Of a stretch of DNA of 64,000 nt, positions 1 to 64,000 are shown in pieces. A program made the translations under genes and the position numbers. Origin of the DNA: Diploptera punctata (Eukaryota; Arthropoda; Insecta; Blattodea; Blaberidae); assembly GCA_030220185.1 (NCBI GenBank), contig JASPKZ010005705.1:362501-426500 (forward strand), read 5' to 3'. Below the pieces are notes generated by a model. That model worked only from the letters and a program-made list of their open reading frames with translations. It did no database searches and was not told where the DNA came from. Every line of letters starts with the position of its first letter. Within the stretch, counting starts at the first letter, position 1.

Positions 1-136
1 GTTTTCCTGACATTTGTCTTATAGGTGAGGAAAAACCCCGATAAAAACCTCACCCAGAAAAACTGTCCCGACCGGGGATCGAACCCGGGCTCCCTGCGTG
101 ACAAGGCAGCACGCTACCCCGAGACCACAGCGGTGG
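1..136 (-). repeat. SINE A fragment (tRNA-Asp-like head)
   Basis: On the minus strand this begins with a tRNA-like head (CCACCGCTGTGG, then the B box GGTTCGATCCC) followed by the conserved segment TTTTTCTGGGTGAGG and CCTGACATTTGTC read from the plus strand. The loop TTGTCAC next to CGCAG matches the tRNA-Asp(GTC) anticodon region. The tail is cut by the window edge. Confidence 0.85.
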
Positions 137-204
137 GCAGACTAAGAAAATTAAATAATATAAATAATCATAATAATTTTTATAAATATTATTTATTTTA
201 TAAA

Positions 205-540
205 TAAAAATAGCCTCAACTCGTGTCCAATCAAGGTCGGGTCAAGGAATGAGATGAGATGAATCCCCTATATTTACAGACGTCTGTGAACTACAAGTCT
301 GCCGGTCGACCACTCATGACGCACGGGGGTGGATTAAGGAAATGTAACGAAATGGATGAGATGAGTACGGAGAAATAGTGGAATTAAATTTGTGGCTGCG
401 GAAAACGGCAGAAACCCCGAGAAAAACCTGCCCAAGCTCCGTTTTGTCCAGCACGAAACCCACATGGAGTGATCGAGACTCGATCTCGGGACCCCAGCGG
501 TGAGAGGCGAGTGTCTAACCGCTTGCGCCACGGAGCCGCC
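205..540 (-). repeat. SINE G, tRNA-derived
   Basis: The minus strand opens with GGCTCCGTGGCGCAAGCGG (A-box-like) and GATCGAGTCTC (B-box-like), giving a tRNA-shaped head of about 75 nt. It is followed by a body with GTTTTTCTCGGGGTTTC and a tail containing CATCTCATC repeats. It is the only copy in the window, so its right-hand limit is clear (tRNA 5' end) but the tail limit is estimated. Confidence 0.6.
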
Positions 541-598
541 GATTTATTTTACATTGTCTTAGAAATATTAAATTAAGCCAATACACCTTACATAATAG

Positions 599-815
599 TT
601 CGCCGCGCTAAATGAGCGGTAGAATGCCCGCTTCCTGACTAGCGGATCTTGGTTCGATACCACGCGGGGTTGGAATTTTTAATCATCAAATTCTGAATCT
701 CGGGCCAGGTGATGGTGTAAAACCTTTAATCGCTAGATTGTGCACCAGATGTTTGGATTAAACTCCAACTTCCTCCAAAGTACATACGTAGACAAGGAAT
801 TTGGTAGGCCTACTG
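599..815 (+). repeat. tRNA-derived SINE (F-like)
   Basis: The head CGCGCTAAATGAGCGGTAGA and the B box GGTTCGATACC lie at tRNA spacing, followed by GGGGTTGGAATTTTT. It resembles the SINE F heads at 37848 and 56537 (both have GCGGTAGA then a B box). No cloverleaf good enough for a working tRNA is seen. Confidence 0.5.
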
Positions 816-887
816 TTAGTCTTAATATCGATTCGTCCGTCGGATACTGACGTTAAGACTGGCAGTCCCTTGGTACTTTTAGAAACT

Positions 888-1575
888 ATTTAACTCATGC
901 CCCAAATGGTAGTCAATGACCATCACGTTACAATGATTTCTGATTTACAACCAATCACAGTCGTGTTTCACCTAGAATTTACCAACTAAAGTTTATCATA
1001 ATAAAGAAAGCACCTCCTTTTTAACATTCTGATTAGGTCATAAGCATTATTTTGCAGTGACTGACCCACAAAGAAATACGGCTACCAGATTGTATATATA
1101 GTGCATGAATGTCAACACATACCGCATGCGGGAGTTAATATAAAAACATTTGTAACAATTGATTATACCACCAAAAAAAGAAACCACTGTTTGCACTTTT
1201 TTAAATGTATTTTTTCCCAGGAAAATATAATTGTCATATTTACATCATAGTGCATCAGAAATGAATTAATATACAGTTTGATGTGTTTCATTTTTTCTCC
1301 ACTAGAGTGCATTCTTACAATATTGCGTTCCTTTGGTAATAAATAATATGATCTGGTTGCAGTGACGAACAAAATAAGCAAATGAAGCGTACCAATCATT
1401 TCTCATTTGTTTTCAAACATCGCCGTTTACATTAAATAAATAAATATTTTAAAATAACAATATTAAATAATGATTTATGAGTAAACAGCTTAATTTTATT
1501 CGTTATATAGTCCTAACAAATGCCACTCTTGATTTCCAAATTCTCTAGAAAAATTCACTCGTAGCATTACTTATG
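888..1575 (+). mobile_element. TH element copy 1
   Basis: A repeat of about 690 bp present eight times in the window. It starts ACTATTTAACTCATGCCCC and ends with an inverted-repeat segment and CATTACTTATGATA. Inner landmarks shared by all copies are TTTTCAAACATCGCCGTTTAC and CTCCACTAG.GTGCATTCTTA. It has no coding capacity. In this copy the terminal hairpin has lost most of one arm. Its class is unknown to me; it looks like a non-autonomous DNA element. Confidence 0.75.
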
Positions 1576-1784
1576 ATAAATAGGTTACGTACTGGCACCG
1601 GGTTTCACTTTCAACCTTTCTTTCATCATCATCTCTTACACAAAAGAGTTGCAACAGTGTAAATACTAAAACATTTAAACATACACTCATCAGTCATCAA
1701 CCACAGCATACACCGCTCACTACAACTACCGGTATCATTGATGCCACAGCTCACTGGAAGTGGAAGGAATTTGGGCTAGGGACC

Positions 1785-2071
1785 GTTGAGTGTTGTCATT
1801 TCGACATTTCTGGTGTTTTCTCCTGGCACTGGCGAAATTGTAATCCACTTCTGAGGTTGGGGCGCCCCTGCCCCGATGGTATGATGGGTGATGATGATAG
1901 TAGTGCGCCAGGAGAGTCCTTAATGCTACACTTAACCTAAATTCCAGACCATAGGCAACCACAGGAATAATTCCCTTCAAGGACAAATGCCTATGGTTTG
2001 ACCGGGAATCGAACCCGGGACCTCATGAATAGTAGTCAGTGACGCTGACTACTAGTCCATGAGGCTGGTCA
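1785..2071 (-). repeat. SINE D, tRNA-derived
   Basis: The minus strand has a head with GGACTAGTAGTCAGCGTCAC and a perfect B box GGTTCGATTCCC, then AAACCATAGG, GACTCTCCTGGCGC and GGGGCGCCCCAACCTCAGAAG. Homologous body sequence recurs at 44967-45158 and 52062-52345, and a scrap at 30640-30705. Confidence 0.75.
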
Positions 2072-2102
2072 GCATAGTTTCAAAAACATCGACTGGAAAT
2101 AC

Positions 2103-2584
2103 TTTATAACATGTAACGCGAAACATTGTTCTAAGTTCCATTCATACACCATGCGCATGCGCCAACAGACAGCAGTTTACACTATGTAATCACGGGATGC
2201 AGCCAACATATACATGATATTAGAACTCGTATTGTCAACGAACCTAAAAACTAATCTAACGTAATTTAAGTACTCTAACATGCGAAAGACCAACCTGAAA
2301 GCTAACCTAATACCATTTAAGTACTCTAACCTGTGAAAGAATGCACGCCTATTTATTTAGGGTAAGTTAATTAGTACAGACTCTATTTTGGCGGCACTGG
2401 AACACTGAATATTCGTTAAAATAAGTAAAATGTAGTTCAATATCGTGAAAAATATAATCAAATAATCGTTAGAAAAATGTCAAATCATTGTAAATGGTGG
2501 GAAATAATTTGAAAATGAAACCCTAAGAATAAAATTTGACAGGAGTTTATGAAGAAATTAAAAAAGTCGCGTCACAGGTTGTAA
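2103..2584. mobile_element. R element copy 1 (inverted-repeat MITE)
   Basis: This shares its whole length with 30861-31389. The left end (TTTATAACATGTAACGCGAA) is an imperfect inverted repeat of the right end (TCGCGTCACAGGTTGTAAA). There is no coding sequence. The duplication of target DNA is not clear at this copy. Confidence 0.6.
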
Positions 2585-3920
2585 ATTTAGTCATAGACTC
2601 ACTTGTAATTTAAAATTTATTAAAATATTTACAATTAAAACTTGAATAAAACTAAAATTAGATGTGTAAAACGTATCGATAAGATATGTATTCCATAAAT
2701 TGTACACTTAGAGATTAAATTTTAAAATATAACTGCACAACCACAATATTGAATTTTGATGAAAACTAAGAGAAACGCTTTTCAAACGAGCATAGAGTGG
2801 TGCGAACAAACGAGTGCATTCACCCTAAAAGCACCGCTACACTTACCGCCACTAAAATCCACCCCAAAATGTATTTAAGTTTCGCGTCTAATGAGCTGTG
2901 GCACCACCAGTACACATCATCTACGCAAAGTGGTCTTCCGAAGTGGTGTGTACAATCTGAATCTTTCAGTCTCTCAGAGGACTTACTAGATATAAGTCTG
3001 ATGCACAATCATCAGTAGAATACGCCTGAAATAAATCACACTGATTCGTGACATATGACTGTTACTTAATTTGTGGGCGTGTTTGACTGGATTTTCCCTC
3101 TCGTATCTCGTCCCGCATTTTCATTCACTTCATCTGCAAACTGTACATTGATAATATTTATGCCATATACGTGAGTAGAGCAAACCCCGAAGGAAGGTAA
3201 GTGCTATAGGTAGTAATGGAACACCACGCATACATTAAAGAATATATTGTCAATCCGACTGCTATGTAAATAGGATAATAAAAATAAATAACCGTATTTT
3301 AGTGTCCGAAATCTTGATACCAGAAGTAAGAATGTTAACCCTAAATAACTATCTGGAAGGTCTTACAGAAATAGAAGTGAAAAGTATAATAAATATGAAA
3401 TATAACTGTCAGTTTGGCATTTACTGACATCTCGCGGAGAAATAAATTATCACATAAAAATATGGAACTATATTCGCTTCCCATTTTAATAGCTTATAAA
3501 ACATAGGGTAACACAGATTGTGCAAGACACGAAGACTATTGACTGCATGTTTTCTTTAAAATATCCAAGATTTATAATCCATAATGCATGTACATCGTAT
3601 ATATAAGGCATCTGATGCATTGTCTAAAAATTACAAAACTATTAGAGATAACAAATTGTGGTTTTCTGCTTTGGAATTGTTTGAAGTGTCATGATCATTT
3701 GGCTCCTATTATATTATTATTAATAATAAAACATATAATAATATAATTATTATTATTATTAATAATAATAGCAACTATGATAAAAACAATAACAACAATA
3801 ATAAAATGATAACAACAACAGCAACAATAACAATATTATTTATACATTTATTTATTTTACTTGATTAGTTAACGACCGTAAAATATTATCTTCCTTTTCA
3901 ATAGCATTAAATTATACGGA
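2585..3920. other. AT-rich stretch without a recognised gene
   Basis: No element or gene is recognised. Two short overlapping ORFs on opposite strands near 2797-3018 have no family character. Irregular ATT/AAT/AAC trinucleotide runs occupy about 3705-3840. Confidence 0.5.
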
Positions 3921-4683
3921 CTATTTAACTCATGCCCCAAATGGAAGTCAATGACCAATCACGTTTCAATGAATTTTGTTTTAAAACCAATCTCTCCTGT
4001 TTCACCCCGATATGTATCACTTAAGTTTATCATATTAAAGAAAACTCTTCCTTCTTAATATTCTGAACAGGTCATAGTATTATTTTGCAGTGACTGACTA
4101 TCTAAGAAATACATTGAATATTGAAATTTGTATGTTAAGGTATAAGAATCCAAAAATGCATGTGGCACGAATATATAGTATATATAGTGCACGAATGTAA
4201 TCAGCTACCGTTTGCGAGATATAATAGAAAACAATTGTAGCAATTGATTATACCACAATAAAAAGAAACCTTGTTTGCACTTTTTTAAACGTATTATTTC
4301 TCATGTATTTACGTTCCAGAAAAATATAATTGACATATTTACATCGGACATCAGAAATTAATTAATAACCTATAATGTTGGTTATAAACAGTTTGATGTG
4401 TTTCAATTTTTCTCCACTAGGGTGCATTCTTATAATATTGCGATCCTCCATGGCAATAAATAATATGATGAACAAATGAAATATTAAAAAACCTCTCTCA
4501 TTTGTTTTCAAACATCGCCGTTTACATTATATATATATATATATACATTTAAATAACTATATTTAAATAATGGTCTTGAGTAAACAGCTTAATTTTATTC
4601 GTTTAATAGTCCTAACAAATGCCACTCTTGATTTCCAAATTCTCTGGATAAATTCGAAATCACTCATGACATTACTTATGATA
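3921..4683 (+). mobile_element. TH element copy 2
   Basis: It starts ACTATTTAACTCATGCCCC and ends GACATTACTTATGATA. It contains the family landmarks TCTCCACTAGGGTGCATTC and AAACATCGCCGTTTAC, with an inserted short (TA)n tract around 4529-4545. The terminal hairpin is partly deleted. Confidence 0.75.
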
Positions 4684-4739
4684 TTACGTAACTCTATATG
4701 TGATCGGGGAAAGTGGCGGATGAGATACAACCGTAAACT

Positions 4740-4885
4740 CTACCAGTTATTCAAGTGATGCTGACCAAGACTGCGATTGATGGGTGGAGTTGAGGAAGAC
4801 CCAAGTAAATTGGGAATTAAAGGATGGTAGCTGGTTACCTGGGCCTGGAAGATGGATCTAAGAGAAATCGATTTTCGAAGTGGAC
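4740..4885 (+). repeat. possible LINE 3'-end scrap, then AT-rich DNA
   Basis: A G-rich segment, GATTGATGGGTGGAGTTGAG and TGGCTGGTTACCTGGGCC-like sequence, resembles the basic C-terminal tails of LINE ORF2 seen elsewhere in the window, but the match is weak. From 4886 to 5454 I see only AT-rich DNA with a short (TTA)n tract at about 5086-5110. Confidence 0.25.
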
Positions 4886-5739
4886 TGATTTGTTGTTGAA
4901 GGTATTATTAATAATTTATAAATAATAACATTTATAAATGATGGTTAAATAAATGAATACATAGTACGATCTTAGTTTATTCGCAACACATGAACGTTGA
5001 AGGCAATCCTATCGTTTATAGTGTTCGTTATCTTCTCTACACACAGTACGTGTACAGTTCGTAGTGTTATGTTGTTTTCATATATTTATTATTATTATTA
5101 TTATTATTATCATTACTCAGTTTTTTTACGGAAGACTGTTCACAGTATTATAAAGGAGTATGTTAATAGCGGTACCATATGATATCATGATCTATGTACG
5201 TGAATCTATATTTGTACGTCGGATTATCGCACGTAATAATAAATATGGTTATCCCTATAAGTGCAGCCATCAATTCAATTCCTAACATAAATAATTAAAA
5301 CTAAAAGTAAACTATGGAGAGACCAGGGTTGATGGTAATAAAATCGGAACAAATAAATTAGATTAAATTAGTAGAGATGTGTTCGGGTTTTAATTACCTA
5401 ATATAGTAACCACATTTTTGGTTCATTTTGTTACCGATATTTACATTTATGGAATGACGGCCACCGTGGTCTACTGGTTATGTTCCTTTTCCCTAGTACC
5501 GAGTGTCGTGCGGGACTCAAACCCGGACGGGTCGATGGATTTTTAGCATCGAAAAATCCAAGATACAGGTGCTCTAGAAGGAACTTGAAGTCGTGGATCC
5601 CGAATCTGAGGATTTTCAGGTTCGTAAAAAACCGCAAGCCTTAATGATAAGGCATCTGTGCAATACTAAACCGACTTTCATCCAACCAAGTAATGTCTTA
5701 GTTGAATACTAGAAATCTCATTGAGGTGATGTGCTAACC

Positions 5740-5850
5740 CATCGTTTCCCAACCTGTGGTTCATATTTCAAGGGGTTCGCCAAAACTTTTCCGTAATGGC
5801 GGGTTTCGAGATTGGATCTATTTTATTGTTTCCATCATTTCTGCAGCTTT

Positions 5851-5936
<86 letters not shown>

Positions 5937-6296
5937 TTTAAATTAAATTAACCCTATAATGCCCGTTGTTCCATATGTGTAACATCAGTTATTTATAACA
6001 TTATCTCCACAATAAATTAATATTTACCTTGAATGTCTGATTTACAGTTCTATAACACCGTTAGGAATGCATTTGACTTCACTACGAATAGGCCTGCACG
6101 TTGCGTAACTTTTAAGCCGTAACTAGAGTAACTTCAGGTTTTAACTTTTAAGTGTTAAGTTAATTTAAAGTTATTAAGGCTTTTGCTTGGAATTAAATTT
6201 TATGCATGTCTACTGTATCTATATTTAAGTCATGGTTCACCCAACTCAGATCTTTGTGGAAGGGGTTCACGAGTCCAAAAAGGTTGGGAACCGCTA
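5740..6296. mobile_element. hAT-type element, non-autonomous
   Basis: The terminal inverted repeats are CATCGTTTCCCAACC and GGTTGGGAACCGCTA (12 of 15 bases match after reverse complement). They are flanked by a perfect 8-bp target duplication TGCTAACC at 5732-5739 and 6297-6304, the hAT signature. At 557 bp with a (TAA)n block inside it has no transposase. Related copies lie at 49970-51752 (nested) and 62410-62760 (truncated). Confidence 0.85.
5852..5935. repeat. (TAA)n microsatellite inside the hAT element
   Basis: An almost pure TAA run that changes to ATT phase near its end. The truncated hAT copy near 62760 has a TAA run at the equivalent place, so the microsatellite is part of the element. 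Confidence 0.9.
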
Positions 6297-6325
6297 TGCT
6301 AACCGCATGCCACTCTTTGTAATCT

Positions 6326-6844
6326 GTAGATAAGACGCGTAACTAAATATTAGCGTGGTTAAGAAACTCTCGCATGTCCCCACGCGGTGATGTGTAATAC
6401 TCTGTTATGGTATTCTTGATTCGACGCACATCAAGCAATGACACACATGACTCATACAGTAATGTATTTGGGCTAGTCCCAAGGACTCGAGGAGGGGGTA
6501 CAACCCTATTTTTGTCAATATTCTCCCCTAAGTTAACATACAGTCTCGGAGCCATGGGGAATTAAGATACATCATTACGCCCCATTAGATCACCACAATA
6601 AGATATTTTGAACACCTGCGGTTTGCTATACCAGATTATATTTTACCTAAATAGAGAATGACATGCCGAAGATGAAATATTTTGAAAGGCCTACATGATT
6701 TTAAGTAATTATTGAAGTTTTTTTAAAACAAAAATCCATTATAATTGAGGAAGACTGATTAAAAGTTACTTATATTAATATTTTAAATATAATATTAGTA
6801 TTTAATATATACTATTATATTATTATTATTATTATTATTATTAT

Positions 6845-6889
<45 letters not shown>

Positions 6890-7375
6890 CTAGTAGTAGT
6901 AGTAGTTTATTAACTAAAACATTATACTAAAAATTTGAAGTTCCAAAAAAATTTATATTCCTACAAAATAAAATTGTAACATACTTAAATTACTAACCAA
7001 TTTTAAATCCACAACACTTTATAGTATAAATTATTTCATTTTTTTAAATAGGCTTATCCCTATTCATATTAAACTCAACTTAAAATTAATAGATAATAAC
7101 AAAATTAAAGAAAAGTTTTAAATTAAAATCATGTCCCATAACACTGGATATCCTTCTTGCCGTTTACCATTTCACTACCAATTAACTATTCCTAATATTT
7201 TTAAAACAATAAATACGTTAATTCACTAACTCCGAAAATTAGAAATCATTTTATCAAAAAATATTAATTAACCCTGATTCACAAAGTACGTAATTAAAAC
7301 AAACTTTTAAAATAATTAAATAAATATATATACAAATAAAATAATTATATTTAAAATCTATTCTATCTATCTAAT
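6326..7375. other. no gene seen; (TTA)n and (TAG)n tracts
   Basis: AT-rich DNA without a recognised element. (TTA)n at 6818-6843 passes directly into (TAG)n at 6845-6907, broken by one TAC. Confidence 0.6.
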
Positions 7376-7761
7376 GACGTAACAGCCCAATGTTGAGCCA
7401 TAACCTCTCCCTTGTCAGGAGCCACTAGACCAAGTATATTTAGTAACCTTATATATCATTCGATGTCATGAATGACATGCGGTCAACACGCGGACTCATT
7501 GAAACATCTAGCAAGGGATAGCAAGCAACCAAGGTATTCCTAGGACGTTGAGGTCAGTAAATTTTCGTAGGGGCCTCTTTATTCAGACTTAAGGATCTTT
7601 TACGAGCCTGAAAATATTCAGACTTGGGACTGTTTAAAGCCCCTCCGCAGGACTTGCTTCTTGGATTTTTCCGTCCTAAAAATCCATAGACACGGCCTGA
7701 TTTGAACCCGCGACTCTCGGGGCCAGAGGCAAGGAGCATAACCACTAGTCCACCGCGGCTG
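7376..7761 (-). repeat. SINE B, near full length
   Basis: On the minus strand: head CCGCGGTGGACTAGTGG, then GGTTCAAATCAGG (B box), GGATTTTTAGGACGGAAAAA, TTTTCAGGCTCGTAAAAGAT and a 3' part ending in CCCAATGTTGAG (plus-strand reading). It is the best reference copy of the family in the window. Confidence 0.8.
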
Positions 7762-8830
7762 ATATATGCTAATAAATTAAAAATATTTATAAAACGAAAT
7801 TTAATTAAATTAAGTCATATTTAATCGCACAATCGCTCTTGAATTTGTTGCATAAAGTTTATGTGAACCTATTTTAGAATTATAAACAATCGGATAAATT
7901 CAAAACCGCGTATTTCAAGAATAAATAAGCTACTGTGACCCCGTGATCTATCGCAAGAGGATTATGGCAGGTTCGGAACTAACATAAATGTGTCGTTACA
8001 AATGAAAAATGTGACGGACACGTGACACTAGAATTCACCTCACGTCCATCAGCTTACTGTGGGAAGCCAGTAAATCGCATTACCACAAAACTATAATAAA
8101 ACACATACATAAAAGAGGTGAAAGGTAAGTGAATAAATTTTAATATAGAAAAGTGTAGTGATATAAAAGCTAAAGCTATCATAAAACATCTATTTCATTT
8201 CTAACTAGATATGGGTCCATATCTTCTATGGTTGTTCTAGGTAGCTGTCTATGTCTGAACGGCCGAGTTTTATCACGGTGAGTGGAGATTTTACTTAGCT
8301 CTTTCGTAACCATGCTAATCTCAGACCCACTCTACCTCCTAAAAATGAGTAACAGGAATACTTTTTGTATCTATTTACTGCAATGGTGTAATTGCCCAAT
8401 GTTAGGCCTTCCCTAGCCTCTCATTTGTTATTGATTTTGATATTGTTATTGTAGGATTAAAAAAAACACAAATTAAAAAATGTACAGTATTAGACACAAA
8501 ATTATAATGATCTCCCAGGATACATTTTTCTGTGTTGCGATCATGCTATCGCCTAAAACGCACGATTACAGGAGAATAGTCCGAAAAAATTGTATGGGAT
8601 GGATACACCCCATGCCAAATCTGTAATTGTGTGTATATAGCTCCATAAAGCTAGAGCAAAGAGCGACTTAACTTTTGGCACTCATTCAAATTTCTTGTGT
8701 AACTATGTATTTCATACTATGTTTATATTCAGTACTTTACGTTCTTATGACATGACATTAATATTCGGAAGTACCTTTCAACAACATATAAATAAGCAAA
8801 CTTATACATGTACCGTATATATAAACTTTA
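7762..8830. other. no gene seen; short SINE B 3' scrap
   Basis: Mostly AT-rich, unclassified. Around 8379-8428 the words GTAATTGCCCAATGTTAGGC and CCTAGCCTCTC match the far end of the SINE B at 7376, so a short fragment is likely. Confidence 0.45.
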
Positions 8831-8915
8831 AATTTGTGTTCACCGTTGTGGTCTCATTGTAGTATATAGGCCTATATATACCTATACTGTATATGACATG
8901 AAAAGAAAGATAAAT

Positions 8916-10435
8916 GCCTGAACCGGGATTAGAACCCAGACCTCTGAATTGATACTTCACTGCGCTACCGATTACCCTATCCAGACAATACTAGCACAAA
9001 CATTTATTCTTCTTTTTATATATATTCTCTATCATGAGAGGTAGTGAGAAGTCAGTCTCACTGCCCTCTAGTGGCTACTATAAAAAGTAAGCAAATTAAA
9101 GAGAAGTTTTTCTCTATAGCAGTGACGCTTCTTTATTTAGATGTTATAATTACTTTTTTTGCATTGAGCAATACAGGCCTAATATGACATAAAAAGAAAA
9201 ATAAATGCCTGATCCGGGATTTGAACCCAGACCTCTGAATTGATACTTCACTGCGCTACCGATTACCCTATCCAGACAATACTAGCACAAACATTTATTC
9301 TTCTTTTTATATATATTCTCTATCATGAGAGGTAGTGAGAAGTCAGTCTCACTGCCCTCTAGTGGCTACTATAAAAAGTAAGCAAATTAAAGAGAAGTTT
9401 TTCTCTATAGCAGTGACGCTTCTTTATTTAGATGTTATAATTACTTTTTTTGCATTGAGCAATACAGGCCTAATATGACATAAAAAGAAAAATAAATGCC
9501 TGATCCGGGATTTGAACCCAGTCCTCTGAATTGATACTTCACTGCGCTACCGATTACCCTATCCAGACAATACTAGCACAAACATTTATTCTTCTTTTTA
9601 TATATATTCTCTATCATGAGAGGTAGTGAGAAGTCAGTCTCACTGCCCTCTAGTGGCTACTATAACAAGTAAGCAAATTAAAGAGAAGTTTTTCTCTATA
9701 GCAGTGACGCTTCTTTATTTAGATGTTATAATTACTTTTTTTGCATTGAGCAATACAGGCCTAATATGACATAAAAAGAAAAATAAATGCCTGATCCGGG
9801 ATTTGAACCCAGACCTCTGAATTGATACTTCACTGCGCTACCGATTACCCTATCCAGACAATACTAGCACAAACATTTATTCTTCTTTTTATATATATTC
9901 TCTATCATGAGAGGTAGTGAGAAGTCAGTCTCACTGCCCTCTAGTGGCTACTATAACAAGTAAGCAAATTAAAGAGAATTTTTACTCTATAGCACTGGCG
10001 CTTCTTTATTTAGATATTATAATAAAAATGTTGACACTGAGCAATGCAGGCCTAATATGACATGAAAGCAAAATAAATTCCTGAAAAGGGATTTGAACCT
10101 AGACCACTGAATTGATACTTCAGTGCGCTACAGATTACGCTATTCAGACAATCTTAACACAAACATATATTCTTCTTTATATGTATTCTATATTATGAAA
10201 GGTAGCGAGAACTCAATCTCAGTGCCCTCTAGTGGCTATCATAACAAGTAAGCACACACACACATATGTGTGTGTGTGTGTTATAATTAAATTTTTGACA
10301 TTGAGCAATGCAAGCTTAATATGGCATGATAAGAAAAATAAATGCCTGGACGGGATTTGAACCCGGACCTCTCGATTTGTACTCGAAGATGCTATCCATT
10401 ACACTACCAGGCAAATCCAACACAAACACTTATTT
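8916..10435 (-). repeat. tandem array of tRNA-headed units (SINE E)
   Basis: Head-to-tail units begin at 8916, 9207, 9498, 9789, 10079 and 10344, so the period is 291, 291, 291, 290 and 265 bp. Read on the minus strand, each unit starts with a tRNA-like segment of about 72 nt having an intact B box (GGTTCAAATCCCGG). A body of about 220 bp follows, with CCACTAGAGGGCAGTGAGAC and TCTAAATAAAGAAGCG. The first four units differ by only a few bases, while the two at the right end are diverged. The last unit is interrupted at 10447 by SINE A. Confidence 0.9.
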
Positions 10436-10446
10436 TTCTTATATAT

Positions 10447-10782
10447 CCATCTATCCATAGTAATTCTGCCCGAGGGCAAGTCCTTCACACCAATCATAAC
10501 ATTTTCATGCTGTGCTTTGCAGCTTTACTAGGGAATTGTAGGTGTGGTAGCTTCCCGTTGCTTTCCACACCGGTGAAGGATGATGGTGATGATAATGATA
10601 AGGATGGTGATGGCCATATGATTTCGGGGACCGTTTGGGCCTTAAAGTTTTCCTGACATTTGTCTTACAGGTGAGGAAAAAACCCGATAAAAACCTCACC
10701 CAGAAAAACTGTCCCGACCGGGGTTCGAACCCGGGCCCGCTGCGTGACAAGGCAGCACGCTACCTCGAGACCACAGCGGTGG
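10447..10782 (-). repeat. SINE A, full length, with target duplication
   Basis: A complete copy, from the tRNA-Asp-like head (right end, CCACCGCTGTGGTCTCGAGG on the minus strand) through TCCTCACCTGTAAGACA and GGTGTGGAAAGCAACGGG to a (GGAT)n-like tail. The 11-bp target duplication TTCTTATATAT is at 10436-10446 and 10783-10793, inside the last SINE E unit. Confidence 0.9.
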
Positions 10783-10793
10783 TTCTTATATAT

Positions 10794-10998
10794 ATATATA
10801 TATATTCTCCATTATTACAAAATGTAGCGAGAAGATCTTGTAATAATGGAGATTATAGCCTGTATAGGCCTATAAGAAAACTAAGTGTAGGCTATGTATT
10901 GCATTTGCCTAGTGGTGTAATGGATAGCATCCTCGAATACAAATCGAGAGATCCGGGTTCAAATCCCGTCCAGGCATCTATTTTTCTTATCATGTCAT
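10794..10998 (+). repeat. SINE E copy in inverted orientation
   Basis: After the array, TCCATTATTACAA is followed about 20 bp later by its reverse complement TTGTAATAATGGA. Then a plus-strand tRNA-like head at 10899-10970 mirrors the one at 10344-10415. Its cloverleaf is fair: acceptor TGCCTAG/CCAGGCA with one mismatch, anticodon stem CTCGA/TCGAG perfect, loop ATACAAA, B box GGTTCAAATCCC. The loop would read ACA, which is not a normal insect anticodon, so this is a SINE head and not a tRNA gene. Confidence 0.75.
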
Positions 10999-11029
10999 AT
11001 ATATAGGCCTATATAATTTATTTTTATGT

Positions 11030-11300
11030 TCACCGTTGTGGTCTCGGGGTAGCTTCGCCATATTTTGTATGAATGTGTGTGTGTGTGTGAATGGTGTTCC
11101 GTCTCAGTGTTGTGTTGTCTTGGAGGAGGCTCTGGCATTGAGCTGATCAATCATTGTGGGAGGCCCTCCATGTCCTTGTGTGGTTAAAAAAGTAGCCTAT
11201 GTGTGTGATCCATACTTAAAAATCCCTCTCCCGACAGACCGTTTCACTGTGGCACGTAAAAGTAGCTATAAGGCGAGAAGTTAAACTGTATTAATGGAAA
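11030..11300 (+). repeat. short SINE fragments
   Basis: TCACCGTTGTGGTCTCGGGG at 11030 repeats the SINE A head (another scrap at 8840). From 11063 a (GT)n run leads into a segment with GGCTCTGGCATTGAGCTG and a tail GGCGAGAAGTTAAAC. That tail resembles the GGAAGTTAAAC end of the SINE F at 37848. Limits are approximate. Confidence 0.4.
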
Positions 11301-11389
11301 ATTTTATTTTATATTTTAATATTCGCATGCAACTTTCAACAACGTATGATTAAGTAAACTTATATTGACATATAACTTATCTAATATAT

Positions 11390-12277
11390 AAAAACGAATG
11401 TTTATTTGTTCGTATTTTACGCGCTGCCATACCGTTCATCCGATTGCGATATTGCTTTTTGCAAAATGTTCAGGAGATTCCCCGGATGAACATAGGCTGT
11501 AAGAGAGTTGAGATACTCAACTCGTACACCCTTAAAATCACCCTTTGTAGTGAAAAACGTGAAAAGGCCCCTTTTTTACTGTTAAATGGCTTACGCTTTC
11601 TTAACCATCACAAATACACAAAATTAATGTACACAGAATTGAAATTCTAAAAAAAAAAAACTACAAAAAAGTCCGCGACAGCATATGACAACTCACTATA
11701 GCGATTTTTGTCTTTCATTGATGCCAAGAAGATCGGGATAAGTAGATTCCCGGACAAGCATATCAGCATACAGAGGGTATTCTTTTACGGATAACTCAAA
11801 GTAACGAGTTTTGTCTTTCGGCTCATTTATGCCAAGTACATCGGGATAAATATTTCCGGGCAACACCGGGTAATCAGCACGGGGTAACTAAAAATAAATT
11901 ACGATATGGCATTACTTATAGTGATTGTTTGACTATTAAATTTTGGAAGATGAAAATTTATTTAGTATTTCGATTGTATGAAAGGTAGTTTGGAAATGTA
12001 ATTAATTAGTTTATTGGTTGATTTAGCTGCAATAACGAAGGGAGCAAATTTACAATTATTTTTCCTTTTACTTATTCAACTGAACATAAAAACACCTTTT
12101 CGTCTTTCAGCTAATTTATGCCAAGATGATCAAGATAAGCAGATTCTTGGGCATCGCCGGGTATCTAAAAATAATAACGATATAAATTTAAAATTATGTC
12201 CTCTTACTTATTCAACTAAACGCAAAATCACATTATCATTTATTTAGACGTAGCAGCGCACGCCGGGTATTAGCTAG
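11390..12277 (+). mobile_element. Helitron-like element, non-autonomous (copy 1)
   Basis: The 5' end is A|TCTAATATATAAAAACG and the 3' end TTAGCTAG|T. This gives the Helitron rule of TC...CTAG placed between host A and T without target duplication. Just before the end is the GC-rich segment ACGTAGCAGCGCACGCC that can form the short 3' hairpin (better in the copy at 29400). The interior holds repeated blocks ATGCCAAGA.GATC.GGATAA. It has no Rep/helicase gene. Confidence 0.75.
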
Positions 12278-12286
12278 TGTATTTTT

Positions 12287-12289
<3 letters not shown>

Positions 12290-12321
<32 letters not shown>
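12290..12321. repeat. (TA)n microsatellite
   Basis: Sixteen TA units directly downstream of the Helitron 3' end. Confidence 0.9.
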
Positions 12322-12323
<2 letters not shown>

Positions 12324-12630
12324 CTTTACTCATTAGAGGATTGCCTCAAGGACAAAGTGATACAGACAATTTTCGAAATTGATAAAATACATTTTGTAAA
12401 TACAATAAAATTTTTCAAATTGTTATTGATGTGTACATACTATGAAGTAGATATTTTGTAAAGATGGTTCTTAAAATTGACATTGATCCTCTAATGGCAG
12501 CGATGGCAATTTTAGAAAGATACACTCTGTCCAAATCTAATAAATTCCAACATTTGGCTAAGAATCCTGGTATAGTACCTCTTGCCCCGATCATCAATGC
12601 TGTGACAGATATACCATCTAATTGGTATTT

Positions 12631-13183
12631 ATCATAAGTAATGCCACGAGTGATTTCCAATTTATCTGGAGAATTTGGAAATCAAGAGTTGCATTTGTTA
12701 GGACTATTTAACGAATAAAATTAAGCAGTTTACTCACAAATCATTGTTTAACTATAGTTATTTTAAAATATTTATATATTTAATGTAAACGGCGATGTTT
12801 GAAAACAAATCAGAAATGTGAGGTTATGTTCATTCACTGCTGCTTGATCATATTATTTATTGCCAAATAAAATCGCAATATTGTAAGAGTGCACCCAAGT
12901 GGAGAAATAATTAAACACATCAAACTATATATCATAATCAACATTACGGGTTATTCATTTATTTTTTTAGTAAACAACTCAGTAAAATCAAGGAATCTTT
13001 TCATTATTTACTAGGCCTATATTTAATGTATTTGTTGGAGAAAAATAATGCTTTGACCTGTTCAGAATATTAAAAAGGAGGAGCTTTCTTTATCTCAAAA
13101 GCAGGAGCTGATAAAGAGAAATCGATAAACAGCGAGGTGAAACACGACTGTCATCGGTTGTAAAACAACATTCATTGAAACAT
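12631..13183 (-). mobile_element. TH element copy 3 (truncated)
   Basis: It begins with TATCATAAGTAATGCCACG and a shortened terminal hairpin, includes GTAAACGGCGATGTTTGAAA, and breaks off after GGTGAAACACGACTG near 13183. The far end ...GAGTTAAATAGT is missing. Confidence 0.75.
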
Positions 13184-14185
13184 ATGGCTTTCTAAAATAG
13201 AATAAATATTTTTATTTTTATATTTTAATTCAGGTCTCCAAGAGCGCTAAAATTAACTATAGTTTGTTTACATGTGGAAGGGAAGAGATGTAACTTTCCA
13301 TTGTTGATATAGAATATTCACTAATTTATTTTTATTTACTTTATTTATTTTACGTGATGGAGATAAGACCATAAGGTTTTCTCTTCCACATCACCATATA
13401 CATATAGGCCTAATAAAAATTATGAATTATTCTACATGTTGATTAATAATTCATAAAAGGTATGAGCTACACAATATAGAAGTGACAACAAAGAAAGACA
13501 AAAATGTTAATAATAGTAATAATAATAACGTACAATGTTATTAAGTAATTGACTTGGTAAAGAAAGTGTATGAATAAAATAATAATAAAAGTATAGGCCT
13601 ACATGGAACACGGTTATACATTATATTATCTAAGGAATTTCATAGTATATTACTGGCAGAAACCCTGGGGCAAATTCGTTGCATCCTGAACATTTTTTCA
13701 CTGAACAGCCCTCGTACATAAATACAGATTGTTCATGATCGTAGGATTGAAACCGGAATGATTTAATTATAGCATTTTAAGTTTGGACACTCTCTGTATG
13801 TTGTACAATTTAGCATGTTCGTATTGCTGCATTCAGTATTGAATCAGTTGAACACGAATTTTCATGCAGAAAAAACATTTTGTTCTTCAGATGTTTATAA
13901 TTTCCAACTTGTTTCTAAATTGAGTTGGCAAGTTTGCGTGCCTGCAGATACTTTTTGCACAGCCTTGAAAATAATTTATATGTCCTGTTGAATTATTCTT
14001 CGTACCAGGGTGTGAAAGTGAAACATTTCAATTATTCCACATTTATCTTTGTCTAAAGATTTTTTGTCGTTATATTGGTATTTGTCATGCGCTTATTTTA
14101 TGAATTCAGAATACTTATGCATTCAAACTAAGTACAATACATACACGCTACAATACTGAAATGCAAGAATTTCTCAAACCATTGG

Positions 14186-14236
<51 letters not shown>
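13184..14236. other. no gene seen; (TTA)n at 14186-14236
   Basis: AT-rich DNA with scattered AATAAT tracts and no recognised element, ending in a pure (TTA)n run of about 50 bp. Confidence 0.6.
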
Positions 14237-14237
<1 letters not shown>

Positions 14238-14439
14238 GTATTAGTATTGTTCAGGTGTAACTATTCGTTTCAATGGAGGAAGGCAATGATTAAAAAATCA
14301 ATTGTGAAGTTATACACATAATCTATTGCATTTCTACATAACCGCCATCTAGGTGAAAACACATACTCCATCTTTCAGCTGAGAAATGAAATGTAGACTT
14401 TAACATTTAAATCGTAAACCAAATGCCTACTGCTTTTGG

Positions 14440-14815
14440 TGATACGATTCCGTAAATAAAGCAGACGTGATACGTACGTTTTCGTAGAATGAAACGATGA
14501 ATTTTTAACACTGTTTTGCGAGGGGCATTCAACTCCCTACTGAGGCGTCGAGTTGATGCGTTCGGACTATCACTGGCAATTCGAACCTGCTGCAATGTTT
14601 CTGCTGACACACGTTGTCAGCCATGACGTGCCTCATCACGCACTGCCGGTACATTTAAATTTGATTACAAGCATAGGAATGTGTGCGTTTGTTGGGGCTG
14701 GTATGCGGAATGTATGGGTAAATTTAGTTCTGGTGTCTTCATATGACAATCCGCGTATCTGTGCACAAACAATGGCAATCCGTTCTTGCACTAAGCTAAC
14801 AGTGTATACATAGGG
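14440..14815 (-). pseudogene. mariner-like transposase N-terminal fragment (DUF4817-type)
   Basis: The minus strand reads in two overlapping frames. One has ERIAIVCAQIRGLSYEDTRT then AHIPMLVIKFKCTGSA (14636-14820). The other has SAETLQQVRIASDSPNASTR then RLSRELNAPRKTVLKIHRF (14407-14610). These match the N-terminal HTH part of the mariner-type transposase found in many insects: the first HTH, a linker rich in R/G, then 'NASTRRLSREL' and the second HTH. The catalytic D/D/D part is absent. One frame change separates the pieces. The same transposase family is represented by other fragments at 17130 (C-terminal part) and 46162 (N-terminal part). Assigned from recalled family pattern, not from a search. 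Confidence 0.65.
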
Positions 14816-14869
14816 GGGAAAATAAAAGAAAAAAAGTGTTTTCATGGAAATGGATAGAGGCACTATGTG

Positions 14870-15250
14870 TATCATCATCATCTTCATTGCAGGGATTAGG
14901 AATCTTGCCTGTTTCGTCTTCATAATGTTAGAACCAACTCTTCCTCGGACGTCCCACATCCCTACTTCCATGAGGTTGATAGTTATAAGCTAGTGCTAGA
15001 ATTCTTTCGTTATTCATCCTATCCAGATGGCTCTTCAACTACCTTTATATTTATCTATTTCCTCATTTAAGTTGTATACATTCAATTCGTCTCTTATATC
15101 TTCATTTCTTATCAGCTTTTACCCTAAGAAGGAACCTCATTTCAGCCGATTGAATCGTATTTCTATATCTTTCCTGTAATATCCAAGACTCACTATCGAA
15201 CATTAATACCAACACAGCCATTATCTTATAAAACTTTTATTTTGTGTATT
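14870..15250 (-). repeat. LINE ORF2 C-terminal fragment, decayed
   Basis: Read on the minus strand, the DNA gives the character of the post-RT tail of LINE-B-like elements: conserved words for a hinge 'AVLVLMFDSES.ILQ', then basic sequence with 'HLDRMNNE'. Several frame breaks. Similar minus-strand sequence occurs at 56957-57370. Confidence 0.5.
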
Positions 15251-15299
15251 TTCGAGTTTTATTGTGGAGAGTTTTATGTACATCCTGTGTGTGTATATA

Positions 15300-16749
15300 C
15301 ACTGCTCAAAAAAATTAGGGGATATTGTAGAATAACCTATTAAGACTATGTTTTAGGAACAGTATTAGATGCAATCACTTTCTATTATTCCAAAAGAATG
15401 AAAACAAGAGTTTGAAGTCATTACATAACCTCTGTACCACACCAGATGTCAAAGAGATCCTGATTAGGAATATGGCAAACAAACAAAGCAACATTAACAT
15501 GGGTGAAAATGTTTCTTTAGTATGGTATATGGTCTCCTCGAACGGCCAGCACTGCCTCACACCTGTGTGGCATTGATGCAATGAGGTTAGGAATGAGTTC
15601 TTGGGGGATACGTGGCCACTCTTCCATAAGAGCAATGTGCAGCTCTGGAACAGTTGTGGGAGGTGCTGGTCTGCCTGCAATGCGCCTGCCTAATGCATCC
15701 CACACATGCTCAATCGGATTTAAGTCCGGGGAGGAAGCTGGCCATTGCATCGCTCCAGCATGTCGTCCACCAAGCCAGTTCTGTGGCATCGTGCATTATC
15801 GTCCATAAAAAGAAAAGAATCACCTATGGCACCAGCATAAGGCACGACAAAAGGTCATCTCTATACCTTACCGCAGTCAAAGTACCACCTTGGATGACGT
15901 AGAGGTCCGTATGTCCACCACTACTGACTCCTGCCCACACCATCAATCCACCGCCACCATATGGGTATCTTTCACGTACAAAAGCTGGATTGTTTCGTGT
16001 CCCTTTTTCTCTCCAGATGAATACACGCCGACTATCACATTCCACGTTGAATCGCGACTCATCAGAAAAAAGAACTGATCTCCATTCAGCATGCCTCCAC
16101 CCACGATGTTCCTCCGCCCAGTTTCTGCGATCTCTACGGTGTTGTGGAGTTAACCTGGTACACACCATGGGCCTACGGGCATAGATACCACTTCCATGCA
16201 GTCGATTAGGGACAGTTTGAGTTGACACCCTGCGTCCTGTTGCTGTTTGAAGTGTATTTCGCAGTTGAGTTGCATTCTGCTGTCTATTCCGACAGGCTGT
16301 TGTTGCTCTTGGTCGACCTTGTCCGGCTCTTCTGTGAACAGTATGTTCTTTGAAAATGATTCCAAAGTCTGAAAATCACGCTTTGAGACACCCCAATGGC
16401 TTGTGCCACCTCTTGTTGTGTCTGTCCAGCTTCCATCCTTCCTATGGCCCTCCAAGCCATTGGTTCAGGTAAATCACGTTGTCGAGGCATCACTCCCTAA
16501 GGCAAGTCATTCGCTAACTGAAAACTGGACTGGATTTAAAAACAGCAACAAAACATTCACCCCCACACCACCCTTTCACATCAACAGTACAGACATTGCC
16601 CTCTGGTGTGGTACCGAGGTTACGTAACAACTTCAAACTCTTATTTGCATTATCTTGGAGTAATAGAAAGTGATTGCATCTAATACTATTCCAAAAAACA
16701 TAGTCTTAATAGGTTATTCTACAATATCCCCTAATTTTTTTGAGCAGTG
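15300..16749 (-). mobile_element. Tc1-like transposon with long inverted repeats
   Basis: The ends CACTGCTCAAAAAAATTAGG (15300) and its reverse complement (ending 16749) are flanked by TA on both sides (15298-15299, 16750-16751). Homology between the two ends goes on for about 160 bp (CTATTAAGACTATGTTTT, GATGCAATCACTTTCTATTA, TTTGAAGT), so the inverted repeats are long. Length is 1450 bp, normal for Tc1 elements. One transposase gene lies between them on the minus strand. Confidence 0.92.
15527..16493 (-). pseudogene. Tc1-family transposase, frameshifted
   Basis: Cut-and-paste transposase. The N-terminus (MPRQRDLPEPMAWRAIGRME, then QEVAQAIGVSQSVIFRLWNH) is a paired-like HTH. The middle piece has RRVSTQTVPNRLHGSGIYAR and the first catalytic Asp in SVLFSDESRF, then GGGGLMVWAGVS. 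The second Asp is in a MDDNARCHRT segment near 15800. The last piece has SSPDLNPIEHVWDALGRR, so the third acidic residue is Glu (DD34E type), and ends AVLAVRGDHIPY. Pieces at 16493-16284, 16228-15824 and 15789-15517 are in three different frames, so at least two indels have killed the gene. No in-frame stop was noted within the pieces. All expected domains are present, so the loss is recent compared with other transposons in the window. Confidence 0.9.
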
Positions 16750-16756
16750 TATATAG

Positions 16757-17102
16757 TCCACCGCTGTGGTCTTGAGGTAGCGTGCTGCCTTGTCACGCAG
16801 CTGGCCCGGGTTCGATCCCGGTCGGGGCAGTTTTTCTGGGTGAGGTGTTTATCGGGCTTTTTCCTCACCTGTAAGACAAATGTCAGGAAAACTTTAAGGC
16901 CCAAACGGTCCCCGAAATCATATGGCCATCATTATCATCATCATCCTTATCATTATTATCATCAGCATCATACTTCACCGGTGTGGAAAGCAACGGGAAG
17001 CTACCACACCTACAATTCCCTAGTAAAGCAGCAACCATAGCACGAAAATGATATGATTGCAGTGAAAGACCTGCCCTCGGGCAGAATTACTGTGGATGGA
17101 TA
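16757..17102 (+). repeat. SINE A, full length
   Basis: Head CCACCGCTGTGGTCTTGAGG, B box GGTTCGATCCC, body CCTCACCTGTAAGACAAATG, GGTGTGGAAAGCAACGGG and CCTCGGGCAGAATTACTGTG, tail GGATGGATAT. It sits 5 bp from the TA flank of the Tc1 element. Confidence 0.9.
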
Positions 17103-17129
17103 TACATATATATTATATATATACACAGG

Positions 17130-17775
17130 CTGTTGCAAAAAATACACCGACAACGGAGGTGAGATAGTATATTGAGATATATTGATCATTTAAGGTACCA
17201 ATGTCTGGAAATGATGCGTTTTCACACAATGACAAGTTAGTTATGTCTCAAGATCTGTGTTAGTTCGAAGATTTTGAAGAATCATTACTTCACAACACCT
17301 CATGGGTACGGAACCAATGATACGTGGCTTCGCAATGCAATGAGGCTACAACATGACGGAGCTCCAGCTCATTTCGATTTCAGTGTGAGGAGACATTTGG
17401 ATACCACGTATCCTGGATGAGGAGGACCAGTCCCATGGCCTCCGAGATCACCTGATCTTAACCCTATCGACTACTTTTTGTGGGGCGACATGAAACAATC
17501 TGTTTATCAGACTCCAGTAGAGTCACGTATGGATCTTATAGCCCGAATGCATGCCGCTAACGAAATAATTCAAACGAGGCCAGGCGTATTTGAACCTGTA
17601 CGCAAATTACTACACCGCCGATGTACGTTCTGCAATGAGATGGAGGCGAATATTTTGAAAATTGATGTGACTGTGACAGTATTGTCAAGTATTGAGTCTT
17701 TAAATCCAACTAATGGAACTCTTGAGAAGTTAGCTACTCTTAGTGTGAAAATGCATCATTTCCGGACATAAGTAC
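17130..17775 (+). pseudogene. mariner-like element, internally deleted, with transposase C-terminus
   Basis: CAGGCTGTTGCAAAAAATAC opens the element. GTCTGGAAATGATGCGTTTT at 17202 is an inverted match of AAAATGCATCATTTCCGGAC near 17748-17768, so both inverted repeats survive. Between them the plus strand reads MRLQHDGAPAHFDFSVRRHL (second catalytic Asp), then after a stop WPPRSPDLNPIDYFLWGDMK (third acidic residue, D34D spacing plausible), then a C-terminal tail with NEIIQTRPGVFEPVRKLLHR. The N-terminal HTH half is deleted. The same transposase type is at 14440 (N-terminus) and 46162. Confidence 0.8.
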
Positions 17776-17861
17776 ATTGTTAAAAAATTATCTAATTAAA
17801 ATATAAAATTATGGAATATTTACCTAAAAGGTCTGTCTCCTCAACTTTTTTAGTTATTTAT

Positions 17862-17898
17862 CTGTAGCGCTTTCGGGACTAGTCCCATCATCAGCAGG
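17862..17898 (-). ncRNA. hammerhead ribozyme motif (type I-like) of a Penelope-like element
   Basis: On the minus strand CTGATGA (17894-17888) is followed by a perfect stem II GGGAC-TA-GTCCC, then GAAA (17874-17871). A minimal palindromic stem III AGC/GCT follows, then the unpaired cleavage base A (17865). All conserved core positions (CUGANGA, GAAA, UH) are present. Stem I (CAG/CTG) is only 3 bp near the core. Such short stem III motifs are known from Penelope-like retroelements and work best as dimers. It lies directly downstream of a Penelope-type coding fragment on the same strand, which supports the call. Confidence 0.8.
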
Positions 17899-17985
17899 AT
17901 TCAAAACTGGTGTTTCACTGAAGATCTGGTAGAGGGGGTTACACCTCCTGGGTTCGTTTTCGTTAAATCAGATGGTCGTTATTTT

Positions 17986-18156
17986 TTAACGGCTTTCAAA
18001 ATTTTCCATCTCCTCGTGTACGTTTATCTTCGCTGAATTATTTTCTCTGTGCATTACTGTCAGGGTGTTTTCAATATATAACATACGATGTCCTTCATGG
18101 ATTATGTGTTTTGCATAGCTTGATTTTCCTTCTGCGTGAATAAAGTCTCGAAAATG
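17986..18156 (-). pseudogene. Penelope-like element, C-terminal GIY-YIG region fragment
   Basis: The minus strand has an open frame of about 55 codons ending at a TAA at 17986. It reads FRDFIHAEGKSSYAKHIIHE then GHRMLYIENTLTVMHR and KINVHEEMENFESR. This is the pattern of the C-terminal end of the Penelope endonuclease: 'FA.HL...H....IE....LH...KG..LN.LEE.EI'. The catalytic GIY and YIG motifs themselves would lie upstream and are not preserved. A stop codon lies just before the phenylalanine. The short non-coding space after the stop leads to the hammerhead motif at 17862-17898. Recognised from the family pattern; not searched. Confidence 0.7.
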
Positions 18157-18185
18157 TTATTTATATCTTATAAAAGTTGACTATA

Positions 18186-18235
18186 TACACACACACACAC
18201 ACACACATATACATATATATATATATATATATACA
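18186..18235. repeat. (CA)n/(TA)n microsatellite
   Basis: A CA run followed by ATATAC and a TA run, directly before the SINE E copy. Confidence 0.9.
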
Positions 18236-18249
18236 TGATAAGAAAAATA

Positions 18250-18457
18250 AATGCCTGGACTGGTTTCGAACCCGAAACCCTAGTTCGGTACCCCAGCGTG
18301 TTATCCATTACACCACCAAACGAATCCAATTCAAACACTTATTTTTCTTATATATATATATATATATATTCTCCATTATTACTAGATGTCGCGAGAACTG
18401 GGTTCTCACTGCCACCTAGTAGCTGACTAAGAAGTTTAGTAAGCAAATTAAAAAGTA
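18250..18457 (-). repeat. SINE E, single diverged copy
   Basis: On the minus strand the tRNA-like head runs TTTGGTGGTGTAATGGATAA to a B box GGTTCGAAACC and TCCAGGCA. The body contains the unit words TCTCCATTATTAC, CACTGCCACCTAGTAGCTG and AAGCAAATTAAA of the tandem array at 8916. Confidence 0.75.
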
Positions 18458-18472
18458 TATATATATATAACG

Positions 18473-18800
18473 TCCACCGCTGTGGTCTCGAGGTAGCACG
18501 CTGCCTTGTCACGCAGCGGGCCCGGGTTCGATCCCCGGTAGGGGCAGTTTTTCTGGGTGAGGTTTTTATCGGGGTTTTTCCTCAACTGTAAGACAAATGT
18601 CAGGAAACCTTTAAGGCCCAAACGGTCCCCGAAATCATATGGCCATCATCATTATCGTCATCATCCTTCACCGGTGTGGAAAGCAACGTGAAGCTACCAC
18701 ACCTACAATTCCCTAGTAAAGCTGCAAGCATAGTATGAAAATGCTACGATTGCAGTGAAGGACCTGCCTTCGGGCAGAATTACTATGGATGGAGGATGGA
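18473..18800 (+). repeat. SINE A, full length
   Basis: Head CCACCGCTGTGGTCTCGAGG through B box GGTTCGATCCCCGG to tail ATGGATGGAGGATGGATATA. Same internal order as the other full copies. Confidence 0.9.
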
Positions 18801-19268
18801 TATATATATATATATACTGTCTCTATATTTGACTTTCGTTTTACAATAAAATTATGAATCAAGTTATTAAGTTACATCGATGTGATTCCTACCTCGGGCA
18901 TATTCAATCCTCTCCGCTTAAAGTTGGTGGGAAATTTTAAGAATGCGCAGAATGTGGAGTTATTTATTAATACGATGTCAGCTGGCACAGGCTGACGGAG
19001 AGTCCCACGCCACGCTCCGGCAAATTGAAAAGAAGATATATATATATATCATTCGCCCATTCATCAAGATACGGATTCGCTACTGCCAAACGACGAGAAA
19101 AAAAAATCGAAACATCTTACGTTTCAAACGATTACATCTAGAAACATCCGTCCTTCAGATATGTGTAAAAATGTAAAGTGTGTATAGTTGTCATTTAAGC
19201 AATGAAATCTTTATCATCATGCTCATGGTTTGGACTTTCTTTTTGAAATTCAAGACCGAGGATTTACA

Positions 19269-19303
<35 letters not shown>
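18801..19303. other. no gene seen; (TAA)n at 19272-19303
   Basis: Unclassified sequence with a short (TA)n near 19036 and a TAA run at its right end. Confidence 0.5.
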
Positions 19304-19845
19304 CCTGGTCCTCCATGTTGGGAGTTGTATGGGCTAGCTCCCCGTCTTACATAAAAATTAGGCAATGCTTAAGGTCCAAAAAATTAAAACCGGACAGATA
19401 AAATTACAATGACAAAATAATATTATAGAAGTAATAGATGAGCGAAGATTGAAATGGAATGGACATCTGAAGAGGATGGAGAATAATAGAATTCTAACAA
19501 TAATGCTGGAATTGGAATGCTGGAGGCAGAAAAGCCTGGGAACAGCGGATGCATGAAATATGAAGAAACATGATCAGCAGAGACCTAAAAAGAGAAGAAA
19601 ATACATTTGGGCTGAAGGATAACTACTGTAATGTAGAGAAAATTCTTAATAAATAATATCATCATCACGAATTTAGGCCATTTGTTGACCTGTTTCGGCC
19701 TCAAGAGAAACACCATCCAAAAGTCTTTTGAATGGACATCCTGGTCTTCTTCTTCCTGCAGGTTGATATCTTAACATTTGTTTGGGTATTCTGTGATCTT
19801 CCATTCGATGAACATGTTGTATCCATCTTGACATATAATCAGAAA
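19304..19845. repeat. LINE fragments, mixed strands
   Basis: CCTGGTCCTCCATGTTGGGAG at 19304 (plus; first 20 bases compared) is shared with 28110 and 48170, where it precedes a LINE endonuclease start. 19437-19655 (plus) reads as a decayed ORF2 C-terminus (RLKWNGHLKRMENNRIL-like). 19670-19845 (minus) is another decayed C-terminal piece. None has an open frame. Confidence 0.45.
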
Positions 19846-19989
19846 TTTTGCGGTATCCTAATGTCTGTCCAGAGATTAAAAGGTAGCACCCCTACCACTG
19901 GACTACTTAGCGTCGGGCCAGTAACCTGTCCTAAGGAACTTCAAAACTACTTTCAAGTCTCAACATGAAAATATCCAGAAGGAATTGAC

Positions 19990-20180
<191 letters not shown>

Positions 20181-20282
20181 TCTGAGAACAATTATTACAA
20201 ATAGGAATGAAATGCACAAATAAATTAAACAAAGTTTCATTTCTGGAAATGCAAGCTATTATCCATTTCATGGACTCTTTGT

Positions 20283-20795
20283 CGTTTCAAGTCGTCTTAA
20301 ACAATTTTAAAATGAAAATACATAAAACTGTTATTCTCCCGGTTATATTACATGGATGCGAAACATGCACTCTTACTTTAAGGGAGGAGAAAAGATTACG
20401 AGTATTTGAGAATAAAGTTCTTAGGAAAATGTTTGGACCAAGAGAGATGAAGACAGGCGAATGGAGAAGACTACATAACAGTGAGCTACGTGATCTTTAT
20501 AGGAAACCAGATATAATAAAACAATTAAGTCTAGTAGGCTGCGATGGGCAGGACATGTGGCACGAATGCGAAATGAAAGATAAGAATAGAAGCTTCTTGT
20601 AGGAAAACCAGAGGGAAAACGCCCAATTGGTAAGCCAAGAATGAGGTGGGAGTAAAGGATTAAGCATAATTTGAGGGAAATATATTATACAGGAGATGAT
20701 TGGAAAATATTAGCTCAGGATAGGGATGTATGGAGAGCTTATGTCCGCGCGGTCTTGAACCTATGGGTTCGATAGTGCCAGTGAGTTAGTTAGTT
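20283..20795 (+). pseudogene. LINE-A ORF2 C-terminus (post-RT region)
   Basis: The frame reads KTVILPVILHGCETCTLTLR and EEKRLRVFENKVLRKMFGPR, then EWRRLHNSELRDLYRKPDII. These are the thumb/C-terminal part of a non-LTR retrotransposon reverse transcriptase. A frameshift near 20530 and a stop (TAA in 'MRWE*RIKHN') follow. Recognisable sequence (GMIGKY-like, RDVWRAYVRAVLNLWVR) continues to 20775. The 3' end is the codon-rich GGTTCGATAGTGCCAGTGAG and a (TTAG)n-like tail. The copy is 5'-truncated, lacking endonuclease and catalytic RT. It is one of about ten LINE-A remnants here; the family is common in cockroach-type genomes as far as I recall. Confidence 0.8.
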
Positions 20796-21102
20796 ATAAT
20801 TGGGAGAGTTAAGGTGCAATATTTTCATTTCTATTAAAAAATTACAAAAAATATATACCTTAGTTCTAGCTCTTCCTTCATAGATATTTTTATATGCTAC
20901 ACGATACCCGGGCCTTACAAGGGCAGTAAGAGGATTTGATACTCTGAATCACATAAGAAGGACATGGAGGTTCATCCTGGATGAGTGATCAATTCAATAC
21001 AAGAACCACTTCCGAGACAACTCAAACATTTAAGACAAATCTCAGCATTCATACTAAAGAAAGCGAATAAGATATTGGTTAAGATATGGTCTATTCTATT
21101 AT

Positions 21103-21424
21103 ATAGTATCCTGCCTTAGGGCAGGTCCTTCACTGCAATCATAGCATTTTCATATTATGCTTTGCAGTTTTACTAGGGAATTATAGGGCTGTAGCTGCCC
21201 ATTGATTTTCACACAGGAGATGATAATGGTGATAAGAATGATGATGATGATGATGGCCAGATAATGTTCGGGGACATTTTGAGCCTCAGAGCTGAAATTC
21301 GTCTTACAGGTGAGGAAAAAAAAACAGTAAAAACTCTCACCCAGGAAGCCCGTTCCCGACCGGGAATCAGACCTGGGTCTCAAAACTGATAAGGCAGCGC
21401 GCTACCTCGAGACCACAGCAGTGA
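21103..21424 (-). repeat. SINE A, old diverged copy
   Basis: The order of landmarks is kept (GGGCAGGTCCTTCACTGCAA, TTACTAGGGAATTATAGG, CTTACAGGTGAGGAAAAA, CCTCGAGACCACAGCAGTG) but the B box has decayed and many positions differ from the other copies. Probably the oldest full-length insertion. Confidence 0.8.
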
Positions 21425-21514
21425 TATTTTTTTATACATTGGGCATCCACTTTCTTGACAAAGTTATATATGAAATTAATTAAATGAATTATCTATTTAC
21501 AATGTTCTCCCAAC

Positions 21515-21937
21515 TCCTTTCAAAAAACGTTAAACTGAATATACAGGCCTATAAAAGTATTATTCTACCAGTTATATTATATGGATGCGAAACATGGACT
21601 CTTACTTTGCCGGAAGAAAGGAGATTACGAGTATTTGAGAATAAAGTTCTTAGGAAAATTTTTGGACCAAAGAGAGATGAACAGATAGGTGCGGGACATG
21701 TGGCACGAATGGGGAATGAAAGTCGTGCATGGAAGCTTCTTGTAGGAAAACCAGAGGGAAAACGTCCAGTTGGTACACCAAGAATGAGGTGGGAGAATAA
21801 CACTAACTCTGATTTTAGACAAGTAGATTATACAGGGACCGATTGGAAAGCATTAGCTCAGGATAGGGATGTATGGAGAGCTTATGCCCGCGCGGCCATG
21901 AACCTACGGGTTCGAGAGTGCCAGTGAGTTAGTTAGA
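21515..21937 (+). pseudogene. LINE-A ORF2 C-terminus with internal deletion
   Basis: An open frame to the natural stop: LLSKNVKLNIQAYKSIILPV, ILYGCETWTLTLPEERRLRV, FENKVLRKIFGPKRDEQ, then directly GAGHVARMGNESRAWKLLVG, KPEGKRPVGTPRMRWENN and AARAAMNLRVRECQ-like ending. Compared with the copy at 36779, about 40 residues between KRDEQ and GHVARMG (the EWRRLHN...RLRWA block) are deleted, in frame. The 3' end has the GTGCCAGTGAGTTAGTTAG tail. It is 5'-truncated and not functional, though the frame is open for 147 codons. Confidence 0.82.
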
Positions 21938-22074
21938 GTTGGTCATTTATTTCAAATAAATTAACTAATAAATCAATCTCACATAAAAGGACATGTTTAC
22001 TAGTAAGAATTGCTCCATAAGGGTAATGCTATTTTCTTCTTCTTCTTCTTAAACTTAATTTGTAGGATTTTAAT

Positions 22075-22430
22075 CCTGTTTATTTCCAAAATCACTCCTC
22101 CGAGGAAGACGTACTGATTGTGCATTCACTGTCTATCCATCTCTTGGCTGGTCTTCCTCTTGTTCTTCTCCCGTCCATTGGTCTATCTTCTTTAGCTCTT
22201 TTTGCAAGTTTTTCTTCCATTCTTTCTATATGACCCTTCCAATATTTTCGTCTATCTATAATAAATTTGGTTATGTCTTGAATATGACATTTGTCCCTAA
22301 TTTCTGTGCTGTGTATTTTATCAAATAATGTTTTCCCCTGAATAGTTCTTAAGTTTTTCATTTCACATGTGCTTATTATTTGTTTAGTTTTTGTTGTATC
22401 AGCCCTAGATTCTGCTCCATATACAATGCT
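22075..22430 (-). pseudogene. LINE ORF2 C-terminal fragment
   Basis: The minus frame reads MKNLRTIQGKTLFDKIHSTE, IRDKCHIQDITKFIIDRRKY, WKGHIERMEEKLAKRAKEDR, PMDGRRTRGRPAKRWID. This is the typical tail after the RT domain in RTE/Jockey-like elements: 'W.GHI.RM.....' then a basic 'GRR.RGRP..RW' end. The upstream ESRADTTKTKQIIST-like sequence continues to about 22430. It differs from LINE-A and from the 27466 copy, so it is another LINE lineage. A fragment without catalytic motifs. Confidence 0.7.
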
Positions 22431-22835
22431 ATTTTCTAGACGTTAAAACCCCTATAGTAACAATAATCACAAGATTAAAAATTGTTTAGAATCTCGCTTA
22501 AAATTAGAAAACTTAAGAGATGAAAAATTATTGGTAAAACTGGCGTGCGTTATGATGGAATGGACCATTAAATAGGCCTATATAAATAGTATATTACGAT
22601 GCGAGGTTGGGAAATGGTTTTTACAGATTCGAGGAAAATGTTAAAAACCGAACGATAGCGTGGTTTTTATTTTGCGAGATTCTGTAAAACACTTCACTAA
22701 CGTGCGTTGTACAATATTTTTTGCGCGATGGTGTTTTCAAAATAATAAATCATAGTAAAATAATAACATCTTTGTTGGAAATATTTGCGTTCAGTATAAT
22801 CAATTGACTAACGTTAACAGTGTGGGCAATGTTTA

Positions 22836-23617
22836 TCATAAGTAATGCCACGAGTGATTTCCAAATTATCGATAAATTCACGACTCACGAAGTGAGGAGT
22901 GAATTTATCTAGAGAATTTGGAAATCAAGAGTGGCATTTGTTAGGACTATTTAACGAATACAATTAAGCTATTTACTCACAAATCATTATTTAAATATAG
23001 TTACTTTAAAATATTTATTTATTTAATGTAAACGGCGATGTTTGAAAACAAATGAGAAACGTTATGTTTCGTTTCTCCATCCACTGCAACAAGATCATAT
23101 AATGTTTGTTATATATTGCCATCTGGCGTGGGAAACTTGAAATATCATCGCAATATTATAAGAATGCATCCTAGTGGAGAAAAAATTAAACACATCAAAC
23201 TGTATATTATAACCAAAATTATAGGTTATTAATTTATTTTTTAGTAAACAACTCGGTAAAATCATTATTTAAAAACACAATTATTTGAACACAGAATTAT
23301 CAAAAAGAACTCGGTAATATAATTATTTAAAAACACAATTGTCAAATTTGTATTTCGTCTATATCTTCATTTGAAGCACAGCCAAATCTTGTTTCTGCCA
23401 TTTTGAACATTCAAATATGGCGGCTTTACTGTTCCCTCAGTCACTGCAAAATAATGGTCATACCTGTTCAGAATATTAAAAAGGAGGAGCCTTCTTTAAT
23501 ATGGTAATCATAACACTGATAAATATTTCGTGAAACACGACTCTGATTGGTTGTAAAACAGAAATCATTGAAACTTGATTGGTCATTGAGTCCCATTTGG
23601 GGCATGAGTTAAATAGT
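22836..23617 (-). mobile_element. TH element copy 4 (best preserved)
   Basis: It starts TATCATAAGTAATGCCACGA, with the complete terminal hairpin (arms 22845-22937, centre near 22891). It runs through GTAAACGGCGATGTTTGAAA and GCATCCTAGTGGAG to GGGGCATGAGTTAAATAGTC. Compared with the uninterrupted E2 copy at 36590, the insertion point lies after GGGCAATGTT. Confidence 0.85.
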
Positions 23618-23901
23618 CACTTTAAACAACAGGAAGTCGTGAGACCAATTAGTGATAAAATAACAGGAGGCCGTGAGACCATTTAGTGTTAAAATGACAA
23701 GTTCGTATTTATTGTTTTATATTAAAGTTTAGTTCAATTAGAATGCAGTGATCAGTTTCGTATAATGTATATTAACACAACCTATTGAATATTTTTTGCA
23801 GCCTATATACATTGTATGTAGTATACATACAAGGCAATGATTTTAATTCCCACATACGTTTTTGTAATATGTAATATTACAGTATAGTTATTTTATTATA
23901 A

Positions 23902-24222
23902 TATCCATCCATCCATCCATCCATAGTAATTCTGCCCGAGGGCAGGTCTTTCACTGCAATCATAGCATTTTCGTGCTATGCCTTGCAGCTTTACTAGGAA
24001 ATTGTAGGTGTGGTAGCTTCCCGTTACTTTCCACACCGGTGAAGGATGATAATGATAAGGATGATCATATGATTTCGGGGACCGTTTGGGCCTTAAAGTT
24101 TTCCTGACATTTGTCTTACAGGTGAAACCCCGATAAAAACCTCACCCAAAAAAACTACCCCGACCGGGGGATCGAACCCGGGCCCGCTGCGTGACGAGGC
24201 AGCGCGCTACCTCGTGCCCACA
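23902..24222 (-). repeat. SINE A nested in E2
   Basis: (CCAT)n tail at 23910, landmark GTAATTCTGCCCGAGGGCAG, then GGTGTGGTAGCTTCCCG, CTTACAGGTGAAACCCCG and the tRNA-like head ending in TACCTCGTGCCCACA. E2 sequence continues on both sides (TATAGTTATTT). Confidence 0.88.
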
Positions 24223-24331
24223 TATAGTTATTTAGATTGGCAACCCCGAAATGTAGGAAGTTGAACTTTCAATCATGGTTGTTATTGTTGGAAGAACGAC
24301 AAAACGCACTATCGCGCAAAAAGTAACATTA

Positions 24332-24676
24332 TTACATGATGCATTGCCAATTCAAGGGGTTAAGTCCACACGTGATGGAACTAGACATATGTTTGGAGTC
24401 GAGGATGTGGAATAATTTACATAAGCCGATAAGCTTAATTGCAATGTCTTGTGTATGAATTATATTGTCTTGCAGAGCTAGTTCCACCATCTGATAACAG
24501 AGGTCACCTCTTGCCGATCGATTAATATCGAGTTTCCCACACCAATGACGTAGAGAGGACTTCTCTTTCTTTGATGGGCTTAACACTTGTCTTTCAATAA
24601 CCACGGATGAGCTCCTATATCTGTGCATGACGTCAATGCACTTATATGATTCATAATCAACAGCATTTACATCCAA
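24332..24676 (-). CDS. unrecognised 114-codon ORF
   Basis: A minus-strand ORF just outside the E2 end. It starts MDVNAVDYESYKCIDVMHRY and includes SLRHWCGKLDINRSARGDLC and a hydrophobic stretch IIHTQDIAIKLIGLCKLFHI. Composition is not low-complexity and looks protein-like, unlike the repeat-derived ORFs here. I see no motif, signal peptide or homologue that I can name, and no splice context. It may be chance or an exon remnant of an unknown element. Confidence 0.2.
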   Translation of the reverse strand: MDVNAVDYESYKCIDVMHRYRSSSVVIERQVLSPSKKEKSSLRHWCGKLDINRSARGDLCYQMVELALQDNIIHTQDIAIKLIGLCKLFHILDSKHMSSSITCGLNPLNWQCIM

Positions 24677-24969
24677 TCATAAGGAACACATGGATTTGCC
24701 CTAGTTTAGGATATATCCATAGATCCTGTATATAATGTTTCTTTTGCTATGTGTCTTTTATTAATGTCATTTATCTACGGAAGTGGAAGAAGACGAATAA
24801 TTGTTAGTGTTATTATTTTTATTTAACAGCTCAGATCATTAGCTATTCAATTAAAATGTGGGCGAGAGGAGGACAGACAAATTTTATTCACAGGCCTCTT
24901 ACTCTAGTTTGATGTTCTTTTACTTGCCCTAAATGTACGACAAAGATCCACTTAATACAAATAGGCTAA

Positions 24970-25418
24970 TACTTACTTACTCACTGGCACTATCGAACCC
25001 GTAGGTTCATGGCCGCGCGGACATAAGCTCCCCATACATTCCTCTCCTGAGCTAATGCTTTCCAATCATTCCCTGTACAATCTACTTCCCTCAAATCATA
25101 GTTAATGTTATTTTTCCACCTCATTCTTGGTCTACCAACTAGGCGTTTTCCCTCTGGCTTTCCTACAAGAAACTTACATGCACGTCTTTCATTCCCCATA
25201 CGCGCAACATGTCCTAACCATCGGAGTCTACGAGACTTAATGTTCTTATTATATCTGGCTTCTTATAAATACCATGTAGTTAATTGTTATGTAGTCTTCT
25301 CCATTCACCTGTCTGTTCATCTCTCTTGGTCCAAAAAAGTTCCTAAGAACTTTATTCTAAAAAATTCGTAATCTCATTTCCTCTCTTAAAGTAAGAGTCC
25401 ATGATTCGCACCCATATA
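24970..25418 (-). pseudogene. LINE-A ORF2 C-terminus
   Basis: From the right: ATTATATGGGTGCGAATCAT (minus), then the frame pieces FFNKVLRNFFGP-like, a broken EWRRLHNN segment, RLRWLGHVARMGNERRACKF, LVGKPEGKRLVGRPRMRWKN, NINYDLREVDCTGNDWKAL and AQERNVWGAYVRAAMNLRVR. The 3' end CACTGGCACTATCGAACCC lies at 24975. At least one frameshift separates the RT thumb part from the tail (24990-25199 is open). 5'-truncated. Confidence 0.8.
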
Positions 25419-25424
25419 ATAGGC

Positions 25425-25500
<76 letters not shown>
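25425..25500. repeat. (TAA)n microsatellite
   Basis: Pure TAA run between two LINE remnants. Confidence 0.95.
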
Positions 25501-25501
25501 T

Positions 25502-25760
25502 TTATTTATATAGAGATTGTTCAATGTTCACACATCTTTCTGTGCCTAAAGTTTTATTTTCCTCGTCTCTATTCATCCACTCCATGTTCTCCAGTCCTCT
25601 TGTTCTCATTCCAGTTCTTATTTCTTGCACCCATGGGTTTTGAGGTCTTCCTTTCCTCTTTCTTCCAGGTGGAGACCATTCCAACGTTTTTCTGGGTAAC
25701 CTTTCTTCTTGCATTCTCGTATATGCCCATACTAATTTAATTGCTTGTATATTATATAAT
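25502..25760 (-). pseudogene. LINE-B ORF2 C-terminal tail
   Basis: Minus frame: MQEERLPRKTLEWSPPGRKR, KGRPQNPWVQEIRTGMRTRG, LENMEWMNRDEENKTLGTER. This matches the order RMEEDRLP.R.LEW.P.GRR.RGRP...W..EI......RGL...W.DR..W seen at 27466, 45643 and 55049. It is the last ~70 residues of a LINE ORF2. Adjacent DNA to about 25760 (LVWAYTRMQEER) belongs to the same piece. Confidence 0.75.
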
Positions 25761-25802
25761 CTTATTATTGACTATCTAATATTCATTTTTCTCGTATGAC
25801 AG

Positions 25803-25803
<1 letters not shown>

Positions 25804-25848
<45 letters not shown>

Positions 25849-25870
25849 TAAGAATAATAATAATAATTTT
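25804..25870. repeat. (TAA)n microsatellite
   Basis: TAA run with one AGAA interruption, immediately before the LINE piece at 25888. Confidence 0.9.
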
Positions 25871-25887
25871 ATGGCCATATTAAACGA

Positions 25888-26232
25888 ATGAACTCAAATA
25901 GGCTTACAAAACAGATAATGGAATTCTACAAAAACAGAAGTAAAGCTCCAGTGGATACTATGAAGTGGATTGATGAAGTCAAAAAGGACTTAAAATTGGC
26001 AGGAATTACTAAAGAAGATATCCCAAACAGAGATATATTTAGAATTAAGGTGAATAGGCCTAAGTGGCAAGTTGACCAAGAGGACAAACCGAAGAAAAAA
26101 CTGGAACAACTTGGACAGATGATAGAAAACAAGCTCATAGCAAAAGAATGAAATACATTTGGGCTCAAAGGAAACGCCTCTAAGTACTTTGCGTACTCCT
26201 ACATGGGCTCATCCGCAAAAAAAAAAAAAATA
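25888..26232 (+). pseudogene. LINE-C ORF2 C-terminal tail and 3' UTR
   Basis: The frame reads MNSNRLTKQIMEFYKNRSKA, then VDTMKWIDEVKKDLKLAGIT, KEDIPNRDIFRIKVNRPKWQ and a Lys-rich end. The pattern 'RLT..I..Y......... W..EV..DL...GI....I.DR..FR.KV' is that of a LINE ORF2 C-terminus. The 3' UTR AAACGCCTCTAAGTACTTTG is followed by an A-rich tail at 26216. The piece at 19437-19655 ends with similar words (GRDLKREE, TFGLKDN). Confidence 0.7.
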
Positions 26233-26518
26233 ATAATATCGTATCCACTGCTACATTCTGAGGTTACTACAAGAGATTAAGGGTCGTCGGACACTATTGT
26301 AAGTAGTTTGACTCTATTTTTCTCTATTTTTTAATTGGTTTCTTAGCAAATGCATTTATGGTTTCTGCTTTTTTTTATTTCCCTAACAATATTACTTTGA
26401 TTTAATGTAGTTCCAATATAAATTGTAGGCCTATATGTCTCTTTATATTTCCTTATAGGCCTAACTATTTTTCGGTTACTCGTATTTTAATATGTACCTT
26501 TATATATATATATATATA

Positions 26519-26833
26519 TTCCACCGCTGTGGTCTCGAGGTAGCGTGCTGCCTTGTCACGTAGCGGGCCCGGGTTCGATCCCCGGTCGGGGCAGTTTTTC
26601 TGGGTGAGGTTTTTATCTGGGTTTTTCCTCACCTGTAAGACAAATATCAGGAAAACGTTAAGGCCCAAACGGTCCCCGAAATAATATGGCTATCGTTATC
26701 ATCCTTCACCGGTGTGGAAAGCAACGGGAAGCTACCAAACCTACAATTCCCTAGTAAAGCTGCAAGCATAGCATGAAAATGCTATGATTGCAGTGAAGGA
26801 CCTGATTTCGGGCAGAACTGCTATGGATGGATA
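26519..26833 (+). repeat. SINE A, full length
   Basis: Follows a (TA)n run. Head CCACCGCTGTGGTCTCGAGG, B box GGTTCGATCCCCGG, body and tail CTATGGATGGATATC as in other copies. Confidence 0.9.
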
Positions 26834-26860
26834 TCTGCCAGTTTAAATGAAATATTAATA

Positions 26861-26861
<1 letters not shown>

Positions 26862-26897
<36 letters not shown>

Positions 26898-26915
26898 ATT
26901 AATATTATTATTAGT
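26862..26915. repeat. (TTA)n microsatellite
   Basis: TTA run with a few AATATT interruptions. Confidence 0.9.
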
Positions 26916-27169
26916 TTTATTTCACACTGGCAAAGTTAACTAAATAAAGTCTTCAACCAGTAAAGGTATACAAAAATCCATATCACACTCTTAATTAATT
27001 CTCAATTTATCCTGCGCGGAAACCAAAGCACGAAAGTGCAATAGGTGACATTAGAAAACACACACAATCTAATAATACTCTTCTGACTCCAATTGCAGTT
27101 TGCCTTCCGACATAAGATGCATAGGCGTATATAGGCCTAATTAATTTTGCACAACAAATAAGATCGGAT

Positions 27170-27440
27170 AGATAGCTAGATAGATAGATAGATAGGTTGA
27201 TTGTATTTGATATCGCCCGATTCCTAATAGCCAATTTTGTCGGTCCATCCAATATCCTATTGTAGATGTTTCTCCTTCATGTATAAATATATTCCCTGAC
27301 TCCAGGAGGCTTTAGGTCTTCCATTGCCTCGTCTTGCCTCAGGTATCCATTCCAAAACACAATTTGGTAGCCGATCCTCTATCATTCGCTGGACATGTCT
27401 GTCCCATCTTAATTGCTGTGTTTTAATATAATCTAAAATA
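27170..27440 (-). pseudogene. LINE-B 3' end with (GATA)n tail
   Basis: On the minus strand the decayed ORF2 tail (WDRHVQRMIEDRLPNCVLEW-like, then RQDEAMEDLKPPGVREYIYT) leads to GACCGACAAAATTGGCTATT and a (GATA)n tract at 27168-27196. The end matches 47066-47165, where the same LINE is read on the plus strand. Confidence 0.65.
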
Positions 27441-27478
27441 GTGTTGAATGGAGTAATCTAAAATAGTGTTGAATGGAG
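27429..27478. repeat. 25-bp perfect tandem duplication
   Basis: The 25-bp unit beginning TAATCTAAAATAGTG and ending TTGAATGGAG occurs twice back to back, exactly at the junction of two LINE-B pieces in opposite orientation. Confidence 0.95.
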
Positions 27479-27960
27479 TACTGTGGAGTAGGACCATGTC
27501 ATACCACACGAAGAAGAGGATTTTGAAGTCTGTTGTGGAAAGCATAATGACTTATGGTGCTGAGGGATGGACTTTGGTAGAGGGACAAAAAACTAAGATC
27601 TTGGCAATGGAGATGGATGGAATAAGACGCAGTGCCAGGGTGTCCAGTTTGGAAAGAAGAAGAAACGAAGAAGTGAGGCAGATGATGGATATGGAGGAGA
27701 CAGTGGTGGAAAGGATCGAAAGACGAGCTCTTCAGTGGTATGGCCATGTCAGGAGAATGGAGGATGATAGGTGGTCCAAAACTCTTTTGGAATGGTTACC
27801 TTCTGGTAAAAGGAAACGGGGCAGGCCAAGAACAACTTGGAGAGGAGAGATCCATAGATTGATGAACGACCGAGGTCTGGAGGAGGATGAATGGCGTGAT
27901 CGGCAAGAATGGCGAATGGGAATACAGGGTAACTGCTGAAAAGTGGAGAGGCCCTCAAAA
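27466..27960 (+). pseudogene. LINE-B ORF2 C-terminus, open for 157 codons
   Basis: Frame: MLNGVLWSRTMSYHTKKRIL, KSVVESIMTYGAEGWTLVEG (thumb region after the RT palm), ILAMEMDGIRRSARVSSLER, RRNEEVRQMMDMEETVVERI, ALQWYGHVRRMEDDRWSKTL, LEWLPSGKRKRGRPRTTWRG, then GLEEDEWRDRQEWRMGIQGN and stop at 27939. It is the intact C-terminal third of a non-LTR retrotransposon polyprotein. The catalytic YADD and the endonuclease lie upstream and are missing, so it is 5'-truncated and inactive. It has no frameshift or stop, so it is young among the LINE-B copies. The N-terminal limit is set by the tandem duplication at 27429-27478. Confidence 0.85.
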
Positions 27961-28109
27961 GTAAAAAGTAAGTTAAATAGAGTCATCATCCTTAGAGTAC
28001 TCGAGCCTAACGGTTCATTTCATCTTATATTTTCTGTCAAATTCTTCCTTCTTAAGGGCAGATCAAGCTCTTAGTTGTAGTGAAAGCAACTGATCTAAGG
28101 ATGGACACC

Positions 28110-28190
28110 CGAAAAAAAAAACCCTGGTCCTCCAGGTTGGGGGTTGGTGAGGTAGGCCAGCTCCCTCCCATCAGAAAAAAATACCCATCC
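28110..28190 (+). repeat. LINE 5' region fragment
   Basis: CCCTGGTCCTCCAGGTTGGG and TAGGCCAGCTCCCTCCC are shared with 48170 and 19304. At 48170 this block lies upstream of a LINE endonuclease start. Confidence 0.45.
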
Positions 28191-28191
28191 A

Positions 28192-28529
28192 TTCATCCAT
28201 AGTAATTCTGTCTAAAGGCAGGTCCTTCACTGCAATTATAGCATTTACATGCTATGCTTGCAGCTTTACAAGGGAATTGTAGGTGTGGTAGCTTCCCGTT
28301 GCTTTCCACACCGAAGAAGGATGATGAGGATGATAATGATAAGGATGGTTATGATGATGGTCATATGATTTCGGGAACCGTTTGGGCCTTTAATTTTTCC
28401 TGAGATTTGTCTTTCAGGTGAGGAAAATACCCGATAAAAACCTCACCCAAAAAAACTGCCCCGACCGGGGATCGAACCCGGGCCCGCTGCGTGACAAAAC
28501 AGCACGCTACCTCGAGACCACAGCGGTGA
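28192..28529 (-). repeat. SINE A, full length
   Basis: CCATCCATTCATCCATAG tail, body with GGTGTGGTAGCTTCCCG and TTTCGGGAACCGTTTGGG, B box (minus) GGTTCGATCCCC, head end CTCGAGACCACAGCGGTG. Confidence 0.9.
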
Positions 28530-29399
28530 AAACAAAAAGATCGGGTACAAAATAAATTATCTAACTTTCATAACTTTCTATGTACAAATGTCTAAATTAT
28601 TGAGAAAATTCCAAGGTTTCTTTGTATTAATTTTAATACCAGTAAAATGGAATGCACTTAAAATAAAGTAGTTTCATGGAAGTCGAAAATTGAGAAGACC
28701 AAAGCAATTAGAAAAAGATGTAGTTCCTCAAGAAGAAGAAAAAGAAAAAAGTAATAAGAAATAAGAAGAATAATGAAAGTTCCTATCTAGAATTTGGTTT
28801 GATAATTGAAGAAAAGGAAGATAAACCCAAATTAAATTGATCAGCTCCGAATTGGAGTCGCTACCACTTGAAGCTCATTCCGAGAAGAGTTGCCTGGTAT
28901 CTGCTCTGGTATTTAAGTATAGTTATAACTCATATTTCTTAAATATGAATTATGAGACGTTGATTAAAAACGATGATTGGTGGACATTTTATGATCTTGT
29001 TTCCTTTGAAATATGCCGTCATTTTCATGATCTTCATTAGTAAAAATGTAATTTAACGTGCACCTGCATAACTCACTGGTAAGTTTTATCTCAGAAATTG
29101 TATATGATATTACCGTCCTCATAACTTTAACATGATTAAGGTGTTACTAGAACTTACGTTTCTAGATTATCATAAATAAACCTGTTTTTTTAAAACTTGA
29201 ACAACGATAAAATCTTGCATTTCTGGGAACTTAATAACAGGTAAAAAGTGGTTCCATACATCTATAAAGAGTTGGCTTGTTTCATATGAAATTTCTAGAT
29301 TAAATAGTTTATACTGTAATACATTTATGATTAGACATTTATTTTTAGTTAAATTTTATTTGTTTTTAAATATTATTTAATCTAATTTTTATAAATTGA
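28530..29399. other. no gene or element recognised
   Basis: AT-rich DNA. One short ORF (28837-29040) has no family character. A purine-rich block AAGAAGAAGAAAAAGAAAAA is at about 28729. Confidence 0.5.
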
Positions 29400-30361
29400 C
29401 TAGCTAATATACGGCGTGCGCTGCTACGCCTAAATAAATTAAAATTAATGCGTTTTTATGTTTAGTTAAATAAGTAATGGGAAAAATAATTATAATTTAT
29501 ATCTTTTAGGTACCCCGTGCTGATTACCCAGCGTTGCCCGGGAATCTACGTATCCCGATTTTCTTGACATAAATGAGCTGAAATACGAAAGTTAATGTGT
29601 TTTATGTTTAGTTAAATAAGTGGAAGGAAACATTTATATCGTAATTATTTTTAGATACCCCGTGCTGTTTACCCGGGCGTTGTCCGGGAATTTACTCATC
29701 CCGATCTTCTTGGCATAAATGAGCTGAAAGACAAAAATTAATGTACTTCTTATGATTAGCTGAATAAGTAAAATGAAAAATAATTATAAATGTATATCGA
29801 AATTATTTTAAGATTCCCTGTGCTGATTACCCGGTGTTGCCCGGGAATCTACTTATCTCGATCATCTTGGCATAAATGAGCTAAAAGACAAAATTCGTTA
29901 TTGCGAGTTATCCGTAAAAGAATAGGCCTACCCGCCATGTGCTGTTATGCATGCTTGCACAGGAATGTACGTACTTGTCTCGATCTTCTTGGCATCAATG
30001 AAAGACACAAATGGTTATTGTGAGTTATCCGTAAGAGATAAACATATGCTGTCGTGAACTTTTTTATAGAGCTTTTTGAGATATTCAATTCTGTGTACAT
30101 TAATTTCGTGCATTTCTTATGGTTCAGGCAGCGTAAGCCATTTAAGCGTCCAAAGAGCGACTTTTTTTCACGTTTTCCACTACAAAGGACGATTTTTAAG
30201 GGTGTAAGAGTTGAGTATCACAACTCTCTTATAGCGTATGTTCATCCCAGGAATCTACTGAACAATTTGCAAAATGCCCCAACACAATCGGATCAACGGT
30301 AATAGCCGCGCATAAAGTACGAACGAACGAACAAACAAAGAAACATTTTTTATACATTAGA
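29400..30361 (-). mobile_element. Helitron-like element, non-autonomous (copy 2)
   Basis: On the minus strand it runs from A|TCTAATGTATAAAAAATG to TATTAGCTAG|T, again between host A and T. Eleven bases before CTAG is a perfect hairpin stem AGGCGT/ACGCC around GCAGCGC, the Helitron 3' signature. The interior is a minisatellite with units near 29511, 29656 and 29814 (spacing about 145-158 bp), each with ACCCCGTGCTG, TTGCCCGGGAATCTAC and TTGGCATAAATGAGCTGAAA. Confidence 0.82.
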
Positions 30362-30362
30362 T

Positions 30363-30605
30363 TTGGTGTTTACTTGATTAAAATCCATTATGTTTAGTGA
30401 TTAAATAAAATGAAACTGTTAAAGTTTTATACGATTTTCATATTTATTTTAACACAAATTCGTTACAGCTGTTTCAGTACTCTGTACATTCTACAGACGG
30501 AAATGAATATAGGTCAGAAGAAGGTACAAAGTACTGAATCAGTTGTAACATGTTTGTATTAAAATAAATATGAAAACCATAACACTTTTTAACAGTTTTA
30601 TTTAA
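30363..30605. mobile_element. decayed palindromic foldback element (relative of 38983)
   Basis: The left arm GATTTTCATATTTATTTTAA pairs with TTAAAATAAATATGAAAACC. Inside, TTACAGCTGTTTCAGTACTC mirrors GAAGGTACAAAGTACTGAAT. The outer left flank TTGGTGTTTACTTGATTAAA also precedes the palindrome at 38983 (TTGGTGATTACTTGATGAAA). The hammerhead core is damaged on both strands (CTGTAGA and CAGAAGA). Confidence 0.7.
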
Positions 30606-30639
30606 CCACTATTTTTTATCTTTCACCGCTCTGCTCTAC

Positions 30640-30705
30640 GCGAATGCCAGGAGAACACTAGAAATGTCGAAGTGGCAACAAGGGATATTAAAAAAAATTA
30701 GTACA
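30640..30705 (+). repeat. SINE D fragment
   Basis: AATGCCAGGAGAACACTAGA and ATTAAAAAAAATTAGTAC match the tail of the SINE D at 44967-45158. Confidence 0.6.
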
Positions 30706-30860
30706 ACAATAATGCATAATGACATAGATGCATAAACATTGGAATTAAAATCTACAACAATAAGTAAATTAAATTGCGCTGAAATGGATTTTTGGAGGCG
30801 TTAAGCTGGAATTTATAGAATATATAAAATAAAAACAGCGTAATTAAAATATGGGGAATA

Positions 30861-31389
30861 TTTACAACACGTGACGCGAAAACATTTTTCTAAGTTCCAA
30901 TCATACACCATGCACATGCACCAACAAACGCGAAGCGGTTTATACTATGGAATCACGCAAGAAATATACGATATTTAAAGAAAATAAAAACTAGCCTAAT
31001 GCAATTTAAATATGTAACCTGTGAAAGAACAACCTAAAAGCTAACCTAACGCAATTTAAGCACTCTAACCTGTGAAAGAATGCAACGCCCAGAAATAAAT
31101 AGTATGTTCTGAAACTCTGAAGTATGTGTGTGCAATTAATTAGTACATACTCTATGTTGCACTGAAACAGTCCTTGTTGTATAGAAAATTAATTAAAATC
31201 AATATGGCTGCCATGTCTTCATGCTATGTATGTAGTTAAATATCATAGACAAATATATTGAAACAATCGTTAGAAAAAATGTAAAAATCATTGTAAATGG
31301 TGGGAAATAATTTGAAAATGAAACCCTAAGAATAAAATTTGACAGGAGTTTAAGTAGGAATTTAAAAAAGTCGCGTCACAGGTTGTAAA
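30861..31389. mobile_element. R element copy 2 (inverted-repeat MITE)
   Basis: The ends TTTACAACACGTGACGCGA and TCGCGTCACAGGTTGTAAA are inverted repeats with two mismatches. They are flanked by GAATA on both sides (30856-30860 and 31390-31394), a 5-bp target duplication. Its body matches 2103-2584, e.g. GGTGGGAAATAATTTGAAAA. Confidence 0.75.
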
Positions 31390-31415
31390 GAATAACCCAA
31401 ATAAGAATGTTCAAA

Positions 31416-31660
31416 CTTCAATTGTGGGTTTTACAGAAAACAAAAAATTAAAATGGTACGGTCATGTAAAAAAGAATAACAGAAGACAGATTCCCAAGAA
31501 GAATACTAGAATCGGTGCCACTTGGTAGAAGAAGAGGACGGCAAAAATCATGTGGATTTATGGCGTTTTGAGCAGCATGAGTGAAAAAGGATTGGACGAT
31601 GGAAATTAGAATGACAGATATGAAGGGGAATGACTCAGGAAGAAGTTGTGAATCCTGCTA
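31416..31660 (+). pseudogene. LINE-B tail, decayed
   Basis: In mixed frames the plus strand gives KTKKLKWYGHVKK-like, then RFPRRILESVPLGRRRGRQK-like, then DWTMEIRMTDMKGNDSGRSC. This is the WYGH...GRR.RGRP tail with several indels. Too broken for an ORF. Confidence 0.55.
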
Positions 31661-32187
31661 CATAAAATAATAATTTTAATGTCATTAATTCTACTTAACA
31701 TTTAAATCAATAATTGGTTAAATGAATACTGGGAGGGATTAAACTACGATGGAGGATAAGTTAAATTAATAAATTGAATTGATCAACATGCGAAAAAAAA
31801 AATCCACAGGAAAGAATTCCTAAGCCAGTGTTTGAATGTAAACCAGAAAAGAGGGGAAAAAGGCAAAACCTAGAAAACATAAATAGAAGATGTTGCTGAC
31901 GCCGCACCGTGAAAGAAAATATAGAGATGGATTGGATAGACAGAGAAGTGTGAAAAAGAATATAATTTTAATATATCGGCACAGGAGGATGCACACAGCG
32001 TTGTAAAATCTGTTCCAATAACAATAACTACAAAAATAATAATAATTATTATTATTCTTGGATATTATCTCTCTATGTGGGATGAAAAGGTTATCTCTGA
32101 AAAAATTACTAGTTATAATAAAAGTTTGGGAATTATTAATCAAGTTATGAAACCATCCCTTGTACAAAAAACACCAGATTACGTTTA
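31661..32187. other. no gene recognised
   Basis: Unclassified. 32060-32190 may be the upstream part of the LINE at 32197 (RLRLYNTLARPVLTYGSEAW continues from 32185). Confidence 0.4.
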
Positions 32188-32560
32188 TATAACACTTTGG
32201 CTAGACCAGTGTTGACCTATGGGAGTGAAGCATGGACACTAAAAATACAACATGAAAGCAGAATAACAGCTTGTGAAATGAGATTAATGCGCAGAACAGC
32301 GGGTTACACCAGATGGGATCGGAAAAGGAACACCGATATCTTAAAAGAATCGAAGACTACGCCAATTTTGGAATATATTAAACAGTACCAACTAAACTGG
32401 AAACACCATCTTGAAAGAATGAGTTCAAATCGAATCCCCAAAGCTGTTTATAATTATATACCAAGAGGACGAAGATCTCTGGGGCGTGCTATGAAACGCT
32501 GGAGGGAAAACTTTCTATAGGATCGTAACAGGCCTTGGCCTAATACTTGGAAGGAAGAAA
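32188..32560 (+). pseudogene. LINE ORF2 C-terminus
   Basis: Frame: TLARPVLTYGSEAWTLKIQH, ESRITACEMRLMRRTAGYTR, WDRKRNTDILKESKTTPILE, YIKQYQLNWKHHLERMSSNR, IPKAVYNYIPRGRRSLGRAM, KRWRENFL and stop at 32520. It has the LINE layout of RT thumb, 'RRTAGYTR.D..RN..I', then 'W..HLERM..NR.PK...Y.P.GRR..GRP..RW'. The open frame of 107 codons is the C-terminal end only. It is a lineage distinct from LINE-A and from 27466. The 3' UTR leads into a TAA run. Confidence 0.8.
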
Positions 32561-32568
32561 TAGGAGAA

Positions 32569-32570
<2 letters not shown>

Positions 32571-32637
<67 letters not shown>
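32571..32637. repeat. (TAA)n microsatellite
   Basis: TAA run between the LINE 3' end and a SINE A tail. Confidence 0.95.
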
Positions 32638-32922
32638 CCATCCATCCATAGTAATTCTGCAATCATAGCATTTTCATGCTATGCTTGCAGCTTTACTAGG
32701 GAATTATAGGTGTGGTAGCTTCCCGTTGCTTTCCACACCGATGAAGGGTGATGATGATAAAATGAATATGAATGATGATGATTGCTATGGCCATATGATT
32801 TCGGGGACCGTTTGGGCCTTAAAGTTTTCCTGACATTTGTCTTACAGGTGAGGAAAAACCCCGATAAAAACCCCCACCCAGAAAAACTGTCCCGAGCGGG
32901 GATCGAACCCGGGCCAGCTGCG
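32638..32922 (-). repeat. SINE A, truncated inside the tRNA head
   Basis: CCATCCATCCATAGTAATTC tail to GGGATCGAACCCGGGCC and CAGCTGCG, where the tRNA-like head breaks off into a TAA/AAC microsatellite at 32922-33003. The segment GCCCGAGGGCAGG is also missing near the tail. Confidence 0.88.
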
Positions 32923-32953
<31 letters not shown>

Positions 32954-33003
32954 CAACAATAATATTAATAATAACAATAATAATAATAGTAATAATAATA
33001 ATA
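32922..33003. repeat. (TAA)n with AAC and TAG variants
   Basis: An imperfect trinucleotide run replacing the first part of the SINE A head. Confidence 0.9.
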
Positions 33004-33740
33004 TTCTCATTTATTAGGAATTTCTGTACAATATAGTAGATGTTTACGTTATACCACAAAATTAGTAAACCACAAAACTATATGGCAGAAGAGATAGCGC
33101 ATCTCTTTGTTTAAACCCAAAGTGAATTTCAAAATTCGTATCTGAAAACTGTTTGACTGCACCTTACTCCGTGTGCTAATTAGACACTTTTGAGTAAATT
33201 TAAAACTAAATTTTTAGGAATTCTGAATTCTTGAATAGGATATTACATAACTTCTCCCTCTTAATCGAGGGATCCACTTCATCAAAATCATCACTTCACG
33301 AAAAAATAAACAAAAATCAGTGAACGTTCAAAATCGTACCCAATATACACATTCAACCTATTTGATAAAGCAACAAGACTACAAACGTGATATACTATTT
33401 GATATTAATTAGTTTCTAAGTAGTCGTGAAATATTAATAATAATAATTATTATTTATTTATTTACTTATTACTAGTAAATGATTATTAAATATTCAATAG
33501 AAGATTATACAATACAGTATACAAGCAGTTAAAAAGGTACGGGCATGTACGACGAATGCAATAATGAAAGTTACTCAGAAGAACATTGGAATAAGAAAGA
33601 AAGAAAGGAAGACCTCAAATTCATGGATGCAGGGAATAAGAACTGAGAAAAGAGGACTGGAAGACATGGAGTGAATGGATAGGGACGAGTGGAGAAGGAA
33701 AATAAAATTTTACGCTCAGAAAGATGTGTAAAATTTGAAA
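33004..33740. other. AT-rich DNA, then a LINE-B scrap
   Basis: 33004-33525: nothing recognised. 33530-33740 (plus) gives a decayed tail: KRYGHVRRMQ-like, a basic block, then GRKTSNSWMQGIRTEKRGLE and RDEWRRKIKFYAQKDV in shifted frames, i.e. the end of a LINE-B ORF2. Confidence 0.45.
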
Positions 33741-33861
33741 ATCTGTATATAAATAAATCTTCTTGTATGCCCATGTTTCCCTTAACAGAGATTTAGGCGC
33801 TCTTCCCCTACAGGGAAGAATTTGAACCATACTAATTTAGTTACACTTGTTTTCGTATGAT

Positions 33862-34154
33862 GTCCTTTGAGTGGTACGTGGTCAGCGTATCGCCTCATAC
33901 TAACATCTAGGAAACCAAGGTAGTATTAGGACGGGAAAATTCGGTTAATTTTGCTTAGAGGCCTTTCATTCAGGCTTAAGGATCTTTTACGAGCCTGAAA
34001 ATCTTCAGACTCGGGACCCACGGCTTAAAGTGCCTCCCGGAGGACTTGCTCCTTGGATTTTTCCGTCCTAAAAAATCCATCGACCCCGGCCGGGTTTGAA
34101 CCCGCGACCCTCGGGACCAGAGGCAAGGAGCATAACCACTAGTCCACCGCGGCC
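33862..34154 (-). repeat. SINE B
   Basis: Head (minus) GGCCGCGGTGGACTAGTGG, B box GGTTCAAACCCGG, GGATTTTTTAGGACGGAAAA, TTTTCAGGCTCGTAAAAGAT. The 3' part beyond the word ACCAAGGTAGTATTAGG is diverged, so the left limit is approximate. Confidence 0.8.
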
Positions 34155-34803
34155 AATAAAAAAAATACATATTGTTTTACTATAATTTCACGAGCCTATT
34201 TTGCAGTTACAGTTGACCTCTAAGATTAAATTCCTGAGCAATAATACACCAGAAACCATGGGTTCCTGATATCAAAACACTTGACCAATATTCCTGGTTA
34301 ACCTATGACAGTTTGTAAGCATAGCTTGTAAAAATCATTCATAAGCTATTTAAAATTGATTATTATGAACAACAGAATCGGGTGTTAGCGTAGTGAACTG
34401 GATTTCTAACCATCACTTTTTTTTCATTCCACAGAAACCTTCCACATGTTGTTCATGTTAAAACATACAAAGATCAGAAGGAAACTATAAATTCTATGGA
34501 AATAAAACAGTTTTACATAACGAATAAAAATGTTCACTCTTTTAAATTGAAAATATTGATTCAGTTCTCAATAAAAATGTGCAATTTATTTTTAAAAGTC
34601 AACATTTTTGTGTTCAAAAAAGTCCAATCTCTGTACATCGTCCCATTTCAGTTTATTCATCGACATAGAAAATAATTTCCGATTGACAGCAAGGCAATAT
34701 TAAAAGTAGATGCTACATTGACACACAGACGGTACAAAAGGATGCCATCACATATAACGCCGTTAATGTTGTAATGGGTGTCGCAAAAATCCCTTACATT
34801 GTA
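34155..34803. other. no gene or element recognised
   Basis: AT-rich DNA, no repeat match found within the window. Confidence 0.5.
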
Positions 34804-34905
34804 TAACTAACTCAGTGGCACTAACAAACCCTAAGATTTATGGCCTCGCGGACATATGCTATCTATACATCCCTATCCCGATCTAATATTTTCCAATCAA
34901 TATCA
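34804..34905 (-). repeat. LINE-A 3' end fragment
   Basis: ACTCAGTGGCACTAACAAAC, TTATGGCCTCGCGGACATAT and TACATCCCTATCCCGATCTA are the last 100 bp of LINE-A (minus), decayed. Confidence 0.65.
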
Positions 34906-35577
34906 TGAGTAATATCACGAGTGATTTCCATATCCTTGATAAATTCACGATATCACGAAATGACGAGTGAATTTATCTAGACGATTTGAAATCAAGAGTG
35001 GCATTTGTTAGGACTACTTAATGAATAAAATTATGCCGTTTATTCACAAATCATTATTTTAAAATACTTGTATATTTAATGTAAACGGCGATGTTTGAAA
35101 AAAAAAGAGAAATGTTTGGTTATGTTTCATTTGTTTATCCACTGCAACTTAATCATATTATTTATTGTCAAATAGGATCGCAATATTGTAAGAATGCACT
35201 CTAGTGGAGACAAAATTAAACACATCAAACTGCATATTATAACCAACATTATAAGTTATTAATTCATTTTTTAGGAAACAATTCAGTAAAATAATTATTT
35301 AAAAACACAATTACTGAATACACAATTACCAAATGTGTAGTTAGAGGGAAGCTGTTCATTATTTGCTATATTCAACGTATTTGTTTAAGAGTCAGTCACT
35401 GCAAAATAATGCTCTGACCTGTTCAGAATATTAAAAAAAAAGGAAGAGCTTTCTTTATTTTAGTAAGAATTCGATAAATAACGAAGTGAAACGCGAGTGT
35501 CATTCGTTGTAAAACAAAATTTATTGAAACGTAATTGGTCATCGACTGTTATTTGGGACATGAGTTAAATAGTATGC
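34906..35577 (-). mobile_element. TH element copy 5
   Basis: It starts TATCATGAGTAATATCACGA, with the terminal hairpin still long (about 34909-35000). It includes GTAAACGGCGATGTTTGAAA and ends GGGACATGAGTTAAATAGT. It is inserted in the LINE-A sequence that reads on at 34804 and 35576. Confidence 0.82.
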
Positions 35578-36224
35578 ACAATTCACCTCCTTCAAACCAT
35601 GGTTAATATTACTCTCCCTTCTCTTTCTTACGCTATCTAAGTCAGATTCAACCCAGGAAGTTATTGTGTGTTTGGAATAGGGAACTGGGTTGTCATTTTA
35701 ACAGAATTTTCTTGAGAAAAATCCTTAAATAAAACTGAAGATTACAACACAGCAGGTACATAGTTGTAAGTTGCAGCCGTCCAAGCCAACCCCTCTTAAA
35801 AAAACAGTTACCACTTGTCACTGAGCTCGTGCGGATCTGTACTATCCTGTGTATAAGGTCGAGTCCCATATTTACTATAAAACTAGTTTGCATGCCGTAA
35901 AAGAAAAACTATGTTTTTTTTTTAATGTATAGTACATAGAATTGGAAAACGTATTGCTAACGTTGCCCCTCCTCCCATCCCTAAATAAACAAATACCTTT
36001 ATTATCAGTTTGGCAACATCTACCCTCTGTACGTAGGGGGGACACTGGTGTAGCCCATAAGGTCTGTAGTAACTTCCTGGGTTGAATTAGTGAGTATTCT
36101 AAACGCATTTTTTCAATTTTCCTACAAGACGTTTTCATGCTACTTTTCCATTATCAATTCGTCTCACATGTCCTGCTCATCGCAGCATACGGCACTTAAC
36201 TGTTCTTATTATAGTTTTACAAAA
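35576..36224 (-). repeat. LINE-A fragment split by a MITE
   Basis: 35576-35645 (CCTCCTTCAAACCATGGTTA) and 36105-36224 (TTTTCCTACAAGACGTTTTC, CATGTCCTGCTCATCGCAGC) are adjacent pieces of the minus-strand LINE-A tail. Together with 34804-34905 they form one old LINE-A copy cut by TH copy 5 and by the MITE below. Confidence 0.6.
35646..36087. mobile_element. 442-bp MITE with perfect 18-bp inverted repeats
   Basis: ATTCAACCCAGGAAGTTA at 35646 is the exact reverse complement of TAACTTCCTGGGTTGAAT ending at 36087. It has no coding capacity. It lies inside a LINE-A remnant. A clear target duplication is not seen. Confidence 0.78.
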
Positions 36225-36382
36225 TTCTGACAAACAACAGTTAATACCATTATACAAGCAGAAGATGGAACTTATATTCTGAAAGGCCTTCTTGATATTT
36301 CACAGTATATATATCTGAGGACGACTGAGATCTCAGGTAGCAATTTTAATAACCTCATGCTGTTTCGTAATGCATTTTAATA

Positions 36383-37371
36383 CTATGTTACAATGCGAGG
36401 TTGGGAAGTGGTTTTTACAGAACCGAGGATATGATTAATTTCCCAGATTCTGTAAAACACTTCACAAACATTGTGCATTATTTTTTGCGCCATGGTGTTT
36501 TCAAAACAATAAATAATGGTAAAATAATAAAATCTTTCTTGGAAATATTTGCGTTCATTACAAACAACTGACTAACGTTAACAGTATGGGCAATGCTTAT
36601 TGTTGAGACTGTAGCAGGCCGTGGCATCTATCAGTTTTAAAATGGCGGCAAATACGTATTTATTGTTTTATATTGTTTCAAATAAAGTTCAGTTCATTTA
36701 AATTGCAGTGATTTGTTTCGTGTAATGTATATTAACACTACCTTTTGGATATATTTTTGTATATACATTGTACATAGTAATTATATGGGTGCGAAACATG
36801 GACTCTTACTTTAAGGGAGGAAATAAGATTACAAGTATTTGAGAATAAAGTACTTAGGAAAATTTTTGGACCAAAGAGAGATGAACAGACAGATGAATGG
36901 AGAAGACTACATAACAATGAACTACATGGTCTTTATAGGAAGTCAGATATAATAAGAACAGTTGTCTCGTAGACTGCGATGGGCAGGACATGTTGCACGT
37001 ATGGGGAATGAAAGACTTGCATGGAAGCTTCTTGTAAGAAAGCCAGAGGAAAAACGTCCAGTTGGTAGACCAAGAATGAGGTGGGAGAATAACATTAACT
37101 ATGATTTGAGGGAAGTAGATTATAAGGGAATGATTGGAAAGCATTAGCTCAGGATAGGGATGTATGTCCACGCGGCCATGAACCTACGGGTTCGATAGTG
37201 CCAGTAAGTAAGTAAGTAAGTATACATAAAGGGCAGTACTTTTACTTCCCATACGAGGTAGGTAATATTACAGTATAGTTATTTAGGTTGGCAACCCCGA
37301 GATTTAGGAAATTGAATTTTCAATCATGGTCGCCATTGCTGTAAAAACGACAGAACGCTCTATCGCGCAAA
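36383..37371. mobile_element. E2 element copy 2, with LINE-A inside
   Basis: ATGCGAGGTTGGGAAGTGG opens the outer hairpin (TTTTTACAGAACCGAGG against GATTCTGTAAAACACTTCAC). The inverted repeat TTTTTTGCGCCATGGTG (36480) pairs with CTCTATCGCGCAAAAAA (37371). The body matches copy 1 at 22599. ATTATT/AATTATT flanks may be a target duplication. LINE-A sits at 36779-37222. Confidence 0.72.
36779..37222 (+). pseudogene. LINE-A ORF2 C-terminus nested in E2
   Basis: It reads YGCETWTLTLREEIRLQVFE, NKVLRKIFGPKRDEQTDEWR, RLHNNELHGLYRKSDIIRTV, a stop at the RTVVS* position, then RLRWAGHVARMGNERLAWKL, LVRKPEEKRPVGRPRMRWEN, NINYDLREVDYKG and, after a frameshift, a RAAMNLRVR-like end and a (TAAG)n tail at 37203-37222. 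It has the most complete LINE-A tail in the window, useful as a reference for the deletions in other copies. TACATA on both sides (about 36773 and 37224) fits a short target duplication. 5'-truncated and dead. Confidence 0.82.
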
Positions 37372-37378
37372 AAATTAT

Positions 37379-37428
37379 TGTTCTTATTATATCTGGTTTC
37401 CCCATCAAGATTATATAGCTAATTGTTA
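37379..37428 (-). repeat. LINE-A fragment, split
   Basis: GTTCTTATTATATCTGGTTT and the following bases match the LINE-A strand (minus). The next LINE-A words TTGTCTTCTCCATTCATCTG are at 38098-38120, so about 670 bp (37430-38097) has been inserted. Confidence 0.55.
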
Positions 37429-37637
37429 CTAGGTTGTCTCATAATTAATGTCGCTGTTTAATGAAATGTGAATCGAGTTGAATTTTGAAGGTGTGATTAG
37501 TTGAGAGTTTGTTCCAAACGGGCGTGTAGTCGATGGGGATCATTATCCTTAACAAATGGATCGCGGGTTTAAACTCAGTCGGACTCCATACAGCATGAAC
37601 AACTATGACAAAAATCCAGGACCTGGGATGAATCGAA

Positions 37638-37845
37638 ATGCTACCACACCCAGCATATACCCTTAATCTTTCAGCTTTAGGTTTCGATCCATGGTCTATT
37701 TTTTTGCGTGAAATTTCGAAAACATCGAAGCCGTATATCGAATTCTTCGCATCAAAAACCAGAGACTGGTACCGTCGTAGGATAATAAACCTTGCCGAAA
37801 GATGGCTCAGACCATACAAACCGATGGTATCTACCTTGAAGAGGT
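37638..37845 (+). pseudogene. mariner transposase C-terminal remnant
   Basis: The plus frame reads MLPHPAYTLNLSALGFDPWS and later RDWYRRRIINLAERWLRPYK. The first part is the mariner 'LPHPPYSPDL.P.D' block that normally carries the third catalytic Asp; here that Asp is Asn (LNL). The second is the terminal '.WY..GI..L..RW' block. The sequence between them is shortened compared with the family. No inverted repeats were located; upstream 37430-37640 is unclassified. It is a different family from the 14440/17130/46162 elements. Recognised by pattern only. Confidence 0.55.
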
Positions 37846-37847
37846 CC

Positions 37848-38010
37848 GTCGACGTGGCATAGTCGGTAGAGTCCCTACCTTCCACTCCGGCGACCCGGGT
37901 TCGATTCCTGGCGGGATAGGGGATTTTAAATTTCCATCTTGGGACTGGGTGTGTGTGTGTGTCCTGTCCTTGTGTCTATGTGAGAATTAAAGGAAGTTAA
38001 ACAGGTGAAA
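37848..38010 (+). repeat. SINE F, tRNA-derived
   Basis: Head CGTCGACGTGGCATAGTCGG, B box GGTTCGATTCC, then GGGATTTTAAATTTCCATCT, a (GT)n block and the tail GTGAGAATTAAAGGAAGTTA. A second copy is at 56537. Confidence 0.75.
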
Positions 38011-38125
38011 AAAAAGTAGTTCAATTTATTGTAAGAAAACATTGCAAATAGAACTTTGTTTAAAAATAAATACATTATTTATGAGATAGTATCTATACAT
38101 TGTCTTCTCCATTCATCTGTTTTTA

Positions 38126-38439
38126 CACGTAATATAAAGTATAAATCCTGGAAGAAAATTTGTGTGAATGTTTTATTTTTTTATCAGTTCAACGTTTTAA
38201 AGGGTGTTTAAAATATATTTCAATAATTTAGAGCTAGACACCCAACTTGAAGAGGCTGAAAAATATTTATATATACTCGTCTCTGACGTCAGCCATGATT
38301 TTAGATACTGGCGGCATCTGTAAATGTATTATCTTTAAGCAGGACACTGAAGTTAAAAGTTATATTCCCTGCAGACAGTCCATAGTCTGAATAAATGCAC
38401 AATTTTATCTCGCATCATAACACTGTGACAATCAAGATG
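38126..38439. other. no gene or element recognised
   Basis: AT-rich DNA between a LINE-A scrap and MITE-2. Confidence 0.5.
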
Positions 38440-38817
38440 TAGTCGGCTCAGTAATTTAGTTTACAGGCACTTTGCTTTGAGGCTATTTTGCACGTATAAG
38501 TATTTAGCGTATCAAGCGGCGTTGTCACATTTTATTCAGTAGAATACATTTTTACCAACTAAAGACACTGCAAAATACAAAATTGTAACGCTGTTAAGAT
38601 AATTATATCCCCTTGTTATAGACACCAAATCGTCATTTAAAAATGCGAAGACGTTATTGGCAGAAAACTGTTTTCAGTTTTTGGTGACTGCAGCGGCGTC
38701 TTAGAAGCCACTAACAACTCCTCGGCTCTACTTGGCAGTAACTATGTATTTTTTTTAACCAGAGTGAAACAGTTACCATTGATGCCGCCTGTAAACTAAA
38801 TGACTGAGCCAACTGTA
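38440..38817. mobile_element. MITE-2 copy 1 (TA target)
   Basis: The ends TAGTCGGCTCAGTAATTTAG and TAAATGACTGAGCCAACTGTA (last 20 compared) are inverted repeats of about 28 bp reaching GTTTACAGGC. The flanking TA fits Tc1/mariner-type insertion. The body is shared with 40396-40780. Confidence 0.82.
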
Positions 38818-39044
38818 ACTATCACACATATGCCCAGGAAATTATATCCTTTTCCTTCCTTTTTGGACAGTTTTCCTATTCTCATACTTTATAAATATGA
38901 GATTTGAAAAGAATTGTATATATTTAAATATATTATTATTTAATCAATTGAGTTGGTGATTACTTGATGAAAATCCATATTTATTAATTAAATAAAAATA
39001 AAACGTACTTTTATTTGATTTTCATATTTATTATATAATTCAGT

Positions 39045-39077
39045 GACAGCTGTTTCGGTACACTGTACCTTCTTCAG
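39045..39077 (-). ncRNA. hammerhead ribozyme motif, left arm
   Basis: On the minus strand CTGAAGA (39077-39071), stem II AGGTACAGTGTACC, GAAA, stem III ACAG/CTGT without loop, and cleavage base C at 39045. It is the mirror copy of the motif at 39103-39135. Confidence 0.65.
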
Positions 39078-39102
39078 AGTCTTCTATAGTTTGTTAACAT
39101 GT

Positions 39103-39135
39103 CTGAAGAAGGTACAGTGTACCGAAACAGCTGTC
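39103..39135 (+). ncRNA. hammerhead ribozyme motif, right arm
   Basis: CTGAAGA (39103-39109, fits CUGANGA), stem II GGTAC-AGT-GTACC, GAAA (39124-39127), minimal palindromic stem III ACAG/CTGT, cleavage base C39135. All core bases are present. Stem I next to the core is weak (AC/GT then mismatch). Confidence 0.65.
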
Positions 39136-39197
39136 ACTGAATTATATAATAAATATGAAAATCAAATAAAACTACGTTTTATTTTTATTTAATTAAT

Positions 39198-39649
39198 ATT
39201 ATTATTTGTTCAGTTAAAATCAGTTCTCACTTCCTGACATTAAAATTAACTTATTTAATCTGCTATAGAGTGTCAAAAATCTGAAATTTGTATCAAAAGT
39301 AAATTAAATCGGACAACAAATTAAATTCTTTAAGAAATTTCACATTTCTTTATAATTCACAGGAGAGAAGATAAATCTTACACATCTACATTCAAAATAA
39401 TGATAGCCTATTAAGGTAATTAATAACGAGAAATTGGCATGCCTGCCACATTAAATTATCTCCCTTATAATTAGTGCAAAGCCTGCTTTTAATTTGATTT
39501 ACAGCAAGCCAACTGTAAAAAAATGACGCACGTCCATTAATTCATTTAGGGGAGTGGGGTGAAAATACATGTTGAAAGAAAATAAACAAAATCTATCTCA
39601 CTTTTTTATGAAATGCGTCTAAAAGTTAATGAAACGTAACTAATATACT
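39198..39649. other. no gene or element recognised
   Basis: AT-rich DNA. Confidence 0.5.
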
Positions 39650-39755
39650 GGCACTATAGAATCCACACGTTCTTGGCCACGCAGAGATAAGCATTTTTTT
39701 TTTCAATGAGTTACTGAATATTTAAACTTCTTCAGATCATGGTTATCTACATAAA
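39650..39755 (-). repeat. LINE-A 3' end fragment
   Basis: ACTGGCACTATAGAATCCAC and TTCTTGGCCACGCAGAGATA match the last bases of LINE-A (minus). TTCTTCAGATCATGGTTATC further on matches the CTCAAATCATGGTTAA block. Confidence 0.55.
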
Positions 39756-39825
39756 CAGTTCATTGCGTAAAAAATAATATAAAGCATTAAATTCGTTAAC
39801 ATTAATCAATAGAATACTGTATTAA

Positions 39826-39929
39826 ACCCCAAAAAAACCTCACCCAGGAACCTTGTCCCGACTGGTAATCGAACCCGTGCTCGCTTGCATGACTAGGCGG
39901 CACGCTACCTCGAGACCACAGTGGTAGAC
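39826..39929 (-). repeat. SINE A fragment, head part
   Basis: AAACCTCACCCAGGAACCTTG, the decayed B box TAATCGAACCCGTGC and CTACCTCGAGACCACAGTGG (first 20 of each compared). Only the first 100 bp of SINE A remain. Confidence 0.75.
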
Positions 39930-39968
39930 ATTATCATTATTGACTTAGGCTTACACGGCCGGAGTTAG

Positions 39969-40170
39969 TATGAAGATCATGAAGAAGATTTTCGGGCTGT
40001 TCGCTGTGGTCTTCACCGCTTGTAATTTCCCCGACGTTTCGCCAGAGACTGCGTCCGGCATCCTCAAAATAACCCTTGAGGATACCGGACGCAGTCTCTG
40101 GCGAAACGTCGGGGAACTTTAAGCCTCAAGACCACGGCCAACAGCCCGGAAATCTTCAAGATCTTCATAT
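39969..40170. mobile_element. foldback element 2 with ribozyme-like core
   Basis: The arms TATGAAGAT...CTGTGGTCTT...CCCCGACGTTTCGCCAGAGA and the complement on the right pair over about 95 bp with some mismatches. The spacer is only AATAACCC. On the plus strand of the right arm TTGAGGA (40076), a GG/CC-closed stem and GAAACGTC (40103-40110) resemble a hammerhead with the first core base changed from C to T. Confidence 0.75.
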
Positions 40171-40211
40171 TATCATTATTATTTATTAATATTACTCTTA
40201 TATAATAATAT

Positions 40212-40345
40212 TATATGAACAATCCAGTTATATGTATACGAAGCATAGTTCCATACTTTAAGAGAGAAGGAAAGATTACGAGCATTTGAGATTAAAATTC
40301 TTATATTTTTTGGGATTACAGTAGGAAGATAGTGGATGGAAACGA
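40212..40345 (+). repeat. LINE-A fragment
   Basis: CCAGTTATATGTATACGAAG and GATTACGAGCATTTGAGATT match the GCETWTL...LRVFENKVL coding region in decayed form. Confidence 0.6.
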
Positions 40346-40395
40346 GATAACATGTAGTGAGGTTGAAGAGGTGAACATTTCAAATGCTGGAGATA

Positions 40396-40780
40396 TAGTC
40401 GGCTCAGACATTTAGTTTACAGGTGCTTTGTGGTTAAGTATGTCTATACTGCACGCATAAGTATTTAGCATATCAAGCGGCGTTGTTACGTTTTATTTCA
40501 CTAGAATACATTTTTACCAACTAAAGATACTGCAAAATACAAAAGTTGCAACGCTGTTAAGATTATTATATTCACATGGAGTAGACATGAAAATGTAATT
40601 TAAAAATGCGAAGACATTATTGGTATAGAACTGTTTTCAGTTTTTGGTGATTGGAGCGGCGTCTTAGAAGTCACTAACAACTCTCCGGCTCTAAACTTGG
40701 CAGTCCGATGTAATTTTTAAACCAGAGGGAAACAGTTGCCTTTGATGCCGCCTGTAAACTAAATGACTGAGCCGACTGTA
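40396..40780. mobile_element. MITE-2 copy 2 (TA target)
   Basis: The ends TAGTCGGCTCAGACATTTAG and CTAAATGACTGAGCCGACTG are inverted repeats, followed by TA. The body (AAGTATTTAGCATATCAAGC, TTGGTGATTGGAGCGGCGTC) aligns with 38440-38817. Confidence 0.85.
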
Positions 40781-41212
40781 TGTAATCTCATTTATGGTAA
40801 TTGCATGTATAACGCGAACGAATAATATGTACAGCAGCAGTTCTTGCCTTAGTTAGAAACTCATGCCTCTATCTGCCTCTCTGTCTATCGCTCTCTATCT
40901 CCCTTTCTTTCTCTCTATGAAGTTATGGTCCTTGAAGGGCCAAGGTCAGCATATCTGCAGCCCATTATTCTCTATCTTAAGTACGTATTCAACAAGTTCC
41001 GATTACATTTGCCTTCAAGCCCTCCTCTAATCGCTAAACTGCTAACCTCTCCAATATTTTTTCCCCTTAGTCTACCAAAACAAATTTATCATTCCAGATT
41101 TCCTTTATAAACCTTATTTAAAATGGATCTCTTTACCATTCGAGTCTTGAAGTCTCAATTTTTCCAGCTAACGTGAATTACCAAACACTCTTTACATTTA
41201 TTTTCGTCTTCT
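40781..41212. other. no gene seen; pyrimidine-rich block
   Basis: CTCTCTGTCTATCGCTCTCT and following bases (about 40870-40915) form a pyrimidine tract. The rest is unclassified. Confidence 0.45.
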
Positions 41213-41441
41213 TCGTTGGTGCTACGGTCCTTGTAGTCTGATCATGACCTCCCTTTTAACAGCCATCCATTCACTTCGATCACTTGTTTTTTACTTCCAA
41301 TTCTTGATTCCAGTCTGTTTTAGTTGTTCCTGTACATCATCCAACCATCTCAATCTAGGTTTAGCAATCCTCTTACTATCTAGTTTGGAGTTCAAAACCA
41401 TTTTAGGTATTCGATTAATATTCATCCTACAACCTACATTT
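41213..41441 (-). repeat. LINE ORF2 C-terminal fragment, decayed
   Basis: The minus strand has the tail words for 'RMNINRIPKMVLNSKLDSKR' and 'LRWLDDVQEQLK', a typical LINE ORF2 end in broken frames. Confidence 0.5.
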
Positions 41442-41447
41442 CTTTAT

Positions 41448-42875
41448 CATAAGTAATGCCTCGAGTGGTTTCCAATTTATCTAGAGGATTTGGAAATCAA
41501 GAGTGGCATTTGTTACGACTATTTAACGAATGAAATTAATATGTTTACTCACAAATCATTATTTAAATATAGTGATGAAAACATTTATATATTTAATGAA
41601 AACGGCGATGTTTGAAAACAAATGAGAAATGTTTGGTATCGCAATTAGAGAGACTCTCCGAAGGGCGTTCTAAATAAATCGGTATCTTGATGGTATCTCT
41701 TCATAGGTGGCGGGTCGAGGGATATACATATATAGGAATTCATGAGGTGAAGTCAGGACTCCTAGTAAGAATTCATGTTACTTATGCTCTACATAAAGGA
41801 AAGTCAATGACACGGGTTACAAATAGTTTAATAAAACTAGGAATAAAATGTTAGCAAGACGATATACGAATTTATGTAAGAACATGTCAACCATTACTGA
41901 ACTCCTTTTAACATAGTATTAAATAAATATCAAAAGTATAAGATAGAATATTGGATTTAGATGCAACATTTACTAATACTTTTAGTTCAAGAGAGAGAGA
42001 TAAATCTTAAGTTTATTATAATTAAATATTCCTGAAAATGAAACAAAACTCTACTTACGTAGACTGCCCCGCAGGATGGTTGACGTGTCGCCGGGACGCA
42101 GCCCGGGACCTCACTGTCCCTAGCCCCTCTCTGGTTCAGTTTTTTGTAGTATTCTTCCAGCATATTCTCTTGAGTTGTTTTTAAAATTTCCTAATTTTTG
42201 TCGCAAGATAAACATATTATTTCAGGAAAAAGTTCGCTGTTATATAAATATATTTCTAAATCTTTCTAAATGAGTTGCTACAATTTGTTTGTACAGTAGA
42301 AGTTACAGGGTGACTTAAGATTTAATATGTCAATTATTTAAATAAACGATGTAAGATTAATCCGGTTAAACCCGTGTTTATCAATTTAAGCCCTATCACA
42401 ACAATCCCTATCACAACATTTGGTTATGTTTCATTTGTTCATCCATTGCAACTAGACCATATATTTATTGTCAAATAGGATCGCAATATTGTAAGAATGC
42501 ACCCTAGTGGGGAAAAAATTAAACACATTAAACTGTAAATTATAACCAACAATATAGGCATTAACTATTTTTTTAGTAAACAACTCAGTAAAATCTTTAT
42601 TTAAAAGCACAATTATTGAACACACAATTATCAAATGTGTAGTTCGAAGGAATCTGTTCATTATTTGCTATATTCAACGTATCTGTTGGAGAGTCAGTCA
42701 CTGCAAAAATAATGCTCTGATCTATTCAGAATATTAAAAAGTAGGAGCTTTGTTTATTTTCGTAAACAGAATTCGATAAATATCGAGGTGAAACACTACT
42801 GTAATTGGTTGTATCAAAATTCATTGATATCTGATTGGTCATTGACTCCCATTTGGGACATGAGTTAAATAGTCA
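41448..42875 (-). mobile_element. TH element copy 6, interrupted
   Basis: The left part 41448-41637 (TATCATAAGTAATGCCTCGA, GGCGATGTTTGAAAACAAAT) and the right part 42419-42875 (CATTTGTTCATCCATTGCAA, GAATGCACCCTAGTGGGGA, GGGACATGAGTTAAATAGTC) form one copy split by a 781-bp insert. Confidence 0.85.
41638..42418. mobile_element. unclassified 781-bp insertion with 6-bp target duplication
   Basis: TTTGGT occurs at 41632-41637 and 42419-42424, while uninterrupted TH copies have it once. The insert starts ATCGCAATTAGAG and ends CTATCACAACA. It contains an AATAAA-rich middle and one GC-rich block (GTCGCCGGGACGCAGCCCGG, 42090). No ORF. A solo LTR is possible but the ends are not TG...CA. Confidence 0.65.
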
Positions 42876-43111
42876 CTCCTAATTGTCCATTCTTCATTTT
42901 CCATTTTCGGTCCTTATATACATTTTAATATGTTTCTTATCAATGCTGAAATTCGCCTCTCATATTTGATTAGCATACTGTATGAGAGCTCAATTTTATT
43001 TTGTTCAATTTTTTTAGAGATCTTAGATTTTACTAGTGGGTAGGTGAGTTAAGAGTAAATAACAGTAATCGAAATTCATCTTAATCACACAACGCCTTTT
43101 TTGACAGAATA
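42876..43111. other. no gene or element recognised
   Basis: AT-rich DNA between TH copy 6 and a LINE-A fragment. Confidence 0.45.
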
Positions 43112-43358
43112 ATTCACTGCCACTATCGAACCAGGTCATCTATGGTCACGCGCACATATGCTTTCCATACAATAATTTCCCAAACTAATGATTTTCAATC
43201 ATTTGCTGGATAATTCTCCTCCTTCAAAGTATTGTTAACATTGTTATTCATCTTATCCTTGGGCTTCCTACTAGGCGCTTTCCCTCTGGTATTCCCACTA
43301 GAAGTTTCCATGCCCTCTTTCATTCTCTATTAGTGCCACATATCCTGCCTATCATCTC
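43112..43358 (-). repeat. LINE-A 3' end, decayed
   Basis: CACTGCCACTATCGAACCAG, TAGGCGCTTTCCCTCTGGTA and CCACATATCCTGCCTATCAT follow the LINE-A order on the minus strand, with many substitutions. Confidence 0.7.
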
Positions 43359-43432
43359 GACAGGCTGATCCTACCAGAAAGTGAAGTATAGACGCATCTG
43401 GAAAGCTCCCTGCCTCAGGAATCCCTTATAAC

Positions 43433-44149
43433 TACTGATGAAACGGATAGCTGTTTGGCCGGATACAGGATATCCGGTCAATCTTGAAGTCGGGTAGTCG
43501 AAAAATCGGATATTCGGCGGCCGATTGGTGCAACGTAACGAGAGATCTCGCGTAGGAAGTGCAAGAACGATCGGGAGGACTCGGGTGAATTCGGGTCTTT
43601 TCGTTCATGAGCGAAGCTAGCAAATATTTAATTGACTTATTTAATTGACTTATTTAATTGATTGCAAACACGATAATTTGAGTTTATTAAAAAAGGTTGA
43701 GATCATTATAAAAGTATTTTATAAGTAATTCTAAAAAGATTTAGCGACCAAAAATGACATCGGTAAAGAAAATATCGCCAATTATAGGAATATTTCCATA
43801 TGAACAGTGACGATCCAAAGTTTGTTTGTTTACCAAATAAAAGTAATTTTTTTTAAATTACTGCATGAATTGATCAATCTATTTATCAATTAAATGTTAT
43901 TGTTAGGTAAGTAGGTGTAGGTATCTACCTATGTCGAATTCCTCGAAAAAATCTTAGGAGGTAGCTACATAATATGAAAAAATATGATTCAAGAATATTT
44001 TCTTAACGTTATTGGTGTACATTTTATAAGCTTTTATATAAAACATAGTTTTTAATCCGGTATCCGGATACTAGCTTATTATCCAGTATCCGATCGGATA
44101 GTAAATTCAAGACGAATAGGACGGATACCGGATATCCGTTTCATCACTA
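43433..44149. mobile_element. hAT-type element, second family
   Basis: The ends TACTGATGAAACGGATA and TATCCGTTTCATCACTA are inverted repeats of the hAT type. The flanks CTTATAAC (43425-43432) and CTTACAAC (44150-44157) are an 8-bp target duplication with one change. Palindromic GGATATCC words are repeated near both ends, as expected of subterminal transposase-binding sites. At 717 bp it has no transposase. Confidence 0.85.
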
Positions 44150-44157
44150 CTTACAAC

Positions 44158-44619
44158 CTTAGAAGCCATCTAGCACTAACTTGCCCATTTTCTCACCCTA
44201 ACTTACCTACTAATGTAGGTGGACTCTTGGGATAGAATCCTCTTATATGTATGTGAGCAAACATGTTGACAAATAATCTAGCGGGAACATGTGTTATCAC
44301 ATTGGTCAACATGACGCTAAAAGTCACTTTTTCTCCGATCTACAATTCACAGGTGGACGGTAGCATAGAATAGCTATGTTCGTCGATTTTGAAGTCGTCT
44401 GAAGTGTCTGTTTCCCCAATCATGGGTGATTTTGTGAGAGATCATCAGTTGTCTTAGATTTGGTTTCATCACTCTTTTCTTCTCTCTTTTACCCATTTGA
44501 CTACATCCTGCATTCCACATTTATTTCTGATCTCCACATTGCTATAGCATTTGCTTCATCATTACACAGCGTAAGGTACATATATTAATTGGTGTTTTTC
44601 GTATAATTGATCATATTTA

Positions 44620-44678
<59 letters not shown>

Positions 44679-44692
44679 GTATTGTTATTATT
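44158..44692. other. no gene seen; (TTA)n at 44621-44692
   Basis: Unclassified DNA, ending in a 72-bp TTA run with two substitutions. Confidence 0.6.
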
Positions 44693-44778
44693 ATAATCGT
44701 ATAAAATGTTGTTTGTACATGAAATTTACATTACAACATTTAATATATATTTAACTCTTTATACTCGTAATTATTATA

Positions 44779-44964
44779 GGTCCACCGAAGTGGTCTCGAG
44801 GTAGAGTCTTGCCTTGTCAAGCAGTGGGCCCAGCTTCCATCCCCGGTCGGGACAGTTTCCTGGGTGAGGTTTTTATCGGGATTTTTCCTCACTTGTAAGA
44901 CAGATGTCAGGAAAACTTTAAGGCCCAAACGGTACCCGAAATCATATAGCCATCGCAATCATCA
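44779..44964 (+). repeat. SINE A, 3'-truncated
   Basis: GTCCACCGAAGTGGTCTCGA head, decayed B box (CTTCCATCCCCGG), body to GGCCCAAACGGTACCCGAAA. It breaks off after CATCGCAATCATCATCAG into SINE D. Confidence 0.85.
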
Positions 44965-44966
44965 TC

Positions 44967-45158
44967 AGATATTCATCTTAGGTTAAGCTTAGGGACTCTC
45001 CTGGCGCACCATTATCATCATCACCCATCATATAATCGGGGCAACGTAACCCCGCCTTCCAGGCGCCCCAACCTCAGAAGTGGGTTACAATTACGCCAAT
45101 GCCAGGAGAGAACACCAGAAATGTCCAAATGGACAAACCTGGGGCATTAAAAAATTAG
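44967..45158 (+). repeat. SINE D body, no head
   Basis: GACTCTCCTGGCGCACCATT, CGGGGCAACGTAACCCCGCC, GCGCCCCAACCTCAGAAGTG and CAGGAGAGAACACCAGAAAT, the SINE D order on the plus strand, joined directly to SINE A. Confidence 0.8.
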
Positions 45159-45161
45159 TGT

Positions 45162-45463
45162 AAGTAAAGTGATCCCACAACAGACCTCAGGAGGCCTTTG
45201 GGGTAGTAGGAGGTTAAGGCTCCCACTTTTTCTAGACAATCGGCACTTGATGTCAGCCGGGTTGTCAGGCCTGCGTGACGGCCGCCTTTACCCCAGAACA
45301 AGCGTCTGGTACTCATTTCCGTTAGAGGCTGAGTCGACCCCAGGGCCATAGTGCCGCCAGAGGGTTTGGGTCAGTTTAAAAATCCTGACCCCAACGGGAC
45401 TTGAACCCTCGACCCTCCGGCTTGTAGCTCAGTGCCTTAACCACTACGCTACGGCGTGCCCCC
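45162..45463 (-). repeat. SINE C, full length
   Basis: The minus-strand head has ACGCCGTAGCGTAGTGGTTA (A box) and the B box GGTTCAAGTCCC, then GTCAGGATTTTTAAACTGAC and, further, GGCGGCCGTCACGCAGG. The tail ends CACTTTACTT. TAGTGTA on both sides may be the target duplication. Confidence 0.88.
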
Positions 45464-45571
45464 GTCTAGTGTATATATATAATCTATGCTGTTAAATGTA
45501 CATTTGTATTTTGTGCCGGTTGAGTGGAAGAGAAGGCCTTGTGGCCTCAACTCTGCCACAATAAATAAAAC

Positions 45572-45572
45572 A

Positions 45573-45644
<72 letters not shown>
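45572..45644. repeat. (TTA)n microsatellite
   Basis: TTA run ending where the LINE-B coding sequence begins. Confidence 0.95.
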
Positions 45645-45645
<1 letters not shown>

Positions 45646-45972
45646 GTTATGGAGCAGAATTTTGGCCATTAACAACAAAAACAAATAAATATATTTTGGC
45701 AACGGAAATGGATTTTATACGAAGGGCAGCAAGAATTTCAAGAAGAGATGAAATTATAAACTCAATTATAAGGGAGAAAATGAAGATCGAAGACACTATT
45801 TTAGATTATATTAAAACTCAGCAATTAAGGTGGTACGGATATGCCCAGCGAATGGAAGAGGATCGGCTACCAAAACGTGTTTTGGAATGGAGACCTGAGG
45901 GAAGACGAGGCAGAGGAAGACCTTAAACATCCTGGAATCAGGGAATACATTTATACATGATAGAGAAACATC
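45643..45972 (+). pseudogene. LINE-B ORF2 C-terminus, interrupted by a mariner element
   Basis: Frame: YGAEFWPLTTKTNKYILATE, MDFIRRAARISRRDEIINSI, IREKMKIEDTILDYIKTQQL, RWYGYAQRMEEDRLPKRVLE, WRPEGRRGRGRP then a stop, with recognisable sequence (TSWNQGIHLYM) to 45972. The rest of the tail (RRLDRPTKLAIRN-like and GGATAGACCGACAAAATTGG) continues at 47066-47165 beyond the mariner insertion. The layout is the same as the 27466 copy: thumb, RRAAR..R...., WYG..QRMEEDR, GRR.RGRP. 5'-truncated at the TTA run. Confidence 0.82.
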
Positions 45973-45974
45973 TA

Positions 45975-47063
45975 CAAGGTGTCCCAAAATTATACCTACA
46001 AACTTTGGGAGCTGATAGATATCGATATTTTAAACACTTTTTGTTAAGGAAGGTTTTTTGCTGCTGTGCTTCGTTTAAGCGCTAGACGCATTAATGTCAT
46101 TACTGCCTCCCACCCAGTTGGTTTAGATACGTAAATTACATCTGTGTACACCAAACCTCAGTTAATGTGACCTCTGAAATGTAGCATGGAGATTTTCGAA
46201 GGCCCAAACATGTGAATTCCGACTGTTAAATAACTGCTCACGTGTGAAACATGCTTGATCTGTGAACATGACATGGGATGCAAACAGTACATCGTTTTCA
46301 ATTTTGTCCAGATACCATTGACAAAATTGCTGTCGCAGAGGATAGTCTTGAGGCATCATTGCGTGGACCTTTTCAAGGTGTATAGGGTGCAACAACATTT
46401 CCTGCAGAATTCTTCCCACAGTGCTACGACTTAGGTGCAATTGTCGTGCGATGGCGCGAGTACTAGCTGCAGCATTGTTCTCAATGCACCACAACACATC
46501 TTCCTCATTCTCAGGAGTCCGTACAAAACATGGCCGTCTTTGACCTTCTGCTCGTCTATCCAAGGAGCCTCTTTCACATAGTCTACGTTCAATGCTGGCA
46601 AATGTAGTGTGATGAGGAACTCTTCAGTTTCGGAACTGTTCTTGGTAAAGCCTTACAGCCGCACGACCCGAACCAGCTTTTCTATACACCAACAGCATGT
46701 CCGTCATCTCACTCCACGTGTACCTTTCCATGTTGTAAATGAACTAGTATGCAGCAGGCGACCCAGCAAACTAACGCACAATGTCAAGGAAACACAACGA
46801 CGAGCTCAGGAAGTAAACATGTATTCTAAACGAATTGAAGCGTATTTGTTTTGTTTCTTTCGTGTTTTTCCTTTAAAAGATACACACTGTACACAAATGT
46901 AATTTACATATCTAAACCAAATGAGTGGGAGGCAGTAATTACATTAACTCGTCCAGCGCTTAAACGAAGCACCGCAGCAAAAATCCTACTTTAACAAAAA
47001 GTGTTTAAAATAATGTTATCTATCAGCTCCCACAGTTTGTCGGTCTAATTTTTGGGCGCCCTG
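45975..47063 (-). mobile_element. mariner-like element with long inverted repeats
   Basis: The ends CAAGGTGTCCCAAAATTATA and (inverted) CTAATTTTTGGGCGCCCTG are flanked by TA on both sides (45973-45974, 47064-47065). The inverted homology extends about 170 bp, e.g. AAACACTTTTTGTTAA, GCTTCGTTTAAGCGCT, GGAGGCAGTAAT. At 1089 bp the element has lost part of its transposase. Confidence 0.9.
46162..46731 (-). pseudogene. mariner-like transposase, N-terminal part
   Basis: From a start at 46731 the minus frame reads MERYTWSEMTDMLLVYRKAG, SGRAAVRLYQEQFRN, a TGA stop, then in the same frame RVPHHTTFASIERRLCERGS and RPCFVRTPENEEDVLWCIEN. Next come STRAIARQLHLSRSTVGRIL (second HTH) and VMFTDQACFTREQLFNSRNS (first catalytic Asp region), ending HVWAFENLHATFQRSH. 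This is the N-terminal two-thirds of the DUF4817-associated transposase. The second and third catalytic acidic residues are deleted. There is a single in-frame stop. It resembles 14440 (N-terminus) and 17130 (C-terminus) in type but not closely enough to be one element. Confidence 0.85.
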
Positions 47064-47065
47064 TA

Positions 47066-47165
47066 TTACCAGGAGATTGGATAGACCGACAAAATTGGCT
47101 ATTAGGAATCGGACGATGTCAAATACATTAATCAACCGATGATCTATCCATCAATGTTCCTCTGT
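47066..47165 (+). repeat. LINE-B 3' end, continuation of 45643
   Basis: GATTGGATAGACCGACAAAA and GGCTATTAGGAATCGGACGA match the end of the minus-strand LINE-B at 27170. It resumes immediately after the mariner TA. Confidence 0.75.
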
Positions 47166-47731
47166 CATATAAACTGTACGCTTCTTAATGTAGTACTCAT
47201 TTCTCTTATCGTTAGACGCTCAGTTGTTTTTAATTCTGCTCTAGTTTTTGTAGAATAAGTTCTCTATAAAAGTCAATTATTATATACACGAGTATAGAGG
47301 AATGTGAAGATGTACGTTATAGAGTATTTTACTTTTACCCTACTCAATTTGTGGGATAGAAAGATAATTTTTCAACATTTTCAAGAAAGGAAAGGAAATG
47401 AGTGAAGTTAACGGTTGACATTTTCATTGCTGAGGGAATCAGCAATTCCCACCACTCATTATTATAAGTAACATTAACAGTTGGTATTTCTCTTTGTACC
47501 TCATAGATGGCAGGAGTAACAGAATATTAGAGATAACGTAATCTGTGAGTAAGCATTTTAAAATATCCACTCGATATTTTCCATTCAGGTTCAAAGTCGT
47601 TATCTTCACGCTCCAACGGTCTATCAGTAAACTTTCATCCATCTCCCAAAGTTAAAATTAACTTCAGTTCCTTCAGAAATTTGATTTTACAGGTTTTAAT
47701 GTGCTCTCCTCATCAAATTGGTAAATTCGTA

Positions 47732-47789
<58 letters not shown>
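47166..47789. other. no gene seen; (TAA)n at 47735-47789
   Basis: Unclassified DNA with a TAA run at its right end. Confidence 0.55.
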
Positions 47790-47791
<2 letters not shown>

Positions 47792-47869
47792 TTAATTTAT
47801 TTATAAACAGGTTTACAATGTAATAAAACAGACTTACCAGGTAAAAACTTCTATAATTAACATCTTCAT

Positions 47870-47990
47870 GTGTCCAAAGCTTTTTAAATTGTTATCTTAT
47901 TTCTCCATTCTTTTCTATTTTTCCATTCCAATTCTTCCAGACCTAACTCCCTCATACCTCTTCTTATATCATCCATTTAAATCTAGGTCC
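47870..47990 (-). repeat. LINE tail scrap, decayed
   Basis: The C/T-rich plus strand is the complement of the GRR.RGRP-like coding tail (CCATTCTTTTCTATTTTTCC, TTCCAGACCTAACTCCCTCA). Weak. Confidence 0.3.
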
Positions 47991-48169
47991 TACCATGTGA
48001 GGGCCTCTTGCCAGGGTTACGGTGAAGACCTCAACGGCAAATACAGCGGAGAAGGAGTCCTTCAACACAGTGTACCTGGAGGAAGAGGCAACTGTACATC
48101 TACTGCCTTGTACGGAGTAGATTGACGTTGGTTCGTTAAATGCTACAGGAAGAACACCACGAACAAAAA

Positions 48170-48345
48170 TCATCTGGTCCTCCAGGTTGGGGGTTGATGC
48201 ATTAGGCCAACTCCCTATTCATCATTAAAACAAGTAATTGCTAAAAAGTCCAAAGTATCAAAGCCGGAAGGATTTAATTATAAAAGACTCAAGCTAAGAA
48301 AATAATTATTTTGGGTACATGGAACGTTCAATCTAAATTTACCTC
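48170..48345 (+). repeat. LINE 5' region with endonuclease start motif
   Basis: CTGGTCCTCCAGGTTGGGGG then AAGTCCAAAGTATCAAAGCC and an in-frame-looking LGTWNVQ (TTGGGTACATGGAACGTTCA). The last matches the conserved 'IGTWNV' start of the APE-type endonuclease of non-LTR retrotransposons. Truncated soon after. Confidence 0.5.
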
Positions 48346-49754
48346 TCCTTGAATTGGTTGCTGATCTTCGCCAGAAATCCACTTCTATCGCGTATAATTT
48401 AGCTATTTTTCTTGCTTCCAAATTCCATAAATATTAGTCATATGTTATTTTTCTTAACAATTGTAAGCAAACGTTTTTGTTTCTATTGTGATATCAAGAT
48501 TAATATAATAGCAGGTGCAATTGTTCATGCAACTTCAATTAATTGCCCTTCAAGGAGGAATCGATTATTAAAATCATTTATAATTAATATAATCATTATC
48601 ATCCCATAAAAATGTGATGTTACTGTTTTATCTTTACCAATTCTTCAATTGACGTTATCTTCATAATTCCCATTCTCACAAGAGAACTGTCAACTATTTC
48701 ATGCCGCAATCTACGTTGAAATTTCTTCTAGATAAACGTTGTGATGTACCAAGCCCGTGTCAAAAAAAAAAATAATAACTGCAAAGCACAGAAATCGAAG
48801 CCATAATCCAGCAATCCCCTCTACGTAGCAGATGGATTTCCCTGCTTTGATAAAAGCGAAGCGGAGTGGAGTGAGGCGGGACCCGGCACGGACGGCAGGT
48901 AGTGAAGGTTATCCAATCTACCAATTCAGCAGTTGCATTACTTTTATTTATAAAGCATGAGAGTAGAAAAATGGTATTAAATGCGACTAAGATTACTCAA
49001 GCACCATTTTATCTATGAGTATATAATTAATTTTCTATTCTCCGTTATATCTGCCATTTTGAACTACTTATAATTACACAGTTTTGAATTTATGATAACA
49101 CAAAATTTCACTTTACGACACAAATTCCCTTTCTCTGAAGGTGAGAATAGGGACTTCAATACTTAAGATTGTAACTGTTGAGCATATCTTGATGCGTATG
49201 TGATTTATTAATTTGTGTTTGGGAGCACTTAGGAATGCTATTTCAGGTACACGACCCATAGTGTGTTAACCACTGTTAATCTTTATATGAGTTTAGTGTA
49301 GGAACAATGGGCGTCTGGCTTTAAACAAGATAATAAACACAGCGAAACATTTAAAATTTACGATACATACGCGGTTACATACTGGATAGAGTTCAAGTTT
49401 ACAGTCATAAAAAAATGTTACGATCTCCGCCGCATTGAACTGAGGTTAAAAATGATTTAAATTCAACCGCAAGCAATTCAAAACTGTAGTAATCTGAAAA
49501 TTCACTAATAACATACTTCTTTCCAAGTAGGAAATATGCATTACTCCCAAAACATCAACTAACTATTTATGAATGTACATATTTTCTTGTATACTTCAGA
49601 AAACAGAATAAACTGTAACTCGGCATCTGTGTTCTCACTTAAACAGAAAGATTCAGAACATTTGAGCCATAGTCAGGAATTACGTTTTCAGTTATTAATT
49701 GGTATTCAACTCCATTCCTCACTACACAGAATTTGGACATCAATGATACTTACA
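48346..49754. other. no gene or element recognised
   Basis: AT-rich DNA. One GC-richer patch at about 48855-48905 (GCGGAGTGGAGTGAGGCGGG). No repeat partner was found in the window. Confidence 0.5.
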
Positions 49755-49960
49755 GACCTATTTTCTTCTTCTTCTTCTTCTTTCATCCAACGAAGGCAAG
49801 GTGACTGTTCATCTTCAATGTATTACCTCAATTGTATCTTTCTATCTTTTCCTCGGGTGTCCAATATTTATTTTCCCAGTTGGGAATTTATCCCTAGCTA
49901 CTTTAACTATTCTGTCGTTTGACATTCTGTTTATATGTTCATTCCATTATTTCCTTCTAT
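49755..49960 (-). repeat. LINE C-terminal fragment, decayed
   Basis: The complement encodes LINE-type words for 'RMSNDRIVKVARDKFPTGKI' and 'RHPRKR', followed by a (GAA)n-like block at 49761-49783. Confidence 0.45.
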
Positions 49961-50429
49961 TGTTATTCCATCGTTTCCCAACATGTAGTTCGCGAACCCC
50001 CAGGGGGTTTGCAAAATATTTCAAGGGGTGCACCAACACTTCTCCGTAATGGCGGAGTCAACAATTTTTGATTCCACATTAAAGATAAATGAAATAGGGC
50101 AGCTTCTTGAAATTTCCACTGATATTCAATTACAGGAAAGTTACAAATCTTTGTCATTAATTGGTTTTTGGTTAAGTTTAAAAGAGTTCCAGTTTAGCAA
50201 ATAAAGCCATGATGGCTTTATTACCCTTTTCATCCAATAATTTATGCGAAAAGCCTTTTATTCATATAGCTATTTAAAAAGTATATAGGCTACAGAAACA
50301 GACTTTGTGCTGAAAGCGATTTGAGACTTTATTTAACTTTTGTGGTTCCTGACTTCAAAGCTCTGTGCCATGGAAAGCAGATGCAACCATTTCACTGAAT
50401 TCCAAGGAAGAAGTGAGTAATTAAAATTA

Positions 50430-51534
50430 CTATTTAACTCATGCCTCAAATGGGAGTCAGTGCCCAATCACGTTTCAATGATTTTGATTTACAACCAATC
50501 ACAGCTGTGTTTCATCTCGATTTTATCAACTTGATTTTATCATATTAAAGAAAGTTCCTCCTAGGTCAGAGCATCATTTTGCAGTGACTGACTCTCTAAG
50601 AAATACGTTGAATATAACAATTTATATATTAAGATGTAAGAAACTTAGAATGTAAGTGGCTCTCAGATTGTATATATAAAGTAAAGTGATCCCACAACAG
50701 GCCCGGAGGCCCTTGGGGTAGTAGGAGGTTAAAGCTCCCACTTTTTCTAGACAATCGGCACTTTATGTCAGCCGGGTTATCAGCCCTGCGTGATGGCCGC
50801 CTTTACCCCCAGAACATGCGTCTGGTACTCATTTCCGTTAGAGGCTGAGTCGATCCCAGGGCCATAGTGCCGCCAGAAGGTTTGGGTCAGTTTAAAAATC
50901 CTGACCCCAACGGGACTTGAACCCTCGACCCTCCGGCTTGTAGCTCAGTGCCTTAACCACTACGCTACGGCGTGCCCCCAGATTGTATATATAGTGCACG
51001 AATATAACCAGATACTGCTTGCGGGATATAATAGAAAAACATTTGTAGCAATTAATTATACCACAAAAGAAAACACTGTTTGAACTTTCTTAAACGTATT
51101 ATTTGCCAGGTATTTACGTTCCAGAAAAATATAATTGACACATTTACATCATAGGAAATTATTTAATAACGTATAATGTTGATTATAAACAGTTTGAAGT
51201 TTTTCATTTTTTTCTCCACTAGGGTGCATCCTTACAATATTGCGATCCTTTGGCAATAAATAATATGAACTGGTTCCAGTGATGAACAAATTAAACATAA
51301 TAAACGTTTATCATTTGTTTTCAAACATCGCCGTTTACATTAAATATATAAATATTTTAAAATAACTATATTTAAATAATGATTTGTGAGTAAACAGCTT
51401 AATTTTATTCGTTAAATAGTCCTAACATATGTCATTCTTGATTTCCAAATTGTCTAGATAAATTCACTCGTCATTTCGTGACATCGTAAATTTATCGATA
51501 ATTTGGAAATCACTCGTGGCATTACTTATGAAAA
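50430..51534 (+). mobile_element. TH element copy 7
   Basis: ACTATTTAACTCATGCCTCA to GGCATTACTTATGA, with the terminal hairpin complete (TTGATTTCCAAATTGTCTAG against TTTATCGATAATTTGGAAAT). SINE C is inserted at 50679-50979. Confidence 0.85.
50679..50979 (-). repeat. SINE C with perfect 14-bp target duplication
   Basis: AGATTGTATATATA is at 50665-50678 and 50980-50993, exactly flanking a SINE C with its head (minus) GGGGGCACGCCGTAGCGTAG and B box GGTTCAAGTCCC. This fixes the ends of the family. Confidence 0.95.
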
Positions 51535-51759
51535 GTTGTATTTATAATTGCAACTAGGCCTACATGTGTAACTTTTAAGCCGTAATTAGAGTAACTTCAG
51601 ATTTTAAACGTTAAGGGTTAAGTTGATTTAAGGTTATTAAACCTTATGCTTCGAATTAAATGTTAGGCCCATGCATGTCTACTATATATATATATATTAA
51701 AACTCATATTGTTGGTAAGGGGTTCGCGAGTCGAAAAAAGCTGGGAACCGTTGGTTATC

Positions 51760-51975
51760 CAATTTAAAATGCGTTCTATTTGTAAACTTTCTCTTATCTT
51801 GTTTCTTATAATGTGATTTCTTAGTGGTATGTTTTCTACTGTTCGCAGAACTTTCATTTCACATGCCTCCAATAGGCATCGAGTATCACTTGTTTCTGGT
51901 CTAGTTTCTGTTGTATATATACAAAGTAGTCTGATTACCGATTTATATATTTTAGTTTTAGCATCTTTTCTTACA
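51760..51975 (-). pseudogene. LINE ORF2 C-terminal fragment
   Basis: Minus frame: KTKIYKSVIRLLCIYTTETR, PETSDTRCLLEACEMKVLRT and LRNHIIRNKIRESLQIERIL. This is the layout thumb - 'E...MK.LR.....R..R.RN..IR' of LINE ORF2. Short and cut at the hAT boundary. Confidence 0.65.
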
Positions 51976-52061
51976 TATTTACTTATATTATGATTTTGTA
52001 AAACTACAATCTGATTTTATGCAAGGTCATCAGCTAATAGTCAGCGTTTTTCACTACATTT

Positions 52062-52345
52062 CATGATGTTCCGTGTTTGATTCCCGGTCAGACCAAAGGA
52101 ATTTTTCCTTAAAGGGAATAATTCCTATGGTTGCCCATTGTCTGGAATTTAGATTGAATTTAGGTTAATGACTCTCCTGGCGCTTCATTAAGATTTATCA
52201 CCCAATAATATAATCGGGGTAATGTAACTCCGCGTTCCAGGTGTCCCAACCTAAGAAATGGATTACAATTCCTCCAATGTCAGGGGAGAAAGCCATAAAT
52301 GCCATAAAAGACAACCTGGTGGCATTGGACAAAAAAAAACTATGT
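52062..52345 (+). repeat. SINE D
   Basis: GTTTGATTCCCGGTCAGACC (B-box end of the head), GGAATAATTCCTATGGTTGC, GACTCTCCTGGCGCTTCATT and GTGTCCCAACCTAAGAAATG in SINE D order. The first part of the head is decayed. Confidence 0.75.
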
Positions 52346-52473
52346 TTAAGGGGTATACGTGTCGTCACTTCACTGTCATCGGGGACAGTCTACAGAATCA
52401 AAAAATGTCCATACAACATCTGGTCAAAATTTAATAGTTTTCTCAGAAAAAAAAGTTAATGTTTTATTTGCTA

Positions 52474-54457
52474 CTAGCTCATACCCCGCGTGCGCTGCTA
52501 TGCCTAAATAAATGTAAACTAATGTATTTTTATATTTAGTTGAATAAGTAAAAGGAAAAAAATTATAAATTTATATCGTATTATTTTTAGACATCTCGTG
52601 CTGATTACCCGGCGTAGCCCGAGAATCCACTTATCCCTATATTATTGGCATAAATGGGCTGAAAGACGAAGATTTTTATGTTTATTTGAATACGTGAAAG
52701 TAAAAATTTATATCGTAATTATGTTTAGTTACCCCGTGCCGATTACCCGGCTTTGCCCGGGAATCTACTTATCCCGATCTTCTTGGCATAAAAGAGCAGA
52801 AAGGCGAAAATTAATGTTTTTAACTTTAGTTAAAATAAGTAAAAGTAAAAAATAATTATAAATTTATATCGTAATTATTTTAAATTACCCCGTGATGATT
52901 ACCATTGTTGCCAGGGAATCTAGTTTTCTCGATCTTATTGGCATAAATAAGCTGGAAGACAAAATTCGTTATTGTGAGTTATCCGTAAAAGAACGACCAC
53001 CGTGCGCTGCTACGCTTGCCCGAGAATCTACTTCCCCGATCTTCTTGACATCAATGAAAGACAAAAACGGTTATTGTGAATTATTAATAGATTTTATTAA
53101 ACACAATGTGTACATTTAGAGTTTTCGCCAGTCTTTTGTAATTTTGGTGAGTTCTGATTTTGCATTTCATTAGGTGGTACTTGGAGCATGGCTCGTCGCA
53201 AAGCTTACATCTGCAGTCCTCCTTGGGGTCGTGGTATGACGGATTCTGACATATTTTCCCGTGGAAACCATGCGCGGTGAAGCGTGTGTATAGGTGGCGA
53301 AGTTGGAAGTTCGGTCCTTTCCACACATCAGTTTTCATCGTTTCTGTGTCCATTATTTCCATCGGTATTGCATTGGCTTTGTTTTGTCTCTCTTTGATGG
53401 CGTCTTTATATGCCTGGGTTTCTGGTAGAATGAAGTGAAGCTTGATGTCCTCAATGAAGTAGGGTTCATGTGCTATTCTGTAGGCGTAGCTGTTTCTTGT
53501 GTACTTTGAGAGTGACAAGGCCCTCTTGAGATATCTGGCTTTGACATTCTTCCAATTTCTTGAGGTTTTCCGCTGTTAGGTGAATCCAAATATCTCAATA
53601 TCCGTATGTGGCCGCTGGTGTTACCTTGAGTTGGAACAGTGCCATCGCCATTGGCAGGGACAGTCTCTGAAGCTTGGGGATGTCGAACATCGAATTTATT
53701 GCCGCTGTGGTCCTGTCTTGTATATGCATGGTGAACGTGGTTCCAGTTGTCTGCAGCGTCACTCCCAGGTACTTAAAGTTGGGGACTATTTCTAGGGCTG
53801 AGTCGCCGCACATAAAGTGGTCATTTTTTGATAATCTCCCTCCTCTTCTGAACTTCATTGCTTTTGTTTTGGAGCTATTTATTTCCATTGAATTTTCTGA
53901 CGCCCATTTTCTGATATTCTTCATGGCCTCCTGCAGATCTTCAGGACACTTGGAAAGGATGGCCATGTCATCGGCATACATTAATAGCTTTATATTTCTT
54001 GCGTTTATAGCTTGCCCAATATCGGCCGTCATAGTGTTAAAGAGGACTGGGCTCAGTGGGTCTCCTTGTAGGACTCCTCGTGTTTGAGCAATTTCTTTTG
54101 ACATTGATATGCCACCGTAGATTGCTACATAGTTGGTGCTGAGAATCGATTTTATTGTCTCCAGTTCGCGACTTGACCTGCCCAGTGGCGTTCTCCAGCT
54201 TGTGGCAAAGTAAATTTCTGTTAATGTGAATTATCCGTAAAATATAATTATTTCGGTGTCTTTATTATGGTCTAGGTAGCGTAAGCCATTTAAGCGTCCA
54301 AAAAAGGGGCTTCTTCTCGTTTTTTACACTCTCTTATAGTCTATTGTTCATCCCGAGAATCTCCCGAACATTTTGCAAAAAGCCCCATCATAATCGGATG
54401 AAAGGTTTGGCAGCGCATAATATTCTAACAAACTATCATGCATTTTTATATAATAGA
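52474..54457 (-). mobile_element. Helitron-like element (copy 3), with LINE inside
   Basis: On the minus strand it runs from TCTATTATATAAAAATGCAT to TATGAGCTAG|T, with the 3' segment GGCATAGCAGCGCACGCGGG. Internal minisatellite units (ATTACCCGGCGTAGCCCG, TTGCCCGGGAATCTACTTAT, TTGGCATAAA) recur about four times. The LINE at 53084-54219 interrupts it. Confidence 0.78.
53084..54219 (-). pseudogene. 5'-truncated LINE with reverse transcriptase palm and C-terminal zinc knuckle
   Basis: Reverse transcriptase of a non-LTR retrotransposon. The first frame (to 53595) reads YGGISMSKEIAQTRGVLQGD, PLSPVLFNTMTADIGQAI, IKLLMYADDMAILSK (YADD catalytic motif), SKTKAMKFRRGG, VPNFKYLGVTLQTTG and MALFQLKVTPAATYGY. 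After a frameshift and stop at about 53525-53595 a second frame continues: MSLSKYTRNSYAYRIAHEPY to CRCKLCDEPCSKYHLMKC, a C-C-H-C knuckle as in R1/I-type LINE C-termini, ending VHIVFNKIY. The catalytic motif survives, but the endonuclease and first RT motifs are missing. GTTATTGTGAATTA (53070-53083) and GTTAATGTGAATTA (54220-54233) are the target duplication, so the piece is a whole insertion. Confidence 0.88.
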
Positions 54458-54999
54458 AGAAGATATACTGCTTGTATCGTTAGCAAAAATCCGAAAAAAG
54501 AATACATCCGTTGGTATACCTATCAAGGAGTTAGTATTACCTTTAAAAGTATGTTTTATTTATGTTAATAATCTAGAATAAATGATGTGGCGACATTTTC
54601 AGGAGGATTGAAACAGCTGAGTACAAACCATGGTATGTACAAGTCATGAAGCAAACATGGGGGCTGCTAGAGTGACTTTTTTAAATTTCGGTTTCAGGTA
54701 AACCTCACTTTTAATTGTCGGATTACCCTGATTTTTTTTAGAATAGGCCTACCTTCCACGTTTTATTGTAATACCATATGCTGAGTTTCTTTGCAAAACA
54801 TACAAGACTGCTGCCGCTAGAGAGATTTTTGTTTCAGGTGAACTACACTTAGTGGTTCAATTTTGCTGATTAACAAACTCGACCTTATTTTTTTAATTTA
54901 TTGCTGTTTGCTAGGTTTGGTTCTGATAAAACAAAATTTGCGGCCGCCAAAACATTGAAGGGCACGCGCAAACACAAACACACACAAATATATATATAT

Positions 55000-55037
<38 letters not shown>
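54458..55037. other. no gene seen; (TA)n at 54987-55037
   Basis: Unclassified DNA followed by an AC/AT repeat and a TA run with one AA interruption. Confidence 0.6.
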
Positions 55038-55038
<1 letters not shown>

Positions 55039-55048
55039 CTTCGGGATT

Positions 55049-55450
55049 TTACAGCAGCTGCCGTCTTCCCGTACCAAACCTCCAAAGCCTACGATCTTGG
55101 GCATCTTCAATGTTTAGCCCTTTTGCTTGCATTGCTATTCTCATGTTTTCCTTCCATGTTAACGTTGGTCTCCCTCTTTTCTTCTTTCTAGTCGGTTGCC
55201 ATTGATATAATAGTTTAGGCCATCGCTCATCTTCCATTCTTAAAATATATCCTAACCATTTAATTCCTTCTCCTCAATTCTTTCAATTATGCTTTGTTCT
55301 GCTCCCATTATGTTTCTAATTTCCTTGTTTGTGACATGTTCTAATTTTGACTTTCTGGCACTTCTGCGTAAATAATCCATTTCTAGAGCTAGTCTATTCT
55401 TGTAGTACTTATTGATTGTCCATACCTCACTTCCATACGTTGCAAACAGA
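55049..55450 (-). pseudogene. LINE-B ORF2 C-terminus
   Basis: From the right (minus): CNVWK-like then EVWTINKYYKNRLALEMDYL, RRSARKSKLEHVTNKEIRNI, MGAEQSIIERIE, a frame break near 55260, then MVRIYFKNGRWPKLLYQWQP-like with MEDERWPKLLYQWQPTRKKK, RGRPTLTWKENMRIAMQAKG, LNIEDAQDRRLWRFGTGRRQ. Same layout as 27466 (RRSAR, ERIE, MEDERW, KRGRP). One frameshift, 5'-truncated. Confidence 0.8.
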
Positions 55451-56114
55451 TTCCACCAATATTATATATATATATATATATATATGCCATTGTCATTTTT
55501 GGTGTCAACTATACATGATCGATGAAGATCTTGTAAAACGTTTTCAAGAATATTTTCATGAGATCAACTTGAATAGTTTCAATCTTTCGGAATTCACCAA
55601 AAAATCCATTTCAATGTAAATTTACATGATGTTGCTGTTTCTAAGACAATAATAAGTATAATGTAAAAGCCAATAGGCATTATTTCCATAATGATAGAGA
55701 GAAGTTCCCCTAAAAGCTTGCAAAGAAATGAAGCCAAGAAGACAAGCAACGGTGCAGGCGAAAGCACGAGTTAGAAATCCATGCAAATGAGAGTATTATG
55801 GAAATTAGGGGGGTGTCTTATTGATTTTAGGGGAGGCTTATGTAGGGCAATGTGAGAAAAAAGGTGCAGGACGATGAAGTTCAAACAATAAGCGCCAACG
55901 GAACCAATATAAGCTTAAGGTAAATGCACCAATTTCTGATTTATACTGGAAATAGCCCAAAAATTTATTCTCGAATATTTCACATATAATAGCTCATGAA
56001 AAGGTAGTGTGGAAAAAAAAAAAGTAATGACGTTCATGCCATGAAAACTATTAAATGTGAATGCAGGTATGGCTTTAAAATCTTAAAAGAAATAGGCCTA
56101 ATAATATTCTAACC
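55451..56114. other. no gene seen; (TA)n at 55464-55487
   Basis: A short ORF (55416-55619) straddles the TA run and is not convincing. The rest is unclassified. Confidence 0.5.
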
Positions 56115-56445
56115 AACTAATTCACTGACTCTATCGAACTCTTCTGGTTTTTCATGACCGTATGTACATAAGTTCTTCATACATCCCTATTCTGAGTTAA
56201 TGTTTTCAAGTCATCCACTATATAATATAATTCTCTCAAATCATGATTAACGTTATTCTCCCACCTCATTTTTGTTTACCAACAGGGCGTTTTCCCTCTG
56301 TTTTTCCTACAAGAAGCTTCCATGCACCTCTTTTATTCACCATTCGTGCCACATGTCCTACTCATCGCAGTCTATGAGACTTAACTGTTCTTATTATATC
56401 TGGCTACTTATATAAAGACCATATTATGTAGTCTTCCCCATTCAC
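56115..56445 (-). repeat. LINE-A 3' end, decayed
   Basis: TTCACTGACTCTATCGAACT, TCAAATCATGATTAACGTTA, CAGGGCGTTTTCCCTCTGTT and GCCACATGTCCTACTCATCG in LINE-A order on the minus strand, to TAGTCTTCCCCATTCACCTA. Confidence 0.75.
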
Positions 56446-56536
56446 CTATCCATGAAAAAATAATATTGACCAATAAAATTATATTTACCGGAATGTCACT
56501 AATAAGTAAGCAATAAACGACGTTAATGAATGACTG

Positions 56537-56700
56537 TCCGTCGCTATAGCGTAGCGGTAGAATCACTACCTTCCACTCTGGGGACCTTCGATCGATTCCC
56601 GGGAGGTTCGACATTTTTAAATCTCGTCTTGGATATGGTTATATGTCTTGTACTTGTGTGATAAAAAAGTAAAACGCTAAATATTGAAGGAAAAAAGGAA
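56537..56700 (+). repeat. SINE F, tRNA-derived
   Basis: CGTCGCTATAGCGTAGCGGT head, ATCGATTCCCGGGAGG (B box), then ATTTTTAAATCTCGTCTTGG and CTTGTACTTGTGTGATAAAA, parallel to 37848. Confidence 0.75.
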
Positions 56701-56956
56701 CAACTATTAGGAGGGGGAAAAAATATATAAGTAGCTGATAAAAATTAAAACAATAAAACTAATAATATAGATTAAACAAGATGCAATTAAACTTCATTCA
56801 ACGTCGAGAAGCTACATTTGAAGTAGTCTGCAATTGTGAAAAAGACAAATGGATTAAATATACAGTGAATATACTAATGAGAAATATGTGTTATTTGTAC
56901 TTCAGGAAATATTTTAAATAAACGTAAAATCTGCTTTAATGAGCTTAAAAAATCAT
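56701..56956. other. no gene recognised
   Basis: AT-rich DNA. Confidence 0.4.
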
Positions 56957-57370
56957 CATCATCAGCTTCATGGATTAAGCCTCATAAAGCTTGTTCGGTC
57001 TCATTCTTTAACACTGTTGTACCCATTTTGTTTTCAATCTTCCAATATTTCTTCTACCCTTTGGGTTGTAGTTCATCATACGTTTTGGTATCCAGTCAGC
57101 TTTCATTCTCTGTACATGCTGTTTCCAGTAATTTATACCTTGTTTATTTTGTCAATTAATTTAATGGTATATAGTTCTCCCTTATATTTTCGCTATTTGT
57201 TTATCCGTCTATCCTGCAACAGATCTAAAAAAATCTGATATCCCCTATTTAAATTCTCGTTTCCTCTTTCCTTCTTAATGTTCAGAGCCATAAAGCAACA
57301 TTGGCACTGAAAACTCCGAACCATAAAGCAACATTGGCACGGCCATTATTTTGTAAGTTTAATTTTGGTT
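56957..57370 (-). repeat. LINE ORF2 C-terminal fragment, decayed
   Basis: The complement has LINE tail words ('NYWKQHVQRMKADWIPKRMM', 'PKGRRNIGRL') in broken frames, like 14870-15250. A 25-bp block with ACCATAAAGCAACATTGGCA is duplicated at 57287-57345. Confidence 0.5.
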
Positions 57371-57854
57371 TCCTTTCGGTTAATTATTAAGGCCGCATAC
57401 AGAACTGTATTTATCGATATTGTTTCGAACATCTTCATTCCACATATAAGAAATTTTGCATCGAATATAATGAAAACAATCTATTCAATATGTTTCCTTC
57501 CAAGATAATTTAGTCTCTAATTTAATTGTTGCCCCGAAAAGAGATTAACTCACAAAAATACGAAAGTTTAGTTTTCAGTTGATTAGTGATATATCCGGAG
57601 AATATCACGACATGGTGCATGTAAAACTATCCCTACCTCTCTTCCGGATCTGTTTTATTTATTTTTAAAAGTTGGCGTTCAAGCTAATAGCGATGTAAAT
57701 GTAACAAAATGGCAGTAGAAGTTAGTCAAGTCAAGTAGCTGTTTATGGGTAAGATACGTTTTCGGGACAACTATTCAATTGTATCTGCTCCTCTAAACGC
57801 AAAACTATGCCCCAAAATTATAAATATCATAATTGTTATTGACTTCTATGTACA
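57371..57854. other. no gene or element recognised
   Basis: AT-rich DNA. Confidence 0.45.
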
Positions 57855-58238
57855 AGGGCGTAACTGTTTAATGTTGTGCCTTAGCCTCTACCTTCTTACG
57901 AGTTACTAGACCCAGTTAATTTAGTTATGCTGATTTCTCTGCGAATGTCAATAATGCTACGCGATCAACACACCGATCCAATGAGACATTGTGTAGGCAA
58001 CGAAGGTATTAAGATGAAGAAGGTAGATCAATTTTGCTTATAGTTCTCTGTATTCGATCATAAGGTTCGTTTACGAGCCTGAAAATTTTCAGACTTGAAA
58101 TCCACGGCTTAAAGTCCCTCCCGTGGGTCATGCTCCTTGGCATTTTTCATCCTAAAAAATGTATCCATTCCGGCCAGGTTTAAACCAGCGACCCTCGAGA
58201 TCAGTGGCAAGGAACATAACCACTAGCCCACCGCGAAT
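57855..58238 (-). repeat. SINE B, near full length
   Basis: From the left GGGCGTAACTGTTTAATGTT, CGAGCCTGAAAATTTTCAGA, GGTTTAAACCAGCGACCCTC and GGAACATAACCACTAGCCCA, the SINE B order read from its 3' end. Confidence 0.82.
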
Positions 58239-58415
58239 AAAAATAAAATAGCCAAATATAAGCAACATAATACTTGGTTTAATAAATTTCCAGGAGCAGA
58301 GCAAAATCCGTGTAATGCTATTTCATTTGTAAGAATAAAATAGACCTAAATGTGATAGAGTTACGATACCCCTTGAATATTTAATTATTTTAATCCAATA
58401 ATATATTAAATATTG

Positions 58416-58775
58416 TCGGCAGCTGTGGGCTAGTTGTCATGTTCCTTGCCTCTACTTCCGAGGGACACGGATTCAAACACGGCCGAATTTATAAATATTC
58501 CGTTGCTATAATGTATCAAGTTTATAAAATTTATAGAGGACCCATAGACGAACTGTACGGGTGATGGATTTTTAGAATGGGAAAATCCAAGGGACAACTC
58601 CTCTGAGTGGGACTTTTAGCTGTGGGTCCCGAGTCTGAATATTTTCAGGCTCGTAAAAGAACTGCAAGCCTGAATAAAGAGGCCTCTGTGCAAAATTTAC
58701 CGACCGTTATCCATCCAAGTAATACCTTAGTTACCCACTAGGTGTCTAACTGAGGCGATATGCCGATCCCATATC
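58416..58775 (+). repeat. SINE B with internal insertion, opposite orientation
   Basis: CAGCTGTGGGCTAGTTGTCA head, ATTCAAACACGGCCG (B box region), then about 70 extra bases (TATAAATATTCCGTTGCTAT...), then GATGGATTTTTAGAATGGGA, TTTTCAGGCTCGTAAAAGAA and GAGGCGATATGCCGATCCC. Confidence 0.8.
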
Positions 58776-58856
58776 AATAGCTGACAAATAAGCATAACTT
58801 AATTATATTTTATACATTCAATTTGGGAATTTTTAACATTATGAGGTTCAATTAAT

Positions 58857-59063
58857 AAGAATTAAATGAATCGTGATTTCTTCTTACCTCATACTTCTAT
58901 GTTTTTTTAAACACAGCACTGCAGTATCGACGGCCCATTGTCGTCATCGTCACTTGTGAAAACAGCTGACAATGACGACAATGGGTCGCCGATACTGCAG
59001 TGCTGTGTTTAAAAAAAACATAGAAGTATGAGGTAAGAAGAAATCACGATTCATTTAATTCTT
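58857..59063. mobile_element. foldback element 3 (palindrome, 91-bp arms)
   Basis: The arms 58857-58947 (GAATTAAATGAATCGTGATT, TACTTCTATGTTTTTTTAAA, CAGCACTGCAGTATCG) and 58973-59063 pair almost perfectly around a 25-bp spacer. No hammerhead core is seen in it. Confidence 0.85.
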
Positions 59064-59459
59064 AATAACTTAATTAGCTTAAAACATTCCCACTAGGGAG
59101 AACCCCTAATCCCAACACGGGGAAGTATGGGGTATATAGATACCTGAAATACATATAGTGACGGAAAACGTACCTAGGGAAAGTGTTGTTATTGTTGTTG
59201 ATGTGATTATTGATGGCTTCGGATGCATCTTGAGATTCTTCTCATTGGTGAGATTAGGGTCTGGCGGTACTGCGGACGTCATCAGCTGCATTTTCACTTG
59301 GTGTCAGTATTTACTCCAAAAAGTGGACAATTCTCACTTTTACTCGCCATATCGAATTATAGACGCTCCTTGCCACCTGTAATAGTGATAATAAAATATT
59401 ATTAAAAGGTTTTAAATGCGTATAACATCTTATTGTGCCTAATATAAAGTTTTTTATTC
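59064..59459. other. no gene recognised
   Basis: Short overlapping ORFs on both strands at 59106-59405 have no family character. Confidence 0.4.
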
Positions 59460-59876
59460 TATTCCTCAATTCATCTCTATCCATCCAGCCACCATCCTGC
59501 AGTGACCAAATTTACAATTTCCTCTATCCTTGTCTTCTTAGGTCTCCCTCTTCTTTTTCCCCCATTTCGAACCCACTCTAAGTCCTAACTGGCAATATAT
59601 ATTAACTCACCCTCTTCATGTGTAAAAACCATTGTAATTATCTATTCCCAAAAATTGAAATTATTTCCCGTTAGAGTTTTTTTTTCTCGGATAATACTGT
59701 TTCTAACCCTGTCTAATTTAGATCATCGTGCAGATCTTCTTAAAAAATAAATTTCCGTAGACTGCCAATTTTGACTTTAATTTGGCATTTATAGTACACG
59801 TTTCAGCTCCATAGATCATTAAACATCTTACTATTGATTTATAAATATGGATTTTAGTTTCTTTGAATATCTGTTT
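59460..59876 (-). pseudogene. LINE ORF2 C-terminal fragment
   Basis: Minus strand: IFKETKIHIYKSIVRCLMIY, GAETCTINAKLKSKLAVYGN, LFFKKICTMI, then broken tail sequence including an RKREGDLRRQG-like basic block (59530-59560). It has the thumb 'YGAE.W' motif (W to C here). It stops exactly at the start of TH copy 8. Confidence 0.65.
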
Positions 59877-60560
59877 ATCATAAGTAATGTCACGAGTGAT
59901 TTCCAATTTATCTAGAGAATTTGGAAATCAAGAGTGGCATTTGTTAGGACTATTTAACGAATACAATTAGGCTGTATACTCACAAATCATTATTTAAATA
60001 TAGTTATTTTAAAATATTTATATATTTAATGTAAACGGCGATGTTTGAAAACAAATGAGAAACGATTGGTACGCTTCATTTGCTTCTTTTGTTCTCACCA
60101 GATCATATTATTTATTGCCAAAGGAACGCAATATTGTAAGAACGCACTCTAGTGGAGAAAAAATGAAACAGATCAAACTGTATATTAATTCATTTCTGAT
60201 GTCCTATGATGTAAATATGACAATTATACTTTTCTGGAAAAAAAAAATACATTTAAGAAAGTGCAAACAGTGGTTTATTTTTTATTTTTTGGTGGTATAA
60301 TCAATTGTTACAAATGTTTTTATATTAACTCCCGCATGCGGTATGTGTTGACATTCATGCACTATATATACAATCTGGTAGCCGTATTTCTTCGTGAGTC
60401 AGTGACCTAATCAGAGTGTTAAAAAGGAGGTGCTTTCTTTATTATGATAAACTTTAGTTGGTAAATTCTAGGCGAAACACGACTGTGATTGGTTGTAAAT
60501 AAAAATCATTGTAACGTGATTGGTCATTGACTCCCATTTGGGGCATGAGTTAAATAGTCC
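59877..60560 (-). mobile_element. TH element copy 8
   Basis: TATCATAAGTAATGTCACGA, short terminal hairpin, GTAAACGGCGATGTTTGAAA, GCACTCTAGTGGAGAAAAAA, end GGGGCATGAGTTAAATAGTC. It shares with copy 1 the block ACTCCCGCATGCGGTATGTG and lacks the middle segment present in copy 4, so 1 and 8 form a subfamily. Confidence 0.85.
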
Positions 60561-61147
60561 CAGAAAATTCCATTCTGCATTGCTATTGTAGACTTTAAAC
60601 TATTATTTTTGTTATAATAATAAAATTATATATTTACAATATGTTACCGAAACTATAAAAAGACAATACATGTTAATCCCTTAAATTGGCGATTCAATAA
60701 TTTCCCGTGCCAGTTATTTAAACGTTTCGTACGGCAATGAAAACAAAATACTGTAAACTGTAAGTTATTATTATACATTATTGTGATATTTGACAAAAAT
60801 TTAAATAATTTCTACTCGTTTTTCTATTGTTTTTTAAACAATGAGGGCAATATATCTTATAGGATACATTGCCAATTTAAGAGTTAAAGAAGAACTATCC
60901 AATCTCATTCCAAATTCTTGCATACGCATATGATATGATGCGCATTCAAAATCAACTTTGAAAGTGGTCTTAATTGGGTTGGAGATAGCAGCTAAGAAAA
61001 TACACCTTCGGACAAACGAGGAGAAAAGTAAATACATAACTATTACAGTCCACTTTAGATACAGCCCCGCGCATCAAGAATTGATTTATGAAAGTCCGTA
61101 CGATAATTCAATGGATTCGATAGTTCTAGTGAATTAGTTAATATCAA
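60561..61147. other. no gene seen; LINE-A tail scrap at its end
   Basis: Unclassified AT-rich DNA. 61090-61147 (GGATTCGATAGTTCTAGTGA, ATTAGTTAAT) is the last 50 bp of LINE-A (plus) leading into the microsatellite. Confidence 0.45.
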
Positions 61148-61243
61148 AATAACAATAATAATAATAATAACAATAATAAAATAACAACAATAATAATATT
61201 AATAATAATAATAATATTAATAATAATAATAATATTAATAATA

Positions 61244-61332
<89 letters not shown>
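61148..61332. repeat. long (TAA)n microsatellite
   Basis: About 185 bp of TAA with AAC and ATT variants in its first half and a pure run in its second half. Confidence 0.95.
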
Positions 61333-62409
61333 TGGGCACCTCATAAGAAAGGAAGAAGATAGAATAACAAAGATGATCCATGATTGTAAATCTAATGGAG
61401 CCTATAACAGTGAGTGAATGTTACTGTCATTCTTTTCGTAAATTTATTTTAAATTTTCATTCATCAAATACAGTTTGCTATCCTGCAAGCTTCTGAATAC
61501 ATTAGTCACTATCAAATATTCAATAGCACAATTTCTTTAAGTGCAATACAGTTCACACTTTTCAAAGATAATATAAAAAAATGTTTAACACACAAAAAAC
61601 ATGACTCACATAATGTTGCATATAAATTATTTTTCTTCAAAATAAACGAGTCTTTGTATTGCAACAAACCCCATATATTACTAGACTTTTTTCATTTATC
61701 ATGTTTTATTAAAACGTTTGATTTTTTAAATCGCTTATTTTTAGTTTTTGTATCCTTAATTATATTTTATGAAAATTACGTAACGAACATTCTATTATAA
61801 TATACAGTTCAACATTTAACAATTTTTAAGCATATATTGCTTATTTATTTCAATAAAAATAAAAAATAATTGAAAGAGAATAATCCATGTTATAGCACCA
61901 AACAAAATATTATTTTCTTGCTACATGTATTTAAATTTTACACAAGATGGAACTAAACACAGTAGATATCTAGGACTCAAATTATACAATGAATTAATTA
62001 CATCCAATCCATAATTCAAGCAAACTAAACACAGATTTAAGAAAGCAATTGAATTAATTATTCAAATATTTTAAAATTATAAATAAATAATAATATACTT
62101 TGTTTATATTATTATTTCCTAATGTATTTAATTGCTTTCTTGAGTATGATATTAATCATTTTCTATTATTTTGTTTACTTCATTCTCATTTGCATTAATC
62201 CTTTGTATGTCAAGGCGAGTTTTATATTTTGAAACTTCCTCCTGAATTTGTTTTGTTTTATATTCTTTCCTATTTTCATTAAATTATGTTCTTCAGTATG
62301 GTATCATGCTATTCCATATCGTTTTGTATTTTCTTTTTTACTTGGATTTAAAAAAAAATTATGTGCCATAATTTATTACTTTTATATCTTTAAAATGGCT
62401 CCTAAATCT
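61333..62409. other. no gene or element recognised
   Basis: Very AT-rich DNA with AATTATT-type runs; the ORF at 62248-62475 is spurious, since it runs into the hAT end. Confidence 0.5.
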
Positions 62410-62760
62410 GCGGTTCCCAAACTTTTTCGACTCGCGAAAACCTCCCACAACGATCTGAGTTGGGTGAACTACTGACTTTTAAATATACATACAGTAGACA
62501 GATATGCATAAAATTTAATTCCAAGCAAAGGTTTAACTAATTTAACCCATTATGGTTAAAACCTAAAGTTAATCTAGTTACGGCTTAAACGTATAGGCCT
62601 TGTTGTAGCGAAAACAAATCAATTTCTAACATTATCATATAGCTGTAAATCAGGCATTCCAGGTAAATATTAATTTCCACATGGTGGAAATAATGTGATA
62701 AATTCCCGATGGTACACATATGTAACAAAGGGCATTATGGGGGTAAATTTAATTTTAAAA
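62410..62760 (-). mobile_element. hAT-type element (family of 5740), one end only
   Basis: GCGGTTCCCAAACTTTTTCG (terminal repeat), AGATATGCATAAAATTTAAT, ACGGCTTAAACGTATAGGCC and GGGCATTATGGGGGTAAATT are the reverse of 5935-6296. It stops at a TAA run, as the 5740 copy has at this place. Confidence 0.8.
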
Positions 62761-62767
62761 TAATAAC

Positions 62768-62798
<31 letters not shown>

Positions 62799-62800
<2 letters not shown>

Positions 62801-63100
62801 GTAAAGTATTCCCACTACAGGCCTCAGGAGGCCCTTGGGGTAGTGGGAGGTTAAGGCTCCCACTATTTCTAGACAATCTGCACTTGATGTCAGCCGGGTT
62901 GTCAGCCCTGCGTGACGGCCGCCTATACCCCAGAACAAGCGTCTGGTACTCATTTCCATTAGAGGCTGAGTCGACCTCAGGGCCATAGTGCCGCCAGAAG
63001 GTTTGGGTCAGTTTAAAAATCCTGACCCCACCGGGACTTGAACCCTCGACCTTCCGGCTTGTAGTGCAGTGCCTTAACCACTACGCTACGGCGTGCCCCC
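62799..63100 (-). repeat. SINE C within a (TAA)n run
   Basis: Full length from AAGTAAAGTATTCCCACTAC to TACGGCGTGCCCCC, with TAA runs on both sides (62760-62798, 63101-63174), so it was inserted into the hAT microsatellite. ATAATAATAA flanks cannot be told from the repeat. Confidence 0.9.

Positions 63101-63174
<74 letters not shown>
63101..63174. repeat. (TAA)n microsatellite
   Basis: Pure TAA run. Confidence 0.95.
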
Positions 63175-63175
<1 letters not shown>

Positions 63176-64000
63176 GTTACTTAGAAACAAACCTATGTCA
63201 AATATGCACTTAATTTCCCAAAATCGGATTCTAGTTGTTAAGGCAACTTTATGTTACTTTCTTATTATTTCTTCGTAACAATAGAAAGTTAATAAAGAAA
63301 TCAAAACCTAGAAACGGTTTATTATAAATTTGCTTCTTTAAAACGACAAATTATTTCAACAGGATTAGAGAAGTCGGACGCACAAAACCTACATAATTTT
63401 TTTAGTTGAGATAGCAACATTTAGTTTCCCGTGAACGCCTGACTGCAAAGAGTCTTGAGAACCGGCAGGAGCGGGATGTTAGGCGGAATTGTCCGTGGTG
63501 GTCTCGTTATATGGAGTGGAGTAAACTTTCTTCCACAGAGGGGAGTTAAACTCGCCACTGAAGTTATTTTACGTTCGTGGCGTGGGGTTAGGCGACTAGC
63601 GCATGTTAGGTGTTAGTTCGAGTATCTGGCAGACTGTCACATGGTCAGTGAGTCCCCAGGATACAGTCAGTGATCTTGTGGTTATCTCAGCGCGATAGCG
63701 CAGCCCAACTTATTGAGAGGCTCGTGAAAAACAGTGGCAGACGGGCACTGCTGGGCCACGGATAATTTCCCGGATCCCCACAGGTGGAGGAGTTTACCTA
63801 TATGGCCGGTTGAGCTATAGCCAAGTAGCGCGGGAGGGATGCTGGCTTGTCTCCCGGATTGAGATAGGGGTTATTATCTTAACAGTTTATCTATATTTTC
63901 AAATCATTTCGGCTTAATTTAAAAGTGGTAATGTTATTTGTGATTACCATTCTTTTTTTTTCAAACTTTCACGCTGATATAGCTGAAGATAAGAAAAACC
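63175..64000. other. unclassified; GC-richer block from about 63420
   Basis: 63175-63420 is AT-rich. From 63420 to about 63870 the sequence is clearly richer in G and C (GAACCGGCAGGAGCGGGATG, GCGCGATAGCGCAGCCC, GTAGCGCGGGAGGGATGCTG) without long ORF. It could be the 5' region of a LINE or LTR element entering from the right, or a gene-near region. Cut by the window edge. Confidence 0.35.

Follow-up and report, generated by a model that had tools for sequence, protein, structure and literature searches.

The window analysed here is a 64,000-nt stretch of Diploptera punctata DNA (contig JASPKZ010005705.1, positions 362,501 to 426,500), and it features a palindrome of two 97-nt arms, 38982-39078 and 39102-39198, that are identical at 96 of 97 positions and separated by a 23-nt spacer. 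The initial annotation had described this palindrome and a hammerhead motif on opposite strands of its two arms, and both are borne out; the sole arm difference is 39008 versus 39172, and the motif lies at 39103-39135 (plus) and 39045-39077 (minus). Short direct repeats bound the structure, which is therefore delimited as a 254-bp insertion at 38942-39195. Judged from its homologous copies, it is a very short Penelope-like retrotransposon (PLE) insertion of a recurrent type, with two pLTR ends placed head to head. The features of this insertion and of a second one are given below, with the minus strand of the first copy being the element sense that carries the tail.

38930-38941, no strand: target site duplication (TSD) copy, ATATTATTATTT, from an exact 12-nt repeat at the element boundary.
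38942-39195, minus: whole PLE insertion (copy 1), 254 bp, two head-to-head pLTR ends, from TSD boundaries and homologous copies.
38942-38981, minus: 40-nt tail, AAT followed by ATG (38978-38976) and the first codons, MDFHQVITNSID, on one arm only.
38982-39078, minus: left, tailed arm, a pLTR 3' end with hammerhead-like core, from homologous copies and folds.
39008, no strand: arm mismatch (partner 39172), a C/G source allele common to other insertions, from arm and locus alignments.
39045-39077, minus: core within the tailed arm, with cleavage predicted between 39045 and 39044, from motif and descriptor.
39079-39085, minus: 7-nt filler AGAAGAC at the head-to-head junction, matched by the natural upstream sequence of neither arm.
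39086-39195, plus: untailed arm, of which 39086-39101 (16 nt) is natural pLTR upstream sequence known from L036, L038, and other copies.
39102-39198, plus: right arm of the palindrome, from inverted-repeat comparison.
39103-39135, plus: core within the untailed arm, with cleavage predicted between 39135 and 39136, from motif and descriptor.
39196-39207, no strand: TSD copy, ATATTATTATTT, from the exact 12-nt repeat.
30354-30610, minus: second, older insertion of the same kind, from the window self-search.
30395-30497, minus: tailed arm of the second copy, from the window self-search.
30514-30611, plus: untailed arm of the second copy, from the window self-search.
30345-30353 and 30611-30619, no strand: TSD of the second copy, ATAAAAAAT, found by eye.

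The tail of copy 1 extends 12 codons into the ORF, the only ORF codons that the window copy keeps, and the opposite end stops a few nt before the ATG; the first three bases of the right TSD (39196-39207) lengthen the palindrome arm by chance. In longer copies the natural sequence upstream of the core reads ...GGAACACAATTCATAGTTTGTTAACATG followed by TCTGAAG, and because these copies reveal it, 39086-39101 is assigned to the plus-strand arm and 39079-39085 to filler. This junction walk was used for the window copy only, since small indels misplaced the junctions in L054, L059, L061, L062, and L073. The second copy features a 16-nt loop, and its palindrome (about 30345-30625) is 72% identical to that of copy 1 across 285 bp in the window self-search. 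In both window copies the similarity continues beyond one arm only, into ATGGATTTT(C/A)ATCAAGTAA(T/A)CACCAA(C/A)TC, which translates as an ORF start and gives MDFHQVITNSID in copy 1.

A first search of the species' own 3.12-Gb assembly gave 84 matches from the best 40 of 381 candidates, and 38 stretches around these matches were taken for comparison. Same-end arms meet head to head, 3' ends pointing outward, in 33 of these 38 stretches (best 40 of 381 candidates); the stretches of L038, L041, L042, L044, and L047 do not include another full arm of opposite orientation. A second search used the tailed end as query and provided, from the best 40 of 460 candidates, 36 new stretches, of which 34 are distinct. 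The arms of the sampled copies vary in length between about 100 nt and just under 1 kb. The longest copies (L036/L039/L040, which have similar flanks and are treated as a single insertion) feature broken GIY-YIG-like and RT-like ORF remnants upstream of the pLTR. The GIY-YIG-like ORF, at 4100-4486 of L039, ends about 77 nt upstream of the core and has a Pfam E-value of 6e-4, just under its cut-off; the RT-like ORF has no Pfam match of its own, and one of its four homologues is an RVT_1 protein. The link to Penelope, which had been proposed as a check, is supported. A second GIY-YIG-like ORF, about 3 kb from the pLTR of L038, may come from another element. L058 features two mirror-image Penelope palindromes about 140 bp apart (400-1100 of that stretch), which suggests a further inverted duplication.

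The core has the same sequence in both arms, CTGAAGA-A-GGTAC-AGT-GTACC-GAAA-CAGCTG-T-C. It includes the conserved CUGANGA / GAAA / UH core with stem II, although one extra A separates A9 from stem II; a viroid hammerhead tolerates such an A. A descriptor requiring CTGANGA, a stem II of at least 4 bp, GAAA, and a stem III of at least 3 bp is expected to match 0.03 times per 64 kb (200 simulated windows), and in the window it matches both arm cores and one unrelated site at 17894 (minus). The two cores count as one finding because the palindrome doubles the core, and it is unlikely that the core arose by chance. The match at 17894 reads CTGATGA-TGGGACTAGTCCC-GAAAGCGCTA, and homology to the palindrome is not evident.

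Stem III of the core has no loop. Unconstrained folds form stem II on both strands and, in the plus-strand fold only, a weak stem I-like helix that pairs 39085-39093 with 39138-39146. Neither fold makes a hammerhead junction because C3-U4-G5 are paired with the CAG of stem III on both strands, and the three-way junction is absent from predicted folds with or without the natural upstream sequence, while stem II is kept. Rfam gave zero hammerhead matches at E ≤ 10 for the window palindrome and for L038, which has a longer natural upstream sequence. By its motif, the core is near-canonical and hammerhead-like. Since stem III has no loop, the core may work as a dimer; ACAGCTGT is self-complementary, which would be what a dimeric helix III needs. 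Hammerheads near the ORF start in the pLTR occur in other PLEs (PMC11167929; PMC7761336), and the minimal type I hammerheads of PLEs may act as dimers (PMC7761336). The Diploptera core resembles the latter, as described there, in its CTGANGA...GAAA core and in having almost no stem III loop, and differs in its extra A after A9 and weak stem I.

A hammerhead-cleaved RNA as template is unsupported: one of the 34 distinct tailed arms of the second sample (best 40 of 460), that of L078, starts at the predicted cut (+34), in a count where shorter arms are disfavoured because the second query began at +33. L078 might be an insertion from cleaved RNA, or the start might be chance; by eye, a short inverted-arm-like stretch seemingly lies upstream of it. 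These sequences give no sign that the core acts in the insertions, and it is present in both orientations because both pLTR ends carry it. A microRNA precursor was also rejected, as the sub-threshold Rfam miRNA matches only mirror the long hairpin. Pattern scans of IMG/VR and GTDB did not find a close copy; five IMG/VR contigs (L001-L005) contain CTGAAGAAGGT-N-ACCGAAAC, loose matches that share the outer frame of the core.

The copies appear to be independent insertions. An exact string of at least 9 nt lies near both boundaries in 19 of 25 distinct sampled loci, and one of at least 12 nt in 14 of 25, with the duplicate L065 left out; cross-locus controls gave 15/650 and 4/650, respectively, and two of these four are the duplicate pair L065. 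Among the loci with the longer string, L058 is unsafe, as it sits in an ATT repeat. The junction coordinate pairs, entered by hand, are all different in the 22 short palindromes sampled, so that the head-to-head inverted-repeat unit is not identical among copies, and the junctions feature little microhomology and often a few filler bases. Because junctions and flanks vary between copies, an artefact or a palindrome that moves as a unit is disfavoured. That the arms are an assembly artefact is very unlikely, given that dozens of loci have such a structure, each time with other junctions and flanks.

The two ends of an insertion are of different types. By hand count, 30 of 31 distinct two-ended insertions carry a tail at one end and not at the other; L071 has no tail, and no insertion has two. 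Tailed ends score at least 24 and untailed ends at most 9, and the cut-off of 20 was set by this gap among pairs, because the random tail control contained real tails (99% at 28). The count drops L065, L091, and L092 for duplicate flanks, leaves out the nested L072, counts the mirrored second pair of L058 once, and keeps L071 as the exception; L038, L041, L042, L044, and L047 are outside it. In the second sample the untailed partner ends at +92 to +98 in 8 of 9 distinct cases with a readable 3' end, and for the remaining partner, that of L101, the alignment continues to +113 at low identity. An inverted partner is present in 19 of 25 distinct insertions of this sample whose upstream end was reached and absent from 6 (hand count); in 9 more the upstream end lies beyond the fetched stretch.

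This architecture is already known for PLEs, and what is new is the evidence on how it forms. Among the Penelope elements of Adineta vaga (PMC3846280), Pen2a_Av and its relatives feature inverted head-to-head pLTRs with an optional 31-bp tail on one of them, the pLTR and tail extend into the first ORF codons, palindromes occur at the inverted junction, and TSDs are 8-10 bp in several inserts and missing from others. The Diploptera insertions share the head-to-head pLTRs, the one-sided tail, the extension into ORF codons, the TSDs, and the junction palindromes. In contrast to A. vaga as described there, many of the copies sampled are short enough to retain little or none of the ORF, TSDs typically have a length of 12-14 bp, and the one-tail pattern is nearly strict (30/31 in the sample).

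A second comparison is with PAc (Poseidon, from Anolis carolinensis), whose purified protein cuts and extends both strands (PMC11167929), with the later insertion steps left for validation. There the tail, 30-40 bp long, corresponds to the stretch that separates two internal RT start sites, the pLTR has a hammerhead near the ATG, the RT start region is AC-rich, and the targets are AT-rich. The PAc hammerhead is reported to need protein for cleavage and to be unneeded for insertion in vitro (PMC11167929). The Diploptera family is similar in its hammerhead-like core near the ATG in the pLTR, its tail in the 30-40-bp range, its AC-rich start, and its AT-rich targets. There are also differences from that account: the PAc ORF begins at stem II and the cut is 26 bp downstream of the ATG, whereas the core here is about 100 nt upstream of the ATG, and the main RT start of PAc is 111-118 bp into the ORF, whereas the tail here ends about 37 nt into it. 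Because in PAc two RT start sites delimit the tail and both strands are cut and extended, both ends of the window insertion look like RT starts.

Source alleles bear on whether one template or two gave rise to the arms. Sites were chosen whose minor allele occurs in at least 5 insertions, and at four of them (-72, -66, -13, and +70) the two arms carry different alleles in 39 comparisons and the same minor allele in one, with disagreement in 31 of 32 informative insertions; both counts cover the two samples, which are the best 40 of 381 and the best 40 of 460 candidates. In the first query one arm has C and the other G, which favours discordant pairs at +70, and the G form is present at -13; without +70 of the first sample the count is 31 to 0. 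The second query selects G on the tailed arm, so that the G form in 34 of 36 tailed arms of the second sample is due to selection and only the partner arm is free of it; the untailed partner of a G-tailed arm has C in all 9 readable cases (8 distinct) of that sample. Three further alleles, likewise present in at least 5 insertions, adjoin a length-variable stretch and the arm end and were kept out of the 40 comparisons, namely +73 C/A (4 agree, 0 disagree), +73 C/T (0 agree, 4 disagree), and +93 A/G (1 agrees, 3 disagree), and with them the count is 46 to 6. The MAFFT alignment gives 2 agreements and 2 disagreements for +73 C/A and makes L062 and L073 discordant at +70, where BLAST gives C/C for L073 and does not reach L062. 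A tally of all shared minor alleles in long palindromes (2 agree, 50 disagree) was set aside because repeated mutation could account for much of it.

Copied arms should agree apart from later mutation, and since 39 of 40 comparisons are discordant, the arms seem to come from different RNAs. For the window copy, too, the alleles indicate that the arms most likely derive from two RNAs, though they are 99% alike. The initial annotation had taken the near identity of the arms as a sign of recent origin or gene conversion. The exact 12-bp TSD agrees with a recent insertion; the mismatch is an allele present in other insertions, and neither arm is likely ever to have been a copy of its partner.

The two arms are nevertheless matched in extent. 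In the second sample, 14 of 19 arm pairs stop within 25 nt of each other upstream, whereas shuffling gives 3.4 pairs on average and never more than 10 in 20000 rounds. Partner arms also have 23 variants in common against a shuffled mean of 6.7, a value reached in 0 of 5000 shuffles; 19 of the 23 are in L066, L067, L068, L070, and L073, which look like an older subfamily. The two ends thus appear to be coupled somehow, and a protein dimer that extends both strands in step is a possibility.

From the observed anatomy, TSD, two end types, differing junctions, and alleles pointing to two templates, we infer that each strand primed its own cDNA, in the following order. The endonuclease/RT of the element would cut the two target strands about 12 bp apart, and every 3' end would then prime reverse transcription of its own element RNA. 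One priming start would be the tail site, 12 codons into the ORF, and the other the pLTR end just before the ATG. The antisense cDNAs would run upward through the hammerhead-like region and be joined head to head a short way beyond it; the product, flanked by a 12-bp TSD, would be a palindrome whose pLTR 3' ends both face outward. The probable route is thus insertion at a staggered cut, each strand of which primes reverse transcription. The fuller reading, paired two-template target-primed reverse transcription, in which Penelope family insertions come from two RNA molecules, one per strand of the staggered cut, with fixed end roles and cDNAs that stop in step before joining, is held a little less firmly, as somewhat better than an even call. 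A two-template result for PLEs was not stated in the open-licence papers searched. There are competing views of how Penelope forms inverted pLTRs, tails, and TSDs; source alleles provide a test of one RNA versus two, which points to two here, and the many short, cleanly bounded insertions in one genome make it a direct test of how Penelope inserts form.

One target-primed cDNA from the sense RNA, followed by a jump of the RT to an antisense RNA with a fixed 5' end at the untailed end, would also account for two templates, a single tail, and an untailed end at a fixed position, and a possible bidirectional pLTR promoter is remarked on for A. vaga (PMC3846280). However, the untailed type of end has its counterpart in an RT start site that a PLE uses in vitro (PMC11167929), and the matched arm extents are equally unexplained by a jump, which is considered unlikely.

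Self-priming, in which one arm is copied from the other after the first cDNA, or else an antisense template, has folded back, is the published inference for the A. vaga palindromes (PMC3846280). It would provide the nearly equal arm lengths, the palindromic junctions, and the excess variant sharing within a copy, and it would predict the matched upstream stops (14 of 19 pairs), which count against two independent cDNAs. The allele discordance argues against it here, as different source alleles are found in 39 of 40 comparisons at four sites and in 46 of 52 with three more. Additionally, only the tailed arm could be the first strand, yet 10 of 14 near-symmetric pairs have the longer arm on the untailed side, and a copy stop 40 nt before the tail end is unexplained. 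Folding back is therefore judged quite improbable.

The initial annotation had singled out a special bidirectional ribozyme foldback, and a selected structure of this kind, with the foldback itself functional, has very little probability. The core is kept in both arms and its chance occurrence is low, but it is carried along since it sits in the pLTR, it has no Rfam match, and its divergence is not clearly below that of the rest (12/997 variants in the core versus 141/6923 elsewhere). The palindrome is ordinary in kind, a short Penelope insertion, and a 'ribozyme palindrome' needs no special function. Least probable of all is a DNA-level foldback or MITE family transposed as a ready-made palindromic unit with terminal inverted repeats, which would also be short, palindromic, TSD-flanked, and multi-copy, but is at odds with junction coordinates that differ in 22 of 22 short copies, with arms of about 100 nt to nearly 1 kb that have the same two end types, and with the PLE coding remnants of the longest copies.

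The window includes other repeats. A direct repeat of about 390 bp, 85% identical, at 38435-38817 and 40391-40780, flanks the palindrome and is possibly the ends of an older element that received the Penelope copy. Other transposon remnants are a reverse transcriptase ORF (RVT_1) at 53595-54230 (minus) and an ORF with a Tc3-type HTH transposase domain at 15824-16375 (minus). At 8891-10254, 4.7 copies of a 291-bp tandem repeat hold tRNA-Asp-like genes, of which ARAGORN finds four (anticodon atc) and Rfam a fifth at 10078-10149, and tRNA-Cys-like genes are located nearby at 10342-10413 and 10906-10978.
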